A stretch of DNA of 64,000 nt, from the NCBI GenBank assembly GCA_937625935.1, contig OW569386.1, positions 62,001 to 126,000 of the forward strand. The letters are read 5' to 3'. Shown here piece by piece: positions 1 to 64,000 of this stretch; position 1 is the stretch's first letter, and each line of letters opens with the position of its first letter. Source of the stretch: Tetramitus jugosus (lineage: Eukaryota; Heterolobosea; Eutetramitea; Acrasida; Vahlkampfiidae). The position numbers were made by a program, and so were the translations under genes. The notes under the pieces were generated by a model. It saw only the letters and a program-made list of their open reading frames with translations, had not been told where the DNA came from and ran no database searches.

Positions 1-1211
1 ACAATGTTCTTCAACCACAGTACATTACGACGACGATCATACAAATACTTGTCATTAGATTTGGGTTTTTTCTCTTCTTCACTATCACTACTGCTACCTC
101 TGTACTCATCATCACTATCACTATCATAGCTACTACTACTGCTGCTACTTGTACTATCACTACTGCTATAGTGACGATGATGACGTCGATGATGACGACT
201 GCTGCTGCTGCTGCTGCTCCTGCGATGACGACGACTACGACGTGAATGTGGCGATGACGATGATGATGACGATGAACTGGACGAACAAGACAATGATTCT
301 CTCTTACTCAATTGTCGAAGCACTCGAGATGACAATCGTATCATTGTCGATGGTTGTTGTTGTTGTTGAAGCACTAACTGAGAAGATGACGACGGTGGTG
401 TCATTGCATTCATTGTTGTTGTTGTTCTCGCTGTTGATGTCGTTAATGATGATGATGATGGTGATGCAGAAGGTGGTGGAGTATTGGGTGTTTTGGGTGT
501 TCGTGGTGGATAGGGCTGTCTCGGTCCAGAACGACCCATTTTTGGTGTGGATCGAATCACAGTGGATGGTGGAGTCAGTTTAGGTGGTCTTCCTCTTCTC
601 TTTTTTGGTGGTGGAGTCGTAGCATTGATCAATGCACCATGAGTAGCGGCAGTAGTAGTCAAATTGAGTGCAGTAGTATTGATGGCAGCCAACAGTGGAG
701 GTGCTCCTCCAATCATGCGACTCGTGGTTGATGCATCAACTGCAATAGGTGATGAGGGAGATGGTGCGAGTGAAGCTGCCACAGAAGCCACCAATGATTG
801 ATAATGTTGATAGAAATCAGGTGCAAAAATATTGCCGATTGCAGTTGTTGTTGATGATGATGATGATGATGAGTTTGGTGGTGTCAATGGTGATGGTGAT
901 GATGATGACGATGGGAAAATAAGGGGAGGTGTCATCGGTGTAGTAGTAGTAGTTGTAGTCGCTGTCGTAGTTGTTGTGAGAGGAATTTGAGGTGGTACTG
1001 CAGTGCGTGAAGATAACAATGATGATAATGATGATGATGATGATGGAGGTGTAGATGGTAGTGGTGGTGTAGATGGAGGAGTAGTGGGAAGAGTTGATGA
1101 TGGTGATGATTGGCTCTGAAGATGTTTTTGTTGTTGATTCTCATCATCAGAGTCAACATTGATCACATCTGTCAAGAAGACAGAGTAACTCATCACTTTT
1201 TCCTGAGACAT
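1..1211 (-). CDS. AT-hook low-complexity nuclear protein, 3' part cut by window edge
   Basis: A frame opens at ATG 1211 on the minus strand and runs about 403 codons to the window edge without a stop, so the C-terminus lies outside. The protein is dominated by Ser, Thr and Pro runs. Near 585-610 it encodes KKRRGRPPK, a textbook AT-hook (GRP core in a basic patch) that binds the minor groove of AT-rich DNA. A second half rich in Ser, Arg and His follows, then an acidic Ser/Asp/Glu tract and a basic segment at the edge. The AT-hook and basic tracts suggest a chromatin or transcription role in the nucleus; that is inference. No catalytic domain is visible. The leader before the ATG is A-rich, as for other genes here. 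Confidence 0.7.
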   Translation of the reverse strand, partial: MSQEKVMSYSVFLTDVINVDSDDENQQQKHLQSQSSPSSTLPTTPPSTPPLPSTPPSSSSSLSSLLSSRTAVPPQIPLTTTTTATTTTTTTPMTPPLIFPSSSSSPSPLTPPNSSSSSSSTTTAIGNIFAPDFYQHYQSLVASVAASLAPSPSSPIAVDASTTSRMIGGAPPLLAAINTTALNLTTTAATHGALINATTPPPKKRRGRPPKLTPPSTVIRSTPKMGRSGPRQPYPPRTPKTPNTPPPSASPSSSSLTTSTARTTTTMNAMTPPSSSSQLVLQQQQQPSTMIRLSSRVLRQLSKRESLSCSSSSSSSSSSSPHSRRSRRHRRSSSSSSSRHHRRHHRHYSSSDSTSSSSSSSYDSDSDDEYRGSSSDSEEEKKPKSNDKYLYDRRRNVLWLKNI

Positions 1212-1244
1212 TGAATTTTTGTTTTTTTGCTTGTTGTTGTTGGA

Positions 1245-2423
1245 TTAGCATGTGAGTTTATTGCTCGAGTGTTGTAGTGCGTAGAATCCAATCATTTGCT
1301 GGACAATCTCGCATGATTCTCTGCTCTTGGGTCCCTGCGAACAACATTCATAGTATGGAATGCGGTTCGACTGGCAGAACTTTAGAGCTGTTTTACCCAT
1401 GGTGTGTTCCACCTGAAGATCCTTCTTCAATCCAATCATCAGAACAGATATGTCATCTGATTGAAATTTCTGTACATAGCTGTGAAACCTTCCAGAATCA
1501 CTTGTAAACTGATTCAAGGATTCTTCATTAGTCAAGTCAAACATGAGAACGACGAGAGATGCTTCATTCAAGTAGGATCGAATAATGAACTCGAACCGAC
1601 TCTTTCCTGAACAATCCCACATTACAATCTCGCTATTGTTATTGTAATCGTACCTAAAATGTTGAACTCCAATTGTGCTCGAAATGGAATGATTCGGTGG
1701 ATAGTCATCTCTAAACTGGAGACGCTGCACAAACGAAGTCTTGCCAATAGAACTTTCTCCAATCAGTACCACCTGATACTTGTCGATTCTATAGGTTTTG
1801 CGCATTTGGTTCGATACATGTCCTCCTCGTTTCATCCAAGGTCCTTCATTGTGAATCCACATGTACAGCATCTTCCTCTCCCACTCGACGAGGCGATATC
1901 TTCGTTTCCAGCAAGTCAATTCCTTGATGTGGTACTCAAGCTGAGGGGAATGATGATATCTATGAGCATCGTCCATTAACAATTTCACGATTCGACAACT
2001 GTGAACAGCTCTATTCCACTCATGACTAATTTGAGTCAACTTGACCAAATCTGAGAACGAAGGGTGCAAATACTGCATAATAGTCTCTATCAAATCATGT
2101 TGCATTCCATTCTGTTCTCCAAACAAGTAATATTCCCGAATATCCTCTGTTCTCTCCTTACTTGATGAATGATGACTCGAGTGAGTATCCTGACAACAAA
2201 AACATTGCCCAATCCGTTCTTCTTCCCTGCTTAGTTCGTCAATGGACTTCGCGAGGTAAGTGTGAGGGTCTCTCAACTTGGTTGGATGATTGATGAACTT
2301 GTTCTGAGGGAACCAATCCATGATATTCTTTGAGTAATTCAACATGCCATAGTCATCGAATCGATAAAGAGAGTGTTCATCGCCAGCAGCATCCTGGCTT
2401 GGTCGGGAGGATAGAGATCCCAT
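1245..2423 (-). CDS. F-box-like plus Rab-like GTPase fusion protein
   Basis: 392 residues from the first ATG (2423); the frame stays open upstream but has no earlier ATG. The protein starts MGSLSS, which fits an N-myristoylation signal (Gly2, Ser6). Residues about 108-142 resemble an F-box (leucine-rich, ending HEWNRAV), which would recruit SKP1/cullin ubiquitin ligases. Residues about 212-385 form a Rab/Ras-like G domain. The P-loop GESSIGKTS (222-230) and the switch-I STIGV are intact. G3 reads WDCSGK instead of WDTAGQ, G4 reads LKKD instead of NKxD, and the G5 SAK box is lost. It probably binds nucleotide poorly or with altered specificity and may act as a pseudo-GTPase. The F-box/G-domain pairing is unusual. 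Confidence 0.8.
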   Translation of the reverse strand: MGSLSSRPSQDAAGDEHSLYRFDDYGMLNYSKNIMDWFPQNKFINHPTKLRDPHTYLAKSIDELSREEERIGQCFCCQDTHSSHHSSSKERTEDIREYYLFGEQNGMQHDLIETIMQYLHPSFSDLVKLTQISHEWNRAVHSCRIVKLLMDDAHRYHHSPQLEYHIKELTCWKRRYRLVEWERKMLYMWIHNEGPWMKRGGHVSNQMRKTYRIDKYQVVLIGESSIGKTSFVQRLQFRDDYPPNHSISSTIGVQHFRYDYNNNSEIVMWDCSGKSRFEFIIRSYLNEASLVVLMFDLTNEESLNQFTSDSGRFHSYVQKFQSDDISVLMIGLKKDLQVEHTMGKTALKFCQSNRIPYYECCSQGPKSRESCEIVQQMIGFYALQHSSNKLTC

Positions 2424-2592
2424 TATTGTTCCCACAAGATATGTACAGAAGGTTTTTGCAAATGAGATTGTTTTATTCTTCGAGGGAGCATGTTGTTGCT
2501 CCAATTAACGAATCGCTCGAAGACGTCGCTTCGAACAATCGTAAAGCTATTTTGGTTGTTTGGGTCACAAGGACGAACGCGCCTTTTTACGT

Positions 2593-3627
2593 TTACTGAT
2601 TTACAATTAGGTTGTAGTGACGCCGTGGTTCGTCAAACATTAACCAAACAATTTCTTCTGCTTCCACCTGGTCTCGTGGAGTAACATCGAGAACACTGGT
2701 TACGACGTCGTCTCTCACAACGACAATCTTAAACTGGACTCTCAAAACTTGACTCAGTGCCACGATGCATGAAAAATCGCCCCATTCTCCATCATTCAAC
2801 ATATCTTTCAGATAATCTTCGACGGAGTGTTGGGACTCCTTGAGGAAAATGGTCTCCTTGAATGGAACATCGTCAATTAGTGTGTGTAAATTGTCATTCA
2901 TCCATTGAACGGCCAAAATTCGGACCTGATGGTGCTTTTCTTGTGTTTGAACCAGTCCGTTGCTGATGGAACGGAAGAGACATGATCCATCGGGCTCGCT
3001 CTGAATGATTCTCTTTCCCATGTAGCCTAAAAATTGATCAATGGTCAATGGCTGAGCCATTTCATCGCTCTGTTTGATGATGCGGCGACTGCTGTTGTTC
3101 ATGTGTTGAGCTTCATGAGGTTCTTGTGTCATGGATTCTCCAATGTTTGAGGATGATGGAGGAGCACTCTGTGGCTGAATTTGTGCTCTATTTGTGATAA
3201 CCGTGCTTGCTCCACTGTTGTCATCTGGTACCTCTGGTGAACGCTCCTTCTTGCGCCGCAAGTGAGATCGAAGGGAGCGATGATGGTGAATCGATTGATG
3301 GTTGTTTCGATGAAACAAGTGACTCCGTTCTTGCTCAACAGCATCTTCTATTTGTTGTTTTTTTTGTTGTTGATCATGTAGCTGTTGCTGTTGCTGAGAT
3401 TGATACTGTGATTGTTGTTGTTGATGATCCAGTTGGGATCGACTGCTCGTCCGATGAATCATGACGGCATTGCTGTACTCTGATGCATTCGGTATAGAAG
3501 AGTAAGAGATTTGGTAACCTTCGTCATGATCAATGTTGTCATTGGTCGAGGGAAAATACTTGCTCTGATGATAGCTATTGTTGAATAGATTATCTTCTGG
3601 TTGACGATAATAATTATGTACTGTCAT
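2593..3627 (-). CDS. OTU-domain cysteine protease (deubiquitinase)
   Basis: 344 residues, from ATG 3627 (context AAAATG). Upstream codons are open but lack an ATG. The first half is low complexity with Gln and His runs. The C-terminal ~150 residues are an OTU domain: SEPDGSCLFRSIS holds the catalytic Asp and Cys, GEWGDF and ALSQVL follow as in the family, and the closing RRHYNLIV supplies the catalytic His. OTU proteins cleave ubiquitin chains. The closest family style is OTUD5/OTU-type with one C-terminal catalytic domain. It lies head-to-tail with the F-box/G-domain gene and is read in the same direction, about 170 bp upstream of that gene's ATG. Confidence 0.9.
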   Translation of the reverse strand: MTVHNYYRQPEDNLFNNSYHQSKYFPSTNDNIDHDEGYQISYSSIPNASEYSNAVMIHRTSSRSQLDHQQQQSQYQSQQQQQLHDQQQKKQQIEDAVEQERSHLFHRNNHQSIHHHRSLRSHLRRKKERSPEVPDDNSGASTVITNRAQIQPQSAPPSSSNIGESMTQEPHEAQHMNNSSRRIIKQSDEMAQPLTIDQFLGYMGKRIIQSEPDGSCLFRSISNGLVQTQEKHHQVRILAVQWMNDNLHTLIDDVPFKETIFLKESQHSVEDYLKDMLNDGEWGDFSCIVALSQVLRVQFKIVVVRDDVVTSVLDVTPRDQVEAEEIVWLMFDEPRRHYNLIVNQ

Positions 3628-3835
3628 TTTAGTTAGAAGTAGTGGTATAGTTTTTTGAACATAGGGTGAGTTGGTTGACTTGTTTTCTTTTGTATTCGGC
3701 AAAAAGTTGCGTGTTCCCTCATTTTCCTTTGTCTTCCGTGTCCTTCGGAACTTTTGCGGAGAGTTTCTTCCTAAAAATACAACATTAACTTCCTATAAAA
3801 ATATTCCCATTCCTCAACTACCGAAGATATTGGTG

Positions 3836-5024
3836 TCATTGATTCATTTGCAATCTTAGAATATCTACTATTATCGATTCATCCTGCGAAAGGCTATCTT
3901 CAGAGTCACTTCTTCGCAATAAGGGTTGTTCTGTGCTGTCTCTAATCCAGTGATTCGCACCTTTACCTAAGATGACAAGGTTTTTGACAGCCGACACTAC
4001 CTGATCAATATCCTTGATTCTTATTTCCTTGCACACATCCTTCAATTGTGATGTAATTTTATGTAGAGCACCACTATCTACTAAACTCTGTCTCTCCTTT
4101 GCCAACCTTGTTATCTGTGACTCCTTCTGGTCCAGTTTCTCCTTAATCTTTGATATCTCATATTGATTTCTTGTAACCTCTTCGTTTAAATCTAATTTAG
4201 CCTCTTCTGATGCTCGAAGTTTTCGTTCCAACTCATATATTCTAACTCTTAGTTTTTCGGCGGTACATTCATTTCTCGATCTCTCGGTAATTTCTTGTTC
4301 CACCTTTAGCTTCAGAGTTGATATCTTTTCCGTCATTTCTCTCCTAGTTTCTTCTTTTACTTTGTTATTTCGTTCTTGTCCACTCTCTTGAAGCTCAATC
4401 AGAGTTCTCTTGAGTTTATTGTTCTCTTCCTCTACTCTTCTTGTGATCTCTTTGTATTCTTCTTTCATATCAAGAGTGTTATGTGATTCCTGAAGTGAGT
4501 TATTTAGTATCTGCTCTTTCAATCCCGAAATCTGTTGGAACAGGTTCTCCTTGTCAGTTCTAAGACTCTTTACAATTGCTTCAAGTGATCTTGTTTGTTG
4601 CTGCAAAAGTCCCTTTTCGAGCTTAATGGTGGTCAATTCATTCTTTAATGCGTCAATGCTCACCAATGTTTCTTGTGTTGTCATTCCATCATTTCTTAAA
4701 TTTTCGATTGCTTGTTTCGCTCTCTCCAACATGCCTGTTCTCGACTGAAGCTCTCTTCTTTGTTGATCAATGATCTTCCTCTGGAAAAAGAAAACCGAAT
4801 TAACATTAACTCTACATTACTAAGAAAGCACAAACATCACTTACCAACTCTGTCCTTTCTGGTGTGTCGCGAACACTGGTCATCGTGCTAGCTCGAGAAG
4901 ACGAACTGAGAGGAGATCGAGCTAGTTCAATACTACTGCCATTGCTATAGCTACTATTATTGCTGCTCCTTCCACTGTAGTTCCCACCACCACCAGTTTG
5001 TTCGTTCCTCGCATAGAAGCTCAT
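3836..5024 (-). CDS. Coiled-coil protein, two exons
   Basis: Exons 4845-5024 and 3836-4780 join across a 64-nt intron (donor GTAAGTG at 4844, acceptor CCAG at 4781), keeping phase 0 and giving 374 residues. The N-terminal 60 residues are Ser/Gly/Asn-rich. From about residue 60 to 330 the sequence is a near-continuous heptad-type coiled coil rich in Glu, Lys, Leu and Arg with few Gly and no Pro. The C-terminus is an acidic Ser tail (RRSDSEDS) that looks like a CK2 phosphorylation site. Such proteins serve as scaffolds, tethers or cytoskeletal or centrosomal components. No family-specific motif was recognised, so no function is assigned. Confidence 0.85.
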
Positions 5025-5089
5025 CCCTTTTGTTTATTTCGGCGATTTTTTGTTGTAAAATGACATTTGATACGTGTCTGGCTCTTTTA

Positions 5090-5680
5090 TTAATGCGCGG
5101 CAATTACTTGCTTGCAAATATCATTGGCCATGCCGATCCAAGTCTCATAACTCTTCTTTGCAGCGGAAGCACAAGTCTTTTCAAGCAAGCTCTGTATCAT
5201 TGGAACCTTCTTCTTATATTCACTACTAATTTTCACCTTGAGTTGCAACGGTTTCGTCCTATCATTGTTCACATGAGTCAACTGCCAATGAACAGTCACA
5301 CTCATGTTATCCTTCAATGCACCACTCATCATGTACATGATTGTGACTCCTTCTAACCGTTCTGGATTGTCTTCTGGTCCCACAATTGTCATTGAAGCCT
5401 TACTCATGCCACTCGTTGTTTTCAAATTGAGAAAGGTTTGAACTGCAGGTGGTGCGTTCACTGGAGCTTCAAACGTAATGACTCGTTCATAGGTCGTATG
5501 AAGAACGTTTAATGCAGTGGTGGATGTGCTTGGTGCGGACCATGGTCCAACAACTACTTTTGTGTGACCCATCTTCTCCTGTACGGCCTGTTGGAAGTTT
5601 GGGTCAGAAAACATGCGTTCCTTGAATGTGGTTGTGCTGACATGCACTGGGAATGATCCTTCGACTTCTGCTGTTTTCAT
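5090..5680 (-). CDS. VASt-like (StAR-related) lipid-binding domain protein
   Basis: 196 residues from ATG 5680. Almost the whole protein resembles one VASt domain, the START-like fold of the GRAMD1/Lam sterol-transfer proteins. It opens with FPVHV, a MFSDPNFQQ turn and VVVGPW, then has a strand-rich middle. It ends in a long helix (KKKVPMIQSLLEKTC, then SYETWI), as in the family. VASt domains bind sterols at membrane contacts. This one has no GRAM domain and no transmembrane anchor, so a soluble or peripheral carrier is more likely. Assignment is by pattern only and a different START-type subfamily is possible. The leader upstream is a CAA repeat. Confidence 0.6.
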   Translation of the reverse strand: MKTAEVEGSFPVHVSTTTFKERMFSDPNFQQAVQEKMGHTKVVVGPWSAPSTSTTALNVLHTTYERVITFEAPVNAPPAVQTFLNLKTTSGMSKASMTIVGPEDNPERLEGVTIMYMMSGALKDNMSVTVHWQLTHVNNDRTKPLQLKVKISSEYKKKVPMIQSLLEKTCASAAKKSYETWIGMANDICKQVIAAH

Positions 5681-6009
5681 TGTTTATATTGTTGTTGTTG
5701 TTGTTGTTGTTTGTTTGTTTGGTTGTTTGGTTGTGTTTTTGGAAAGGTCGGTGTGGTGGAAGACCAAAGTTGTTTCAATTGAAAAATGAATGTGGCGAAG
5801 GAAATCTTCTCGTCAAGTGTTGTGTGCTCGTCCATGGCCCAAAAAAAAAGTAAATCTTTTTTGCGGGCAGTGTCACACAAGCCAGTGTCCGTGACGGTCC
5901 GTTTCGCGACATGCTGTTTGTTTGGGTGGAAGTGTCCAAAGTAGTCACCACCGTTGGTTTTTTTTTGATATGTGACGCAATTCTACAGTAAATCTGAGGG
6001 AGTTGTGTT
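5681..6009. other. Intergenic leader with CAA/AAC repeat
   Basis: 329 bp without a convincing gene. Bases 5690-5740 are TTG/TTTG repeats, which read as CAA/CAAA on the minus strand and form the leader of the VASt-like gene. The remainder holds T-runs and the 3' flank of the unknown gene ending at 6010. Confidence 0.6.
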
Positions 6010-6729
6010 TTATAGGACTGTCAGTTCCATGTCAAGTGGAAAATACTCGGTAGAGGCTTTTTGCCACTGCTGGAAGTGTTTCTTTAGGGACGCAATGTCT
6101 TCAACTCTTCTCCTGATGCCAAAGGTTGTCACGACAATTGGTTTTTCAGCATCAGCGACATCTAAATAGGCCACTTCACACATGTAAGACTCTGGCTGGC
6201 TCTCCAAAATATGTTTTAGTTCTTCCTTCTCTGGTAAAGCAACTGGATATCCAAACATTTGACTCAAAGTCTCTTCACTCACCCAAAAAGGTGAAGGACT
6301 CTGGTCCGCCGTTTTTGATGATCGACAACCAAATAGCAATTCGAAGGGAACTGCTGGCGACTCGAAAGTGTTACTGCCTACATCCATTGTATCGTCTCCC
6401 TTGGCAAAAAACAGTAAATACAGACCACAATACTCCGATTCATTGTCGGAGAAAACAGGATTAGTGATTTGCTTCAGTGTGAGGTTGGGGAAGTGTTCGA
6501 ATAGACCACTTGATTCAAGAACTTGTTTCTGATAGGCACGCATGACAGAAGAGTCATACACACCAGAAAACAGAACACATTGCTTTTTCCGAATCAACAG
6601 AAAGAAAATTTCGCCATAAAAATTAAAGTTGTCTCGATTGCATCCCTCTTGTATCTTTGAGTATTGACATGGTTGTGACCAGAATTTCAAATCTAACTCT
6701 TTTAGTTTTTCGAATAGAGGTTTGTTCAT
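6010..6729 (-). CDS. Hypothetical protein, no recognised domain
   Basis: 239 residues from ATG 6729 to a stop at 6010. The sequence is of normal complexity, unlike many neighbours, with alternating hydrophobic strands and charged loops that suggest a globular cytosolic protein. There is no signal peptide or membrane helix. The middle has a cluster of aromatic and hydrophobic residues (EYCGLYLLFF) and the C-terminal third reads as an alpha/beta segment. I do not recognise the family. It could be a lineage-specific protein. Codon usage matches neighbouring genes. Confidence 0.75.
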   Translation of the reverse strand: MNKPLFEKLKELDLKFWSQPCQYSKIQEGCNRDNFNFYGEIFFLLIRKKQCVLFSGVYDSSVMRAYQKQVLESSGLFEHFPNLTLKQITNPVFSDNESEYCGLYLLFFAKGDDTMDVGSNTFESPAVPFELLFGCRSSKTADQSPSPFWVSEETLSQMFGYPVALPEKEELKHILESQPESYMCEVAYLDVADAEKPIVVTTFGIRRRVEDIASLKKHFQQWQKASTEYFPLDMELTVL

Positions 6730-6854
6730 TTTGATTCACAATCAATTGATTGGATAGGAACTCGGGGTTTTTTTCGTTTGTTTGCTTATGAGAGTGTGGT
6801 TGACTCAGTGATATGTGATATGAAACAATTTAGAGATGATTAGATACGAATAAT

Positions 6855-7160
6855 TTATTCTTCCTTGATGTGTTTTGATTCTTCCTCAATGTCTTTGTGG
6901 GTTTCCTCGTCGAATGTTGTGACCAAGGCGTTCTTTGCAGTTAGAACAGCATCCACTAGGTTGTCTTTCCACTTTTCGTGATGGAAGTTGATTTGCTGTC
7001 TCTCGAGTTCAGTTTCGTGGTGATGTTTCAACGATGTGGTGGCCTTGGGTGACTTCATATCTCGCTTGTGTGTGAATTGATTGATACTTGTATTTGCAAG
7101 CAAGGTGAGCCATTCAACTGGAAGACCTGTTGTTTGGTCTAAAAAAGTGATCGACCCCAA
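6855..7160 (-). CDS. Orphan fragment of a p21-binding (PBD/CRIB) domain protein
   Basis: A minus frame of about 100 codons with no ATG before codon 35. Its first residues (LDQTTGLPVEWLTLLANTSI) match the second half of the PAK-type p21-binding domain, where a Thr-Gly-x-Pro-x-x-W-x-x-L-L segment follows the CRIB consensus. The CRIB core (ISxP...FxHxxHVG) is missing, and I do not find it in any frame of the 85 bp up to the divergent transporter gene at 7246. A TTTTTTAG just before the PBD segment could be an acceptor, which would imply an upstream exon. Otherwise this is a decayed gene. The rest is charged and helical. A Rho/Rac-effector origin is likely. Confidence 0.5.
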   Translation of the reverse strand: MGSITFLDQTTGLPVEWLTLLANTSINQFTHKRDMKSPKATTSLKHHHETELERQQINFHHEKWKDNLVDAVLTAKNALVTTFDEETHKDIEEESKHIKEE

Positions 7161-7245
7161 TCCTATTTATTGTTTTTTCGATCCTAATTACAACAACCAC
7201 TTGAGTGTATTTGATTTTTTATCAAAAGAACGACAAGATTGCAAA

Positions 7246-8775
7246 ATGACCAAGCAAACTCTAAACGAAGAAGCAGTGGGTTTACTACCGAATGATCAAT
7301 TGAGAAATAGATTCACAAACAACCAAAGCTATGGTTCTGTCTATGATCGAGGTTCTTCATCAGTGTCGCAAACCGCCCAGCAAACTCAAGCAGCAAAAGC
7401 GAGTCAGAAACGAACAAAATTACTGATTGAAAACAAATTGTTGACTCTTCATGGAGTTCAACAACAAGTGGACCTCTTAGCATTTGGGAAACGATTTTTA
7501 GTTTTGGGAGAGAACTTTCAATGTAGAATGTTCTCCCAATGTAAAGACATGCTCCAGCATTTGAAGAGAGAGTCAATCAAAACTGATGATTCTCGCGAGC
7601 TAACATTCAAACAACCAGTGTGGATCGATATTCAAGGAGCGTCCCCATCAGATATTGTAATGATGCAGAAGGACTTTTATTTTCATCCTCTAACAACAGA
7701 GGACATTCAAAGCAAGGATTATTTTGAAAAGTGGGAAGCATTTGAAGGTTACATTTATGTTGTGTTCATTGGACCCACGGCAAATGAGAATTTGTTGGAT
7801 ACATCCATTTATGATGAGAAGGGAGGAGGCACTTGGGTCGGTTCGAGACACAAGAAAGAAACATTACTCCATATTTTGGTGTTTGGCTCCTTTGTTGTTA
7901 CGATACACGAGAAACCGATGCGTGGTATCGATGTTTTGCTCAATCGAATTGAGAGTGAGTTTGAGACTAGTAGTGCAGTGAAAAAGTTCAAGGACACTCA
8001 GAAGTTTCAAAAAACGGCAATGATGACTCCCTCGACGAGTCGAATCAGTCTTCGAAGTGTGAAATCCGAGAGTAACCTAGTCTCGCATCATCAAGAAAAG
8101 AAAGAGGAAGTGTACACAAGTATACCAAGTCCAGATTGGATTTTGTATGCATGTTTAGATGTCTTCGTTGATTTGTATATACCTCCTGTTGAATTTGTGA
8201 ACTTGGAGGCTGATCAAATCGATGAGGCAATTCTAGGTATCAAGAAATTCATCAATTCAGACATCTTGCAAAGAATTGGTGTTTGCAGTCGCAACATTGG
8301 AACTCTGAGAAGATTGCTCGTACCAAAATACTCGATGACAGCTCATATTCTATCAGTGAATAGCAATCATGTCAATTTCAGTGAGAATGTTCGAGTGTAT
8401 ATGAGAGATGTTCTTGATCATTTGCAGAGATGTATTGACCGGTTGGAAACTGCACGAAAGAATCTGAATCAAACTCACGCTAACTTTGTCACTAAATTCC
8501 AATTGGAAGTTGCCAAGTCAGGTGAGAAGACGAAGTCTCTCACGAACCAAATTACCATATTTGCAAGTATCTGGGGACCAGTGTCATTCATTTCTGGTTT
8601 CTTTGGTATGAATGCAAAAACACCTGGAGAAGCAGTACCCTCTCTCGATTGGTTCTATGGCATTGTAGCAAGCTCTCTCATTCTCACACTCGTAATGGTC
8701 ATCTACTTCCGAAAGGAACTCATTACTTTGAAGTCAACGAAACCAAAAGTGTCCGACAAGAAGAAAACTGTTTAG
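7246..8775 (+). CDS. CorA/MIT-family magnesium transporter
   Basis: 509 residues from ATG 7246 (context GCAAAATG) to TAG 8775. The long N-terminal cytosolic domain ends in a stalk helix. Two C-terminal membrane segments follow (about residues 430-450 and 470-490), with the signature GMN tripeptide at 454-456 closing the first. GMN forms the pore mouth of CorA, Mrs2 and Alr1 channels. The protein should form a homopentamer that passes Mg2+. The length and the charged C-terminal tail after the last helix fit the CorA-like/Alr group. No mitochondrial presequence is obvious, so plasma or vacuolar membrane is more likely than mitochondria. AATAAA occurs at 8777-8782 right after the stop. Confidence 0.9.
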   Translation: MTKQTLNEEAVGLLPNDQLRNRFTNNQSYGSVYDRGSSSVSQTAQQTQAAKASQKRTKLLIENKLLTLHGVQQQVDLLAFGKRFLVLGENFQCRMFSQCKDMLQHLKRESIKTDDSRELTFKQPVWIDIQGASPSDIVMMQKDFYFHPLTTEDIQSKDYFEKWEAFEGYIYVVFIGPTANENLLDTSIYDEKGGGTWVGSRHKKETLLHILVFGSFVVTIHEKPMRGIDVLLNRIESEFETSSAVKKFKDTQKFQKTAMMTPSTSRISLRSVKSESNLVSHHQEKKEEVYTSIPSPDWILYACLDVFVDLYIPPVEFVNLEADQIDEAILGIKKFINSDILQRIGVCSRNIGTLRRLLVPKYSMTAHILSVNSNHVNFSENVRVYMRDVLDHLQRCIDRLETARKNLNQTHANFVTKFQLEVAKSGEKTKSLTNQITIFASIWGPVSFISGFFGMNAKTPGEAVPSLDWFYGIVASSLILTLVMVIYFRKELITLKSTKPKVSDKKKTV

Positions 8776-8960
8776 AAATAAATACCAAAAATTGACTTCG
8801 AACCCATCCAGGTTATAATTAAGTGTTCATTGTTGCCTTTCGGAGGCAAGACTACCAAATCCTTCCACGTGAAAAGGCCACGAATTATCTATTTTCGAGG
8901 GAGAACAATCAAATACTCTTCTTCATCGATAGTAGATCGTAACAGAATCCAACCAATACA

Positions 8961-10970
8961 ATGACTGAAAAGACAATCAACGAAGTAGATAGACCATTAT
9001 CTACAATGGCTTCAAGTGATATACAAGTAAAATGTGAAGACCCAACTCCTCAATCTTTCAGCGATATCAACCACCCTAATTTTGTGCCCACTCCCATGAC
9101 TCCTCTCGATCAAGTGCTGAAGAGGATGCAGAAGGATACCCCCCCATTTGCTGATTTCCTTGGTAATCCAAACCATTTTCCTCTCACCCCAACCCCAACA
9201 ATGCTCGAACAATCCGCAGAATCATCTCTATTCGACAGAGGTCCAATTCAGAGTGAATTAGAAGCTGAAGCACAACGGGTGGATGATAATGAGCTTCATC
9301 GCTTAATTCAATCATTGCTGGAAGCAATCTCAGTGTATGAACGAGAGAATCCTTTGAACCAGGAAGTAAAAAATTTAATTGAGCAGTTAAGAACTCAAAT
9401 GGTTAATGCAGAAGATTCTCTAGTTTTATCCCGAGTTAACAGTCCCTGTGATTTGGACATTGAGAAAGAGGAACCTCGGAACAGTTCTGGTCTGGTTCGT
9501 GAACCTGATCGAACCGATACATTGGATGAATTGAGAAGAGAACAAATGCTACTAGAAATCAAAGTCAAGGATATGCTCGACAGACATAGAACTGGAGACA
9601 GTCAGAATGAAGAAGGCGAGAATAAATACATCCAGTCAACAAATGACTTGAATCCCCCGCAAGATTCAACTCATGTTCCAAAAGGAAATCGGATCTCTCT
9701 GATGATTGAACAACAACCGGAGCAAAAGTTGAAAGATAGCGTATTTTACAAAGAAAGTGTTCGAGAAATGATACCTCAAGTCATGTCCTCTCTGGATCGC
9801 GACTCCCTGGAGAAAGACTTTCCTATTCAACATAAAACGATTAGACAGGAAGAACAGAGAAGAATGTCGTTGGATCTGACATTGAGTGGCTATGATAAAT
9901 CTGGAGTTGATGTGTCAACCATCCAACTACTTCAAGATCGAGAAAGATGTGAATACATCAACACGATACTTAACGATCATTTTCCCTCTCTATACGAGTT
10001 GAAGAAAATGATATTAAATTGTGACATAGAGCTCCGGAGATATCTATCTGTGTTGAAAGATATCCTACCCACAGAACAGGAGGTAGATTATGCGGTTTGT
10101 TCTGTCTGTCACCTGAATCAAATTTCAGAACACTCGATGGGCTTATTTTTGGAGAAGGCAGAAACTAAAGCGGACCAATGGATGTTGATACTGCTCATGG
10201 AAGATGAAGCCACTCCCCATAAAGGGGCACCACAGGAAGCAATACCTATAACACAACAGGCGATCCGCCAAACAAAGCAACTTCGTCACCTTGTAGAAGC
10301 GTGGATCGGATATCACAGATTTCAGTGTCTGTATCCCCTGATTAAGGAACATATCACATGTCTCGAGGAGGCATGTATGGAAATGAAGAATAGTAAGAGT
10401 TTCTTCAAGTTTTTGGGAGTTGTGTTGGCCTTGATTAATTGCTTGTATTCCACTGGAGACAGAGAGCTCATATGGGGATTCCAAATCTCATGTCTGGGAA
10501 AATTGTTAGCAGTGAAGAACGGTGACGAATCAACCTGTCTATTGAACTATATTGACCAATTATGCTGTGAAAAGTATCCAGATTTAAAGGTGGACTCACT
10601 CTTATCTGAGTTGAGTCATGTTCCGAAAGCAGCCAATATTTCACTTGACCTACTTTCTCTCCAAATAGACGAAGTTCAGGACGATCTCCATCAACTAATT
10701 CAGTTCAGAAACGAACAGGTCTTGGAGTGCAACTTTCAGCTCTCCAAATCTTTATGTGCTGATGATAGTCTAAACGAAATGCAAGATCAGTTGGCCAAAG
10801 TTGAAGAGCGCTGGACAAATCTCCTGCAGAACATACGGAGTGTGAGAGAACTGTACTGCGAAAGGGAGTCGGACCAGATGAAAACTTTCCAATCAGTTTC
10901 GCAATTTCTTGCGTCCCTGCAAGCTGCGCACCACCAAAACTCGAGCTATCCATCAACAAATGGGGAATAA
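8961..10970 (+). CDS. Formin-like FH2-domain protein
   Basis: 669 residues from ATG 8961. Residues about 1-310 are acidic, Pro/Ser-containing and lack a poly-Pro FH1 segment. Residues about 320-620 match the FH2 core: a KDILPTEQEV helix, an ADQWMLILLM helix, then LEEACMEMKNSKSFFKFLGV and GFQISCLGKLL, equivalent to the lasso/knob/post layout of formins. FH2 dimers nucleate actin filaments and track barbed ends. The canonical GNYLN motif is changed to INCLYSTGD, and the lack of FH1 suggests weak profilin-actin delivery or a regulatory role. It starts about 180 bp after the transporter gene on the same strand. The Rho-type GBD of diaphanous formins is not evident. Confidence 0.8.
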   Translation: MTEKTINEVDRPLSTMASSDIQVKCEDPTPQSFSDINHPNFVPTPMTPLDQVLKRMQKDTPPFADFLGNPNHFPLTPTPTMLEQSAESSLFDRGPIQSELEAEAQRVDDNELHRLIQSLLEAISVYERENPLNQEVKNLIEQLRTQMVNAEDSLVLSRVNSPCDLDIEKEEPRNSSGLVREPDRTDTLDELRREQMLLEIKVKDMLDRHRTGDSQNEEGENKYIQSTNDLNPPQDSTHVPKGNRISLMIEQQPEQKLKDSVFYKESVREMIPQVMSSLDRDSLEKDFPIQHKTIRQEEQRRMSLDLTLSGYDKSGVDVSTIQLLQDRERCEYINTILNDHFPSLYELKKMILNCDIELRRYLSVLKDILPTEQEVDYAVCSVCHLNQISEHSMGLFLEKAETKADQWMLILLMEDEATPHKGAPQEAIPITQQAIRQTKQLRHLVEAWIGYHRFQCLYPLIKEHITCLEEACMEMKNSKSFFKFLGVVLALINCLYSTGDRELIWGFQISCLGKLLAVKNGDESTCLLNYIDQLCCEKYPDLKVDSLLSELSHVPKAANISLDLLSLQIDEVQDDLHQLIQFRNEQVLECNFQLSKSLCADDSLNEMQDQLAKVEERWTNLLQNIRSVRELYCERESDQMKTFQSVSQFLASLQAAHHQNSSYPSTNGE

Positions 10971-11044
10971 AAATTCACTGAATTCGTTGAACCAGTCAAC
11001 CTTCGACATCTCGCTGACGTATCTCATGAAACTTCTCGCATGTT

Positions 11045-11059
11045 ACAAGGGGAGAATTG
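11045..11059 (+). promoter_or_regulatory. Duplicated upstream element, copy 1
   Basis: ACAAGGGGAGAATTG lies 119 bp before the ATG of the first glycine-rich gene. The identical 15-mer lies 128 bp before the second, and a downstream GCAGC is also shared. It is a candidate transcription-factor site or a duplication relic. Confidence 0.5.
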
Positions 11060-11163
11060 GCTTGCGCAGCAAAACCCATCAGCTTTTAACGCGACACCCA
11101 ACCGCCAAAACTCTGCCAAAACATCAAAACAAACAAAACCAAAAACATCTGTATTTTTTAATA

Positions 11164-11838
11164 ATGAGAGCTACCATTATTCTTGCTGTTCTTGTGATCT
11201 TGGCTATCGCATCCCTTGCAACTGCTTACTCTCCAAGAGGACGCAACGTTCCACAGAGAAAGTACCGTGTCAACAGTGATAGAAGCATGCCACATCCTGT
11301 CAGAAGACCATTGGCTGACTTGTCAATCAGGAGACCAGACTGGACCACTACTTATCCAACTTTCCCAACAAGACAACCAGTCTTGTTCAGCGACAAGATG
11401 GTCTACGGCCCAGCTCCAAGATACAACAGAAGACAACCTGTTTACTTGAGCGACAGAACTCTTCCATACAACCCAATCTATACCACCTATCCAATCAGAA
11501 GACAAGACTTGTTGAGCGACTCTGAACTCTTGATCATCAGAAAGGACAGATTCGGCAACATTGTTGGAAGAAATATTGTTCACAATGATGAAGAAGAACA
11601 ATGGGGTGTCAGTGGTAACATTGGCTCTGGTGGTCAATGGAACGCTGGTGGATCTTACACTGGAAGAGTTGGCAACGGTGACTTGAAGGTTGGAGGAAAT
11701 GTTGGCAACGGTGGAAACTGGGGTGTCAATGCTGGATACTCTGGCAAGATTGGAAACTCTGGATCCTACAATGTCGGTGGCAACTACAACCGTGGTGGAA
11801 ACTGGGGAGTTGGTGCTAGCGCCTCTTTCAGATTCTAA
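11164..11838 (+). CDS. Secreted glycine-rich repeat protein, copy 1
   Basis: 224 residues from ATG 11164. A clear signal peptide (about residues 1-20, MRAT followed by a Leu/Val/Ile/Ala core ending ATAYS) is followed by a basic region. That region holds repeated [RK]QPVxxSD[KR]-like motifs with dibasic pairs that could be processing sites. The C-terminal ~90 residues are Gly/Asn/Ser-rich with two 27-28-residue repeats (11638-11718 and 11719-11802), each starting WN/WG and carrying GNVGNGGN- or GNYNRGGN-like turns. The tail is WGVGASASFRF. The alternating Gly/aromatic pattern looks beta-rich and is reminiscent of attacin-type glycine-rich defence proteins, but homology is not shown. The next gene downstream is its paralogue. 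Confidence 0.85.
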   Translation: MRATIILAVLVILAIASLATAYSPRGRNVPQRKYRVNSDRSMPHPVRRPLADLSIRRPDWTTTYPTFPTRQPVLFSDKMVYGPAPRYNRRQPVYLSDRTLPYNPIYTTYPIRRQDLLSDSELLIIRKDRFGNIVGRNIVHNDEEEQWGVSGNIGSGGQWNAGGSYTGRVGNGDLKVGGNVGNGGNWGVNAGYSGKIGNSGSYNVGGNYNRGGNWGVGASASFRF

Positions 11839-12040
11839 ATTGTGTCAAATGTTTGTCGTATTTTGAATAAACAAAGATACAACATGTCTCGCCAAAAGGT
11901 GTGCCTTTTTATTGTTCTCTGCAGTACGCAATAGTAAGTGAAGCTCATGTCGCCAGAAACTTTCTCAAGTCTCCAACAAACGATGGAGAAGGGCTTCTAA
12001 CAATGGGTCCTTGGAGTCTCTGAGATGGGAGAGCACAACT

Positions 12041-12060
12041 CAATCATGTGAACATGATTG
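12041..12060. repeat. Short perfect inverted repeat
   Basis: CAATCATG and CATGATTG flank a 4-nt TGAA loop in the spacer between the two secreted paralogues. It could form a small hairpin in DNA or RNA. Confidence 0.6.
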
Positions 12061-12478
12061 GGCTCAGACATCTTCGTTCACAATGCGGATGGCTGAGATT
12101 GTGATGGTTTGGTGCATAGTATTGCTTCAAGTCAAAGTGACGTGCTTAGTGGATTCAGCCTGTTCTGATTACAGTCTGAATTCCTTCATGAAGCAGACAG
12201 CTATCATCTTCTCCAGGATTAGTCATCTTTAAAAAGAGTAATTGTACACTCATTGCAAAACAAATCCTTCCCAATATCTCCTTCAGTCACTCCTGTCTCT
12301 TCCCAATGAAGAATAACAACCAGATCTGGTTCTGTAAGGCTGGGTGGGGCGAATTCTGAGCTAGAACCCTATCAACTAACGGAGAATAAACAAAGCTCAA
12401 TCATTGGATTCTGGTCAGTCAACCTGCACTGCTTGTCATCGTCTTGTTCAAAAGTTTTTGGAAGCTTGGGGTGGTCTC

Positions 12479-12493
12479 ACAAGGGGAGAATTG
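12479..12493 (+). promoter_or_regulatory. Duplicated upstream element, copy 2
   Basis: The same ACAAGGGGAGAATTG as at 11045-11059, 128 bp before ATG 12607. A TTTAAAAG box follows about 30 bp downstream and may act as a TATA-like element. Confidence 0.5.
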
Positions 12494-12606
12494 TCGAGCA
12501 GCGGGGACCCCACAAACATTTAAAAGTCGAACCAACTGACCCAAACATTCTGAAAAACATCTCAACTAAAACATAACCCAAAACCCTTGTACTTTACTCC
12601 TACACG

Positions 12607-13407
12607 ATGAGAGCTACTGTCATTCTCGCTGTTCTTGTAATCTTGGCTATCGCATCCCTTGCAACTGCTTACTCTCCAAGAGGACGTTATGCTCCACAAA
12701 GAAAGTACCGTGTCAACAGTGACAAGATGCCATACTTTGATGAACCAGATTGCATCTCTAAGCCACCTTCATTCAGAAAGCCAATCATCTTCAGTGATAG
12801 AATGATCCTCAATCCAAACTATCCAAGATCCAGAATCGCAAGAAGACAACCAGCCTTGTTGAGTGATAAGATGGTCTACAGCCCAGCTCCAAGATACAAC
12901 AGAAGACAACCTGTCTACTTGAGCGACAGAACTCTTCCATACAACCCAATCTACACCACTTATCCAATCAGAACTCTACCATACTTGTTGAGTGACTCTG
13001 AATTGATTGCACCAGTTGAATGGGAAGGTAGAAGAATTGGCAACAGATACAGATACATGACTCACGATGATGAAGAAGATGAAGAAGAGAAATGGGGTGT
13101 CAGTGGAAATGTTGGATCTGGTGGATGGAGTGCAGGTGGATCCTACTCTGGAAAGGTTGGCAACGGTAAGGCCAGCGTTAGTGGAAACGTTTCCAAGGGA
13201 GGAAACTGGGGTGCCAGTGGATCTTACTCTGGAAAGGTTGGTAATGGTAACTTGAGTGTTGGTGGCAACGTCTCCAAGGGTGGAAACTGGGGTGCCAATG
13301 CTGGATACTCTGGCAACATTGGTAAGTCTGGATCTTACAGTGTTGGTGGTAATGTTTCCAAGGGAGGAAACTGGGGAGTTGGTGCTAGCGCCTCTTTCAG
13401 ATTCTAA
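12607..13407 (+). CDS. Secreted glycine-rich repeat protein, copy 2
   Basis: 266 residues, paralogue of the upstream gene. The signal peptide differs by a single conservative change (Ile/Val) and the YSPRGR and RKYRVNSD segments are kept. The basic middle has more [RK][RK]xP...SD[KR] units, including RRQPALLSDK and RRQPVYLSDR, and an acidic HDDEEDEEE stretch. Then come three repeats at 13126-13206, 13207-13287 and 13288-13371 (27, 27 and 28 residues) of the form WGAxGxYSGKVGNG...GNVSKGGN. The tail WGVGASASFRF is identical to copy 1. Copy 2 has one repeat more, so unit number changes by 81-bp steps. The 3' UTR start (TTGTGTCAA, then GAATAAAC) is also conserved, as expected for a recent duplication. 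Confidence 0.85.
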   Translation: MRATVILAVLVILAIASLATAYSPRGRYAPQRKYRVNSDKMPYFDEPDCISKPPSFRKPIIFSDRMILNPNYPRSRIARRQPALLSDKMVYSPAPRYNRRQPVYLSDRTLPYNPIYTTYPIRTLPYLLSDSELIAPVEWEGRRIGNRYRYMTHDDEEDEEEKWGVSGNVGSGGWSAGGSYSGKVGNGKASVSGNVSKGGNWGASGSYSGKVGNGNLSVGGNVSKGGNWGANAGYSGNIGKSGSYSVGGNVSKGGNWGVGASASFRF

Positions 13408-13427
13408 ATTGTGTCAAGTCGTGTTTG

Positions 13428-13433
13428 AATAAA
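13428..13433 (+). terminator. Poly(A) signal of glycine-rich copy 2
   Basis: AATAAA 20 nt after the stop of the second glycine-rich gene. The equivalent in copy 1 is at 11866-11871, in the same GAATAAAC context. Confidence 0.6.
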
Positions 13434-13633
13434 CGAAAATACAACTTTTCATACCCAATCACGCACCTTGTTTGTTGTCACAAAAATATTTTGAGGACTG
13501 TAGATTTTTGGCAGTTGGCGTCATCGTGAGGTTTTTTTTAGAACATGTTCAGATTGTACAGTTCAAGAGATGGCCAGATAAAAGCTGAAAGATCTTGCCC
13601 AAACAAAACCAACGAATCATAGCAAATAACAAC

Positions 13634-13837
13634 ATGCAAAGAAAGGGAAGAGTGGGTGGTGCACAAACTAACAAAACAAGAGATCGAGGCAGATGTCGAA
13701 AGAAGAACTGCTCCTGGTGCCATTCAAAACCAGCAACCAAGAGCGCCTGTAAAATCAAAGGCGAAAAGAACAAGGGTTTCTTGAGACAAAATATTCGTGA
13801 TATCGCAAGATTTGACCTTGACTTTTGCTTGGACTAA
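13634..13837 (+). CDS. Small basic Cys-rich protein (candidate)
   Basis: 67 residues from ATG 13634 (leader AACAACATG, as at other genes here) to TAA 13837. Strongly basic N-terminal half with a cysteine cluster (CRKKNCSWCHS, then a Cys after 9 residues) that could bind zinc. The C-terminus is a short helix. It might be a nucleic-acid-binding peptide. Small size and lack of a known family keep this tentative; a chance frame is possible. Confidence 0.4.
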   Translation: MQRKGRVGGAQTNKTRDRGRCRKKNCSWCHSKPATKSACKIKGEKNKGFLRQNIRDIARFDLDFCLD

Positions 13838-14201
13838 AGTCAGTGAGCTCCTGACTAAAAATTTTTTCAATCGGAACATCTTTAATGCTGTGTGGCCTGT
13901 AGGATCAGATCTATTCTCTCTACGGTGCTTGTGCTGTTCGTTTACTATTTTCGTTGCTGTAGTCTCCAGAAGGAAAAACCTCAACAATGGGCCATCGTTA
14001 TGAAACCATGGCATCTCATAAAATTACCTCGCTTTCTGAAACTCTCATTTGAGTCTCTTAATGATGTTTGCGTCACTGTTTTTAACTTAACGCCATCGAT
14101 CTGGTTGGTTTTGTTGGTATTCCCACCATTCCCGCGCCATCGGTCCGAACTTGCTCCATTGAACATGAATCTTCGCACAACCTGAAAGCCAAACAAAATC
14201 A
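13838..14201. other. Intergenic, upstream of ASCC1
   Basis: 364 bp with no supported gene on either strand. It is taken as 3' flank of the small Cys-rich frame and promoter of the ASCC1 gene. Confidence 0.5.
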
Positions 14202-15710
14202 ATGTTCAAACTCGCACAACTACAAAAGCCAATCATCACAACAACCACAACAGTCATCATCAGACAAAGAACCAACAACGTCATATTCTTCACCTACCAT
14301 CAACAACTCTTACACAACATCATGAATCACATTTCACTCATCAACGTTGGCAACAAGACCTATCGCAAACACAATCACAACAACCTTAACAACAACCTTA
14401 ACAAGAACCGTAACAACAATTGCAATCATGATCAAACAACAGAAGTAGATGAAGAGAATAAAAACTATGAAGATGAACCATACTTGACATGCACAATCAT
14501 GGACTCTCGAAGCACTTTCCTATCATCATCATCATCATCATCATCAATGGTTGCTACTGCAGCTGAGACTGATGATGATCAATATGATGATAATGATACT
14601 ACTCAACAGAGTGAAATTACCACTGTTACCACAACTACAACTACTTCTACTACTGCTGCAGTTTCTGCTAGTGATAAGAATAATGATAGTAGTGTCAGTG
14701 AATTCAAGTTCAAGGATTCTATCGAAGTCGATTCATCCATGGTTCGTCATCTCATTGGCTACAAGTATCAAACAATCAACTCGATTATGAAAAAGTCCAA
14801 TACTCGAATCACTGTATCATCATCTGCTGCACCATCTATGAATACGAATACTACTAATAACAACAATCAACAACATCAACATCAACAACATCATAGAAAG
14901 AGACATCATGTGAAGGAACCCGTGTGGATTCATGCCAATGAGTTGAGTGATATCGAATTGGCAAAGAATGAAATACTTCAATTGATTGAAAGCAAGTTAC
15001 CATTCACTCATTTTCTGAGTTTGCATCTAGTGAATGATCCAACAGTGCACTCCAAGCTCTCTCAGTTCTTTGATGACTTGAAGGTGACTTTTCCATCGAT
15101 TCACAGCACAGTGTACATTTCTCCCAGTCGATTCCACTTTACGATACAAATGCTTCGATTGTCCAATCAGGACAAGATTGATCAGATGAAACAATTGTTG
15201 AATGATGAGATTCAACCCATTATCAATGAACTGTTTTCGAACAATGGTTTTGGTAGTAGTGGTATTGATGCAGTGGAGTTTGATCGATTGGACACGTTTA
15301 GAGACAGACAACACACAAAGTTGTCTCATACGTCTGTTGTGTTCCTTAAGCCAAAGACCAATACAACGTACGATCGTATCATGGAGATGGGCAACAGAAT
15401 CAAGTCTGTCCTGTTAAAGTACAAGTTGATCAATCAAAAGGAATCTCAAGAGTCATTGGTGTTGCACGCCACGGTCATGAACGCAAAGTATGGCAATATC
15501 AAGGGATTTGATGCCGAACAGTTGTTGAACCAGTTTGGAACAATGACTGCTCTCGAATCCAAACTTGGTAACGACTTTAAGGTTCCTCTCACAACTCTAG
15601 AACTGTCAAAGCTCGTACCAAGCAAGACAGATGTGCGAGTCAATGGATTCTATGCAGCGGAAGCAATCATCCAATTCCCTCCACAGCAACAGCAACAGCA
15701 ACAGCAATAA
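14202..15710 (+). CDS. ASCC1: ASCC1-like protein: KH domain plus 2H phosphoesterase domain
   Basis: 502 residues from the first ATG. Homology seems to begin at the second Met (residue 41, ATG 14322), where LINVGNKTYRK mirrors the conserved start of animal ASCC1, so 14322 may be the true start. Residues about 172-206 form a KH domain with the GxxG loop GYKY (186-189). Residues about 265-492 form the AKAP7/ASCC1 2H phosphoesterase-like domain with both HxT motifs: HFT at 312-314 and HATVMN at 422-427. ASCC1 is part of the ASC-1 coactivator complex, which works with ALKBH3/ASCC3 in alkylation repair and ribosome quality control. Long Ser, Thr, Asn and Gln runs are inserted between the domains, and a Gln run closes the protein. 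Confidence 0.85.
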   Translation: MFKLAQLQKPIITTTTTVIIRQRTNNVIFFTYHQQLLHNIMNHISLINVGNKTYRKHNHNNLNNNLNKNRNNNCNHDQTTEVDEENKNYEDEPYLTCTIMDSRSTFLSSSSSSSSMVATAAETDDDQYDDNDTTQQSEITTVTTTTTTSTTAAVSASDKNNDSSVSEFKFKDSIEVDSSMVRHLIGYKYQTINSIMKKSNTRITVSSSAAPSMNTNTTNNNNQQHQHQQHHRKRHHVKEPVWIHANELSDIELAKNEILQLIESKLPFTHFLSLHLVNDPTVHSKLSQFFDDLKVTFPSIHSTVYISPSRFHFTIQMLRLSNQDKIDQMKQLLNDEIQPIINELFSNNGFGSSGIDAVEFDRLDTFRDRQHTKLSHTSVVFLKPKTNTTYDRIMEMGNRIKSVLLKYKLINQKESQESLVLHATVMNAKYGNIKGFDAEQLLNQFGTMTALESKLGNDFKVPLTTLELSKLVPSKTDVRVNGFYAAEAIIQFPPQQQQQQQQ

Positions 15711-15768
15711 AACGGTGCAAGGCACTTTTCGTTTTTCTAATTGGATTGAATGCGCACTTTATTATTGA

Positions 15769-17082
15769 TTAAGCAGACCTCCATCCATCATCAGTTTCGT
15801 CATCATCACGAATAACAGCACTGCTGTTCTTTGCATTTCGCACAACATATCTCTCCTCACCCATCACATCACTGTAGTCTTGTTCATCACTGTCTGAACC
15901 TCCACTCTCCTTTTGCTGCTGCTCTTGTTGTTTCTGATTTGTCAAATAGTGTTGTCTCTGTTTCTCATAATGCCCTTTCATCAAATTACCAAACATACTG
16001 AGTGAGAACATGAAGAGAAATCCACAGATGACCATGTACACGAACAGTACTGTCATGCGCTTGGACGAAGAGAATCGATTTGCCATGTCACGATAGGTTC
16101 GATCATGATGCATCTGATGTCTCCTATGTTGCTGTTCATAAAAACTGCCACCACCACTACTACCACCACTACTATTGGTTGAAGTGAATGGATCATCATA
16201 CTGATAATCATAGCGATGATCATGTGGATTATGATAGGGTGATGAATATTGTTGTCTATATTGATAATAGTAGTAGGATGAATCATGAGAATCTTGATTA
16301 AAATCTCTGAATCTCTGTTGTTGTTGTTGTTGTTGCTGCTGTTGTTGTTTGAACACTTCACTCATACTGTACATGCGCTTGATCATGAGATGAATGAGTG
16401 GATTGGGATGAAATCGCTTGGATTGTTGTTGTTGATGTTGTTGATGTTGACCATTGTGTTTCATCTCATTCTGATATCGATAGAATGCCTCGGCTTGTTC
16501 TCTTCTCAATCGATCTCTCATTTCACTGAATGGATCTCTGCCCATGCCACTACTACTACTACTATAATAACGATTATTATTGCTGTTGTTGTTGTTGTGA
16601 TTACTTTGATTTGGATGTTGTTGGTAATAGTAATAATAGTATTGTTGCTGCTGTTGTTGTTGAGCATGAGTGTATGCTGAATGATATGAAGCACCACTAC
16701 CACCACCACCACCACCACTACTCGATGCAGTGGCAGTCGTGAACGTGCTCTTGTTCTGAATGGCGTCATATGCATTGTTGATCTCTGCCATCTTCTTCTT
16801 TGCTTCCGGTGATGGATTCAAGTCTGGATGATATTTTTGACATAGTTTGTAGTAACGTTTTTTGATCTCTTGTTTGGAATCGGTGGGTGATGCACCCAGT
16901 ACGGCATATGGATTTAACGCGTGTGGTTGTTGTTGTTGATAGTGTCCATGAAAACTTCGACTACTGCTGCCATGATTGTTGTTGCAAATGTTAATCAAAT
17001 GCTTGAACAAGAGTGATGATCGTGTTGTTATTGCTGTATTTTGTTGTTGTTGGAAGAATGGACTCCGCTTCAGCATGATCAT
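15769..17082 (-). CDS. Mitochondrial DnaJ (Hsp40) protein with one membrane helix
   Basis: 437 residues from ATG 17082; the frame upstream is open but has no ATG. The N-terminus (MIMLKRSPF, then basic and Ser/Thr-rich) fits a mitochondrial presequence. A J domain follows at about residues 57-115, with NPYAVLGASPT and the essential HPD in KYHPDLNP; J domains stimulate Hsp70 ATPase. A long Gln/Tyr/Asn/His-rich linker follows. One hydrophobic segment near residues 345-365 (TVLFVYMVICGFLFMFS) probably spans the inner membrane, with a charged acidic tail after it. No Cys-rich or substrate domain is seen, so this is a class C J-protein. It converges on ASCC1 with a 58-bp gap. Confidence 0.85.
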   Translation of the reverse strand: MIMLKRSPFFQQQQNTAITTRSSLLFKHLINICNNNHGSSSRSFHGHYQQQQPHALNPYAVLGASPTDSKQEIKKRYYKLCQKYHPDLNPSPEAKKKMAEINNAYDAIQNKSTFTTATASSSGGGGGGSGASYHSAYTHAQQQQQQQYYYYYYQQHPNQSNHNNNNSNNNRYYSSSSSGMGRDPFSEMRDRLRREQAEAFYRYQNEMKHNGQHQQHQQQQSKRFHPNPLIHLMIKRMYSMSEVFKQQQQQQQQQQQRFRDFNQDSHDSSYYYYQYRQQYSSPYHNPHDHRYDYQYDDPFTSTNSSGGSSGGGSFYEQQHRRHQMHHDRTYRDMANRFSSSKRMTVLFVYMVICGFLFMFSLSMFGNLMKGHYEKQRQHYLTNQKQQEQQQKESGGSDSDEQDYSDVMGEERYVVRNAKNSSAVIRDDDETDDGWRSA

Positions 17083-17215
17083 CTTTGATTCAAATTGTTG
17101 TGTTGCTTCTTTTTGTTTGCACACAACGCGCTGACGGGACGATAAAAAATAGAAAAAAAGGATAAACAAGAATGGATGCAAATGAGTTTAAAGGCGTAAA
17201 ATAGGTTTATAGCAT

Positions 17216-17538
17216 TTAGTTAGCGACATCCTTGATGATCTTGTTGCTCAAGCAGAACTCGTTCATGGCGTTGTCAGCCTTGCCGTCGTATCTGACCTTT
17301 CCGCAGAAAGCAACGGTGTGATATTCACCAGTGAAAAGTCCGTTTTCGTCAACCTTACCAATGTTAATTTGGACGGAAGCGTGGTCCTTAGCGGTAATCA
17401 AATTGCTGGTAGCGGTACTATAATTGTGAAGGTGTAAGTTTAAAGTTCAATGTTATTGACAATACAGTTAGTTGAAGAGGACACTCACCATTTTCTTGGG
17501 ATGTACAAGTCTACGTTAACACCTTCGTCGTTAATCAT
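17216..17538 (-). CDS. RPS21: Ribosomal protein eS21, two coding exons
   Basis: Exons 17489-17538 and 17216-17417 join across a 71-nt intron (GTGAGT donor, TATAG acceptor), giving 83 residues. The start MINDEGVNVDLYIPRKCTA matches the eS21 family N-terminus (M-x-N-x-x-G-x-x-V-D-L-Y-x-P-R-K-C). The AKDHASVQINIG segment and FxGxYxTxAxCG-type strand follow. It is a small-subunit ribosomal protein at the mRNA exit side. The intron splits the Cys codon of PRKC. A likely 5'-UTR intron lies just upstream (17543-17646: GTAAG donor, ACATATAG acceptor), a common arrangement for ribosomal protein genes. Confidence 0.93.
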
Positions 17539-17919
17539 CTTTCTATATGTGTGGTTTTGGCAGAATGGTAATTTGTTTTTTTTCTTTTTGGTTTTTTCAA
17601 ATTTTTTCTCGTCATACTCAGTTGACTGAAGGTTCAACGAACTTACAATAAACTCTCCGACACCAAATGATCTTGGTGATCATCGTTCATGTGGAGGCAC
17701 TATCAACTTACGCTAAAGCCGTGAAGTACTACTAGTACTCTCCTCGATCAATCCCCCAAGAAAGAAAAAAATTGTTGTTGTTGTTTTATGTTTGGATTTT
17801 ATTATTGGTTACACAATCTCCTCGACATCTCTCTTCGTGCACACGTGGCAAAATGAAGAGAAAAAAAATGAGATCTTCTTTGCTCATTCACAAGCAATCA
17901 TGAGAGAGGGTTTTCTCAT
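17539..17919. other. Promoter and 5' UTR region of eS21
   Basis: 381 bp with no coding gene. On the minus strand GTAAGTTCG (from 17646) and CACACATATAG (to 17543) look like the ends of a 104-nt 5'-UTR intron. A 7-bp inverted repeat AGTACTA-C-TAGTACT lies at 17725-17739. Confidence 0.45.
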
Positions 17920-18186
17920 TTAGAGACCATACTTCTCAATCAAGCTCTTTGCCAATTCGATGTATTCCTTCATGGCATCTTCCTTTGGCATACCTTCTCT
18001 CTCCTTCCATGCATCAAACTTTGCTCTGTCAGTTGGTGAGAAGATGCCTGGTCTATCACCAGTGCAGTCACCAACAGTGGATTGCTTGAACAAGGAGTAC
18101 AATTGCAACAATTCATCGTTGGATGGCTTGGTCTTCAAGTTCTTGATCTTGTCAGCGTAGTCTTGGAAGTCTTGTTCGAGGGACAT
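17920..18186 (-). CDS. ACBP: Acyl-CoA-binding protein
   Basis: 88 residues from ATG 18186, the usual size for the single-domain family (about 86-90). The four-helix fold is recognisable: LLQLYSLFKQSTVGD holds the acyl-CoA-contacting Tyr and Lys, then RPGIFSPTDRAKFDAW and KEDAMKEYIELAK. ACBP binds medium- and long-chain acyl-CoA esters in the cytosol and buffers them for lipid synthesis and beta-oxidation. The family GD(V/C)xxxRPG turn is present as GDCTGDRPG. Codon choice looks like that of a highly expressed gene. Confidence 0.95.
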   Translation of the reverse strand: MSLEQDFQDYADKIKNLKTKPSNDELLQLYSLFKQSTVGDCTGDRPGIFSPTDRAKFDAWKEREGMPKEDAMKEYIELAKSLIEKYGL

Positions 18187-18644
18187 TTTGTGTGTAGGTA
18201 TAGTTGGTTGTTTTTTGGTTTGTTTGTGATTGGAATTGTTTTTTAATCTTCCGCTGTACGGATCAGATGACGTTGCATGTCCGGTGCCTCCCAATAGCCC
18301 TGGAGATTTGGAGAATTTGATAACCAACCGATTAATTTGGGAACTACAGCAAGCATTGTCCTTACGCTCAGTTCGCCTCCTGACCATTGTTCAAGTGTGG
18401 TATCGCAAGTTCGAGATAACCTCGCTCTCGACAAAAAAATGGGCACACTCCGTTCCCACATGTAATTTTTCAAGTGACCGAGATTGCATTTTTACAGGCA
18501 GGAGCGCGAATTGTTCTTGTTATTCATACTTTTCTCGATCTGATGACAAACTTTTATATAACCAAACAAACTAGAGTCTCTGATCAACCATTAGACCGGT
18601 TGCTTTGACGATAACAACTCTCTGAAACGAAAGCTTTTTATTCC
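18187..18644. other. Intergenic region between ACBP and actin-related gene
   Basis: 458 bp holding the ACBP promoter and the 3' flank of the actin-related gene. Open frames on both strands here lack family likeness or ATG starts. I see nothing else. Confidence 0.5.
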
Positions 18645-19946
18645 TTACATTCGACCACATTTCTTTTCTAGAATGACAGGGCCTTCTTCGTCCCATTCAT
18701 CAATGGTGACGACTAAATCTTGGAAGGTGCTCAAAGAAGCCATGATACTACCTCCTGACCAAGAACTGAACTGCCTGAAAGGGTCCGAGTGAACTTTAAA
18801 GTTTCTAAGAACTCCTTTCTTACGAGCCAGAGAATCCAAATCGGTCGTAATTCTTTGTTGAAAACCGGGTAGCATAGTGTTGCCACCAACGAGAACAAGA
18901 TTGGAGTACATATCCTTCTTGACATCCCTTTCGCAAGAGTTCAATGAATCCCATACCATTTCAGAGATTCCTAGAGCTTCCTTTCCCACAAGAGGAGGAT
19001 GAAACAGCATTTCAGTGCATTGAAGCTTTTCTCGACCAATGATAAATGATTGACCATCAGGTAGCATATACTCCACTTCGAATTGTTTTTCCCTAGCTGG
19101 TTCCAACCACCTTGCACATATCTCCTCAGGAGTAATATTTTCATCAGTATTCACCTGGACAACATGTTGATCGGATTCTTTCAACTCTCTCACAAAATGG
19201 TGTTCAGCAGAGCTCGTAAAATACAACCCACGCTCCAGCAACAAGCGTTGCAAGTATTCGGTTACATCTCTACCTCCCATCTCTAATCTCTTGACACAGT
19301 GATCCAATAGATATCCATCATACACTGGTACAGTGTAAGTCACGTGATCTCCACTATCAATAACCAATCCAGTGGTCCTTCCAGTACTGAACAGAGATAG
19401 GACCGCTTGACTCATCATATGAATACCTGGCATTCCAAAAACATCAAACAAGAACTCAGCCATCTTCTCTCTGTTCTTCGTTGATGTCATAGCGGGTTCT
19501 GTTATGAGAGCCAGTGTTTCTTCTGGGACGATATCCAACAAATCTAAGAAAGCGTGCTCGAAAATAAACTCCATTTGATCCCAATTGGATACAACACCTC
19601 TACTCATAGGATATGATAATGTGTGATTATGCCTGTTAGCCAAAGCAGCTTCTCCAACTTTGTACTCCTCAACTCCAACATGTTCTCCAGCGAGTTTTTT
19701 CAAGAATCGTTTTCTTCTGTCATGAATAGCTGTTTCATTGTACAAGTGAGGTAGACCAACAACAGTTTGAAAGCTCTTCGTTGGGTACTCATTCCCAGCG
19801 TAGCCAGCTTTAAAAACTCCACTTCCAGGGTCTAATACGACAGCTTGTAGGCTATCCTCTGACATTGTTTCGAACCGGTTGATTTGTGTTTTCCTCCAAA
19901 CTTGGTGTCCAGAATGTGAATGTTCGTCGTACCGTAAATGACTCAT
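18645..19946 (-). CDS. Divergent actin-related protein
   Basis: 433 residues from ATG 19946, with a Met at residue 28 as an alternative start. The whole actin fold is present: a phosphate-1-like loop DPGSGVFKAGYAGN, LSYPMSRGVVSNWD, ALITEPAMTSTKNREKM, phosphate-2-like loop IDSGDHVTYTVPVYDGY, LVLVGGNTMLPGF and SSWSGGSIMASL. Two nucleotide-site positions differ from actin: DNGSG is DPGSG and DSGDGVTH is DSGDHVTY. The C-terminus is KKCGRM instead of KCF. It is closest in feel to conventional actin or Arp1 but cannot be placed in Arp2 or Arp3. Altered loops suggest changed ATP handling. Confidence 0.85.
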   Translation of the reverse strand: MSHLRYDEHSHSGHQVWRKTQINRFETMSEDSLQAVVLDPGSGVFKAGYAGNEYPTKSFQTVVGLPHLYNETAIHDRRKRFLKKLAGEHVGVEEYKVGEAALANRHNHTLSYPMSRGVVSNWDQMEFIFEHAFLDLLDIVPEETLALITEPAMTSTKNREKMAEFLFDVFGMPGIHMMSQAVLSLFSTGRTTGLVIDSGDHVTYTVPVYDGYLLDHCVKRLEMGGRDVTEYLQRLLLERGLYFTSSAEHHFVRELKESDQHVVQVNTDENITPEEICARWLEPAREKQFEVEYMLPDGQSFIIGREKLQCTEMLFHPPLVGKEALGISEMVWDSLNSCERDVKKDMYSNLVLVGGNTMLPGFQQRITTDLDSLARKKGVLRNFKVHSDPFRQFSSWSGGSIMASLSTFQDLVVTIDEWDEEGPVILEKKCGRM

Positions 19947-20002
19947 CTGGCGGAGAAAATAGCAACAAAAACAGCTTTGAACTTCAGATTGATTGGGTGA
20001 GT

Positions 20003-21669
20003 TTATTCGGGTACAATCTTGAAGGAGGCATTCTTCAAGTTCTCTGACTCAATTGTCTTATCGAGAGCAGGTTCGATCTCTTTGCCGAGCACACAAACTC
20101 TGAATGGTTTCGGATTGTTTTCTAATATCCTCATGTACAGGTGATAAATGACAGCAAGTGGAGTATTGGGAGCCACATTATAAATGTTTCGTTTGGTGCC
20201 ATCCATGAGGCATACACGTGTGCCACCAGAAGGCAACAAGTATTCATCGACATTGACATCAGGAACAACAAAAGCAGCAGTTGCTGTTTCTTCTTCTTGT
20301 GGTGCAACTTGTTCATCCTCTGCCTTGTGTGGTTGCTGTTGTGATTGTGGTTGTTCGAGTAGAGATGGTGATTTTGGAACAAACTGTTGTTGTTTGGTTG
20401 CTGCTACTTCTTCTTCCTCTTCGTCTTCATCAATCACAATTGGAGTCTGTGCACTGGATTGTTCTTGCAGTGACGCTCTAATTGCTGCTTGAATCATTTG
20501 TTCTTCATCGTCCATATCCATTGCAGTGTCAGAGGAAGATGATGAAACACCAGTCGGTGTCGATGAGTATTGGAGACCCTGATTCGTTGTCGTAGCAGAA
20601 GATGCACCACTTGTGGTCGATGATGATGATGATGATGATGGTGCAATTCTCATGTAATCATCCTGCAGTGAATGCGTGTCGACAAACTGTTGCAAATGTT
20701 CAATCATTTGATGCTTTGTCATCTTTCCATTCAATCGCTTAATCAGTTCACCTGTTCTCGGATCAATGAACAAAATCATGGGACACTGATCCATTCCACC
20801 GTGACCCGACGATGACGATGACAACAAACCGTGCAGTCTCAAAAATTGAGTTCCACTGTTTGTTGACACATCACACTGCCACAACGTATAGAAACATGCA
20901 ATCAAATCCTGAACAGTCTCATCTCTCCACACGTCTCTAATCAATTCGTGACATGCAAACTCGGATTCATCATGCACCGAAACAATTAACCATTTTTCAG
21001 ATTGAGCCGCATGATTCAGAGCAGCATTGTATGATCCTTGGAACAGAATGTTACTTGGTATGGTGAATAGGTGAGCGTGCTCGGATCCTTGAAACGTGGA
21101 TGGTCTCACTCGTTCCTGTTGTTGTTGTTGTTGTTGATATTGTGCCATTGCTGGATGAAAGAATGGATTGGTATGTGCACCACCTGTTGTTGTTGTCGTC
21201 GTAGATGAAACTATAGAATTGTTGTTGTTTGATCAGTGTGGTAATGGTGATGGTGTTATTATTGCACATGTGTAAAGTGAACATTCAACAACAATAGATC
21301 TGTGGAGAAGAGAATAACATACATGAATCATAGAGTCTAGAGGCTTGTTCGTTGAATTCCATGGGTGCTCTCACACTTTCACTGTCGTCTTGCATGCGAG
21401 TCGATGAGGATTGACTAGTTGTTGTTGCTGTTGTTGTAGAGTTGGACAAGTAGAGATCGACAGCATTCTGTACATCATAGTTTGAAGCCTGTGTGTGTGT
21501 GCGTGCATACATTGTGTGAGTATGATGAGGATGATGGTAGAAAAAATACAAAAAAAAAAACAGTCATGAGCAAGGAATTGCTTACCTCCAAGTAGTGAAG
21601 AGCAGTTTCGACGTCTTCCACATTGGTGACGCCCATAAATTGGATCAATAGATCATCAGTCTGTTCCAT
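20003..21669 (-). CDS. UBXN7/Ubx5-type p97 adaptor: UBA-UAS-UIM-UBX
   Basis: Three exons join in frame: 21586-21669, 21323-21488 and 20003-21210, with introns of 97 and 112 nt and GTAAG/GTATG donors, giving 485 residues. Residues about 1-50 form a UBA-type helical bundle split by the first intron (FMGVTNVEDVETALHYLE, then NYDVQNAVDLYLS). Residues about 130-270 are a thioredoxin-like UAS domain. A ubiquitin-interacting motif lies near 313-336 (DDEEQMIQAAIRASLQEQ). A UBX domain closes the protein (about 404-485; GGTRVCLMDGTKRN). This order is the UBXN7 signature. The protein links ubiquitylated clients, often on cullin ligases, to Cdc48/p97. Gln and Ser runs separate the domains. Confidence 0.9.
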
Positions 21670-21875
21670 GTTTCTGTTGGTACTGTTTGATTTTTGTTCG
21701 GATTGTTTTTTTGACCGTTTTTGTAATACAATTCCGTATCATGGCGGCCACTAAGAATTCGTTCGCAAACTTGAAGTCGATTTTCCGAACCCATCTTTTT
21801 TTATCGCGAATTCCCTCCGAGTGAGCTGCTTTCCGGTAGCTCTATTCTATCACACAACAAACGAGAGAGCGAAAC

Positions 21876-24800
21876 ATGCAATTCAATCATGATACACATT
21901 TTGGAAATGGAGTGACGATTGTAGGAGGGATCAATGACCGTTTCGAGAACATTACAAAGAATTTTGATGTGCCGACCGGAGGAATCACGTTTACTCTGCT
22001 GTTGAACTTGGTGGTTTGTACGACCATGTTTCTGGTGTTTGTCTGTTGTTTGCAACCATTTATTCCATTGTTCAATGTGAACCGTAAGAGGAAGCTCGTC
22101 CAGAGAGTGAAGAACGAAATGGGTGTTCATTTCCTTCAAAAACAGCAACAGCAACAACAACAGAAATCGAAGAAACAGGAGGATCGAGATGAAAAGACTT
22201 TGAAAGAGACAGATAGCACTACTGAAGGCACTTACCGCACTGGTGCCAGAAGAGGTAGATCTGACTCAGTCGTGAGTCATTTGTTCCAGGCGAATGGAGA
22301 CATTGAAAATGAACCGGGCAATTGCCGGAATGATGTGGTTACTACGACGACGACGATGACTGCAGCGACTCATGCTCGGGAATTGGATAGTGGATATCAT
22401 CAAAATACGATCGATAATAGTAGTAGAGCTGAATATGATGGTGATGATGATGGTGGTGGTTCAGAGTATGGTGCGAATCATGAAGTTATGGAAGAGAAAA
22501 GTAATTTAATCACTTGTGTGATGGATGAAAACTCTGGATACAGTGACTCTTATCATCATAATAACAACCGCAATAGAAGTGAGATATCTGAAGAGCTTGA
22601 TGATGATGATGATGATGACATTACGGATCAAACGAACACGAATTGTATGATAGAGAACAGTGATGACTGCGATAACAGGTCACATTTTGAGAATGACTCG
22701 GCCGAGTTTGCTGTGAACGAGGGATCATTGCAAAACCTGTTGGATTTGAATGAAACAGAGGTCGATGAGACACAGAGAGATGACCAGAGTCAAACTGCGA
22801 TACGATTTTACGAGCGTTTCTCTATTTTTTCACTCGTAAAAAAATTGAATCGGTCCATGGTTGTATTGAGAGAGCTACTGGTGTATATATGGAGCGTATT
22901 CCTGAGTTTTTTCAACAGTAAGCACAATATTGAAGACATGAAGCACCTGTATACGAGATATTCGAGAGATGTAGCCACTTATCTATTGTTTCAAAAGGAG
23001 ATTATTCTGGCATTGTCTCTATGCAGTTTCCTCGCTGCATGTATTTTATTGCCGATTCATTTGACTGGTGTGGAGCCAGTGTATGAAAGCTACAATTTTG
23101 GAAGCTACAATTTAACGCAAGATGATTATCCATTGCTCAGAACTTCTGTTTCAATGGTTATTACATCTCCTCACAAGTTGTATGCTCATGTGATACTATG
23201 TATCGTATTTCTTTTGATATTTGCCATGTTTTTGCATCGATTTAGAACAAGTGAGGTGGTCGCTCGTGAACACTTTCTAGAGGAGCAGCAATTCCTTGAG
23301 AGTAGAAAGAGAGGTTCCTTGCAGATGAAGTTAAAATTGAAGCCAACACAATTGGTGAGTAAATATTCAGTCAAGTTGTATGGACTAAAGTCAACTTTTC
23401 AGAGTCAGAGAGCGTTTGATCGAATGGTCAGGGAGGAGCTCTGCCCTGATTTAAAAGTATTTAAGACTGTGCTGATGTTCAATGTGACAGAGAGATTAAA
23501 GCTGCAGAAGGAGTACAAGTCATATTGTGATAAGGTCGAACGGTACATGTATCTAGAGGAGCATAAGGATAAGAACCCAACGATACGTCCCTTCTCACTT
23601 CGACATGGATTTTCTGAGAGAGTGGATGCAGTTGAGTACTATAGGAACAAGATGTTAGAAACTGAGGAGAAGATGAAGGATTGGGAGGCACGATATCACA
23701 GAGTCCTGAATGATGAAACTGGTGACGAGAGAGCAGAGACCATTACTTCTCTTGGCTTTGGATTTGTCGTGTTTGAAACACCAGAGGATGCAACAGAGTG
23801 TCTCTCGAGATTTTACAAGCGAGGACGAGTGAAGAAGACTATTGTTTCGAACAATGGAGAGCAATCACAATTATATTTCTCTGTTACGAGTGCGTATGAG
23901 CCTGATGATATCAATTGGAATAATATGTTGAACTATACTGGATATTTTGATTCTGTTCGGAATTGGCTCATACAAATATCAATAGTCATCATATTCATCT
24001 TTATGACTACTCCATTGGCTGCTCTTTCAGGCGTTCAATCTTTTGCTAATTTGCCATCAGTGAGTGAATCGATTGAAAAGATTAGGAAAACAACAGGGCA
24101 TGCAGGTAGCTTACTTTTCCAATATCTGCCAACATTCATGCTACATACGCTAGCCATTTGCTTGCCATATGTAGTATGGATCATTGCAGATTTTGCGAAA
24201 TATCGATCCAAGTCACGATATAATCGCAAGCTCATGTCCAGAATGTACGTGTATTTGGTGCTGAGTACATTGTTGATGCCCTCCATGGCTCTAACAAGCT
24301 TCGATGCAGTGATCACATATTTTAGAAGTCGTGAAAACTTGAGAAACATGTTTTCCAAAATGTTTCTGCCAGCTAGTGGAGCATTCTTTCTCAACTATGT
24401 CCTACAGCAAGTTTTCATGAAGAACTTTGGAGATTTGATTAGAATATTCAATTTACTAAAGTACTTTTGGGGTGTCAGGCATTGGCCAGCAGTGAGTCCA
24501 AAGGATGTGTTGAGGGCTTGTGAATTGAGTGAGTTCTACTTTGAGTATGAATATCCATATATGATCTCAGTTCTCTGTATGGTGTTGTGCTACTCTCTGT
24601 TAAGTCCTCTCATTCTATTCTTTGGATTAGCTTACATGATACTTAAACATTTGGTTGATCGCTATGTCATCATGTACATTTATGGACACAAAACAGGTGG
24701 TGCCCGAGGTGTTTTGTCGTTTGATTTTCGAGCTCATCGTAAGAATGTGAATCTCGTGATTCAGTTAATGATTGTGAATATGATTGTATTCGCAGTTGCC

Positions 24801-25193
24801 ATGACCATATTTTTCGCGACGAGAGTGCGTGCTGACTCAGATCTCTACCCTCATGCGGTTATCATTGGATTAGTGATGGGAGCAGTTTTCATTGTTTTCT
24901 TCATAGAATATATGAATAGTGTGTCAGTTATTGAGTTTTTGAAGAAAAAGTTATCAAAACTAGTGTCAAATCGTTCTCAGTCAGGTGAAGAAACTTCCCA
25001 AGTGGCAGTTGATGAAGAAAGTGCTCGAATTGTTACCACAACAGTTGGTAAAAGCTATGGTTCCATCTCAGTCAAGAGCATTTTTAAGGATCCCAAGTTT
25101 ATTAAGGCTTACGAACCTCCTTTCAGATATACTTCACGAACCAAGTTTAAGTTTTGGTCTGAGATGAGTATCGCTCAGCATTATTCAGATTAA
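21876..25193 (+). CDS. OSCA/TMEM63 (CSC1, DUF221) mechanosensitive cation channel
   Basis: 1105 residues from ATG 21876. One membrane segment lies near residues 36-62. An unusually long acidic low-complexity cytosolic insert follows (to about 330). The family core then runs from KHLYTRYSRDVATYLLFQKE through paired helices. The cytosolic RRM-like loop comes next (FNVTERLKLQKEYKSYCDKVERY, GFGFVVFETPEDA). Then come DDINWNNMLNYTG, the signature entrance to the pore block, and about eight more helices. OSCA/TMEM63 proteins are osmotically or mechanically gated cation channels of the plasma membrane or lysosome. It converges on a hypothetical gene 24 bp downstream. Confidence 0.9.
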   Translation: MQFNHDTHFGNGVTIVGGINDRFENITKNFDVPTGGITFTLLLNLVVCTTMFLVFVCCLQPFIPLFNVNRKRKLVQRVKNEMGVHFLQKQQQQQQQKSKKQEDRDEKTLKETDSTTEGTYRTGARRGRSDSVVSHLFQANGDIENEPGNCRNDVVTTTTTMTAATHARELDSGYHQNTIDNSSRAEYDGDDDGGGSEYGANHEVMEEKSNLITCVMDENSGYSDSYHHNNNRNRSEISEELDDDDDDDITDQTNTNCMIENSDDCDNRSHFENDSAEFAVNEGSLQNLLDLNETEVDETQRDDQSQTAIRFYERFSIFSLVKKLNRSMVVLRELLVYIWSVFLSFFNSKHNIEDMKHLYTRYSRDVATYLLFQKEIILALSLCSFLAACILLPIHLTGVEPVYESYNFGSYNLTQDDYPLLRTSVSMVITSPHKLYAHVILCIVFLLIFAMFLHRFRTSEVVAREHFLEEQQFLESRKRGSLQMKLKLKPTQLVSKYSVKLYGLKSTFQSQRAFDRMVREELCPDLKVFKTVLMFNVTERLKLQKEYKSYCDKVERYMYLEEHKDKNPTIRPFSLRHGFSERVDAVEYYRNKMLETEEKMKDWEARYHRVLNDETGDERAETITSLGFGFVVFETPEDATECLSRFYKRGRVKKTIVSNNGEQSQLYFSVTSAYEPDDINWNNMLNYTGYFDSVRNWLIQISIVIIFIFMTTPLAALSGVQSFANLPSVSESIEKIRKTTGHAGSLLFQYLPTFMLHTLAICLPYVVWIIADFAKYRSKSRYNRKLMSRMYVYLVLSTLLMPSMALTSFDAVITYFRSRENLRNMFSKMFLPASGAFFLNYVLQQVFMKNFGDLIRIFNLLKYFWGVRHWPAVSPKDVLRACELSEFYFEYEYPYMISVLCMVLCYSLLSPLILFFGLAYMILKHLVDRYVIMYIYGHKTGGARGVLSFDFRAHRKNVNLVIQLMIVNMIVFAVAMTIFFATRVRADSDLYPHAVIIGLVMGAVFIVFFIEYMNSVSVIEFLKKKLSKLVSNRSQSGEETSQVAVDEESARIVTTTVGKSYGSISVKSIFKDPKFIKAYEPPFRYTSRTKFKFWSEMSIAQHYSD

Positions 25194-25217
25194 AGTTGAT
25201 TGCACGAAGCATACCTT

Positions 25218-25709
25218 TTATCGCACGTTGTTTGCTTGGAGATAATCTGTATAGCTCATCACAAATCGAGGTGAGCGTGATGTTACACGAGCACTGGGTA
25301 TACCTTCCAGAGGTCCAATGGATTCATAGGATCGCAAGGCGTATTGCATAAAACGTTGCTCAAAAGCAAGCCGAGCACCATTCTCTATATCCTCTGTTTG
25401 AGCAAATACTCGGGGGAAATCAGATGAAGTTTGCTTCGATTCTAATGGGAACTGAATTCTTTTTGCTCTTACAACTTTCTTCGTCTGTTCCATCGGTTTT
25501 GCATTTTCAATGTCTGTGTTTGACGGACTGAAATGCCCTTTCACAGGATTGGCGACTCGCATTTTTAGACGATTATCCTGACAACAGTGATTATGAATAT
25601 GACAATGATGATTATTCTTATTTAGAACTGGAAGCCTTGAAGTTTGAAGATGTAATCTGTTGCTAGAGGTTCGACTTTCCGCCTGCCTAAACTCCTGGTT
25701 ATTCATCAT
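25218..25709 (-). CDS. Hypothetical protein
   Basis: 163 residues from ATG 25709, followed directly by a second Met. The N-terminal third is His/Asn/Cys-containing (HHCHIHNHCC). The C-terminal third has normal complexity and looks conserved in character (FVMSYTDYLQANNVR at the end). No domain, signal peptide or membrane helix is recognised. It is tail-to-tail with the OSCA channel gene, with 24 bp between stops. Its promoter may be shared with a possible small spliced gene on the plus strand at 25736-25966. Confidence 0.7.
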   Translation of the reverse strand: MMNNQEFRQAESRTSSNRLHLQTSRLPVLNKNNHHCHIHNHCCQDNRLKMRVANPVKGHFSPSNTDIENAKPMEQTKKVVRAKRIQFPLESKQTSSDFPRVFAQTEDIENGARLAFEQRFMQYALRSYESIGPLEGIPSARVTSRSPRFVMSYTDYLQANNVR

Positions 25710-25735
25710 ACCTATTGAATCACCAAACCGATTGA

Positions 25736-25966
25736 GTCAGATATTTGGGCGCCAAACACTGTAGACATGCAACAAAAGCTCGCTTTTCATCGAAAAAGTC
25801 CGTGTTGCTCAAAGAGTATTTCATGTACCAAAATCTTGTTCCTGATCATTTTATCTACATCAAACTGTTGCTCAGGTTGTGAGTACCGCTTCGCCTGTAC
25901 ATGAAACCATTCAAACTTACGCTCAGTGCGATGAGGGGACTAAACAACGCGTTGTACCATGGTTAA
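25736..25966 (+). CDS. Possible small spliced gene (exon pair, start unknown)
   Basis: A plus frame open from 25736 encodes coding-like sequence ending LLKEYFMYQNLVPDHFIYIK and LLLR, then meets a good donor (GTGAGTACC at 25879). An acceptor at 25926 (ACGCTCAG) restores the frame into AMRGLNNALYHG and TAA 25966, with a 48-nt intron. No ATG precedes the first segment before the in-frame TGA at 25733, so a 5' exon or a Met inside the exon would be needed. Function unknown. Confidence 0.3.
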
Positions 25967-26300
25967 TTGCTTCAATTGTTTTCTTTGCAAATCTACCAAT
26001 CGGCGCACTTTCAGCCCTTCATCTCCCTCATTGTTATAGATAACTATTCACCGCAGCGGAGCATTGCATTTGGATCAACAGTGCAGCCATCAACCAGACC
26101 GACAAGAGTTGAGGTGCGCTGATTGTATTCTGAATACAACAAGACTCGTTGTAAGAGGTGAGTTGGCAATTTTCAAAAAAGAACATCCAAATCAGTGAGC
26201 TTATTCTTTTTCTTGATTGCCCAGAGATTACTTTGCCAGTTTGAATGGTTGATGGCATCATAGTAGCAAAGAACGGAATGGAAAGCACCTGTTGCAGCTG
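25967..26300. other. Intergenic, 3' of RCC1-like gene
   Basis: 334 bp. A minus frame at 26034-26288 starts with GTG, has no family likeness and is not accepted. Nothing else seen. Confidence 0.4.
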
Positions 26301-27035
26301 TCACTGCCCATCAAGTATCATGCCTCTCTTTCTTGAACCCACACTTCCATAAAATCTCCCATCCTCACCGATGCACATAAAGTAATTGTAACCACAAATA
26401 GCATTTCGAATCTTCATCGGAAAAGGTTCTTCTAATGATGCTGATGTAAAATCCATTTGCGTAAACAACGAATATTGTTCAGTACCATCTTGGCCACATG
26501 CATAGAGCTTATTATCACTCGTCAATGCACATCCGAAATTTCCACCACATGACACTTGTACAACTGGATATCCACCGAACAATGATTGATCAACAGGAGC
26601 GCACAGTACATTCATACTTTCATCGTCATCATCATTTGTGCTCAGTTCGCCATCTGAATTCGATCCACAGAGAAACAATCGTCCATCACCTGTTAGAAAG
26701 TAGCTAAAGTTGAATCCAGCGTCCAAGTCCACAATATTCTCATGTATCAGTGCCTCAATTTCAAACAATGAATCATTGTGTAGTGTGTCACCCTTGTGCC
26801 GACCACAGTTTCCATAGTGGTTATCCCCAATGCCATTCCGCATCAGAAACAGTGAAAAGTTGCCTCCACAGCGAACTTTGACAATGTGGTGATCAAAGTG
26901 CAGACGAGAGCCAAACGTGTTCTTGTCACTGTCATCGGTGGAGAGTGGAAATGCAATCCATGATGTCACCTGGCCTGATTCATGGATTCCAATTTGACCA
27001 CAAGTGTTACTTCCTGTGACATAAATTGTTGTCAT
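26301..27035 (-). CDS. Short RCC1-repeat protein
   Basis: 244 residues from ATG 27035. Regulator-of-chromosome-condensation type repeats are visible: IYVTGSNTCGQIG at the start, VKVRCGGNFSLFL, LFLCGSNSDGEL, VVQVSCGGNFGCALTSD, LYACGQDG and CGYNYFMCIGEDG. Roughly four blades are present, whereas a closed RCC1 propeller has seven and about 400 residues. The protein may dimerise, be truncated, or belong to a family of small RCC1-like proteins. RCC1-like proteins act as GTPase exchange factors or as binding platforms. No partner domain is seen. A tRNA-like element lies just upstream on the opposite strand. Confidence 0.8.
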   Translation of the reverse strand: MTTIYVTGSNTCGQIGIHESGQVTSWIAFPLSTDDSDKNTFGSRLHFDHHIVKVRCGGNFSLFLMRNGIGDNHYGNCGRHKGDTLHNDSLFEIEALIHENIVDLDAGFNFSYFLTGDGRLFLCGSNSDGELSTNDDDDESMNVLCAPVDQSLFGGYPVVQVSCGGNFGCALTSDNKLYACGQDGTEQYSLFTQMDFTSASLEEPFPMKIRNAICGYNYFMCIGEDGRFYGSVGSRKRGMILDGQ

Positions 27036-27152
27036 TGGGTGGTACTGCCGTGTTTTTTTGAAGTGTGCATCCTTGAGTATCGAGTTTCAGAGAGAACGCA
27101 ATTTTTACGACAGGAACGAGGAAATAGGGCAATTTCAGCCAATTTCACATCC

Positions 27153-27223
27153 GCTGATGTGGTGTAATGGAAGCACGCCCGCGAGCAACATGGGAGGAAC
27201 AAGTTCGATTCTTGGTGTCGGTA
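27153..27223 (+). tRNA. tRNA-like element, probably degenerate
   Basis: The sequence folds as a cloverleaf. The acceptor GCTGATG pairs with TGTCGGT (four of seven are wobbles). The D arm is GTGT-AATGGAA-GCAC. The T arm has a perfect TTCGATT loop on a four-pair stem. The anticodon arm is poor (CCCGC/ATGGG with a C-A mismatch), and the loop GAGCAAC has A, not T, at position 33; read literally the anticodon is GCA (Cys). It is either a tRNA pseudogene or an unusual tRNA. Confidence 0.4.
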
Positions 27224-27281
27224 ATCAATTTTTAATCATATTTCAAAAAATACCATTTTTAATACGCTGGCATGTGATGGG

Positions 27282-28776
27282 TTATTGCTGGGTGGCAAAG
27301 ATGGACTGAGGAGCGTACTGGCGAATGAATTGAATCTCATCTTCATCGACTGGCATGACCAACTGTTCCACATCTGGTTCATCCACGACATACTGTGCCA
27401 CATTCTCATGAATGCATCGATAATTCTCACCTTCCTGTTGAAACAGTTGGAGAGGTGGTGCGTGTTGTCCACTGTCTTCACGTGCCTTTCTGATGCCTCT
27501 CTGCTCCTCCTCCACTGCATTCTTGTGAGTGTTGGCATCTGTGAATCGACCCTTGTTCAGAGCGTAGGACACCTTGTGCCATACGCGCCTCGATTCATTA
27601 CTGTTTTGCTTAATGACCGGTTTGACATACTTTGGTACGTGTTCCATGGCAGATGCATCCACCAGAGTGCTCGTATTCTTTGTTCTGAGTGATTTGATGA
27701 GCACCTTGTCAGTGATACTGCCAGACAACTTGTACAGTGTGCCTTCCGTGTTGTGCTTGATGCTGCCCTTGATTTGATTCTCTGATTTGACCATGAATTC
27801 AATCTTGGCCGACAGTCCAGTCTTGTCACACTTGATCTTGAGGAATTCGTTCATTTCGAGCCCTTGTTGACCCCAGATGAGACCCTTGGCAACAACATGT
27901 GGAAACACAATCGAGTATTGTTCCTTGAGACCGTTGCTCAACAATTGGACCGTAATTTCACCCTCCAACAGTGTACTGGCACTGTTGCCGTGGAATTTGC
28001 TCTTTGGTTTGAGAACACCCTTGAGTGCAAAGTTTTTGACTCGATTGGTGAGGTAGATGGCAGAGATGGGAGGATGATGACTCACTTGCTCTGCCAAGAA
28101 CAGAGTCTTGCTGTCATTGTGAATAAACTTTGCAGAAAACACTTCACCGAGAATGGCATTGTACGGCTTGGCACCCATGATGCCCTTTTTTGGAATGTGA
28201 GCCATGTTGCCTACCCACCATTTGACAATGGTGATCATTCTCTGTTCTGGATCACTCATGTTGCATATGCTGTAGTTGATGTATGATGATGTATGATGTT
28301 GTTGTATGATGATGATGTTGTATTGTTGTTGTTGTATGGTTGTTGGATGATCATGTTTTTTGTTTTGTTTTTTGTATTCATGAGATGGAACAGACACATG
28401 GGTGAGATGAACATTCACGAGAGTGTTAAAAAAACAAACAATTCAATCATACACAGTCATACACAGTCACACACACACACACACGAATAACATACTTTAA
28501 AAGAAAGGATTGAGGTGTGATAAACAGTCCAATGTACTCTAGCATACTCACTGGCTTCAATAGAGCAGCAGGCAATGAAATACGGTACAAGTCCTTTCCT
28601 GTTCTCAAACTTCTGACCAAATCCATAATGATTTGAGTTCTAGAGGGTTCTTCATGAGGAGTATTGGGTTCACCACTTGGATCACTCTGATCCGCATGAT
28701 AGATGAACTCTTGTTGTCTCATTTCTTCTTCAGTAGCTTGTGCTAGGGATGATGATGATGTTGATGGATTACTCAT
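27282..28776 (-). CDS. Oxysterol-binding-protein family (OSBP/ORP) lipid transfer protein
   Basis: Exons 28496-28776 and 27282-28269 join over a 225-nt intron (GTATG donor, CTACAG acceptor), giving 422 residues. The signature EQVSHHPPIS is present, with MLEYIG, DPEQRM and KPYNAILGEVF around it as in the ORP lipid-binding beta barrel. There is no PH domain, ankyrin repeat or obvious FFAT motif, so this is a short ORP. Such proteins exchange sterol or phosphatidylserine for PI4P at membrane contacts. The basic residues after KPYN and the HH pair that bind PI4P are kept. The intron contains a (ATACACAGTC)n and CA repeat. Confidence 0.93.
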
Positions 28777-29343
28777 TGTTGTTGTTGTTGTTGTCTTGGA
28801 TTAAAAATAATTATAAATGTATTCGATTCTTGTGTTCTTTGTTGTGTGTGATCAATATTGATGATGAGTGTATATTTCAATCTCTAATAATAATATCTCC
28901 CTATCGACTACTAATACTACAAGTGGTGTTGTTGTTGTTTTGAGAGAGCGAGTCTGTGTGTGTGGATGGGGGGAGTGGTGGTTTACAAGCTTGGTACGCG
29001 TGTGTGGATTCTTCTTTTTGTTCTTCAAAAAGCGTCTGTCAAAGTTTTGATTCTCCTAAAATAACACAGAGGACAATCAATGGAGGTTACAATCTGTTGG
29101 ATTTTTTGTCTTGGGCGTACTCATCACGCAAGTTCGCCTTGTAAAAATTCCCCGTGGTCGGTAGTTTATTCTCCAAGGAGTTTTTGGTTGGAAGGCAATT
29201 GATCGTGAAAACCCGATAATCCCAAAAAATCTACAATACAACTGGCCCTGTTCTGAATTCTCACCGTACTGCATTACTGCGCTGCGTATTTATTAAGCGA
29301 GACAATAGGATGAATATATTAAAAGTAGTTTAGTTTGACTGCT
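28777..29343. other. Intergenic, OSBP promoter
   Basis: 567 bp between two minus-strand genes. Bases 28777-28800 are a TTG repeat (CAA leader of the OSBP gene). A further GTT run lies at about 28926-28940. No ATG-started frame here looks coding. Confidence 0.5.
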
Positions 29344-31902
29344 TCAGTAGTCTCCTCCACCACCGCCAGCACTACTCATTCCAACACCTTGTGCCTTTCT
29401 GACTCTGTCTGCTCTGTCTCTCTCCAACTTTCTACAGTTGGTGATACGATGACCGAGACCACCACAGTATTCACATGGCTTGGAATCAGAACCAGCAGCA
29501 CCTGCTCCTTCTTCAAACTCTTGTTGTTGACCCATACCCATCATCATGGAATCAGCAGTCATATCAGACTTGATGCTCTCCAAGATTTTTGGCACACGTT
29601 GCTTTGCCTCCTTCAACAAGTGCTTCAAATCCATGAGCACACCTTCAGAGTCCTTAAAGTTGATAAATGTGGTGGCTAGACCGGTGCGATCACCACGACC
29701 CGTTCTACCAATTCGATGCACATAATCTTCAATCTGCTTTGGCATATCATAGTTGATGACATGTTGAATGTGAGGAAAATCGAGGCCCTTGGACACAATG
29801 TCCGTCGCTACCAACACATCACTCTTTGCACTCTTGAACGATAGAATGGCATCTTGTCTCTCTGTTTGAGACTTGCCAGCGTGGATGGAGACGACTGATA
29901 CGCCCTTGAGCATCAAATACTCGTGTATATCATCCACATCACTCTTGTTCTCACAAAAGATGAGCACAGGTGGAGGTGTCTTTTGCAGCACTTGCAACAG
30001 ATAGATCATTTTGGATTCTGGTTTGACAAATTCCACTTCTTGAACAACGTTGAGACTCGCTGCACCTGCTCTACCCACATTGACCACAATGGGATCAATG
30101 AGTGATGACTTTGCAAACGATTGAATCTTTTCTGGCATGGTAGCACTGAACAAGAGTGTTTGTCTCTTGATTTGCAACTCTTTCTTGACTCTTTGATACT
30201 GTTGTTGTAGTTGAGCAGTCACAGTACTACTACCACTACCACTACTACCACTGTTGTTACTGGTCGTATTCGTATTTGCAGTAGTACTATTAGTAGTTGT
30301 TGTTGTTGTTGTTGTCGTAGATGATGATGATGATGGAGAAGATTGATTCAAGTGCATGAAAATGCTGCGAATGTCTTCTTCAAACGTATAGTCAATCAAT
30401 CGATCAGCCTCATCCAGACACACCATTCGACAATAATCCAACGTCAATCTCTTGTCATTCAACATGTGCAACAATCGACCAGGTGTTGCTACAACAATGT
30501 GTATTCCCTTGTGATGATGATGATGATTAGTTTGATGATGACTATCTGATGAATGAGATGAATGAGATGCATAGGGTTGATCATTGACCAACAATGGAAT
30601 ACCACCTGTACACAACAATACATTGATACTGCGTTGTTCTTCTTCTTCTTGTTGTTCTTGTTGTTGAGATTGCAATTGTTGATTGATGGCACTGGTAAAC
30701 TCTAGAATGATATCATAGGTTTGACGTGCCAATTCTCTATTGGGACACAACACCAAGCACAGTGGGCCTTCACCTGACATGTTCAATGGACTCACATGAT
30801 ACTCTTGAATCATGCTCAGCAGTACCATGGGCAATATGAATACAAGTGATTTACCACTGCCCGTAAATGCAATACCAATGAGATCTCTACCAGATAAGAT
30901 GACTGGAAGTGCTTGCATCTGAATCGCTGTCGGTTTCACAATGTTCTTCCTGGTGGACAATACGTCTTGTATGACTGGTGGTAGTCGAAAGTGAGAAAAG
31001 AGAGTGATGGGTGGTGGAATGTCTCTGCCCTGTACATCAATGTGATAATAGTCTCGAATCATTTGAGATTGTTCATCTGATAGTGATTGAACAAATGGTG
31101 GTGCACTCCATGAGAAGACTTGTTTGTTTGATAGAGTCATGGACGTGGTCTTATTCTTATAGTTGATATTTGCAGTAGTAGTAGTATTAGTAGTATTTTG
31201 ATTATTATTATTATTATGAGTAGTAGCAGTAGTAGTAGGTGATGATTGATTGGTTGTTATTCTTGTATCGTTATTCTCATTTTCATATTCACCATCCTTT
31301 GTTGTTGTTGTACTAGTACTACTAGTGGTAGTGTCATCTGAATGATGATGATGATGATGAAACATGAGTGGATTGTGTGATTGATGAATAATGGCATGTA
31401 CAATCTCTTCTTCCTTCATCTTGTTCAACTGTTCTTCTGACAGTTTTGGTTGTTGACGCACTTGTTCCAACAGAGAGACCTTGGATTGTAACTGTGGTTG
31501 ATAGGATTGTACACTTGATTTGTTGCCATCATTCTCATTATTATTCTCATTATTATTATTATCATCTCGCTCTTGTTCATCATCTTGTTGTTCATCATGC
31601 AATCGCCGTCTTTTTTTCAATTGTTGTTGTTCGTTGAGCAGTTGACGAATAGAGTCTTGTTTTCGCTTTTTGAGTGATTGATATGATTCTTCAAAATGGT
31701 CTTCTTCATCTTGTTGTTGTTCTCCATGTGTAGAGTCATGTTTGCGTGCATCATGTTGATTGATTGTTCTTGTTGTTGTGGGTTGCAATCGTCTCAGTCT
31801 TTCTCTTTCTCTCTCTTCTCTCCTTTTCTTCCACTCGAGTACTTGACTATTCACATCATCATCATCATTATTGTTCATGTATTCGTTATTGCTATTGTGC
31901 AT
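29344..31902 (-). CDS. DDX41: DDX41-type DEAD-box RNA helicase
   Basis: 852 residues from ATG 31902. Residues about 1-280 are low complexity and charged. The helicase core follows: a Q-motif region KPTAIQMQALPVI, motif I FTGSGKS, motif II DEAD, motif III SAT, motif IV LIFCENK, motif V TDIVSKGLDFPHI and motif VI HRIGRTGRG. A CCHC zinc knuckle closes it (C810, C813, H818, C823 in CEYCGGLGHRITNC), which with the overall order defines DDX41/Abstrakt. DDX41 works in pre-mRNA splicing and, in animals, nucleic-acid sensing. A Ser/Thr/Asn tract of about 45 residues is inserted between motifs II and III and other inserts occur in RecA domain 1, so the core is longer than usual. Confidence 0.93.
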   Translation of the reverse strand: MHNSNNEYMNNNDDDDVNSQVLEWKKRREERERERLRRLQPTTTRTINQHDARKHDSTHGEQQQDEEDHFEESYQSLKKRKQDSIRQLLNEQQQLKKRRRLHDEQQDDEQERDDNNNNENNNENDGNKSSVQSYQPQLQSKVSLLEQVRQQPKLSEEQLNKMKEEEIVHAIIHQSHNPLMFHHHHHHSDDTTTSSTSTTTTKDGEYENENNDTRITTNQSSPTTTATTHNNNNNQNTTNTTTTANINYKNKTTSMTLSNKQVFSWSAPPFVQSLSDEQSQMIRDYYHIDVQGRDIPPPITLFSHFRLPPVIQDVLSTRKNIVKPTAIQMQALPVILSGRDLIGIAFTGSGKSLVFILPMVLLSMIQEYHVSPLNMSGEGPLCLVLCPNRELARQTYDIILEFTSAINQQLQSQQQEQQEEEEQRSINVLLCTGGIPLLVNDQPYASHSSHSSDSHHQTNHHHHHKGIHIVVATPGRLLHMLNDKRLTLDYCRMVCLDEADRLIDYTFEEDIRSIFMHLNQSSPSSSSSTTTTTTTTTNSTTANTNTTSNNSGSSGSGSSTVTAQLQQQYQRVKKELQIKRQTLLFSATMPEKIQSFAKSSLIDPIVVNVGRAGAASLNVVQEVEFVKPESKMIYLLQVLQKTPPPVLIFCENKSDVDDIHEYLMLKGVSVVSIHAGKSQTERQDAILSFKSAKSDVLVATDIVSKGLDFPHIQHVINYDMPKQIEDYVHRIGRTGRGDRTGLATTFINFKDSEGVLMDLKHLLKEAKQRVPKILESIKSDMTADSMMMGMGQQQEFEEGAGAAGSDSKPCEYCGGLGHRITNCRKLERDRADRVRKAQGVGMSSAGGGGGDY

Positions 31903-32237
31903 GTTGTTGTTGTTATTGATCTGATGATGATTCTGATGATGTTGTTATTGTTATTGATTTTTTTTTGATTCTTCTCTCGAGAGAATGGATTCACAATGAG
32001 GTTGAAGTGCAGAGCGGTGTATCTCTGACGATCTTTCTAGAAATACAATTGATGAATGAGTGATGATACACGTGAACAAACCAGATTTATTCTATAAATC
32101 CTATATTCAATTATGTCACAATTGGTTGTTGCAACAAACACAACAGATAATCTCCATCTGTGGTTTGTTATCATCTCTTTGTTATCCGATAGATCTGCAG
32201 ATAAATGAAGTTTCTCATCCTACGAGCACCTCCATTT
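31903..32237. other. Intergenic, DDX41 promoter
   Basis: 335 bp. A CAA/AAC and CAT repeat leader abuts the DDX41 ATG (31903-31950). The remainder shows no supported gene. Confidence 0.5.
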
Positions 32238-32608
32238 TCACTCTATGGAAGAGCGGCCTCTCTTTGCTTGTATCTCGTTTCTTACTCTGCACAGTTCCTC
32301 TGCGACAACCTTGGAACTGTTCAAGAACAGGAAGTCGACCAGTGAGGGATGAGCACTCCTAAATTGATGATATACATAAAATGGGTGATCTCTAAACGCA
32401 GAATAAACTCGACTGCTCGTCAATATGAGCTGAACAACAGTGAGACTGCCCGGTGGAATGAAGTCAAGAGAGAAGACAAGACTTCGGGTGGAATCTCACC
32501 GAACCGAGTGTTTGTTGCAGCGAATGGTAGTGGTAGAGTCTGAGAGATCTCATCATCACTCTCATCATCTGCATCAGGATCGGCAATGAGTGAGTACTTT
32601 CGTTTCAT
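32238..32608 (-). pseudogene. Small F-box ORF interrupted by a frameshift
   Basis: A frame from ATG 32608 encodes an acidic start and the first half of an F-box (EIPPEVLSSLL) and then runs into a stop. One base-shift away, starting near 32467, another frame continues the motif (DFIPPGSLTVVQLILTSSR, then VYSAFRDH) to a stop at 32238. Restoring one base at the CTCTTGAC site would give one protein of about 123 residues, so either a recent single-base deletion or a sequencing error broke it. F-box proteins recruit substrates to SCF ubiquitin ligases. No substrate domain follows. Confidence 0.55.
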
Positions 32609-32940
32609 TTTCCTTGTCAGTTTTTTGGGTACCAGATTCGATCAGCGTTAACCAAGTTTTCAGGCAAAAATCAACTGGTTCCGAACATCACCATCGTGGT
32701 ATCTTAATAACGTATACGGAAATACATTGCAAATCCTAACAATATATTTAAATTATGGAATATAAATGTTGAACTTCAGTATACAAAGTTATTAAATATT
32801 ACGCTGATTAAAAATATTTAATGTAATAGTCGAGGTTAGTTTTAGACGAACAATGTTCATTTTTCATTCGAGATTTTCGCTAGTATTATACTTTGATCTT
32901 TAGTTTGCATCAATTACAAACATAGGATGCCGATGCTGGC
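32609..32940. other. AT-rich intergenic island
   Basis: 332 bp, markedly more AT-rich than the surroundings, mainly 32700-32900, with TATTTAAAT and TTAAATATT runs. No gene on either strand. It could be promoter, origin or simple spacer. Confidence 0.5.
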
Positions 32941-33084
32941 TTAATGAGCCTTGAATTTTTGGAAATTGATATCCCTGTTTATGGAGAGATAATATCCCTT
33001 TTCATTTTCTACTTCATTCGCGTGAATGTTCTTGCTCATCACCGTATTAATCGTAGCAGGTTGTCCCCACACCTTTTCATTCAT
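32941..33084 (-). CDS. Small protein, 47 residues (candidate)
   Basis: An ATG-started minus frame (ATG 33084, TAA 32941) with balanced, coding-like composition: MNEKVWGQPATI, then VMSKNIHANEVENEKGYYLS and a basic end. It is preceded in frame by TGA, so it is either complete or a 3' exon. It lies in the 3' flank of the START-like gene on the same strand. No family recognised. Confidence 0.4.
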   Translation of the reverse strand: MNEKVWGQPATINTVMSKNIHANEVENEKGYYLSINRDINFQKFKAH

Positions 33085-33165
33085 GCCAACAACTCAAGGA
33101 AAGAAAAACTGCAATGATCCTGAACCTGACTTCTTTTCATGTGTTGCTGAAGAATGTCATCTTTA

Positions 33166-34818
33166 TTAAAAGTATTCAGTGGATTGATTATAAGTGTCCC
33201 ACGGATTTCTCTTCTCTTGCAAGCTCTTGTCCAAACAGTTGCGTTCATAGTCTAGCAGAGTACTATACATGCCAGCGACTCTCTTGGGTGCAATGAATCC
33301 TCGTGCATGATTGGCTCTGCACTTGTTAATCAAATCAGCATACATTTCCATGGCTTGAGTCTCAAACGCTCTCCTCACATTTCTCTTCTTGTTGAAAAAG
33401 TCTTGTGTGCGCACCAGAGTAATCGTAGTGTATCGTGTCATGTGCTCATCCGATGTCTGACCCACTGCTTCATAGATGGTGCCAGTGAACAAGCTGGATC
33501 GAATGACAGAGTGATTGTTGGCCAATGGTTTTGCCTTTGGATGAGAGCACGACTTGTGAAGAGTGATGAATCGGTTGTGAATCGAATCGTACACTGCACT
33601 GCTCGCTACACAATAGTCGAGTACAATGGGCACACTGAACAGGAATTGTTGTCCCAATGCAGCACCAGCATCGATACCAACAGAGGATGATTGTGGTAGT
33701 TGAGAGTTCATGAGAGCAGCTCTGTGCAATGTTGAGGATGACGATGATGACGATGAGGATGGAGAAGCAGAGGAAGGTGATGACACTTGATGACTACTGT
33801 ACTGTAGAATAGAAGATGCATTCTTCATGACACTGCTTCTTCTTCTCTTGCTCATCTCTTCAGCATCAATCTTGTTGTTGTTATTCATCAGTTCACTACT
33901 ACTGCTACCACTATTATTGTTGTTGTTGTTGCCTCCATTGTCTGTAAATGTCATTGTCATTCGACTTACACTAATGCTGTATGGTGATAGATTGGATGAA
34001 GTCGTGGTGGTGGAATAACGTTTGCTATTGTTGTTGTTGTTGTTGTTATCACTTGATGTAGAATAGTAATCAACAGGCACATTGACAAGTGATAGAGTCT
34101 GTGGCAATGATGTATCCATGACAGAGTTGACCACATCACACAATTGATAGGGAACGACACCTACACTTCTCACAATGACCATGCCCCTTGACTCTGAATG
34201 ATTCAAATCCAATCGTTCACTGTGCATTTCACACTTGAGAGTGAAACCGTCTTCTGATGACACGATTGGCTTCATCATGTAATCATCGTCCGAACACTTT
34301 TGATTGCACTGGATGAGAAAAGCAATGTCACTGTCATTGATAATGTTGGGAATCTGTTGTTGCTGTTGTTTGTGAAGATTGTTAGTAGAGGACGATGATG
34401 ATGACACTGATTTGTGCTTGTCTGACGGTGTCAATAGCACAGTTGGATCCAAATTGTATCTCTTTTTTTGTTTGCTAGGAATGACTCTGGATGCAGTAGT
34501 AGTAGTAGTAGTAGAGGTACCAGTAGTACCACCACCAGTAGTAGTAGTAGTAGTAGATGGTGGAACAGGCAGTGAATGAATCAAGTCATCATACATCATG
34601 TTGTCATCTACACCATTGTTATTGCTCTCATCATTATTATGATCAGGAATATTGTTGACTTGATCAGGACCATCATCATTATACTCATCAATGTCATTGT
34701 CATTGCTATTGCTGTTGTTGTTGTCATCGTCACGTCCATCGATATCATTCTTTTCAAACAATAGTCCCATGGATGCATTCTTTAGGAATGCTGATTCTTT
34801 TTCCTTCTTTTTAAACAT
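33166..34818 (-). CDS. START-like domain protein interrupted by low-complexity runs
   Basis: 550 residues from ATG 34818. The first ~190 residues are Asn/Asp/Ser/Thr repeats. From about residue 200 the sequence alternates strands in a way that resembles a START-type lipid-binding fold (GMVIVRSVGVVPYQLCDVV near its beginning). Asn/Ser tracts break it up at about 33720-33950 and 34020-34060. A C-terminal section follows that reads like the last strands and long helix of START (TTITLVRTQDFF, then ADLINKCRANHARG). The assignment is tentative. Naegleria-type genomes have many such proteins; another START-like candidate lies at 50754-52296. Function would be lipid binding in the cytosol. Confidence 0.65.
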   Translation of the reverse strand: MFKKKEKESAFLKNASMGLLFEKNDIDGRDDDNNNSNSNDNDIDEYNDDGPDQVNNIPDHNNDESNNNGVDDNMMYDDLIHSLPVPPSTTTTTTGGGTTGTSTTTTTTASRVIPSKQKKRYNLDPTVLLTPSDKHKSVSSSSSSTNNLHKQQQQQIPNIINDSDIAFLIQCNQKCSDDDYMMKPIVSSEDGFTLKCEMHSERLDLNHSESRGMVIVRSVGVVPYQLCDVVNSVMDTSLPQTLSLVNVPVDYYSTSSDNNNNNNNSKRYSTTTTSSNLSPYSISVSRMTMTFTDNGGNNNNNNSGSSSSELMNNNNKIDAEEMSKRRRSSVMKNASSILQYSSHQVSSPSSASPSSSSSSSSSTLHRAALMNSQLPQSSSVGIDAGAALGQQFLFSVPIVLDYCVASSAVYDSIHNRFITLHKSCSHPKAKPLANNHSVIRSSLFTGTIYEAVGQTSDEHMTRYTTITLVRTQDFFNKKRNVRRAFETQAMEMYADLINKCRANHARGFIAPKRVAGMYSTLLDYERNCLDKSLQEKRNPWDTYNQSTEYF

Positions 34819-35430
34819 TTTATTCTCCAATAGTAATATAGTTAGTTGATATGTGTTTTGTGCAGTTGTTGATTTGTTTGTGTCGTGTCAGTTCTTCTCA
34901 TCATCGTCCACACAAGGATTGTCGCAGAAACTACCCACACACAAGTGTCACCTTTCACATTTTGCTTGTCATCCAATTGTGCGACAAGAAAATCGCCTCG
35001 AGTTATTTTTGGTGGTGGTGGAGAGATAATCTCCGGTATGAACCAAAAGCATGCCATGGGCAAAGTGATCTGTTTGATTACGACCAATGATCCAATATCT
35101 CACGATATCCAAATGAACTCCTACGTCCTCATGGATGATATTCTGGAAGCTTTTTTGGTGCATTGTCTATTGCACTAACACCTCGTTCCAACACACTCCA
35201 GCCACTGAACCCTTGACTATTTAACAAGTGAGCTGTTTGTGTCTCTTTCAGCAAGCAAAACCAACAAACAAACCAACTCAAATACAACCAAACCTGTATA
35301 TAAACATACACTAACCAATAAGTAAGCTCAAGAACTGCTTGACCTCTCTGTCTCTTGCACACGTACAACACACCACCACCACTAAGAAAGAACCCACACT
35401 CCCCACACAGACAAGAAACGATAAAAGAAG
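34819..35430. other. Divergent promoter region
   Basis: 612 bp between the START-like gene (minus) and the surface-protein gene (plus). A plus frame with ATG at 35040 encodes 46 residues of plausible composition but has no support. The last 100 bp before 35431 are C/A-rich, matching the leader style of this genome. Confidence 0.5.
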
Positions 35431-36834
35431 ATGAGGACTCAACCAATGTTCATCATGGCACTCCTAGTGCTCGTACTATTTCAATTCATGGCCATTCTGA
35501 GCTCTGTTCACTCTGCTGAAACGGCATCCATTGTAGATTTTGGAGATGTTTTGAGTGTGCAGGGTCTTAAGAACTTGACCCAATTCCGTATCTTCCTCCC
35601 CAACACCACAGAGGAACTTCAAGTGGATATTCTGAAGCCAGCAACTGACATGCAATTCCTAGTTCATTACCACAGTGTAGATCAAGCTCCCATTGTCGAC
35701 GGCAACGGTGGTCCTAGAACTGTACCAGTGTTCTACTTTGACGTGGAGTTGGTAACCTCTCAACCTGCTCTCACCGTCTCTCAACTCAAGTTCAATGCCG
35801 TATTCCGATACAAGTACGATCCTAGTACATTGCCTTGCTCTGACGCAAGTCACCTGACATTCCTTGTGCATCGATCTGGACGATGGAGAGAATTGGAAGA
35901 ACCAACAACCATTGAACCACTCACTCACTACATTACACAGCCCATGAATTCCTATGAGGAGTTGAATCGTTATGAGAATACGACTCAATTTGCTGTCATG
36001 TGCGGTGATGTCGTACCAGTGTCAGACTCTGATGACTACGAGTTGTATGACAGATTGGACACTGTGTTGACTGCTGTTGCATCCAACTCTACACTGGAAC
36101 AAGATCCATTCGAGAATCAATTCCAATTCCAACTCGGTGGATACGAGTCACTGCAGATTGACATTCTCGGTACAAAGAATGCATTCGAGTGGAAGGTGAG
36201 TAAATTGGAACAGAACCCAACCACTAGCTCTCAATTCCAATCCGGTAACATCACTCTTCACTACTTCTCATTGGAGATGATGGGATTGAACGGCAGCACC
36301 ATTGCACCAACATTCAATGCTGTCCTGCGATACAAGTACAGATTGAATCTCATCCCAAGTCAAGCTCAAATCGACTCGATTCACTTTGAATGGTTCTCTG
36401 TCAACCAGAATCGATGGGTCAAGTTTACACAAGCCGGCTCCATCAACACCGAATCTCGTACCGTTTCTCAAGGTGGCAGCACTGTAGATGAACTCAAGCG
36501 TTCACCAACATACTTGGTCATTGTCGCCAAGGTGAAGGAACCTCAAACACCATCTCCATCTCCTTCACCAAAGCCATCCACTCCTCCATCACCATCACCA
36601 AAGCCAAGTGACTCCAATGTTGTCAACCCACCTCCTTCATCCTCCTCATCCAACAATGGCAACCCTGGTAGTGAGACATCCACCAAGCCAAACCCATCTT
36701 CCAGCAAGAGCGGCACGGAACCAAAAGCCAGCTCATCGACCAACTCGTCCAACACGTTGAACAAGACGAGTCACATGACCGGTATCACCTGTGCAATTAT
36801 TGCACTCTTTTCCCTTCTCGTCCTCTCACTCTAA
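35431..36834 (+). CDS. GPI-type surface protein with duplicated beta domain
   Basis: 467 residues from ATG 35431. A signal peptide covers about residues 1-29. Two related ~150-residue domains follow; both contain the landmark FNAV[FL]RYKY and a ...W[RV][EK]... strand, which shows an internal duplication. Next is a Pro/Ser stalk (SPSPSPKPSTPPSPSPKPS), then a Ser/Asn/Lys stretch. The C-terminus is a ~17-residue hydrophobic segment ending at the stop, as required of a GPI attachment signal. Several N-x-S/T sites suggest glycosylation. It is probably anchored at the outer face of the plasma membrane. The fold is not identified and it could be an adhesin or receptor. Confidence 0.85.
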   Translation: MRTQPMFIMALLVLVLFQFMAILSSVHSAETASIVDFGDVLSVQGLKNLTQFRIFLPNTTEELQVDILKPATDMQFLVHYHSVDQAPIVDGNGGPRTVPVFYFDVELVTSQPALTVSQLKFNAVFRYKYDPSTLPCSDASHLTFLVHRSGRWRELEEPTTIEPLTHYITQPMNSYEELNRYENTTQFAVMCGDVVPVSDSDDYELYDRLDTVLTAVASNSTLEQDPFENQFQFQLGGYESLQIDILGTKNAFEWKVSKLEQNPTTSSQFQSGNITLHYFSLEMMGLNGSTIAPTFNAVLRYKYRLNLIPSQAQIDSIHFEWFSVNQNRWVKFTQAGSINTESRTVSQGGSTVDELKRSPTYLVIVAKVKEPQTPSPSPSPKPSTPPSPSPKPSDSNVVNPPPSSSSSNNGNPGSETSTKPNPSSSKSGTEPKASSSTNSSNTLNKTSHMTGITCAIIALFSLLVLSL

Positions 36835-36944
36835 CAACAAACGTGTGGTTCACCTTAAAAAAAAAAGAGTAGGAAACAACAGAAGAAAACAAACCACGAC
36901 ATGCAAAAAACACTTATGAATCGAAACATAAAAAAAAAATGTAT

Positions 36945-37460
36945 TTAACACTTCTCCTTCTTGACACCGTCGATAAAGAAGTACAAGTATGGAGTCATGC
37001 CATCTTCAGAAAAGTCCATCAAGACAATCATACCGTCTTCTTCCAATGATTCTCCTTGGAAGAAATCGTATTCAGAAAATCTACCAGCAACCTTCTTGAC
37101 ATAGGCTTGAACGTCCTTTTGGAAAGCTTCCAATCTGTCTGGGTTATTCTTGGTAATGTGTTCCTTCAATTGACCCATGTACTTCTTAATGTGAGCCAAG
37201 TAGTCCTTCTTGGAGAAAGAATCAATCTTTTGGAGCTTGAAGGCATCAACGACTTCATTGACAGTCTCACCACCTTCACCACCAAAGCCACCAGAGTCAC
37301 CACCCTCATCTTCGTCAGTGTTGTGTGCAATACCAAAGTCTTCTTCACCCTTCTTCTTAAAAGAGGATTCAACTCTGTAGACACATCCGTCTACTTCAGT
37401 AATTTTGAAGGAATCAGAAAAGAGTTCATCACCAGAGAAAACGTCCTTGTAGAGATACAT
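36945..37460 (-). CDS. TCTP: Translationally controlled tumour protein (TCTP)
   Basis: 171 residues from ATG 37460, the normal length. Family landmarks are MYLYKDVFSGDELFSDS at the start, VDGCVYRVES, an acidic flexible loop, the helical hairpin KKDYLAHIKKYMGQLKEH and YDFFQGES near the end, followed by MIVLMDFSEDGMTPYLYFF. TCTP is an abundant cytosolic protein that binds tubulin and calcium and affects growth signalling; it resembles Mss4-type chaperones. It ends about 110 bp from the surface-protein gene on the other strand. Codon use looks highly expressed. The leader is a TTG/TTA repeat (CAA/TAA on the sense strand). Confidence 0.95.
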   Translation of the reverse strand: MYLYKDVFSGDELFSDSFKITEVDGCVYRVESSFKKKGEEDFGIAHNTDEDEGGDSGGFGGEGGETVNEVVDAFKLQKIDSFSKKDYLAHIKKYMGQLKEHITKNNPDRLEAFQKDVQAYVKKVAGRFSEYDFFQGESLEEDGMIVLMDFSEDGMTPYLYFFIDGVKKEKC

Positions 37461-37787
37461 TTCTATTTGTTGTTATTGTTGTTATTGTTTATGGCTTTTT
37501 GGTTTTGGTTGTTGTTGTTGTTTTTTCACAAGGAGCGACGACGAGAGAAAAGGGCGTGTGCCCCGAAACGTGTGTGTTCACTCAAAATTCAACAGCATCC
37601 TCCGACCATGTCGCTGCTGCACATTTTACACACCAACCCCGATCTCCAATAATTTGAACCTTCATCATTACAACAATGAGCGTTAAAGATTTTGTTGAAT
37701 CCTCATTTAATTTACAATGGAGAATTAGGGATCAATGAAGGCTCTGACAAAACTATTGGTCCGATAGTTCTTTCTCTGTCGACTTGT
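37461..37787. other. Intergenic, TCTP promoter
   Basis: 327 bp with a TTG/TTA repeat leader next to the TCTP ATG and T-rich runs at 37490-37525. No other gene supported. Confidence 0.5.
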
Positions 37788-40064
37788 TCATGTCGAGGCA
37801 AGGGATGATGGATTCGATGCAACTGATGTGGGAAGACTAAATTGATTGACAACTGCACTTGATTTTGGTTTTTCAATGGGCTGTTGAGAGGATGGGTGTC
37901 AATACAATGAAAGTTCAAACGAAACAAAAAATGCTCGAGCAACATACCGGTAGATAATGATCGTCGACAGAAGTTTTTTGCTTCTTCTCAACATTATGAC
38001 CGTTTTGATGTTCATTGTAATTATCTGTAGCATTCGGTAGAATGCTCATTGCGTATTGTGTGGGATCTCTGGGTATTGTGGTGTTCGATGCAACAAGAGA
38101 TTCCAATATCCATTCGTGCCTTAGGGCATCCTCAGGCGTAAATCTGTCACTTGGATCCCATTTCAAACATCCCTCCAGGAAGTTCACAAAGTGTTGATCA
38201 CGACACCTGAGAATACTGGCCAAGTCCTTAGAGCCAGGTTTCCTCTTCTTTTGAGATCTTCGGCAGACCACTAGCCGAGGGTTTCCATACGAATCAAAAA
38301 AGTGTTTCTTTCTCGTACTCATCTCAATGACTCTCCTCGGTGGTACATCAAATATCTCCATAATATAATTCATTTGGTCCACCTCATTCTCTCCTGGGAA
38401 TATAGGATAACCCATGTACAATTCAGCCAAAATACAACCAAAGCTCCACATATCTATACCTCTTCCATACGGTATACCCAATATCACTTCAGGAGATCGG
38501 TAGAATCGACTCTGGATGTACGTAAACATCCGATTCTCGACAAAGCAAGAGCTACCAAAATCAATCATTTTGATGGCAGACTTATTCGGAGATTTCAATA
38601 GAATATTCTCAGGTTTTAAGTCGCAGTGAATGATCTGTTCGTGGTATAAGTACTTTAAAGAGTTCAATATCTGAACAGCAAACCGTCGTATTAATCCTAA
38701 GCTTAAACCTTGAAAGTTGTTGTTCTTGATAAATTCGTACAGATTGATACTAAGGAGTTCAAATGTGATACACAAATGACCTCTGAAATAGAAGGAGTTG
38801 TACATTTCGATAATGTGGTGATGTTTTTCTGGATCCTAAATATGAAAAGAATGTGAGTGAGAATGCAATGATAAACAAGAGAATTGATTGTTGCATTAAA
38901 CATACATGATCACGCAGATGTTTTAGTATGTCCACCTCTACGAGCGCTTGGTGATGGAATCGCTCCTTGTTTCTGATCATTTTCAGGGCAATATATTTGT
39001 TGGTCTTGACATCTAAACATTTGCAAACTTGACCAAATGACCCTTTTCCTAAGAGAGAGATAACTTCATATCGATAGGCGACATGATCATTCAGTATGAT
39101 TTGATAGTCTCCACGTTGATCATCATATCCATGATTGCACTTACTTCCACTCACTGAGCCCTTAATTTTGTTCTTTGTGTTTCCTATACAATAAATTCTT
39201 GGATAGTCAAATATTTCGCTCTGCTCATAGTCGGTGAGTTGAGGCGAATAATTCTTAATTGCCATAGCTGGAGTGATAGTATCAGGAAATCTCCATTGTT
39301 TTGCCTCAATGTTGTCACTCTGTGTCATTGGTGGGGTTTTTCGCATCGTCCTTTGGGAGACTCTGGCTGTGAGAGGCTGTTTCACTTGAGATGAAACCTT
39401 ATTGATGGATGAAGGACCTCGCGCAGATTGAATCGTGTCAGGCACACCCGAACCAAATCCTGTAAACTCGTTAACTGTAGCATGAAACTTCTCTCTGAAT
39501 GGATGTGTTAGCAACATGAATCTATTAGGGGAAGAAATCAAATAGGAGCACTTACAATTTCAATTTTTCCATATTGTATCTTCTGGGAGCAACGTTCGAT
39601 GCGTTTAGTATATTTGATGAACTTCCATTGTTCGAGAGCGATGGTTTTCGAGGAGAAGAGGATACTGAAGATTTTTGAGAGGACGGAGGCTTAGGGATGA
39701 AGAAACCCTGTGGATTCACCATTGATACCGAGGTTGTATTGTTCAAAATGGTTGTACTGGCCATGTAGTTGACCCCTCCTCCGTCTCTACTGTTCGGTAC
39801 CCTCGGTTGTTTGATCACAGTCTTGATACTATTGGTGTTATTGTTAACATTCATGTTGTTATTATTATTGGTGTTGCCAAGTGATTGATAGTTTAAATTG
39901 GAGGAAGAAGTCGTGGAAGACACAGCTAATAATTTAGAGTTCGATTGCATTGGATACCGTCTGGAATAGGTTGATATAGCTGGTTTACTGCCTCCATTGT
40001 AGTTCATTAATGCTTCGGATGATGGTGGTTTGGATGATGGATTGTGGTAGATGACAGAGGACAT
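37788..40064 (-). CDS. DYRK-family dual-specificity protein kinase
   Basis: Four exons: 39556-40064, 38906-39494 (or to 39521), 37948-38835 and 37788-37880, with introns of 61 (or 34), 70 and 67 nt. All junctions keep frame, giving 692 (or 701) residues. The N-terminal ~280 residues are Ser/Asn-rich. The kinase domain has the Gly loop LLGKGSFGQVCKCLD, the lysine in IALKMIRNK, catalytic HCDLKPENIL, DFGSSCF (the SSC is typical of DYRK) and activation loop YIQSRFYRSPEVILG with the YxY-type tyrosine. DYRKs autophosphorylate that tyrosine during folding and then phosphorylate Ser/Thr in growth and cell-cycle control. CMGC features such as GRGIDMWSFGCI follow. Confidence 0.92.
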
Positions 40065-40423
40065 TCTTAGAACCAACCTAGTTGAAATAGTGGTACAAGA
40101 GAGAAGGTATTCGCCGAACAATAAGTGGAGGCTAGCTAGAGTCAGTCAGATGGGACTGAGAATCAGGAGTTTTGCAGAGAGAAGAGTTGGTTTTGATCCA
40201 AATCGCTCAAAGTGGCGTTGCTGAAAAAACCGTAAAATAGCATCTTTGACAATCAGATAACGGTTAAGTCGGCGCAATATTCCGATTGAACATGAGACAA
40301 CACTCGTTTGATAGCTCTTGCGCACATAACAACAATCGAGGAGACGTAAAGTTGGTTGTTCAAAGTTTATGATTTTGTGCGTCTAGCTCATGTTGAGATA
40401 GTAAGGTATGCCGCCCCAATCAT
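40065..40423. other. Intergenic, DYRK promoter
   Basis: 359 bp between two minus-strand genes. No ATG-started frame looks coding. A short TTGTGCG-type repeat occurs near 40318-40383. Confidence 0.4.
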
Positions 40424-42418
40424 CTATTCTTGCTTCTTCTTATTATCTTGTTGTGGTTGAGTAACTGTGGAAGGAGTGGATGCCTTGAGAATGTTTTGCA
40501 CCAAGCGAACAGCGTGACCCACCTTTGCAAACAAGTTGCTTCCGTACAGCAAATCAACAGCTTCGCACACAATCAAATGAGAGAAACCTCTGGTTGGGTA
40601 TCTCATGAATACGGGGACAGTGGATTGAATAGGGAATCGATCAGTGATGAATGCCTTTTGATTAGAGAAGGCACGCAATCCCTCTCTACCACCAAACTTT
40701 CCAAAACCAGACACCTTTGTTCCACCGAATGGCAATGATTGAATCAAGTAGAACACACCATAGTCATTAACCATGGTGACACCAGCCACCAATTGATTGG
40801 CAATCTTGTGAGCACGCTTGTAGTCTCTGCAAAAGACGTAGCTACCCAATCCAAACACTGTTCCATTGGCCTGCTCCACCACTTGTTCATCTGTGCTCCA
40901 CTCGATAATGAGCATGACTGGTCCAAATGCCTCCTCCTGAACAATTCTCATGTCTTGTGACACGTGAGAAAGAATGGTTGGTTGCATGAATTGACCATTG
41001 GGCAACGATGCATTTCTGTAGCCACCAAACTCCAATCGTGCACCAGCTTCCACTGCTTCACTCACCATCTTTTCAATACGCTCCACTTCACCTCTCATGG
41101 TCATGGCTCCCATCTCAAACACTTCGTCATCAGCAAAGCACTTGTCCAATTTTTGTGCATCACAATTCGTTGCACCCATTCTCAACTGGGATGCCTTTTG
41201 TTTGACACCTCTCGTGAACTGGTCAATCACTTTTTCGTGCACGTAGAATCTCTCTGCTGCCACACAATTCTGACCACAATTAATAAAAATGGATCTCACT
41301 GCATAGTCAATCGCATTGTCAATATCAGTGTCCTCGGTCACAATAAACGCATCTTTTCCTCCGAGTTCCAACGTGACTGGAACGAGATTGTCCGATGCTG
41401 CACTCATGACACGCTTACCAGTGGATGGACTACCAATGAAAAAGATGTGATCGACTCCGGGACTGCGAATCAAACTACTGCCCGCATCACCATACCCAAC
41501 AATGAAACTGACCAGATCGGGAGAGTAGCCCGCTTCCATCAACGCACCATGAATCACACCTTCAAAGCAATGGACCAGACTGTGAGTGGTCCATTCAGAG
41601 ACTTTGCACACGACTGCATTACCAGAGAAGAGAGCAGTGACGAGTGAACCAATAATGTTGTGGAATGGATAGTTCCATGGCACAATCATGGCAATGACAC
41701 CCAGTGGATGATACTGTACCTCTGCCTTCTTCATAATCATGGCCAGTGGCACTGGACGACTCTCCGCCTTCAAATCACTCTCACCATGATTGATCATGTA
41801 ACGAATTTTTTCACAAGAGAGCATCACTTCACCCAGGTGGGCCTCAAACAGTGTTTTACCAGAGTCGATGCAACTGGCTCTGGCAATCTCGTGCTTTTGT
41901 TCTAGAATGTGTCGCATCAGAATTTTCATGACGCGTCTGCGCTCTGCAAAATTCGTGTGCTTCCACGTGTTGATTTGTACTTGACGAGAGAATTGAACAC
42001 GGAGTTGAACATCGGATTCATCCATGGCTGCAATGTCTTCACACAGTGATTCACCTGTGGCTGGATTGTGGCATGGTATGGTTTTTGTATCCTTGTTGTT
42101 TTGTTTCTTTTCACGTGAAAAGTCAATCAATGTTGGAATGTTCTATTTTTGATGATGATGATGATGGTTGTTATGATGGTTGTTGTATGGTGGTTGTTGT
42201 TATATGATGAATGATTTTGGATAAGAGTGTTTGTTGTTGTTGTATCATCACAAAAAATAAAAACATACTCTTTTGCCAGTGAATCGAGGCAGAGGTGTTG
42301 GATTCTCCATTCGGAACAAGATCCATTTGATGAGCCTGTACAAGGCATAACCAATCAATAAATACTTGGCAAGTGATAGATTGAAAGAAATGTGATCCCA
42401 AACTGGTGGTGCACTCAT
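40424..42418 (-). CDS. Membrane-anchored aldehyde dehydrogenase
   Basis: Exons 42269-42418 and 40424-42142 join over a 126-nt intron that holds GAT/TTG repeats, giving 622 residues. Exon 1 encodes exactly 50 residues with a hydrophobic segment (YLLIGYALYRLIKWILF), probably a membrane anchor. Exon 2 is a full ALDH: VPWNYPFHN (207 is the Asn of the oxyanion hole), GSPSTGKR, catalytic-site ELGGKD (E309) and GQNCVA with nucleophile C343, then EAFGPV. It oxidises aldehydes with NAD(P)+. The architecture resembles yeast Msc7 and fatty-aldehyde dehydrogenases, but with an N-terminal anchor. A hydrophilic Gln/Lys tail closes it. Confidence 0.93.
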
Positions 42419-42550
42419 CGTTTTTTTTTGGTTGTTGTTTGGGGTTGTTGATTGTGTGTGGAAAAAAGGATGTCAATCTTTTTCGGGGAATCGGGAGCGC
42501 ACAATCCTTATTCTCCTCATTGAACAAATGTTGGATCACAGAACTCACCA

Positions 42551-42949
42551 ATGCGAACCACCAGAGAAAACAGAGAAACAATGCTAAAGGGATCACTTTG
42601 CCGAGCTGGCAAGAATAAGGGGAATACTCCATTCGTGCCCAAAACGAGCGAAATGGAGAACAGCCACAAGAGAAAACGGCTCAGAAAAAAGTTCAACATG
42701 GAAATGAAGAGTCATTGCAGTGGAGAGATTCATGATGTGAATCAGTTGTCATCCAGTAGAGAAAGATCAAGTCTAACAGACAAGGATGTGGAGAGACAGT
42801 TGTTTATCAGAGAGAAGCGGTTGTGGTATGAATCGAAACAATGTGAGTATAGGAAACCTCTACCATCGAATACCAAGAAGCCTCACAAGAAGGAAAGAGA
42901 GACAGTTGACGAGTTTTATTATCATGCAATGTTTGGTGGTTTAAAATGA
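42551..42949 (+). CDS. Small basic hypothetical protein
   Basis: 132 residues from ATG 42551; other in-frame Mets at residues 11 and 35 are possible starts. It is strongly basic and helical (KRKRLRKKF, then VERQLFIREKRLWYESKQCEYRKP), with a C-terminal ETVDEFYYHAMFGGLK. There is no signal or membrane helix. It is transcribed divergently from the aldehyde dehydrogenase across 132 bp. Composition suggests a nuclear or ribosome-associated protein; the family is not recognised. Confidence 0.55.
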   Translation: MRTTRENRETMLKGSLCRAGKNKGNTPFVPKTSEMENSHKRKRLRKKFNMEMKSHCSGEIHDVNQLSSSRERSSLTDKDVERQLFIREKRLWYESKQCEYRKPLPSNTKKPHKKERETVDEFYYHAMFGGLK

Positions 42950-43134
42950 GTTATTCAAACTGATACCACATTGCTGGCTTTCAGGTTCTGCTCAGATATT
43001 GGTGCTGTGAATTGATTTGGTTGTTCATGAAAGGAAAGATTTGACAAGGTGTGAAATAAACAATAATTTTACCTAAGTAATTTTATCTGAAGACTTTGTA
43101 AAACTTGTCGCAAAATCCTTTTGCAAAAGGACAT

Positions 43135-43207
43135 CGCCCACCGAGGGGCTCGAACCCTCGACCACAAGGTTAAGAGCCTTGCGCTCTACCGACTGAGCTA
43201 GACGGGC
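43135..43207 (-). tRNA. trnK-CUU: tRNA-Lys (CTT)
   Basis: 73 nt on the minus strand. Acceptor GCCCGTC pairs with GGTGGGC and the discriminator is G. The D arm has AGCTCAGTCGGTAGAGC. The anticodon stem is CAAGG/CCTTG with loop CTCTTAA, so the anticodon is CTT for Lys codon AAG. The T arm is GAGGG-TTCGAAC-CCCTC, which also supplies the pol III B box (GGTTCGAAC). No intron. CCA is not encoded. Confidence 0.95.
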
Positions 43208-43284
43208 TTGGATACAATAGAAATCCGGATAAATACCCCGAACTCGAAATATAACGAACAGAGCAGTTAAGTGTCGAAGTTGTA

Positions 43285-43503
43285 ATGACAGTACGAGACG
43301 AGTTAGTGGAGTTAGGGTGGACAAAGTTTCATGTCATAGCTATTGATGGAAGGAAAATTGTCGAAGACCGTTGGCTAATGCAAACGAAAGAGCGCAACTG
43401 CAATGGTTGTATTAAAAAAAACTTTTCTGTCTTCTTGCTCATTGGAAGTCAACATTTTTGTTCGACCGAGTTCTTGCGTCAGACGAGCTGCTTTATTCGT
43501 TGA
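43285..43503 (+). CDS. Small hypothetical protein (candidate)
   Basis: 72 residues from ATG 43285 to TGA 43503, overlapping the 3' end of the opposite gene by 11 bp. The first half looks coding (MTVRDELVELGWTKFHVIAI, then DGRKIVEDRWLM). The second half, with Cys and Phe clusters after an A8 run, looks less so and might be read from a short undetected intron or a shifted frame. No family known. Confidence 0.4.
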   Translation: MTVRDELVELGWTKFHVIAIDGRKIVEDRWLMQTKERNCNGCIKKNFSVFLLIGSQHFCSTEFLRQTSCFIR

Positions 43504-45754
43504 GATCCACATCTATATCCTCACATACGTTGGATTCATTATCTGCAATACAACGAGAGAAAAAATTTGTTTGTGTCGTGTCGCCTGCGCCAATGAACAC
43601 GAACCGCCTGCAAGATTGATAGCGCTGATAAATGTAGCACAGTTGAGCTTCCAACATGTTATCACAATCGACTACAAACACGTATTGATTGGATCTGGAA
43701 ATGATATCAGGCAGTGGTTGAGACAAGTTGCACACGACAATGAATTGGTTTTCTGACAGTTTCAATTGACCACTCGAAGGGCAGTCATAGTACACAATGT
43801 GCTTATCCGTACCAATTGCCCTCTTCAATTTTTCATCGATAGGACACACAATTGGCAGACAAATCATAATGACACCTCTTACTCGACGCACTCTCTCCAT
43901 CACAGCATCAATGTAAGTGTTGAGCTTTGTGTGACCATGGACGACCAGGTTTCCGTTATCCATGCGCAGAATCTTCTCCACCACGGTCTCTGCCTTTTGT
44001 TTGTACTCTAGAGTGAACCGTGGACGAGGTGGCTGAAGATTGCCCTGCTTAATATCACTATACAGCTTAATGAGTTGAAAGAAGTCGATTTGACACCTTT
44101 GAATCTTAACATTGTCCAAGAGCTGAAATTGGCTAGACAGTGACACTCGTATATCAACTGACACATCACTCTCTGTATCGTTCTCAAAAATGTCATAGAC
44201 ACCGAGACATTGTTCGTTGGCACTGTTGGACACATGAAAGAGATCATAGCACTTGATGTGAGAAAATGTAGCACCTCCAGTGGCTTTCACTGTCAATACA
44301 CGATATGTGGTTGTTGCATCGACGGGCCCTATTGCCTTCTTTATATTGACAATTTCTCCCTGAATTTCCTCTCTGCGAGTGGCCGAATAGATTAGAGTTT
44401 GTAATTTTCGCAACAACTCATTGTTGGTCACTCGATTCCAAAGTGAAGAATCAGTAGCAAATGACACGTTTGCTTCACTTGATGGTGTCAATGATGAGGA
44501 ATCAGAAGAAGCAGAGCAAGTTGCGAGAACATGATCAATTAACTCTAGCCACACGAGCATCATGCCTGAATCGATACCATGATTCTTCATCTTGGAAGAA
44601 GAACTGCGAGTCGCTGTGGTGGTGCTTCTTGTTGCTGCTGCTGCTTTTTTTGCTTTTGGGAGAGTGCTTGTCAATCGAACTACGGTTTTAGCTCGGTTCT
44701 TGCTGTCCATTGGTGCATCATCATCATCATCGTTCAACACATTCTTGGCCCTTGAATGAAAGGTTGATGGTACTGCTCTTGTGTTATCTCTTCTTGTCGC
44801 AGTAGTACTAGTAGCACTAGTAGCACTAGTAGCAGTTGTTGTAGTTGTTTCTAATAATAAAGCGGATTGAGAGGGTGATGTAGATGCCTTGTTAATCATG
44901 TGTTTCGGAACACCTGAATGATTCATCTCTGCATTCTTCCGATTCACAATTTTTGTCATTGATGATGATGACGATGACGATGATGAAGAAGCAGAAGCAG
45001 AAGATGATGTGCGTTGTCGTTTCTTCTCAGGCTGTCGTTGTTGCTGTGTTGCAGATGATGATCGACTCTTCTCTCTTTTCATTGCATTCGATTGTACTCT
45101 TGCACCTGCTTTAGAAGAAGATGATACATGAGCACGAGAGTTCACAATCATTACTGCTCTCTTTTCTCTCATGAGTTTCTCCTTGAGTTTCTTGTCTGTT
45201 CTCGTTGGTGAATCAGGCATTAACAGTGCTTCTTCTTCTTCATCACCACTGTTGTTGTTGTGACCAAACTCTGCTTCATTGTCATCATCATCTTCATCTT
45301 CATCATCACCATACTCATCATCACTATCACCATCATAGGTATGATCACCTTGACAACGTCTCCTCACCACTCCTACTTTATCATCCTTTAAATTTGCGAC
45401 TTCTTCTTCATCTTCATCATCATCATCACTACCACCACCATACTCTTCATTTTCATCATGATCTTCTTCATGATCAGAAGGTTGATAATCATAGTCTTCC
45501 AGTAATGTGCTTGATTTTCGTTTATTTGTACTTGTTGTTGTTGTCGCGTTGATTATTGCACTGCGATTGATGAATTGTGGAATCACATCAGATGATTTGA
45601 TGATGATGATTTGGTTCGCATTCTTCTCCTTCTTCGTATCATGATTGTTGTTGTTGTCGGGAGGAGGAGGCGGAGGCGGAGGAGGAGTGAATGCGTAGAG
45701 TTTGCTCATCTTTTCATTGGCCGCATTTTTGCATCCTCTTGTTGCTCTCTTCAT
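43493..45754 (-). CDS. Large acidic/low-complexity protein with unknown C-terminal domain
   Basis: 753 residues from ATG 45754 (a second Met at residue 16). The N-terminal ~430 residues hold a poly-Pro run, acidic Asp/Glu tracts (encoded at 45230-45500), Ser runs and basic patches such as KREKSRSSS, typical of nuclear proteins. The C-terminal ~320 residues have normal complexity and probably fold: LLRKLQTLIYSATRREEI, then a strand-rich section, LVVHGHTKLNTYIDAVMERV, YVFVVDCDNML and CRRFVFIGAGDTTQTNFF. The last part has the feel of a helicase or NTPase tail, but I see no Walker motif and do not assign a function. The leader is T/G-rich (CAA on the sense strand). Confidence 0.8.
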   Translation of the reverse strand: MKRATRGCKNAANEKMSKLYAFTPPPPPPPPPDNNNNHDTKKEKNANQIIIIKSSDVIPQFINRSAIINATTTTSTNKRKSSTLLEDYDYQPSDHEEDHDENEEYGGGSDDDDEDEEEVANLKDDKVGVVRRRCQGDHTYDGDSDDEYGDDEDEDDDDNEAEFGHNNNSGDEEEEALLMPDSPTRTDKKLKEKLMREKRAVMIVNSRAHVSSSSKAGARVQSNAMKREKSRSSSATQQQRQPEKKRQRTSSSASASSSSSSSSSSMTKIVNRKNAEMNHSGVPKHMINKASTSPSQSALLLETTTTTATSATSATSTTATRRDNTRAVPSTFHSRAKNVLNDDDDDAPMDSKNRAKTVVRLTSTLPKAKKAAAATRSTTTATRSSSSKMKNHGIDSGMMLVWLELIDHVLATCSASSDSSSLTPSSEANVSFATDSSLWNRVTNNELLRKLQTLIYSATRREEIQGEIVNIKKAIGPVDATTTYRVLTVKATGGATFSHIKCYDLFHVSNSANEQCLGVYDIFENDTESDVSVDIRVSLSSQFQLLDNVKIQRCQIDFFQLIKLYSDIKQGNLQPPRPRFTLEYKQKAETVVEKILRMDNGNLVVHGHTKLNTYIDAVMERVRRVRGVIMICLPIVCPIDEKLKRAIGTDKHIVYYDCPSSGQLKLSENQFIVVCNLSQPLPDIISRSNQYVFVVDCDNMLEAQLCYIYQRYQSCRRFVFIGAGDTTQTNFFSRCIADNESNVCEDIDVDLNE

Positions 45755-45886
45755 TTGGAAGCTTGGTTGTTGTTGCAGTGTTCTTCAATTGTTGTTTTGG
45801 GGGATTGGTTTTTTGTTTGGGTGGATGGATGAGGGACAATAATTTCGTGCTTTCACCAATGACCAGTTCCTTCAAAAACAAGAAAT

Positions 45887-47913
45887 TTATTCTTCGAGAG
45901 CGAGTGTGAGGTCCAAACTCTGTATCTCCATGTCATCTTTAGCATCTCGTTCCATGACACTAATTTTCCTTCGTCTCGCTGTTGCCAACACCTCTCTGCC
46001 CTCTACAGTGTCCTTATCGGCCACAGTTGGATTAAAGTTGAATCTGGGCATCCCAAAGAGAACACCAATGTAACCTGGTACATTAAATAGTGTCAACAGG
46101 GCGATCACAACCATTAACATGGGGAAGAAATTGACAAAGCCTCCACCCACGATATCAATAATTGTTGGTTTACTCACAAGAGTCGAACCAATTTGTTTCA
46201 GTCCATCCAACTTTAGTGTGCCCATAATTTGGTAGTATGCAACACTGTCCTTGCTCGTCACTCCAACCATTTGAAGGAAATTGTAACATAGAGAAGGACA
46301 GACACGACCAAGAAACACAGCAGTGTACAAGATTGATCCAGCATCCGTGTAATGAGGAATCAATTGGTACAGAGAATAAATCTCAATTCGAAACAGGGCA
46401 AATAGGACAATCAAGAACATTAATCCAATCACAACCAGAGAAACAATCTAGGACATTGTACAGTCAATAAGTCAGTATCACGCACACATACACAAAATAT
46501 AAGGAGCTAATATGTCACTGTCTGCACTCACCTGTAGCAATGGACGAATTTTGACCAACGCATGAATCAAATGATAAAACACTGAAAGATGTAAATCATC
46601 TCTCTTCTTTGGCATTACAAATACAAATAGAGGCGTAAACTCGCAATACAGGAGCACCAATGCAAATGGGATAAACAAGATTGCAATCGAACGCATCACA
46701 ATTTTCCTCAAGTATTTGTACCAATAATATTCTGGAATGTTGAACAGAGAGGCTCTGATCCCTGTTCTTGGTTTTCTAAATGGCGTATTGATCTTTCTAT
46801 TCGCAGAATCCTTGTTTGTTGAATCAAGAACATCTTCAATGAAGAAAGCTCTTTCCTGCAAGTATTCCCAATTGTATTTACTGCGATAATATGCTTGCAT
46901 TGCTTTCTTCACTCGCTTATGTAATTGAGCCAACTTTGATCGCTTCAAAGTATCAATATCATCCTTTGTTAAATTGGACGGCCGTACTCGCATATATTCA
47001 AACTCCTTTTCGCAAGTCTTCAAAATCATATCTACAAATTTTCTCAATGAGTGATCGCTTGGCACTCTTTCGTCGTATGCCTTGACATCACTCAACACTT
47101 CCTTTAATGCGGACTCGTTATCATTCACTGTATCTTCCATCTTCACTGCCTGGAACTCAATAAAGCTCAATGATCTCTTCATATCAGCTTGTTGCCACAT
47201 GTATCGCGGAAAATCAACAATGCCATAGCCCATCAAGCAAATCATAATCAATAAACCGAATGAGGCAGATAAGCTCTGACCGATACCTAACAGCATACTC
47301 ACACTGAGCTCAGTCTTTATCTCTGATTTCTTGTTGGACAAAACAATATACACAATGAGTCCAACAACAGCAACGAGACCAACAGAAACCATAATGGCAA
47401 ACGTAATGATATGTTCGAGTGCAGATGCTAATATTCGCCTCATAAACGTAAATTCACCATTGTACACATAGGTACCTGACAATGGAATGGCAAACCATGC
47501 CAACACTTGAATGCTCCAATAAATAATTCTCCAAATGACCATGAGATATTTGGGTGGACTCTTGGTCACACTTGTCGATGTTTCACGTGTTTCATACAAG
47601 CCCTAATAATTTGAGTAACAATAACAGCAACAATAACAGCAACAACAAGATGAAAACATTCGTAAGAAATCAGTCAAAAAGAAGAGCTGCTCTAAACAAA
47701 CAACCAAAGTAAACATACAGATGATAGATCAATGGTGACCAAAAACACTGAATACAACAGAATAGACAAGTGACAAAAGAGTGCAATGTAAATTCCCCAC
47801 GAGAAACGGCTCTTTCTCGTAAAATATCTCAGAATACTAAAAACACAGAGAGCAGCCAGAAACAGGCATGAAATCAGTGCCAATGAATCATAAATGATTG
47901 TTATATCTTGCAT
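45887..47913 (-). CDS. LMBR1-family (LMBRD2-like) multi-pass membrane protein
   Basis: Three exons (47719-47913, 46532-47602, 45887-46447) join in phase 0 with introns of 116 and 84 nt, giving 608 residues. About nine membrane segments are spread in the LMBR1 pattern: two N-terminal, a group of four around WRIIYWSIQVLAWF and SMLLGIGQSLSASFGLL, then a cytosolic coiled coil (residues about 220-330) and three to four C-terminal helices. The conserved GRVCPSLCYNFL and FPMLMVVIALLTLFN are typical of LMBRD2. Relatives are receptors or regulators at plasma membrane or lysosome (LIMR, LMBD1) and LMBRD2 has been linked to GPCR signalling. Start chosen at the first ATG of an otherwise open upstream frame. 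Confidence 0.88.
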
Positions 47914-48461
47914 TGCAAGTATCAATTCGCGTTCTTTCACTAATGGTTTCAATGATGCCTTTTGTTTCGATGTGTCTTTCAAGAATCAATCAACCAGTGA
48001 CAGAGAAAGAAAACTGTCTGCTCTGTGCAACAACAAGTGGATATGAGTTGAATCTCTGATCAAGATTCGGGTCAAACTCTCTCTTGTTTTTTGTTTGTTT
48101 TTGTTTGCTTTGTGCAATGGAAGCTGTGCCTTCTTGGTGGTCTCTCAAAGAAATCTGTGCCCAGAGAATTCCCAAAGAGAATCCTCGTTATCACCCGCCA
48201 AGCGGAGTTATGAGATATTTCGCTCCATGACCCAGTAAAAAAACGATCTGTAGAGTCGGAGTGATCATCGGGGTAAATCGATCGGACAAACACTTCCCCT
48301 TGTGCGATGATGCAGTAGACGTCGTGTTCTGTCATGAACTGCCCTATCCCCCTGAAGAATCGACGCCTGAGCCTTGTTCCATAAAAACATCTACCTATTT
48401 TCCAATCCAAAACGACAGCACACAGTGGCGACTACATAGCCGCACAAAAAAGACACATACT
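47914..48461. other. Divergent promoter region with a possible 37-codon ORF
   Basis: 548 bp. ATG 48117 opens a 37-residue frame (MEAVPSWWSLKEICAQRIPK, then a Pro-rich end) to TGA 48230, whose composition looks coding but which has no other support. It could be an upstream ORF of the secreted-protein gene or a microprotein. The remainder shows no gene. Confidence 0.35.
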
Positions 48462-50696
48462 ATGAAGCTTCTTGCACATTTTCTTTCCGTGTTGTTGTTG
48501 CTCTGCGTGACTCTGATGATTCTCTTGACAGTGTCCACTACTACTGCTGCTGCCACTGCTCACCATCATCATCAGCATCATCACAACAAGAACAAGAATA
48601 ACAACAACAAAAAATCCAATAGTGATGACGCATCCGTCAACAACCATTGCATGTACAAGTGTATCATTGATAGAAAACATCCTGTCAAGCAATGTGAAGT
48701 CTACTGTCATGCCATTGAATCCTATTATCGCAGTCGTGCTTCTACTACTACTACTACTTCTCAGAGTGATGCGACTCAAGAAGCAACAAGTCATAGCTAT
48801 TGGTCACACAAGCTGTTGATTGTTGACAATGGTGTTGCCATCAATGAACACACAACTCCATTGAGTGATGACTCATCAGACACATCGTTCAATTCTGCGT
48901 CTGTCCGTTTCGACAAGAACTTGTTTAGTACACCAAACGCATTCCAAGAATTGTTCCAATGGACACATGTTCTTCAACAGAAGTTGGGTGTCATTATGGA
49001 TCAGATGCTCACCTCTTCTGCATCAACGTCCAATGCTCAAATGAGTCGAACAAGTGCCATTGACAATCAACAATTCCACTTCTTGCCCATGCCTATTCCA
49101 TTGTCACCTGATCAATTGAATAACCATAGGTTCATGAGTCGATTGTTGGATGTTGTACCAGCGTCCGATATTGTCTACAAGGAGACATCGCCACTCATGT
49201 TCTCTGAGGCGTACAAGCAATTTTTGTTGGATGTCAACATTGATCAGAGTGCTCAAATGGGATCGGCCAATCAATCTCCAGAAGTGCTCAACAAGGTCAA
49301 ACAGATGGAACAATTGATTGAGAATGACATGAGCCAGTTTTTGGCATTTGGTGAAGCTTGTTATGCTGCTTATGAGAACTACTTGAGTGCCAACAATTTG
49401 AAGAAGGTGTCCTACACGTTTGACCAATTCTCAAAGAGCAATCAAGACTGTTTGAATGCAGATCGTTACCTAGCAGATCATACCACTCATTCCAAGGAGT
49501 TGTCCGATTATTTGAAATCGTTGAATCCGTACGATGAGTTGTTTAGTGCCATTGGTGCATTCAGTATGAACAGAGCAGATTGGAACTTTAACCGTGAGGA
49601 GATTGAGCAGTTCAAGAACACTCAGGTTCAATTGGAAGACAGTGGCGCAGCTGTAACACCTATTACTGCCAACATTGATATCATGAGATACTATTTCAAT
49701 CAGGATTACTTTGGAGGTACAGTCAAGGTGGAAGAGTCCTGCGAGATTGCCAACCTTGCATTCTCTGCACGTGCATGGAGAGAAGTGGATGTAAGTCCAA
49801 AGGATACATGGTTCAAACCAGATGTCATCAACAGATACAGAGGTCAAGGAACAAAGTCTGGTAGAAATTATATGGAAGCTGGTGGATTGATGCAGAGATA
49901 CATCTCCAAGATGCTTGTCGCATATAAGCCGGTTCTTAAAATCTTTGTCAGTGCCGCAATGAAGCAAGAGTTTATTACTCGCTCTGCTAGAATGGGATAC
50001 AGACCATTGGAGGTTGGTCCATTCATCTTTGATCGTGTTGAGTTCACTCAAGTAGTGAGCACTAATGCATTTGAGAGCTATGAGATGAAGATTGAGTGCA
50101 GAACTCAGGAGCCACAAGTCATTGGTATTAGAACAAAGACCTTCTCTCCAATTCCTGTTCCTCTACCAAGCACAAACTATGCTGCTGCATGTCAGAGAGG
50201 AGACTTGTGCATGAAGAGAATGACATTGACAGCCATTCACCGTTTCTATGCTAATGGACATCACTTCTTCACTACAAACTTCGCTGAAGGTGCAGGAAAG
50301 CATTATGAGGGAGTTGCTGGACACTGTTTGCCTGGACCTGTGCCTGGCAGTAGACCACTCTACCGATTCTACGCTCCTAGACAGGGCCAACACTTGTACA
50401 CTATCAATTACGGTGAGGTATCAACTGCTCCAATTGTCAAGCGAGTCCTATTCTTCAAGAGAACATTGGCTCCAGAATGGAATTATGAAGGAGTCGTTTG
50501 TTACATGCACACCACACAACAGGCCAACACTGCCCCATTATATAGATATTACCATAGAGCCAATGATCGATTGATTACAACTAACTATGGTGAATTGGGT
50601 GCCGGTGGTAATGGATGGTCTCAAGAAGGTGTCCTTGGTTACATCTACCCTCAATCTGAAGTTGATCAAGCCATCTCATGTTGTAAGTGTGAGTAA
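48462..50696 (+). CDS. Large secreted protein with DUF5648-like C-terminal repeats
   Basis: 744 residues from ATG 48462; the frame is open upstream without a better ATG. A signal peptide covers about residues 1-30 (MKLL then a Leu/Val core). A His/Asn-rich stretch follows and a CMYKCIIDRKHPVKQCEVYC Cys cluster. The middle ~450 residues are unassigned. The last ~140 residues carry three repeats of the PLYRFY...(F/Y)TTN..E......EGV.GY type, the pattern of DUF5648 found beside bacterial and fungal hydrolases and proteases. The copies start at about HRFYANGHHFFTTN, PLYRFYAPRQGQHLYTIN and PLYRYYHRANDRLITTN. The protein is likely extracellular or phagosomal. No enzymatic motif recognised. Confidence 0.85.
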   Translation: MKLLAHFLSVLLLLCVTLMILLTVSTTTAAATAHHHHQHHHNKNKNNNNKKSNSDDASVNNHCMYKCIIDRKHPVKQCEVYCHAIESYYRSRASTTTTTSQSDATQEATSHSYWSHKLLIVDNGVAINEHTTPLSDDSSDTSFNSASVRFDKNLFSTPNAFQELFQWTHVLQQKLGVIMDQMLTSSASTSNAQMSRTSAIDNQQFHFLPMPIPLSPDQLNNHRFMSRLLDVVPASDIVYKETSPLMFSEAYKQFLLDVNIDQSAQMGSANQSPEVLNKVKQMEQLIENDMSQFLAFGEACYAAYENYLSANNLKKVSYTFDQFSKSNQDCLNADRYLADHTTHSKELSDYLKSLNPYDELFSAIGAFSMNRADWNFNREEIEQFKNTQVQLEDSGAAVTPITANIDIMRYYFNQDYFGGTVKVEESCEIANLAFSARAWREVDVSPKDTWFKPDVINRYRGQGTKSGRNYMEAGGLMQRYISKMLVAYKPVLKIFVSAAMKQEFITRSARMGYRPLEVGPFIFDRVEFTQVVSTNAFESYEMKIECRTQEPQVIGIRTKTFSPIPVPLPSTNYAAACQRGDLCMKRMTLTAIHRFYANGHHFFTTNFAEGAGKHYEGVAGHCLPGPVPGSRPLYRFYAPRQGQHLYTINYGEVSTAPIVKRVLFFKRTLAPEWNYEGVVCYMHTTQQANTAPLYRYYHRANDRLITTNYGELGAGGNGWSQEGVLGYIYPQSEVDQAISCCKCE

Positions 50697-50753
50697 ACGA
50701 AGTAGACAACAACAATCCTATTTTATTATTGTTTTCAAGAAAAACATAAAAAC

Positions 50754-52296
50754 TTAGTCCTTGTTCTCCTCCAAGGACTCCACATAGTTCTTGTGGTCTA
50801 GATACGATCTCATAGCTCCATCATCCAAATCGGGTTCTGGTATTGGAAGATGTTCTTGGGATTTAAGAAAGTTGTGAATGTTGCTGCTGAGCTGTTTAGC
50901 TCTCCTAGAAATAACCAGACTCGACAACTTGTTTCCAGTGGTACTTCCACTGTTAAAGATATGAATCTGATAGTACAACGTCTTTTGCTCATCAATCTTC
51001 TTTAGAACATAGAGCTGAATATCCCTCAAGAAGCACACCTTGTTGAGATTGATGTTATCTAATGAGGAATGATGGCACGGCTTATAGAACAAATAAGCTT
51101 CGTTCGCTGCCTTGTTGTAGTATCCACTAATAGCCACACAGTACACTCTAGGACCAATCAGTGGAAACGGAAACTTCACATCATAAATCACCACGGCACA
51201 ACTTCGGCATTGAGATATGTTCTTATTAGGATGCATGGCTTTCAATTGCTCATGGCTATAGTAAGCAATTGTTCTCTGACCGACCACATTGTCATCGAAT
51301 CGTTGCATATACTTTGAATGGAACATGTAGTACTCACACATTTCAAATGGATAATTTAAGACACCAGAGAACTTGCATGCCGATGCGTTTTGTACCCATG
51401 AAACATCAGGCAAATAATCCAAGACTTTGGACGATTGAAATGCCATGATACGACGATTGTTGTTGCTCCAACCTACCAACTTCCAATCAAAGCTATCCTC
51501 CATCAGAGACAATTGAAATTCCATGTCGCGATCATCGACGACATGCTCCAGGAAATCAGAGTCCGTATAAGATATCTCTATTGCCTTCTTGTGTCTTCCC
51601 ACTCTCTTCACCATTGAATGCCCTGTCTTCTGTACAAATTGCATCCATGTGTGAGATCGAAGAAATCTTGGCAGTACATGACAGGTCAACTCTGTTTCTA
51701 TGGATTGAATCATCGGTCTAAATGCACTCTTTATATCACCTACGAGCCCACGCATCTGATCATACAAATTTACATTGTTTGCCGTGTGTGGTGTTGTATT
51801 CGCAGGTGTCAAATGAACGAGAATCCATTGATCAATTAAATGACACACATTGGATCGAGTGGCAGGAATTAACCGAGTCAGTTCACTTGGAGAACCATCT
51901 TTTAAGAATTGACGAGAGATTAACTGCAATTGTTTCTTAATCTTTTTTTGGAGACCACTGCTGTGGTAGTGTGATGACGTGGTTGTGGTGGTGGCAGCAC
52001 TACCACCGCCGCCAGCGTCATTCTCATACGAGTAGAAATCGAGTCGCTTGAGGTAGCGATGCAACTTTGAGCACGCAGTCAAGAAATCAATAAGCTCTGC
52101 GCTGCGTTCCTGTTTGAGGAAGAGGCGCAGACAAAATCGACAACTTTCATCTTTGGATTGTGAAGTTTGTGAAGAGAAATGTCAGCTGACATCTTCATTT
52201 GGCAAAATATGGACAAAAAAAATAATAACCGTTGTTGCCGCACTTACCCTTCAATAGATTCGATAATGTGAACACATAATCGTCATACTGCACCAT
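50754..52296 (-). CDS. RGS domain plus START-like domain protein
   Basis: Exons 52248-52296 and 50754-52150 join over a 97-nt intron (GTAAGTG donor; AAAG acceptor), giving 481 residues. The short first exon starts at ATG 52296; upstream codons are open but lack ATG, so a longer 5' exon is possible. Residues about 8-170 resemble an RGS domain: FTLSNLLKDESC, FCLRLFLKQERSAELIDFLT and the closing VLPRFLRSHTWMQFV. A Gly/Ala/Thr insert splits it. Residues about 210-440 read as START-like lipid-binding (MEFQLSLMEDSFDWKLVGWS; FPFPLIGPRVYCV). RGS domains speed GTP hydrolysis on G-alpha; coupling to lipid binding would place the protein at a membrane. The pairing is rare outside amoebae. Confidence 0.7.
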
Positions 52297-52597
52297 TTGT
52301 GTCAATAGTAAGCTTTGAGTTTGTTGCTGTTGTTCTGGTTGCTGTGTTCCTTCTTTGCCTTGTGCGTCTTCGATTTTTTTTGTTGTGCTGAAATCTTTTG
52401 TTTGAGTTTGAGGCGTGATGGAAGAACAAGAATATCAAGTTGTCTAATCAGGAAGTAACACATCCGAACAATGTGACATGTCCCACATCTGCTTTACCAA
52501 AATTTTTGTCGTGGTATTATTTTGTATTAAATTAATCATCTGTCCGACTACAAAACAAGTCAATTTGCCGAGCAATTTGAATTCAAATTTCACATCT
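52297..52597. other. Leader of the RGS-START gene and 3' flank of the next gene
   Basis: 301 bp. On the minus strand the leader just above ATG 52296 is CAA-rich and an in-frame TGA lies near 52435. No separate gene supported; the frame at 52444-52872 lacks likeness to anything and overlaps the next gene. Confidence 0.4.
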
Positions 52598-54127
52598 CTA
52601 CACACAATGCAACAAGCCGTTGATTTTTGCAGAGCGCCTCGAGATTTCAGGAGAGGCGGAGTCGGAAGATGTAATGATGGGTGACGAAGCCGTTCGCGGC
52701 GGGGAAGGACGAACGGAGTCACCATTGGGGCACACAAAGTATTTGTGATACCATTCGAGATAATCCTCTGGAAAGTAATGCTTGGATTCGCCAACTGTTT
52801 TACCTGTCTTGTCATCATCATCATCATCATTGCTATTCCTATCATGATGAGCACTTGTGTAAAACATTTCATTAAGTTGCTTGTGCATCTGAGCGTATAC
52901 TTTACTCAGATGATACTTGTCAAAACTCGCTGTTTGATTATGATGAAAATTATTGTTGTTGTTGTTGTTGTCAATGTTCCTTATTGATGATGTGATTGTT
53001 GCAGTTTCAGTTGTTGGAAGGTTCATTGTCCGAGGAGGAGGTGCAGCAGCTGTACGAGTCAAACTAGGCATCTGATTCTGCTGTTGACCAACACCAACAA
53101 CAACAGAACCATATAACCTGCTCTGTTGTTGATGACTAAAATTCACACTAGTATGATTGGTATTATTGGTATTGATAATAGTATTCGTATTATTGGTATT
53201 ATTCGTATTATTCGTATTGATAGTATTATTGCTGCTAATAGTGTTGTTGGTATTGGCATTGACATTAGTATTGGTTGGCAGGGATCGTGAAATAACGCCA
53301 GACGCATTGGACAAAAATCCATCACAGGACATTGGATTCAGAGCGTTCAAATCAAAATCAAGCAATGAACCAACGGACATTGGATCTCTCACTGTATCAA
53401 TTTTTTTGTTTTGCCAATGAAAACTACCAGTGTTATTATTATGATGACTCTGATTATTGTTATTCATGTTGTTGTTGTTATTCATGTTGGATATGGAGGA
53501 TCTAGATGTTAATTTTGGCTTTTTTGCTGCTCCCTTCATCAATCTTTGTATGGTTCTCTTCCTAATATTATCATTTGCATTACTAGAACTATTTGTGTTG
53601 TTGTTGTTGTTGTTATCAGAAGTGTTATTGGATGATGATGGTGCGATTCTCCAATGACTAGCAAAACCAGTGGAGCCACATGGTTTCATTGTTGGTACGG
53701 ACTCGTTTGAGACACCACTGTTTTTGGTGGCATAATTATTATTGTTGTTGTTGTTGCTGCTGTTGTTGAAAAGAGGTGATGAAGATGAGATTGATGATGA
53801 TAATGGGATTGGTGCACCACCATCACTGGCAGATGTTGTGGAGGAATAAGTGTTGGATTTGTCAGAGTATTGTTGTTGTTGGTGTTGTTGTTGTAGTGTT
53901 GACCGAGTTTGATCTCGTGAGAATGGTGATGGAGGTGTTGATGTTGTTGTCGTAGTGGTCAAGCTTGCTTGAGACACGAGCTTGACATTGGCCGAAGAAT
54001 TGGCGGCATTACCGAGAAAGCTGTAGAATCGGTTGTCGAGAGGGTCGTGCACATTGTTCTTTTCTCTAGCTTTCCTCTTTTTTGTGTGATTGGAACTACT
54101 ATTGTTGATGTTGTTATTAGTAGGCAT
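52598..54127 (-). CDS. Low-complexity Asn/Ser/Thr-rich protein
   Basis: 509 residues from ATG 54127. Most of the protein is Asn, Ser, Thr and Gln runs from AAC, TCA and ACA tracts. Islands of normal complexity are a basic KKRKAREK start with PLDNRFYSFLGNAANSS, a middle section with RKRTIQRLMKGAAKKPKL (basic, possible nuclear signal), and a C-terminal stretch SKVYAQMHKQLNEMFY followed by DYLEWYHKYFVCPNGD. No known domain. Such proteins in amoebae are often transcription or RNA factors, but that is only a guess. The final residues (KINGLLHCV) may come from reading past an unseen splice site. Confidence 0.7.
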   Translation of the reverse strand: MPTNNNINNSSSNHTKKRKAREKNNVHDPLDNRFYSFLGNAANSSANVKLVSQASLTTTTTTSTPPSPFSRDQTRSTLQQQHQQQQYSDKSNTYSSTTSASDGGAPIPLSSSISSSSPLFNNSSNNNNNNNYATKNSGVSNESVPTMKPCGSTGFASHWRIAPSSSNNTSDNNNNNNTNSSSNANDNIRKRTIQRLMKGAAKKPKLTSRSSISNMNNNNNMNNNNQSHHNNNTGSFHWQNKKIDTVRDPMSVGSLLDFDLNALNPMSCDGFLSNASGVISRSLPTNTNVNANTNNTISSNNTINTNNTNNTNNTNTIINTNNTNHTSVNFSHQQQSRLYGSVVVGVGQQQNQMPSLTRTAAAPPPRTMNLPTTETATITSSIRNIDNNNNNNNFHHNQTASFDKYHLSKVYAQMHKQLNEMFYTSAHHDRNSNDDDDDDKTGKTVGESKHYFPEDYLEWYHKYFVCPNGDSVRPSPPRTASSPIITSSDSASPEISRRSAKINGLLHCV

Positions 54128-54334
54128 GATGATGTCTCTCTTGTGTATTTTGTGCGCGCCAGTGTTTTTTCAAACGTCGACTCTTCTCTTTTGCTGTTGT
54201 TGTTTCGAAGGGAAACCGACCTGTCAGGAAAAAAGAAAATGCCCGACGGAGTGGAGCGAATTAGGCACTCGCGATAACAATTATGCGCTGAGGTGTTCAC
54301 ACCAATGGCTCACGGCAAAGACGTTGGCTTGCTT

Positions 54335-56683
54335 TTATTGGACGTACTGGCATTTACAGTAATGGGGTGGAATGCGCACGTCAGCGCATGTCCGCAGAGG
54401 AGAAATATCATTGGTAAATAGTGAACGACCATAGGGGAGCTTGTCGGCTTCTTCAGGGTAAGTCGGAGTTGCAGACAAGTCCATCACGTGCTTCAATGTT
54501 TCATGAATGTCGTATGCTGTTACCAATCTCTGAGAGTTGATAAGCAAGTTGTCCTTCATCTGGCTATTCTTGCTTAAAATATGGTTGGGTATAAACCAAT
54601 ACTGCAATGGATTCATGTGTTCAATCTTGCCACTCTGCGTCATGATTGGCAAGAGACCACAATGCAAGCCATGATCACTCATTACAACCATGATGGTATT
54701 ATCAAGTTTGCCACTTGATTTCATGTGCGCAATGAATTGAGACAAATCTTCATCCACATCCTGAATGATCTCTCCTGTTAGTTCGTGGCCCTCAATATAA
54801 GCAGAGACAACAAACTTTGGTACATCAGTATAGACATCCCAAAACTTTTTGATGTAGTCAAACGTGTACTTGTGAACAAGCTCACCAGAGAGACATCGAT
54901 GTCGGATACCATAAGGACCATTAATTAGATCATTTGCTGCATTGACTCGCAAGTACTCTGGTAGACAGAACGGAGTGATCGCTTCATGGTCATTATCAGC
55001 AACATATTGATTGTATTTTGCGGTCCAATCTTCGCAAAAGTTGTCCAGTCTAGCAGTGACGTAGCCATTGTCTCTAAATGTATGCCACAGTGGTGGTAAA
55101 ACAGTAGAATTCTTGAACACGGTTTCGACATCTTGCGCCGAAAGGCCATATTTCCCTCTTCCTGTCCACATGGCTCTTGTGTTGTCGTCCGTGCTGAAAT
55201 CTACAGAGTGATATCTAAAGAATTGGAAAATACCTGTTGTATCTGGATTTGAACTGCCGCCATCAGTATACTCCTTTTGAATTGCTTCCATGACCTTGAT
55301 GGTCTTGGGAAACTTTCGTTGAAAATGCTTTCGAGACACAGCGTCCAAGAAGAGTGCCAGAATATTAGGTTTGGACGCAATCTCAGCCTTACTTTTCAAC
55401 TTTTCAGAGATGCGTTCAATGACTTGCTTCTTTCTTCGGGGGAAGAATACAATCTTGGAATGTACTTCCTCAAAATTCTTTGCACACGAAACACGGAAAC
55501 TCTCGTGAGGAAACACATCACTCTCCATCAGATCCAACACAGCTGGATCGCTTCTGGACTTGCATCTCAATCTCTTCTCAACAATTCGCTTCATCATGAA
55601 CTCTTGCATCTTTCTCTTCTCCATAAATTCCCACCCCAACGAAGACGGTATCACCTGGACGTGAACATCCAGCGAGTGAGAACAATAGATTTGCATTTTA
55701 GGTTGATCAGACTCGGTATTGATAAATTCAATGCGAGGCGTATGGTACACACTTGGACAACCAAACCATTGACCCATCCAAAAGTTTTGAACATAGGGCG
55801 GAATAATGTCGAGCCATGCGATGGCTGTATCATCCAAGTGACAAATGGCTGTGTCATGTTTCGTACCACCCACATGAGTGGTGGCGATATTTGTTGTTTG
55901 AGGAGCTTTTGCAGGCAACAATTTTTGTCCAAACAAACCTGCAGCAAACGTCACAGTGCGCCTATTGTACCAAACAAGGAATCGAATTGATCCATAGCTC
56001 AACACGAGTGCTAAAGCAACAATCACACCCTGTCTCAGGCGTTTCTTGGTTAATACTCGCGTCCACAAAAGATAGACTCCATACAGCATAAACAGTACCA
56101 CCTGCGTATAACCAAACACAATCATGAATGCTACAAAATTGAAATAACCGTGATTTTGCATCGAATCATCATGATCCCACGCATAAATCACTGCTACATA
56201 TGCGAGCCACACCACACTCAATATGACCCTGAGTTTTCGATTCAAGTGTGGCAAGAACAACACCAAATCAAACGAAATGATAAAAATAAAGATGCCTGAC
56301 ATGAGATAGCTTCCGATTTGAACGACATGGTCCTTCATCCATTGGAATGTGCCTCCCTGAAGTGACAACATGTAGCAATAGCCAGAGATGGTCAATAGTC
56401 CAAACAAGACAAGAATAGCAACGTCTTGTCTGTGCTTTGGTGGTATTGGTAGTGGTGGAGATGATGATTGTGCGTCATGATCATCATTGCTTGTTGTTGT
56501 TGTTGTTGAATTGGAAATGGACACAACAGTATTCCTACTGTAATAATTGTGATCATTGTTGGTTGTTGTTGTTGAATGAGTAGCGCTATTGCTATTGTTG
56601 TTGTTGTTGTTATTGGTAGGAAGCAAAGAGTACTCGTAGTCAGTTGTTGTTTGGCCATTCAAAGGCCTCTTTTTGATGGACAT
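54335..56683 (-). CDS. Membrane DUF229/sulfatase-like alkaline-phosphatase-superfamily protein
   Basis: 782 residues from ATG 56683; an open frame continues upstream without ATG. After a low-complexity start (residues about 1-85) come five to six membrane helices (from VAILVLFGLLTISGYCYMLS onward). A large lumenal or extracellular domain of the alkaline-phosphatase superfamily follows: NILALFLDAVSRKHFQRKF holds the metal Asp, then RAMWTGRGKYG, a long core with CLSGELVHK, and TIMVVMSDHGLHCG, which holds the second metal site Asp-His. DUF229 relatives of this kind include sulfatase-like and phosphoethanolamine transferase-like enzymes. The catalytic nucleophile position after the first motif is not certain. 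The substrate is unknown. Confidence 0.8.
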   Translation of the reverse strand: MSIKKRPLNGQTTTDYEYSLLPTNNNNNNNSNSATHSTTTTNNDHNYYSRNTVVSISNSTTTTTSNDDHDAQSSSPPLPIPPKHRQDVAILVLFGLLTISGYCYMLSLQGGTFQWMKDHVVQIGSYLMSGIFIFIISFDLVLFLPHLNRKLRVILSVVWLAYVAVIYAWDHDDSMQNHGYFNFVAFMIVFGYTQVVLFMLYGVYLLWTRVLTKKRLRQGVIVALALVLSYGSIRFLVWYNRRTVTFAAGLFGQKLLPAKAPQTTNIATTHVGGTKHDTAICHLDDTAIAWLDIIPPYVQNFWMGQWFGCPSVYHTPRIEFINTESDQPKMQIYCSHSLDVHVQVIPSSLGWEFMEKRKMQEFMMKRIVEKRLRCKSRSDPAVLDLMESDVFPHESFRVSCAKNFEEVHSKIVFFPRRKKQVIERISEKLKSKAEIASKPNILALFLDAVSRKHFQRKFPKTIKVMEAIQKEYTDGGSSNPDTTGIFQFFRYHSVDFSTDDNTRAMWTGRGKYGLSAQDVETVFKNSTVLPPLWHTFRDNGYVTARLDNFCEDWTAKYNQYVADNDHEAITPFCLPEYLRVNAANDLINGPYGIRHRCLSGELVHKYTFDYIKKFWDVYTDVPKFVVSAYIEGHELTGEIIQDVDEDLSQFIAHMKSSGKLDNTIMVVMSDHGLHCGLLPIMTQSGKIEHMNPLQYWFIPNHILSKNSQMKDNLLINSQRLVTAYDIHETLKHVMDLSATPTYPEEADKLPYGRSLFTNDISPLRTCADVRIPPHYCKCQYVQ

Positions 56684-57050
56684 TGAAGGAAGATGCTGTG
56701 TGTGGATTGTCCTGACTGACAGTGGACTGTTGAACTGTTGTTGGATTGTTTGTGTTGCAGGCAAGATTGTTCTCTCTTTGTGCGGATATTGTCCGCCTGA
56801 TCCGGGGAATCCGGGGAATATTTGACGTTGAATCAGATCGTTCTAACATGAACTTTTCGTAGAGAAACCGCGGGAATTGTTTTCACCCTCTTCTACGGTG
56901 AACGCACAGATGCGCTTCCCTAAATAACTTTACAGTCTGGAACTGAGCTGTTGAAAAGTATTTTTTTCTCTCAGACAAGTGATCGTTACCCTAACAAAAG
57001 CCAAAAAAAGATGTCAAACTCCCTGAACAGAAACCAAAGCACACAACAAC
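56684..57050. other. Divergent promoter with an upstream minus ORF
   Basis: 367 bp between the membrane sulfatase-like gene and the purple acid phosphatase gene. A minus frame from ATG 56849 to 56640 (69 codons) overlaps the sulfatase-like start in another frame. It has a tandem 9-bp repeat (CCGGGGAAT twice, 56799-56817) encoding PRIPRI. It may be an upstream ORF. Confidence 0.4.
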
Positions 57051-58552
57051 ATGAAAAATATGAAATATTCTACTAGTAGCAACCTTCATCCTTTGACACT
57101 TTTGTTGTTATGTTCACTGATAATTGTTCTGACATCTGCACATTCACTGCGGTCAGATCATCAAAATCCCATCAACATTGTGGATATAACACATAGACAA
57201 CATGGCTCCATATCGTCGTCAGATGATAGGGTATTTTCTCAGGTACACACGTCTATTACGGATCAACCTGATGTCTATCAGATTTCATGGTACACAAAAA
57301 CAGTGATGAAGTCCTATGTCAAGTACTATAGCTCGATGAGTAACAACAACAAGGAAAACTGGAACATTACAGACAATGGAAATCAAACCTGTCAACCAAT
57401 GACTCATTGGAGTGGTTGTTATCACCATGTACGGGTATCTATGGCTCCACAAATCAACGTAACTCTGCCCAATCGTTACCTCTACTTCATGGTGGGAAAT
57501 GGTGAGCAATGGCGTGATCAAGTGTTCCAACTGTTATTGCCCCGAAGAAGTCCGACTGTGGACCAGAAGAACGGGCAAGTTCTACCTCTGCAGTCGATAT
57601 GGTATGGTGATATGGGTGTGGGAGCAGATGCAGAAATTACAATGAACTCCATTTTGAAGTACAATCAAAAATATGGAAAGAGCGAGGATGGTACACCGCT
57701 GATTGATGCTTTGTTTCATGTAGGTGATATTGCATACAGTGATGCAAAGAACAACGCAACATGGTACGAGTTCATGGATTTGATTGAGCCATTGAGCACG
57801 AGTTGGATTTATATGACCACTCCAGGTAATCATGATTCTTTCAATAACATGGAAACTTACTTGCAGACGTTCCATATGCCCCACAACGGAGAATATTATG
57901 TGTTGCGCAACTTGTTTGACAAAGTTGCCACGATTGTGAGTCTGTCCACGGAGCAAGCTATCTGGCCGTTTAGTAAACAGAGTGTATGGATGGTAGAGCA
58001 ACTGGAAGCTCTGAATCATGATGCTGCGACTAAATGGCTAATATTATACATTCACAAACCACTTTATTGTTCTAATGAGTGGGACTATTGCAAATTGGCC
58101 TATTTGGGTTTGGAGCGTGAGGAGATCAAGTACAGTATCAGTTATCTCATTCAGAAGTTTAATGTGCATTTGGTGATAGCAGGTCATACACATGCGTACG
58201 AAAGAAGTTATCCTGTCTACTTGGACAGCGTGAAGGGAACGTACGAAAAGCCTTGTGGTATGTTTTGTCTCGTTGACTTGATTGTTGTCCGGAGTGTACT
58301 AGAATACTAACCATGATTTTCATAATAGCCCCTGTTCATATTTATGCAGGTGCTCCTGGATCTTACATGCCATTGGATATAGAGTGGCAGACTGCTGTGC
58401 CTCAGTGGTCAGCGAAACGATTTTCAGAGCTGGGTTGGGGATTGTTGAAGATATACAACACAACTGATCTTGAATGGCAGTATGTGTCTTCAGACACATT
58501 ACAAGTTCTAGATTCAATCCACCTGAAACGTAATGATTTTTCAAGATGTTAA
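57051..58552 (+). CDS. Purple acid phosphatase (secreted metallophosphatase)
   Basis: Exons 57051-58257 and 58329-58552 join over a 71-nt intron with GTATG donor, a TACTAAC branch site and TAG acceptor, giving 476 residues. A signal peptide covers about residues 1-31. A fibronectin-like N-terminal domain is followed by the five purple acid phosphatase metal motifs: GDMG (186-189), GDIAY (225-229), GNHD (259-262), the His in YIHKPLY (335) and GHTHAYER (378-385). The Tyr of GDIAY is the Fe(III) charge-transfer ligand. It hydrolyses phosphomonoesters at acid pH in lysosome, phagosome or outside the cell. N-glycosylation sites are present. It is divergent from the sulfatase-like gene. Confidence 0.93.
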
Positions 58553-58559
58553 GCTCCTT

Positions 58560-58565
58560 AATAAA
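58560..58565 (+). terminator. Poly(A) signal of the purple acid phosphatase gene
   Basis: AATAAA 8 nt after the stop. A minus-strand AATAAA for the convergent gene lies at 58805-58810, so the hairpin at 58633-58702 sits between the two. Confidence 0.55.
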
Positions 58566-58632
58566 TTGTACAGCTTCTGGGGATGAATATTGTTCTCTGC
58601 TTCTATTCTATTTTATTTTGTGGTGTCCTCAT

Positions 58633-58702
58633 TTGAGCAACCATCAATCATTTCTTTGTGACCAAATGATTGATGGTTGTTCAACTTCTTTAGCTAAAGA
58701 AG
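58633..58702. repeat. Strong hairpin followed by a perfect palindrome
   Basis: Two 21-nt arms (58633-58653 and 58664-58684) pair over all 21 positions with a single G-T wobble around a 10-nt loop. Immediately after comes a perfect 18-bp palindrome, CTTCTTTAGCTAAAGAAG (58685-58702). The element lies between two convergent genes and their poly(A) signals. No coding frame covers it. Confidence 0.85.
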
Positions 58703-58832
58703 ATTTGATGAAGATGGTGGTACTGTTCCGATAAAAATCCAAATTCAAGGTCCTTTGAAAAGATCCAAGCAAGTAGAATACAAAGAATTCTTTCAGAAAT
58801 ACATTTTATTGGATCCCATTTGACAATTCATA

Positions 58833-61157
58833 TTACTCCAAAGGTTGGGAAGGGTCTACAATATCTTCATTCTTCGCAAATGGATTGTTGTTCGCGGCAA
58901 ATGACTCCTTTGGATACTTTCTCCACACACTATCGTAAACATTTTCCTTCTTCTTTTGAACAGTCTTTGATTCTTCTATTTTAGTCTGAGATACAGACGT
59001 GGCACTAGTTGGTACTTGTTCCACTACCTTTGTGAAAGAGCTGACAGGGACGTCCTTTCTAATATTTACATACTGTCCCACAGTGTAATCAGTTCTTGGA
59101 ACAGATGAGTATTGGGTTGATGGTGGTGAGTACTCGCGCTTGAACTCCTTCTCCTTGATTGGAGCAGGCTTTTCCTTTGATTCGAAAGCCTCCTTCAACT
59201 TGACATTGGCTCTCTCGGTTAAGTGCAAGTCTCTCTGTTGTCTGAAGAAATCATTCAAGCTATCATTCATGGGCTCTAGAACTTCCTTCATCTTCTCCAC
59301 AATTGTGTCGGCCATTCTCTTCTTAATTGTACCACCGAACAGCTTGACAGCAAGTTTGTTGATAATAGAGTGATTAGACTTCTTGATTGTAATATCCAAC
59401 TTATCAATGTTACACTTGACCGTATGAAGCTCAAGGAAGAGTGGTCGATTCTCCTTCAATATCATCTTCCATTCAATCTTGAAACTCAGTCCTTTACCAA
59501 GAACCTTTACATCAGCAACACCCTCATCAGTCATTCTAGGAATAGCATTTCTGTGGTACCAGAAGTTGATATCGTTGATAGCAAGTCGGATATTGTCTGC
59601 AGACATCTTGAGCTTTGTAATCATGCTATCCTTGTGGTGGTTGTGTCCAAGTTCCACATCGCTAACAAATCTGAGATCGAAACGATCTGGAATAATATCG
59701 GTACCGTTCAATGTCATGTTATCCAAGCGATAGTCATACTTTGGCGTACTTCCTTCAATCATTGGTAATGGCAATGTTTGCAATTCCTTCTCAATCAATG
59801 GAATGAGCATGTCTCTCAATTGACCAACGGATTCTTGAGCCACGAATAGATCAGGTCTTCCTTGTTCATCCATAATGAAATCCTTGGCAAATTGATTAAC
59901 TGCACTACTCAATTTCTGTGTGTCATCGTCATATCGAATTTGGTTCAACAAGTCGCCGAACCCTCTGAACAAGAAGTCAAATCTGGATTGATACTTGTTT
60001 TGCTCCAATCGGAACAGTCTTTGAGCTCTTTCCACAAAGTCCTTTGCTTCTCTCTTTCTAGATTCATCAGTTATCTGATCAGGAGATTCCAATTGTTTCT
60101 TCAAGTACATTCTCAAATCGTGGAGGAATGAAGTGGCATCATTGTCGTTCTGCAGATCATAGTACAGTGACCAGAATTCGTTTTGTAACTTTGTTAAATC
60201 ATTTTCGTTCACGAACTGGATTAACAGATCGTAGGATTCATTGATGATCACCTGAGTTCTATCATTTGGATCCAACTGATTCTGATAGGATTCAAGTTGT
60301 GACAGATTTTTCATTTGAGCAAATCGAGCAGACAGATGTGACACGAGAGTATAGATGTTGTCCAGGGCTCTGTTGTACTGAGGATTGTTCGACAAGAGTG
60401 TCAACATGTTCTCCAATCTATCTTCAAGGCTTCTCTTCTTCTTCTCATCACCAATGTTGCCCTCCTGGAGGTCGTTGACCAAGTCTTGAGCAGTAGATTG
60501 AGTCTGGGACATCTTGGAATCTCCTCTATTGACATCCTTCTTGATTGATTTATTCAATTCATCCCCATGCTTCTCATCAATATCTCGAAGCATCGATTGG
60601 AACAGGTCCATTAAATCAAACAAGAATCCTCTGAAATCACTGGAGCGAATCATGAAGAAAACAACATCACGAATGTTGTTCATTGTTTCCTTGGCCAATT
60701 CCACATCTCTTTCTTGGATTAAGCTTGGTTGATTAGCCAATTGTTGTTCCATTCGTTGAGCAGCGACTCCAGCTGTTTGAGAAGTGTCTCTGCCCAATAG
60801 GTTTGCCTCCTTGACAATCTTTTGCAAGTTTTCGTCTCTGTTCTTGTGTTCGAGTAGTTGTTGAGTGCTTTCGATAATTTCTTGAGCATCGTGAGACAAT
60901 TTCTTTCCTTGATAACTCAACGATCTCTCATTCTCTTCTAAACTTTCCTTGGCGATTTCCAAGGTGCTCTCGATTTCTACGTTGCTTGGCATCTCTCCCT
61001 TTGAGAGTGCACTGGCAACTTGAACAATCTTGGAGTCACCGTGCTTGTAGTCGTGACCAACAGCCACGAATCCAGAATCCGTTTCTTTGATGATCTTCTT
61101 TTGATTAGTATCTACAATAATGTCCTTGTTTTTAACTTCAGTTTTATAGTCAACCAT
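58833..61157 (-). CDS. HAM1/DUF4449-like lipid-binding (TULIP-type) protein
   Basis: 774 residues from ATG 61157. There is no signal peptide or membrane helix. The N-terminal half is helical and charged (FRGFLFDLMDLFQSMLRDI). The section around residues 500-640 carries the pattern seen in fungal HAM1/DUF4449 proteins: LKMSADNIRLAINDINFWYH, a short linker, DEGVADVKVLGKGLSFKIEW, and a long amphipathic end. That region is thought to have a TULIP (BPI/SMP-like) lipid-binding fold. The C-terminus is Lys/Glu-rich with Pro-Ser stretches. The protein may bind lipids in the cytosol or at contact sites; the fungal relatives are mostly uncharacterised. It is transcribed divergently from the mitochondrial ATPase gene. 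Confidence 0.65.
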   Translation of the reverse strand: MVDYKTEVKNKDIIVDTNQKKIIKETDSGFVAVGHDYKHGDSKIVQVASALSKGEMPSNVEIESTLEIAKESLEENERSLSYQGKKLSHDAQEIIESTQQLLEHKNRDENLQKIVKEANLLGRDTSQTAGVAAQRMEQQLANQPSLIQERDVELAKETMNNIRDVVFFMIRSSDFRGFLFDLMDLFQSMLRDIDEKHGDELNKSIKKDVNRGDSKMSQTQSTAQDLVNDLQEGNIGDEKKKRSLEDRLENMLTLLSNNPQYNRALDNIYTLVSHLSARFAQMKNLSQLESYQNQLDPNDRTQVIINESYDLLIQFVNENDLTKLQNEFWSLYYDLQNDNDATSFLHDLRMYLKKQLESPDQITDESRKREAKDFVERAQRLFRLEQNKYQSRFDFLFRGFGDLLNQIRYDDDTQKLSSAVNQFAKDFIMDEQGRPDLFVAQESVGQLRDMLIPLIEKELQTLPLPMIEGSTPKYDYRLDNMTLNGTDIIPDRFDLRFVSDVELGHNHHKDSMITKLKMSADNIRLAINDINFWYHRNAIPRMTDEGVADVKVLGKGLSFKIEWKMILKENRPLFLELHTVKCNIDKLDITIKKSNHSIINKLAVKLFGGTIKKRMADTIVEKMKEVLEPMNDSLNDFFRQQRDLHLTERANVKLKEAFESKEKPAPIKEKEFKREYSPPSTQYSSVPRTDYTVGQYVNIRKDVPVSSFTKVVEQVPTSATSVSQTKIEESKTVQKKKENVYDSVWRKYPKESFAANNNPFAKNEDIVDPSQPLE

Positions 61158-61352
61158 GTTTGCTTGTTTGTTGTGTTATGTACTTTGCTTTGTGATTATG
61201 CTCGAAATATGAGACAGAGCTCTTTGGTTATATAGATCTTGAACAGAGCTAATACTGGCCGATTGTTCTATCATGTCTAAAAAAAGTATGTGAACACCCG
61301 GTGTTGTAATGGCATTCCAATAACGAAAATAACCCTTCACTTCGTTACGAAT

Positions 61353-62999
61353 ATGAAATCGACATCTATTTTCATGACTCGAAGAAGGAGGAATCGACGC
61401 ACAGTTGATCATCACTGGAGGAAAATGATGAAGAGACTCTTGCTCAACTCTGCCCTGACCAGACTGGCATCCACAAAGACCACGCGTTCTGTTGGACGAC
61501 ATCTCCATCCAGAAAAGAATGGTCCACAGAGTCACATGAAGAAATCTGTGGTTCATCAGAAGAAGAGTAGGCAAGGTCACTCGAAAGAGAAGAAGGACAC
61601 CCATCATGAAGAGCCAAAGATAATTACCAAAAAAAGAGAAAGGTTGTTGAGATACACCTGGAGTTTCTTGTTCTTTGGTGTTCCGGTATTTCTCGTGTGG
61701 GATGAGTCTCAAGATGTTGAAAGAGTGGTGGAGGCGATTGAGAAGGGATCAGGTGTACAATTTCATGAGCAGGTAATGATCGCCCCAGTCAACTTGATAG
61801 ATCGAAGAAGCAGTATCGAAAAAATTCAACACATTATTAAACCAAAAAAGCAAAAGGGACCAGAGATGACCACCTTTTGTGTCATCACAGGTTCAACAGG
61901 CAGTGGCAAAACTACATTGATTGAGCAGGTGGCCAAGGAGATGGGAGAACGATTTGTGTTTATTCAGTTTGACAACAAGGGATCGAGGATGAAGGATCAC
62001 ATTATCCAACGATATGCCAAAGTGTTAAACTATCACCCTTTGATGAATGAGGAGGATTTACCCTTTTGGAAACCCTTTCTCTACAAGTTACAATCATCAG
62101 TTGCGCGAAAAACTCAGAGCAACATTCTCTCTGTGATGAAGAAGGCTTGTGGCATCATTCAGGAGAGAGATATAGAGAGACAGCAGGCGGATCCTAATTA
62201 CATCCCGAGAGTGCCCGTGTTTTGCTTTGATAACATTAATGCTTTGGTCGATGATAACTTGGAGACCTTACTTGATCAGTTTGAGGCCTCAAAAGATGCC
62301 ACTGACAAGAGATTGTACGCCAGTATCTATACACTCAATGACGCCAAAACTTTTCATATCCTGGAAGATGAAGAAGGGTTCTCTAGAGTAAATCAGCAAA
62401 TTGAAGTTAGGGATGTCAACTATGACACTGCAAAGGAATACATGAAGGAAGAAATGATTTTAGGTGAAGGATGTACAGTTGAAGATATAGATATGTTAGT
62501 CGAACAGTGCTGTGGTGGTCATTTGTTGTCCATTCAAAGCATGATCTTTCTGAGAAATTCTAGAGGCTTGAATGCGGAACAGTTGGTGGCATACGATGTA
62601 CACAAGATTAGTCTCAGAGCTTCCAAGTTTAACTTGGGAAGAAAACATCCCACTAGGTATGCAACAGCAGTGTGGAACTTACTCTATCGATTGTACGTGA
62701 GTGAAACGGGGGCTCTTTCAGAAGATGAAGCAAAGGAAGCTCTCCAACTCGAAGTGGACAAAGAAAATATGAACATGAAGTGGAAAGAGGAATTGGTTGA
62801 GGAGATTCTGGATGAGATGATCAGTAAGAACCTAATTTCTCGTGATTTACTCTCCAATAGTGTTCGGTTCCACCACAATACTGTTCGAACATATGTTCGT
62901 AATCAAATTTCGGTACACGAAACCAAGTTGGCTGCTATCCTTGAAGAATCACTTCCTAAAGATGAGGAGAATGAAGGCCACCCAACCTCCAAAAAATAA
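61353..62999 (+). CDS. Mitochondrial P-loop ATPase (STAND/AAA-like)
   Basis: 548 residues from ATG 61353; a later pair of Mets at 61425 begins MMKRLLLNSALTRLAST, a good mitochondrial presequence, and may be the true start (524 residues). A hydrophobic segment (WSFLFFGVPVFLVW, about 103-116) could anchor it in the inner membrane. The ATPase domain has Walker A GSTGSGKT (180-187), a Walker-B-like VPVFCFDNIN, then a helical lid and winged-helix-like region (VEEILDEMISKNLISRD). It belongs to the STAND/ORC-like P-loop group, similar in layout to yeast Yme2-type proteins but without an RNA-binding domain. The substrate is unknown. It shares a ~200-bp divergent promoter with the HAM1-like gene. Confidence 0.8.
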   Translation: MKSTSIFMTRRRRNRRTVDHHWRKMMKRLLLNSALTRLASTKTTRSVGRHLHPEKNGPQSHMKKSVVHQKKSRQGHSKEKKDTHHEEPKIITKKRERLLRYTWSFLFFGVPVFLVWDESQDVERVVEAIEKGSGVQFHEQVMIAPVNLIDRRSSIEKIQHIIKPKKQKGPEMTTFCVITGSTGSGKTTLIEQVAKEMGERFVFIQFDNKGSRMKDHIIQRYAKVLNYHPLMNEEDLPFWKPFLYKLQSSVARKTQSNILSVMKKACGIIQERDIERQQADPNYIPRVPVFCFDNINALVDDNLETLLDQFEASKDATDKRLYASIYTLNDAKTFHILEDEEGFSRVNQQIEVRDVNYDTAKEYMKEEMILGEGCTVEDIDMLVEQCCGGHLLSIQSMIFLRNSRGLNAEQLVAYDVHKISLRASKFNLGRKHPTRYATAVWNLLYRLYVSETGALSEDEAKEALQLEVDKENMNMKWKEELVEEILDEMISKNLISRDLLSNSVRFHHNTVRTYVRNQISVHETKLAAILEESLPKDEENEGHPTSKK

Positions 63000-63405
63000 G
63001 GAGAGTCCAACAAATGAATCAATCACCAACAAGATGTTGTTGGAGCGGATTTTCGAAACGATCGTTCGATTGAAATTACCTGACATTAATGATACGATTC
63101 AGTGGCACATTTCTCGAAACAAACAGTCGAACCAATGCCTGATTTTCTGAAACCAGTGTTAAAAGCTGTTGAAGAAGCAACAAAGTTTCATTTCAATAGG
63201 TAGAACACAACATGATTATGAGCATGCTGTACCAAAGAGAAAAAACAATACTCAGACCCAGAATCTTACATTCAGAAGGGTCACAGATTACAGAGGCATC
63301 AACAACTATTACAAATATACCATTGGTTGTTTGGTGATTCTGATCCAGAAACAGGAACCAAACACTTGTTTAACCATTTCTGATATATCAGAAGTTCGAT
63401 AAATA
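62998..63405 (+). pseudogene. Frame-broken coding-like region
   Basis: Three adjacent segments read as protein but in different frames or across stops. One (about 63034-63095) encodes MLLERIFETIVRLKLPDIND. The next (63096-63203) encodes DSVAHFSKQTVEPMPDFLKP and VLKAVEEATKFHFNR. The last (63237-63383) encodes YIQKGHRLQRHQQL, then YHWLFGDSDPETG and HLFNHF. A GTAG donor at 63200 and CAG at 63286 could form an 87-nt intron joining the last two. No donor fits between the first two. It is a decayed gene or a multi-exon gene with base errors. Confidence 0.4.
63378..63393. repeat. Perfect 16-bp palindrome
   Basis: TTCTGATATATCAGAA, directly at the stop of the frame-broken region and just before an AATAAATGA. 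It may be a chance feature or part of 3' end formation. Confidence 0.6.
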
Positions 63406-63556
63406 AATGAAGCCTGTAAGTAAATTTATCCGATTACAACAGCCTGAATAATCAAATATGAGCAATATGAGGTATCTAATGATACTACTAAGACAAGAAA
63501 ACATCATGAACAAGAGCGGTATACACTACTATATTCCTTTTTACACATTCCATCCC

Positions 63557-64000
63557 CTACTCCTCCAACACCATCAAATAACAATCCGGATTCTCTATTC
63601 TCTTATAAAACTTGTCCAACCGTCTCTTCTTCTCGAATCCCAACCGTTCATAGAACCGTACCGCTTCTTCATTACTCACTTGCACATGCAAATACACTTG
63701 ATCAATAGAGAGTGCCTGTTCTTGCTCCATCCGACACGCATCACGCATCACCTGTCGCATCAACATTCGACCTATACCCTGACTCCTGTACGGTGCCAAC
63801 ACTGACAATGTCATGACGTACAATCTCAAATGAGCTCTTCCATCATCTGGCAGCTGTAGATTGGGTAAATCTGGAAAACACTTGTCATGGGGCACACTTG
63901 CATTCCACTTGATGGTTTCGAGGCGACATCCCACACCTCCCACCACTAGGTCATCACTCCTTGCGAGATAGGACATACCAACGTTCACCATTTGAACATA
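63557..64000 (-). CDS. NAA50: N-alpha-acetyltransferase 50 (NAA50/San), 5' end outside window
   Basis: 148 residues are visible; the frame stays open to the window edge, and by comparison with the family the first ~40 residues lie beyond it. GNAT features are RLYVMTLSVLAPYRSQGIGR with the acetyl-CoA loop YRSQGIGRML, then VYLHVQVSNEEAVRFYERLGF and KFYKRIENPDCYLM, both hallmarks of NAA50. NAA50 acetylates N-terminal Met followed by hydrophobic residues and is needed for sister-chromatid cohesion. It works alone or on the NatA complex at the ribosome. All catalytic parts are inside the window. Confidence 0.93.
   Translation of the reverse strand, partial: YVQMVNVGMSYLARSDDLVVGGVGCRLETIKWNASVPHDKCFPDLPNLQLPDDGRAHLRLYVMTLSVLAPYRSQGIGRMLMRQVMRDACRMEQEQALSIDQVYLHVQVSNEEAVRFYERLGFEKKRRLDKFYKRIENPDCYLMVLEE

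Follow-up and report, generated by a model that had tools for sequence, protein, structure and literature searches.

Whether two neighbouring genes of a single-celled eukaryote, plausibly an amoeba, could encode an undescribed effector system is the question raised by this locus, located in a window (the whole stretch of DNA analysed, 64,000 nucleotides) that belongs to contig C43 in a genome of 26.35 Mb and 56 contigs. The initial annotation had described two adjacent paralogous genes and, indeed, both open reading frames are intact and occupy the positions given for them (Table 1). Similarity of their DNA begins exactly at both ATGs (repeat D4, 11164 vs 12607) and extends slightly beyond the stop codons (repeats D5 and D9), and the proteins are identical at 160 of 221 aligned residues. 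In-frame ATGs are also present upstream of 11164, and the start of gene 1 was placed at this position because of the match with the paralogue and the signal-like N-terminus. The dN/dS ratio, computed for this one pair only, is 0.50 overall, as expected for real coding genes, with values of 0.09 for the signal, 0.73 for the pro-region and 0.29 for the Gly domain. Most other features described at the outset were recovered as well: a signal-like N-terminus in both proteins, two copies of [RK]QPxxxSD[KR] in each, an identical WGVGASASFRF tail and Gly-rich repeats of 27-28 residues (spacing 81/84 nt, family D3), present twice in gene 1 and three times in gene 2, the Gly domain of which is one repeat unit longer (26 aa net).

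Table 1. Positions of the gene pair and its parts in the window
Feature	Position	Strand	Basis or remark
Shared upstream 15-mer ACAAGGGGAGAATTG	11045..11059	+	starts 119 nt before the gene 1 ATG
Gene 1 (P0001), precursor of 224 aa	11164..11838	+	open reading frame; similarity to paralogue from its ATG
Gene 1 putative signal peptide, cut by eye between ...SLATA and YS	11164..11226	+	sequence; helix 2-21 in gene 2 model
Gene 1 Pro/Arg-rich pro-region, 5 [SA]D-ended units and a final Pro-free piece	11227..11586	+	
Gene 1 [SA]D borders	11275-11280, 11314-11319, 11389-11394, 11449-11454, 11515-11520	+	
Gene 1 Gly-rich domain (predicted beta), 83 aa, 31% Gly, no Cys, end GASASFRF	11587..11835	+	
Shared upstream 15-mer ACAAGGGGAGAATTG	12479..12493	+	starts 128 nt before the gene 2 ATG
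Gene 2 (P0002), precursor of 266 aa	12607..13407	+	open reading frame
Gene 2 putative signal peptide, cut by eye	12607..12669	+	sequence; helix 2-21 in model
Gene 2 Pro/Arg-rich pro-region, 5 SD-ended units and a final piece into an acidic linker, predicted disordered	12670..13077	+	
Gene 2 SD borders	12718-12723, 12793-12798, 12862-12867, 12922-12927, 12991-12996	+	
Gene 2 Gly-rich domain (predicted beta), 109 aa, 30% Gly, no Cys	13078..13404	+	

The first 14 bases of the 15-mer shared upstream of the two genes occur exactly at only these two sites in the whole genome, so this element may be a regulatory site retained in the duplicated genes. A promoter common to the whole family was rejected, since the other five genes described below lack the 14-mer in their 400 nt of upstream sequence; across the family, only short A/C-rich words are more widely common in the upstream regions. 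The five neighbours scanned are ordinary genes (CorA, FH2, AKAP7/KH, DnaJ and ACBP). The 669-aa open reading frame at 8961-10970 carries an FH2 formin domain (model positions 39-371 of 372) as its sole Pfam domain at E<=0.001. The GC content of the window is 38-45% in 2-kb blocks, and a passage of PMC9928731 gives 35-37% for Naegleria genomes. The best PDB matches of the adenosylhomocysteinase are 5v96 (810 bits) and 6uk3 (806 bits), from Naegleria fowleri and Acanthamoeba castellanii, with scores too similar to separate these lineages; a bacteria-eating amoeba is a plausible source.

Comparison of four family proteins revealed that their pro-regions are built of short units with a regular border. 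When these regions are cut after [SA]D, they yield 26 units of 13-25 residues each and 4 last pieces, and 26 of the 40 Asp residues follow Ser or Ala (5/8, 5/9, 10/14 and 6/9 in the individual proteins). SD occurs 4 times in the pro-region of gene 1 and 5 times in that of gene 2, against shuffle means of 0.54 and 0.72; the fractions of 20,000 composition shuffles reaching these counts are 0.00045 and 0.00015, and in the other two proteins, where SD also exceeds the shuffles, 0 and 0.0131. Together with a dN/dS below 1, this excess shows that the pattern in gene 1 and gene 2 is not due to chance. Among the 30 pieces located between the signal and the Gly domain, 22 have a positive net charge, 4 are neutral and 4 are negative, the latter comprising two short acidic linkers, a piece that continues into a linker of this kind and an ordinary Pro-rich unit from P0003. 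As putative free peptides, most of the Pro/Arg units fit proline-rich antimicrobial peptides in length and composition. Those within one window precursor clearly differ from each other, and several units of the C42 paralogue are near-repeats.

Possible processing had initially been linked to dibasic sites, a proposal not supported by this analysis. Because each dibasic pair is internal to a unit, and the repeated borders are Ser/Ala-Asp or, in some relatives, DDDE, cleavage at the Asp borders seems likelier than at the dibasic pairs. Furthermore, a genome search at E<=0.001 gave no P_proprotein domain of kexin/furin, and kexin/furin processing was set aside on these two grounds; among the 14 control genomes, which were prokaryotic, the search matched in only 1, so that such a domain may have been missed. 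RXXR is present within the last 40 pro residues in two of the four proteins. Asp borders would suit a legumain-type enzyme. Three loci for C13 (legumain-type) proteases are present in the genome, one or more of which may, we presume, be the GPI-anchor transamidase, and they provide a candidate for the responsible protease only.

The Gly-rich domains contain 30-31% Gly and no Cys in all four proteins. Across the eight proteins that carry such a domain, its last residue is always F, preceded by R or K, with a hydrophobic residue at -3 and, in six of them, Tyr at -5. We take this G..Y.[FILV][RK]F ending to resemble the beta-signal of bacterial outer-membrane proteins. The domain forms the C-terminus in six of the eight; in P0004 and P0005, its F is directly followed by DDDE, which suggests that this acidic stretch is an excised linker. 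An AlphaFold model of P0002, built on 4 sequences and weak overall (mean pLDDT 54.2, pTM 0.33), shows a helix at residues 2-21, a disordered pro-region and a beta-meander at the C-terminal end, with pLDDT of 74-87 over the last 86 residues and only 41-58 over Gly-domain residues 161-180. The profile check proposed in the initial annotation gave barrel-type fold matches and no attacin family: Foldseek matched the meander to transmembrane beta-barrels, with no match reaching E<=0.001, and the 50 matches listed also include amine oxidases and other unrelated entries. The Gly domain is predicted to form a beta-meander resembling membrane beta-barrels, although AF2 could be prone to fold any regular Gly-rich repeat into barrel-like sheets. 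The model of P0005, with seven strands in the Gly domain at low confidence (mean pLDDT 39.8), was too uncertain to be used as structural support.

The description as a tandem pair is correct for the adjacent paralogues and too narrow for the family. Searches of the same genome gave five further genes, three sharing the Gly domain (on C42, C43 and C4) and two connected through a Cys module, so that the family counts at least seven genes, since genes with introns and divergent copies may have escaped the searches. The C42 paralogue (341 aa) has the architecture of the window genes with ten SD-ended units. The paralogues L010 on C43 (421 aa if the later of its two in-frame ATGs is the start, our choice) and L011 on C4 (329 aa) have Cys in their N-terminal part, then numerous 'EDWKVYGNAANGGQWNAGFEW..DDEEE' repeats and finally the tail of the window pair. 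With net charges of about -54 and -50, they are strongly acidic, unlike typical antimicrobial proteins. In both (L010 at 2263-3525, minus strand; L011 at 2740-3726, plus strand) the N-terminal part is short, of the type CxxxC...CxxxC, and the acidic-spaced repeats are of the type 'WKVYGNAANGGQWNAGFEW'. The last two genes, L019 (1309-1659) and L020 (1309-1656), encode proteins of 115-116 aa, are 95% identical and lie on different contigs; they combine a signal-like start, one Pro/Arg-rich unit ending in SD and a six-Cys module, and are tied to the family only via the Cys module of P0004-P0006 (E 0.0019 and 0.0026). A genome search with L019 did not recover the window genes, and two further, weak matches of this search (E 0.25 and 1.78) were rejected, one being an unrelated-looking 530-aa open reading frame and the other containing stops.

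Among 5.8 billion public proteins, four relatives were found, P0003 to P0006, all without names; in the searches that gave P0004-P0006, only candidates sharing most words were scored. P0003 has the same architecture as the window genes. P0004, P0005 and P0006 (JGI) are DDDE-spaced precursors with up to four antimicrobial-type module classes per chain. Taken as a group, the public relatives reshuffle Pro-rich units, a Gly-rich domain ending in ...RF, a six-Cys module and Lys-rich helices; in P0006, Cys, helix and Pro-rich modules were recognised by eye. Comparable Pro-rich units of P0004-P0006 are flanked by DDDE spacers in place of [SA]D borders, as illustrated by QPVLFSD of gene 1 vs RPVLFDDDE of P0005 and RPIMFSD of C42 vs RPIMYDDDE of P0006. 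These parallels, the Gly domain, the link of which to P0004 and P0005 is short and robust to composition shuffling, and the motifs PSPTFPTRP and KPSGC.C.KF appear to tie the two protein sets together through three modules, the short common motifs having been picked by eye. The helical moment of the helix modules exceeds that of shuffles at p<0.05 in two of five cases, and in the other three it does not.

That no known family could be recognised holds for both window proteins, as Pfam gave no domain in either and the sole PDB sequence match of P0002 was an engineered protein (E 0.02). For the pro-region of C42, no match was found among PDB chains of at least 20 residues; the three weak PDB matches of L019 were rejected, the best (E 0.014) being a respiratory-chain subunit aligned over the signal and the Pro-rich part. 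With hmmscan at E<=10, a setting at which the filters of HMMER remove most matches with E over about 0.1, no attacin family was detected in the window proteins, P0003-P0005 and three paralogues, and no saposin family in 11 proteins. A genome search with Attacin_C (PF03769) gave 0 matches, and no control genome matched either. Membership in the attacin family was rejected on these HMM results, and that in the defensins because Defensin_2 gave only a weak match on L010, under its cut-off (E 0.045). Porin_4 matched two repeat-rich paralogues at 33.9 bits (above the cut-off of 27) and 25.4 bits (below it), and the first of them also matched Protamine_P2 above cut-off (27.7 vs 25). Since both families match one protein, composition may drive such matches, and we read them as repeat composition and strand pattern rather than as porin ancestry. 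A bacterial or viral origin was likewise discarded: viral contigs (A1, A3, A2) and prokaryotic contigs (A1, A2) gave no confirmed relative in scans by short exact patterns, which distant relatives would escape. Among the literature matches listed, with most subscription papers and preprints outside their scope, no title on attacin-like or Pro-rich precursors concerned an amoeba or heterolobosean.

We consider that gene 1 and gene 2 rather probably encode secreted multi-peptide antimicrobial precursors working like diptericin and attacin. The signal would be removed from the precursor first, the chain then cut at the Ser/Ala-Asp borders and also at the acidic stretch that precedes the Gly domain; an endo-lysosomal Asx protease of the legumain type may be responsible. 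Such a precursor competes with the idea of a cell-coat, cyst-wall or adhesive protein, in which an insoluble beta sheet is joined to a disordered linker binding acidic polysaccharide, and no cleavage occurs. Gly-rich repeats with a 27-28-residue period and variable copy number would fit a coat, as would the lack of any Pfam domain in the window pair and the silence of attacin-family HMMs. On the other hand, relatives join the Gly domain to a six-Cys module and Lys-rich helices, and a glue or coat leaves unexplained why the F of this domain abuts DDDE where the domain comes first in the chain; we regard a structural role as improbable, though a serious competitor. A digestive permeabiliser, namely an uncleaved protein or Gly domain forming a beta-barrel pore in the outer membrane of prey within the phagosome, with the Pro/Arg-rich part as a cationic targeting tail or an inhibitory pro-peptide, appears less probable still. 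The barrel-type fold matches, the disordered pro-region of the model and Porin_4 on two repeat-rich paralogues, though composition may drive the latter, are consistent with such a pore. Against it, the Pro/Arg-rich units recur with regular SD borders; two genes have them without a Gly domain, and in P0004-P0006 they are set off by DDDE spacers, so that the units rather resemble independent products.

Repeated units, regular borders and the near-repeats of C42 also recall neuropeptide precursors, and the genes could encode secreted signalling or mating peptides. However, the units within each window precursor clearly differ, and their mixing with a Gly-rich beta domain, a Cys module and Lys-rich helices is more antimicrobial-like, which makes this role very unlikely. 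Within the preferred antimicrobial reading, a more specific scenario is tentative and rather improbable: Asp-bounded Pro/Arg peptides with an intracellular target and an outer-membrane-protein mimic would be freed by legumain, instead of furin, in phagosomes, as a protist version of the diptericin/attacin strategy that arose independently. In this scenario, the mimic, with the beta-signal-like end of the Gly domain, would act by poisoning the BAM machinery or by inserting into the outer membrane.

If the antimicrobial reading is true, a protist would possess a peptide arsenal on the two-part plan of insect attacins and diptericins (proline-rich peptides together with a glycine-rich domain), which would suggest either convergence or a very ancient origin, and the action of glycine-rich antimicrobials (pore vs blocked outer-membrane protein assembly) would become testable in a second family. 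A family without a Pfam entry is described here, and its modules can be made and tried directly on laboratory bacteria.

The P domain of diptericins is proline-rich. Like the window proteins, insect attacins and diptericins combine a signal, a pro-region and a Cys-free C-terminal Gly-rich domain, and a passage of PMC12940664 describes the diptericin layout as P plus G domains. An antiparallel beta-sheet like that of membrane barrels is predicted on both sides: for fly attacin, PMC10690985 mentions a predicted beta-sheet resembling membrane pores and Gram-negative outer-membrane barrels. In water, attacin is described as a random coil in a passage of PMC7924397. The Gly domains of the family contain 30-31% Gly, whereas a passage of PMC10690985 gives 14-22% for attacins, and they are built of regular 27-28-residue repeats, preceded by several SD-bounded Pro/Arg units, unlike those of attacin and diptericin. 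Furthermore, a conserved furin-type RXXR frees mature attacin according to a passage of PMC7924397, whereas RXXR lies near the junction in only two of four family proteins. The attacin comparison drawn initially can thus be kept as a statement on how the proteins may work, given the predicted barrel-like meander and the antimicrobial-type modules of relatives, and not as one on family, Attacin_C giving no match; by analogy, the window genes would share with attacin and diptericin a likeness of plan. With the insect proline-rich peptides (drosocin, metchnikowin, apidaecin, pyrrhocoricin and abaecin) they share Pro/Arg-rich units of about 20 residues, the Asp borders being the difference. Apidaecin has several units per precursor. 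An amoeba multipeptide precursor is also represented by the naegleriapores, several bioactive peptides of which are cut from one Naegleria precursor (Herbst 2004, as cited in a passage of PMC10506718); they are saposin-like, and no saposin family matched the 11 proteins scanned. Collectively, these comparisons suggest a family that is neither attacin by HMM nor saposin-like, and that could best be viewed as attacin/diptericin-like with multiple proline-rich peptides.
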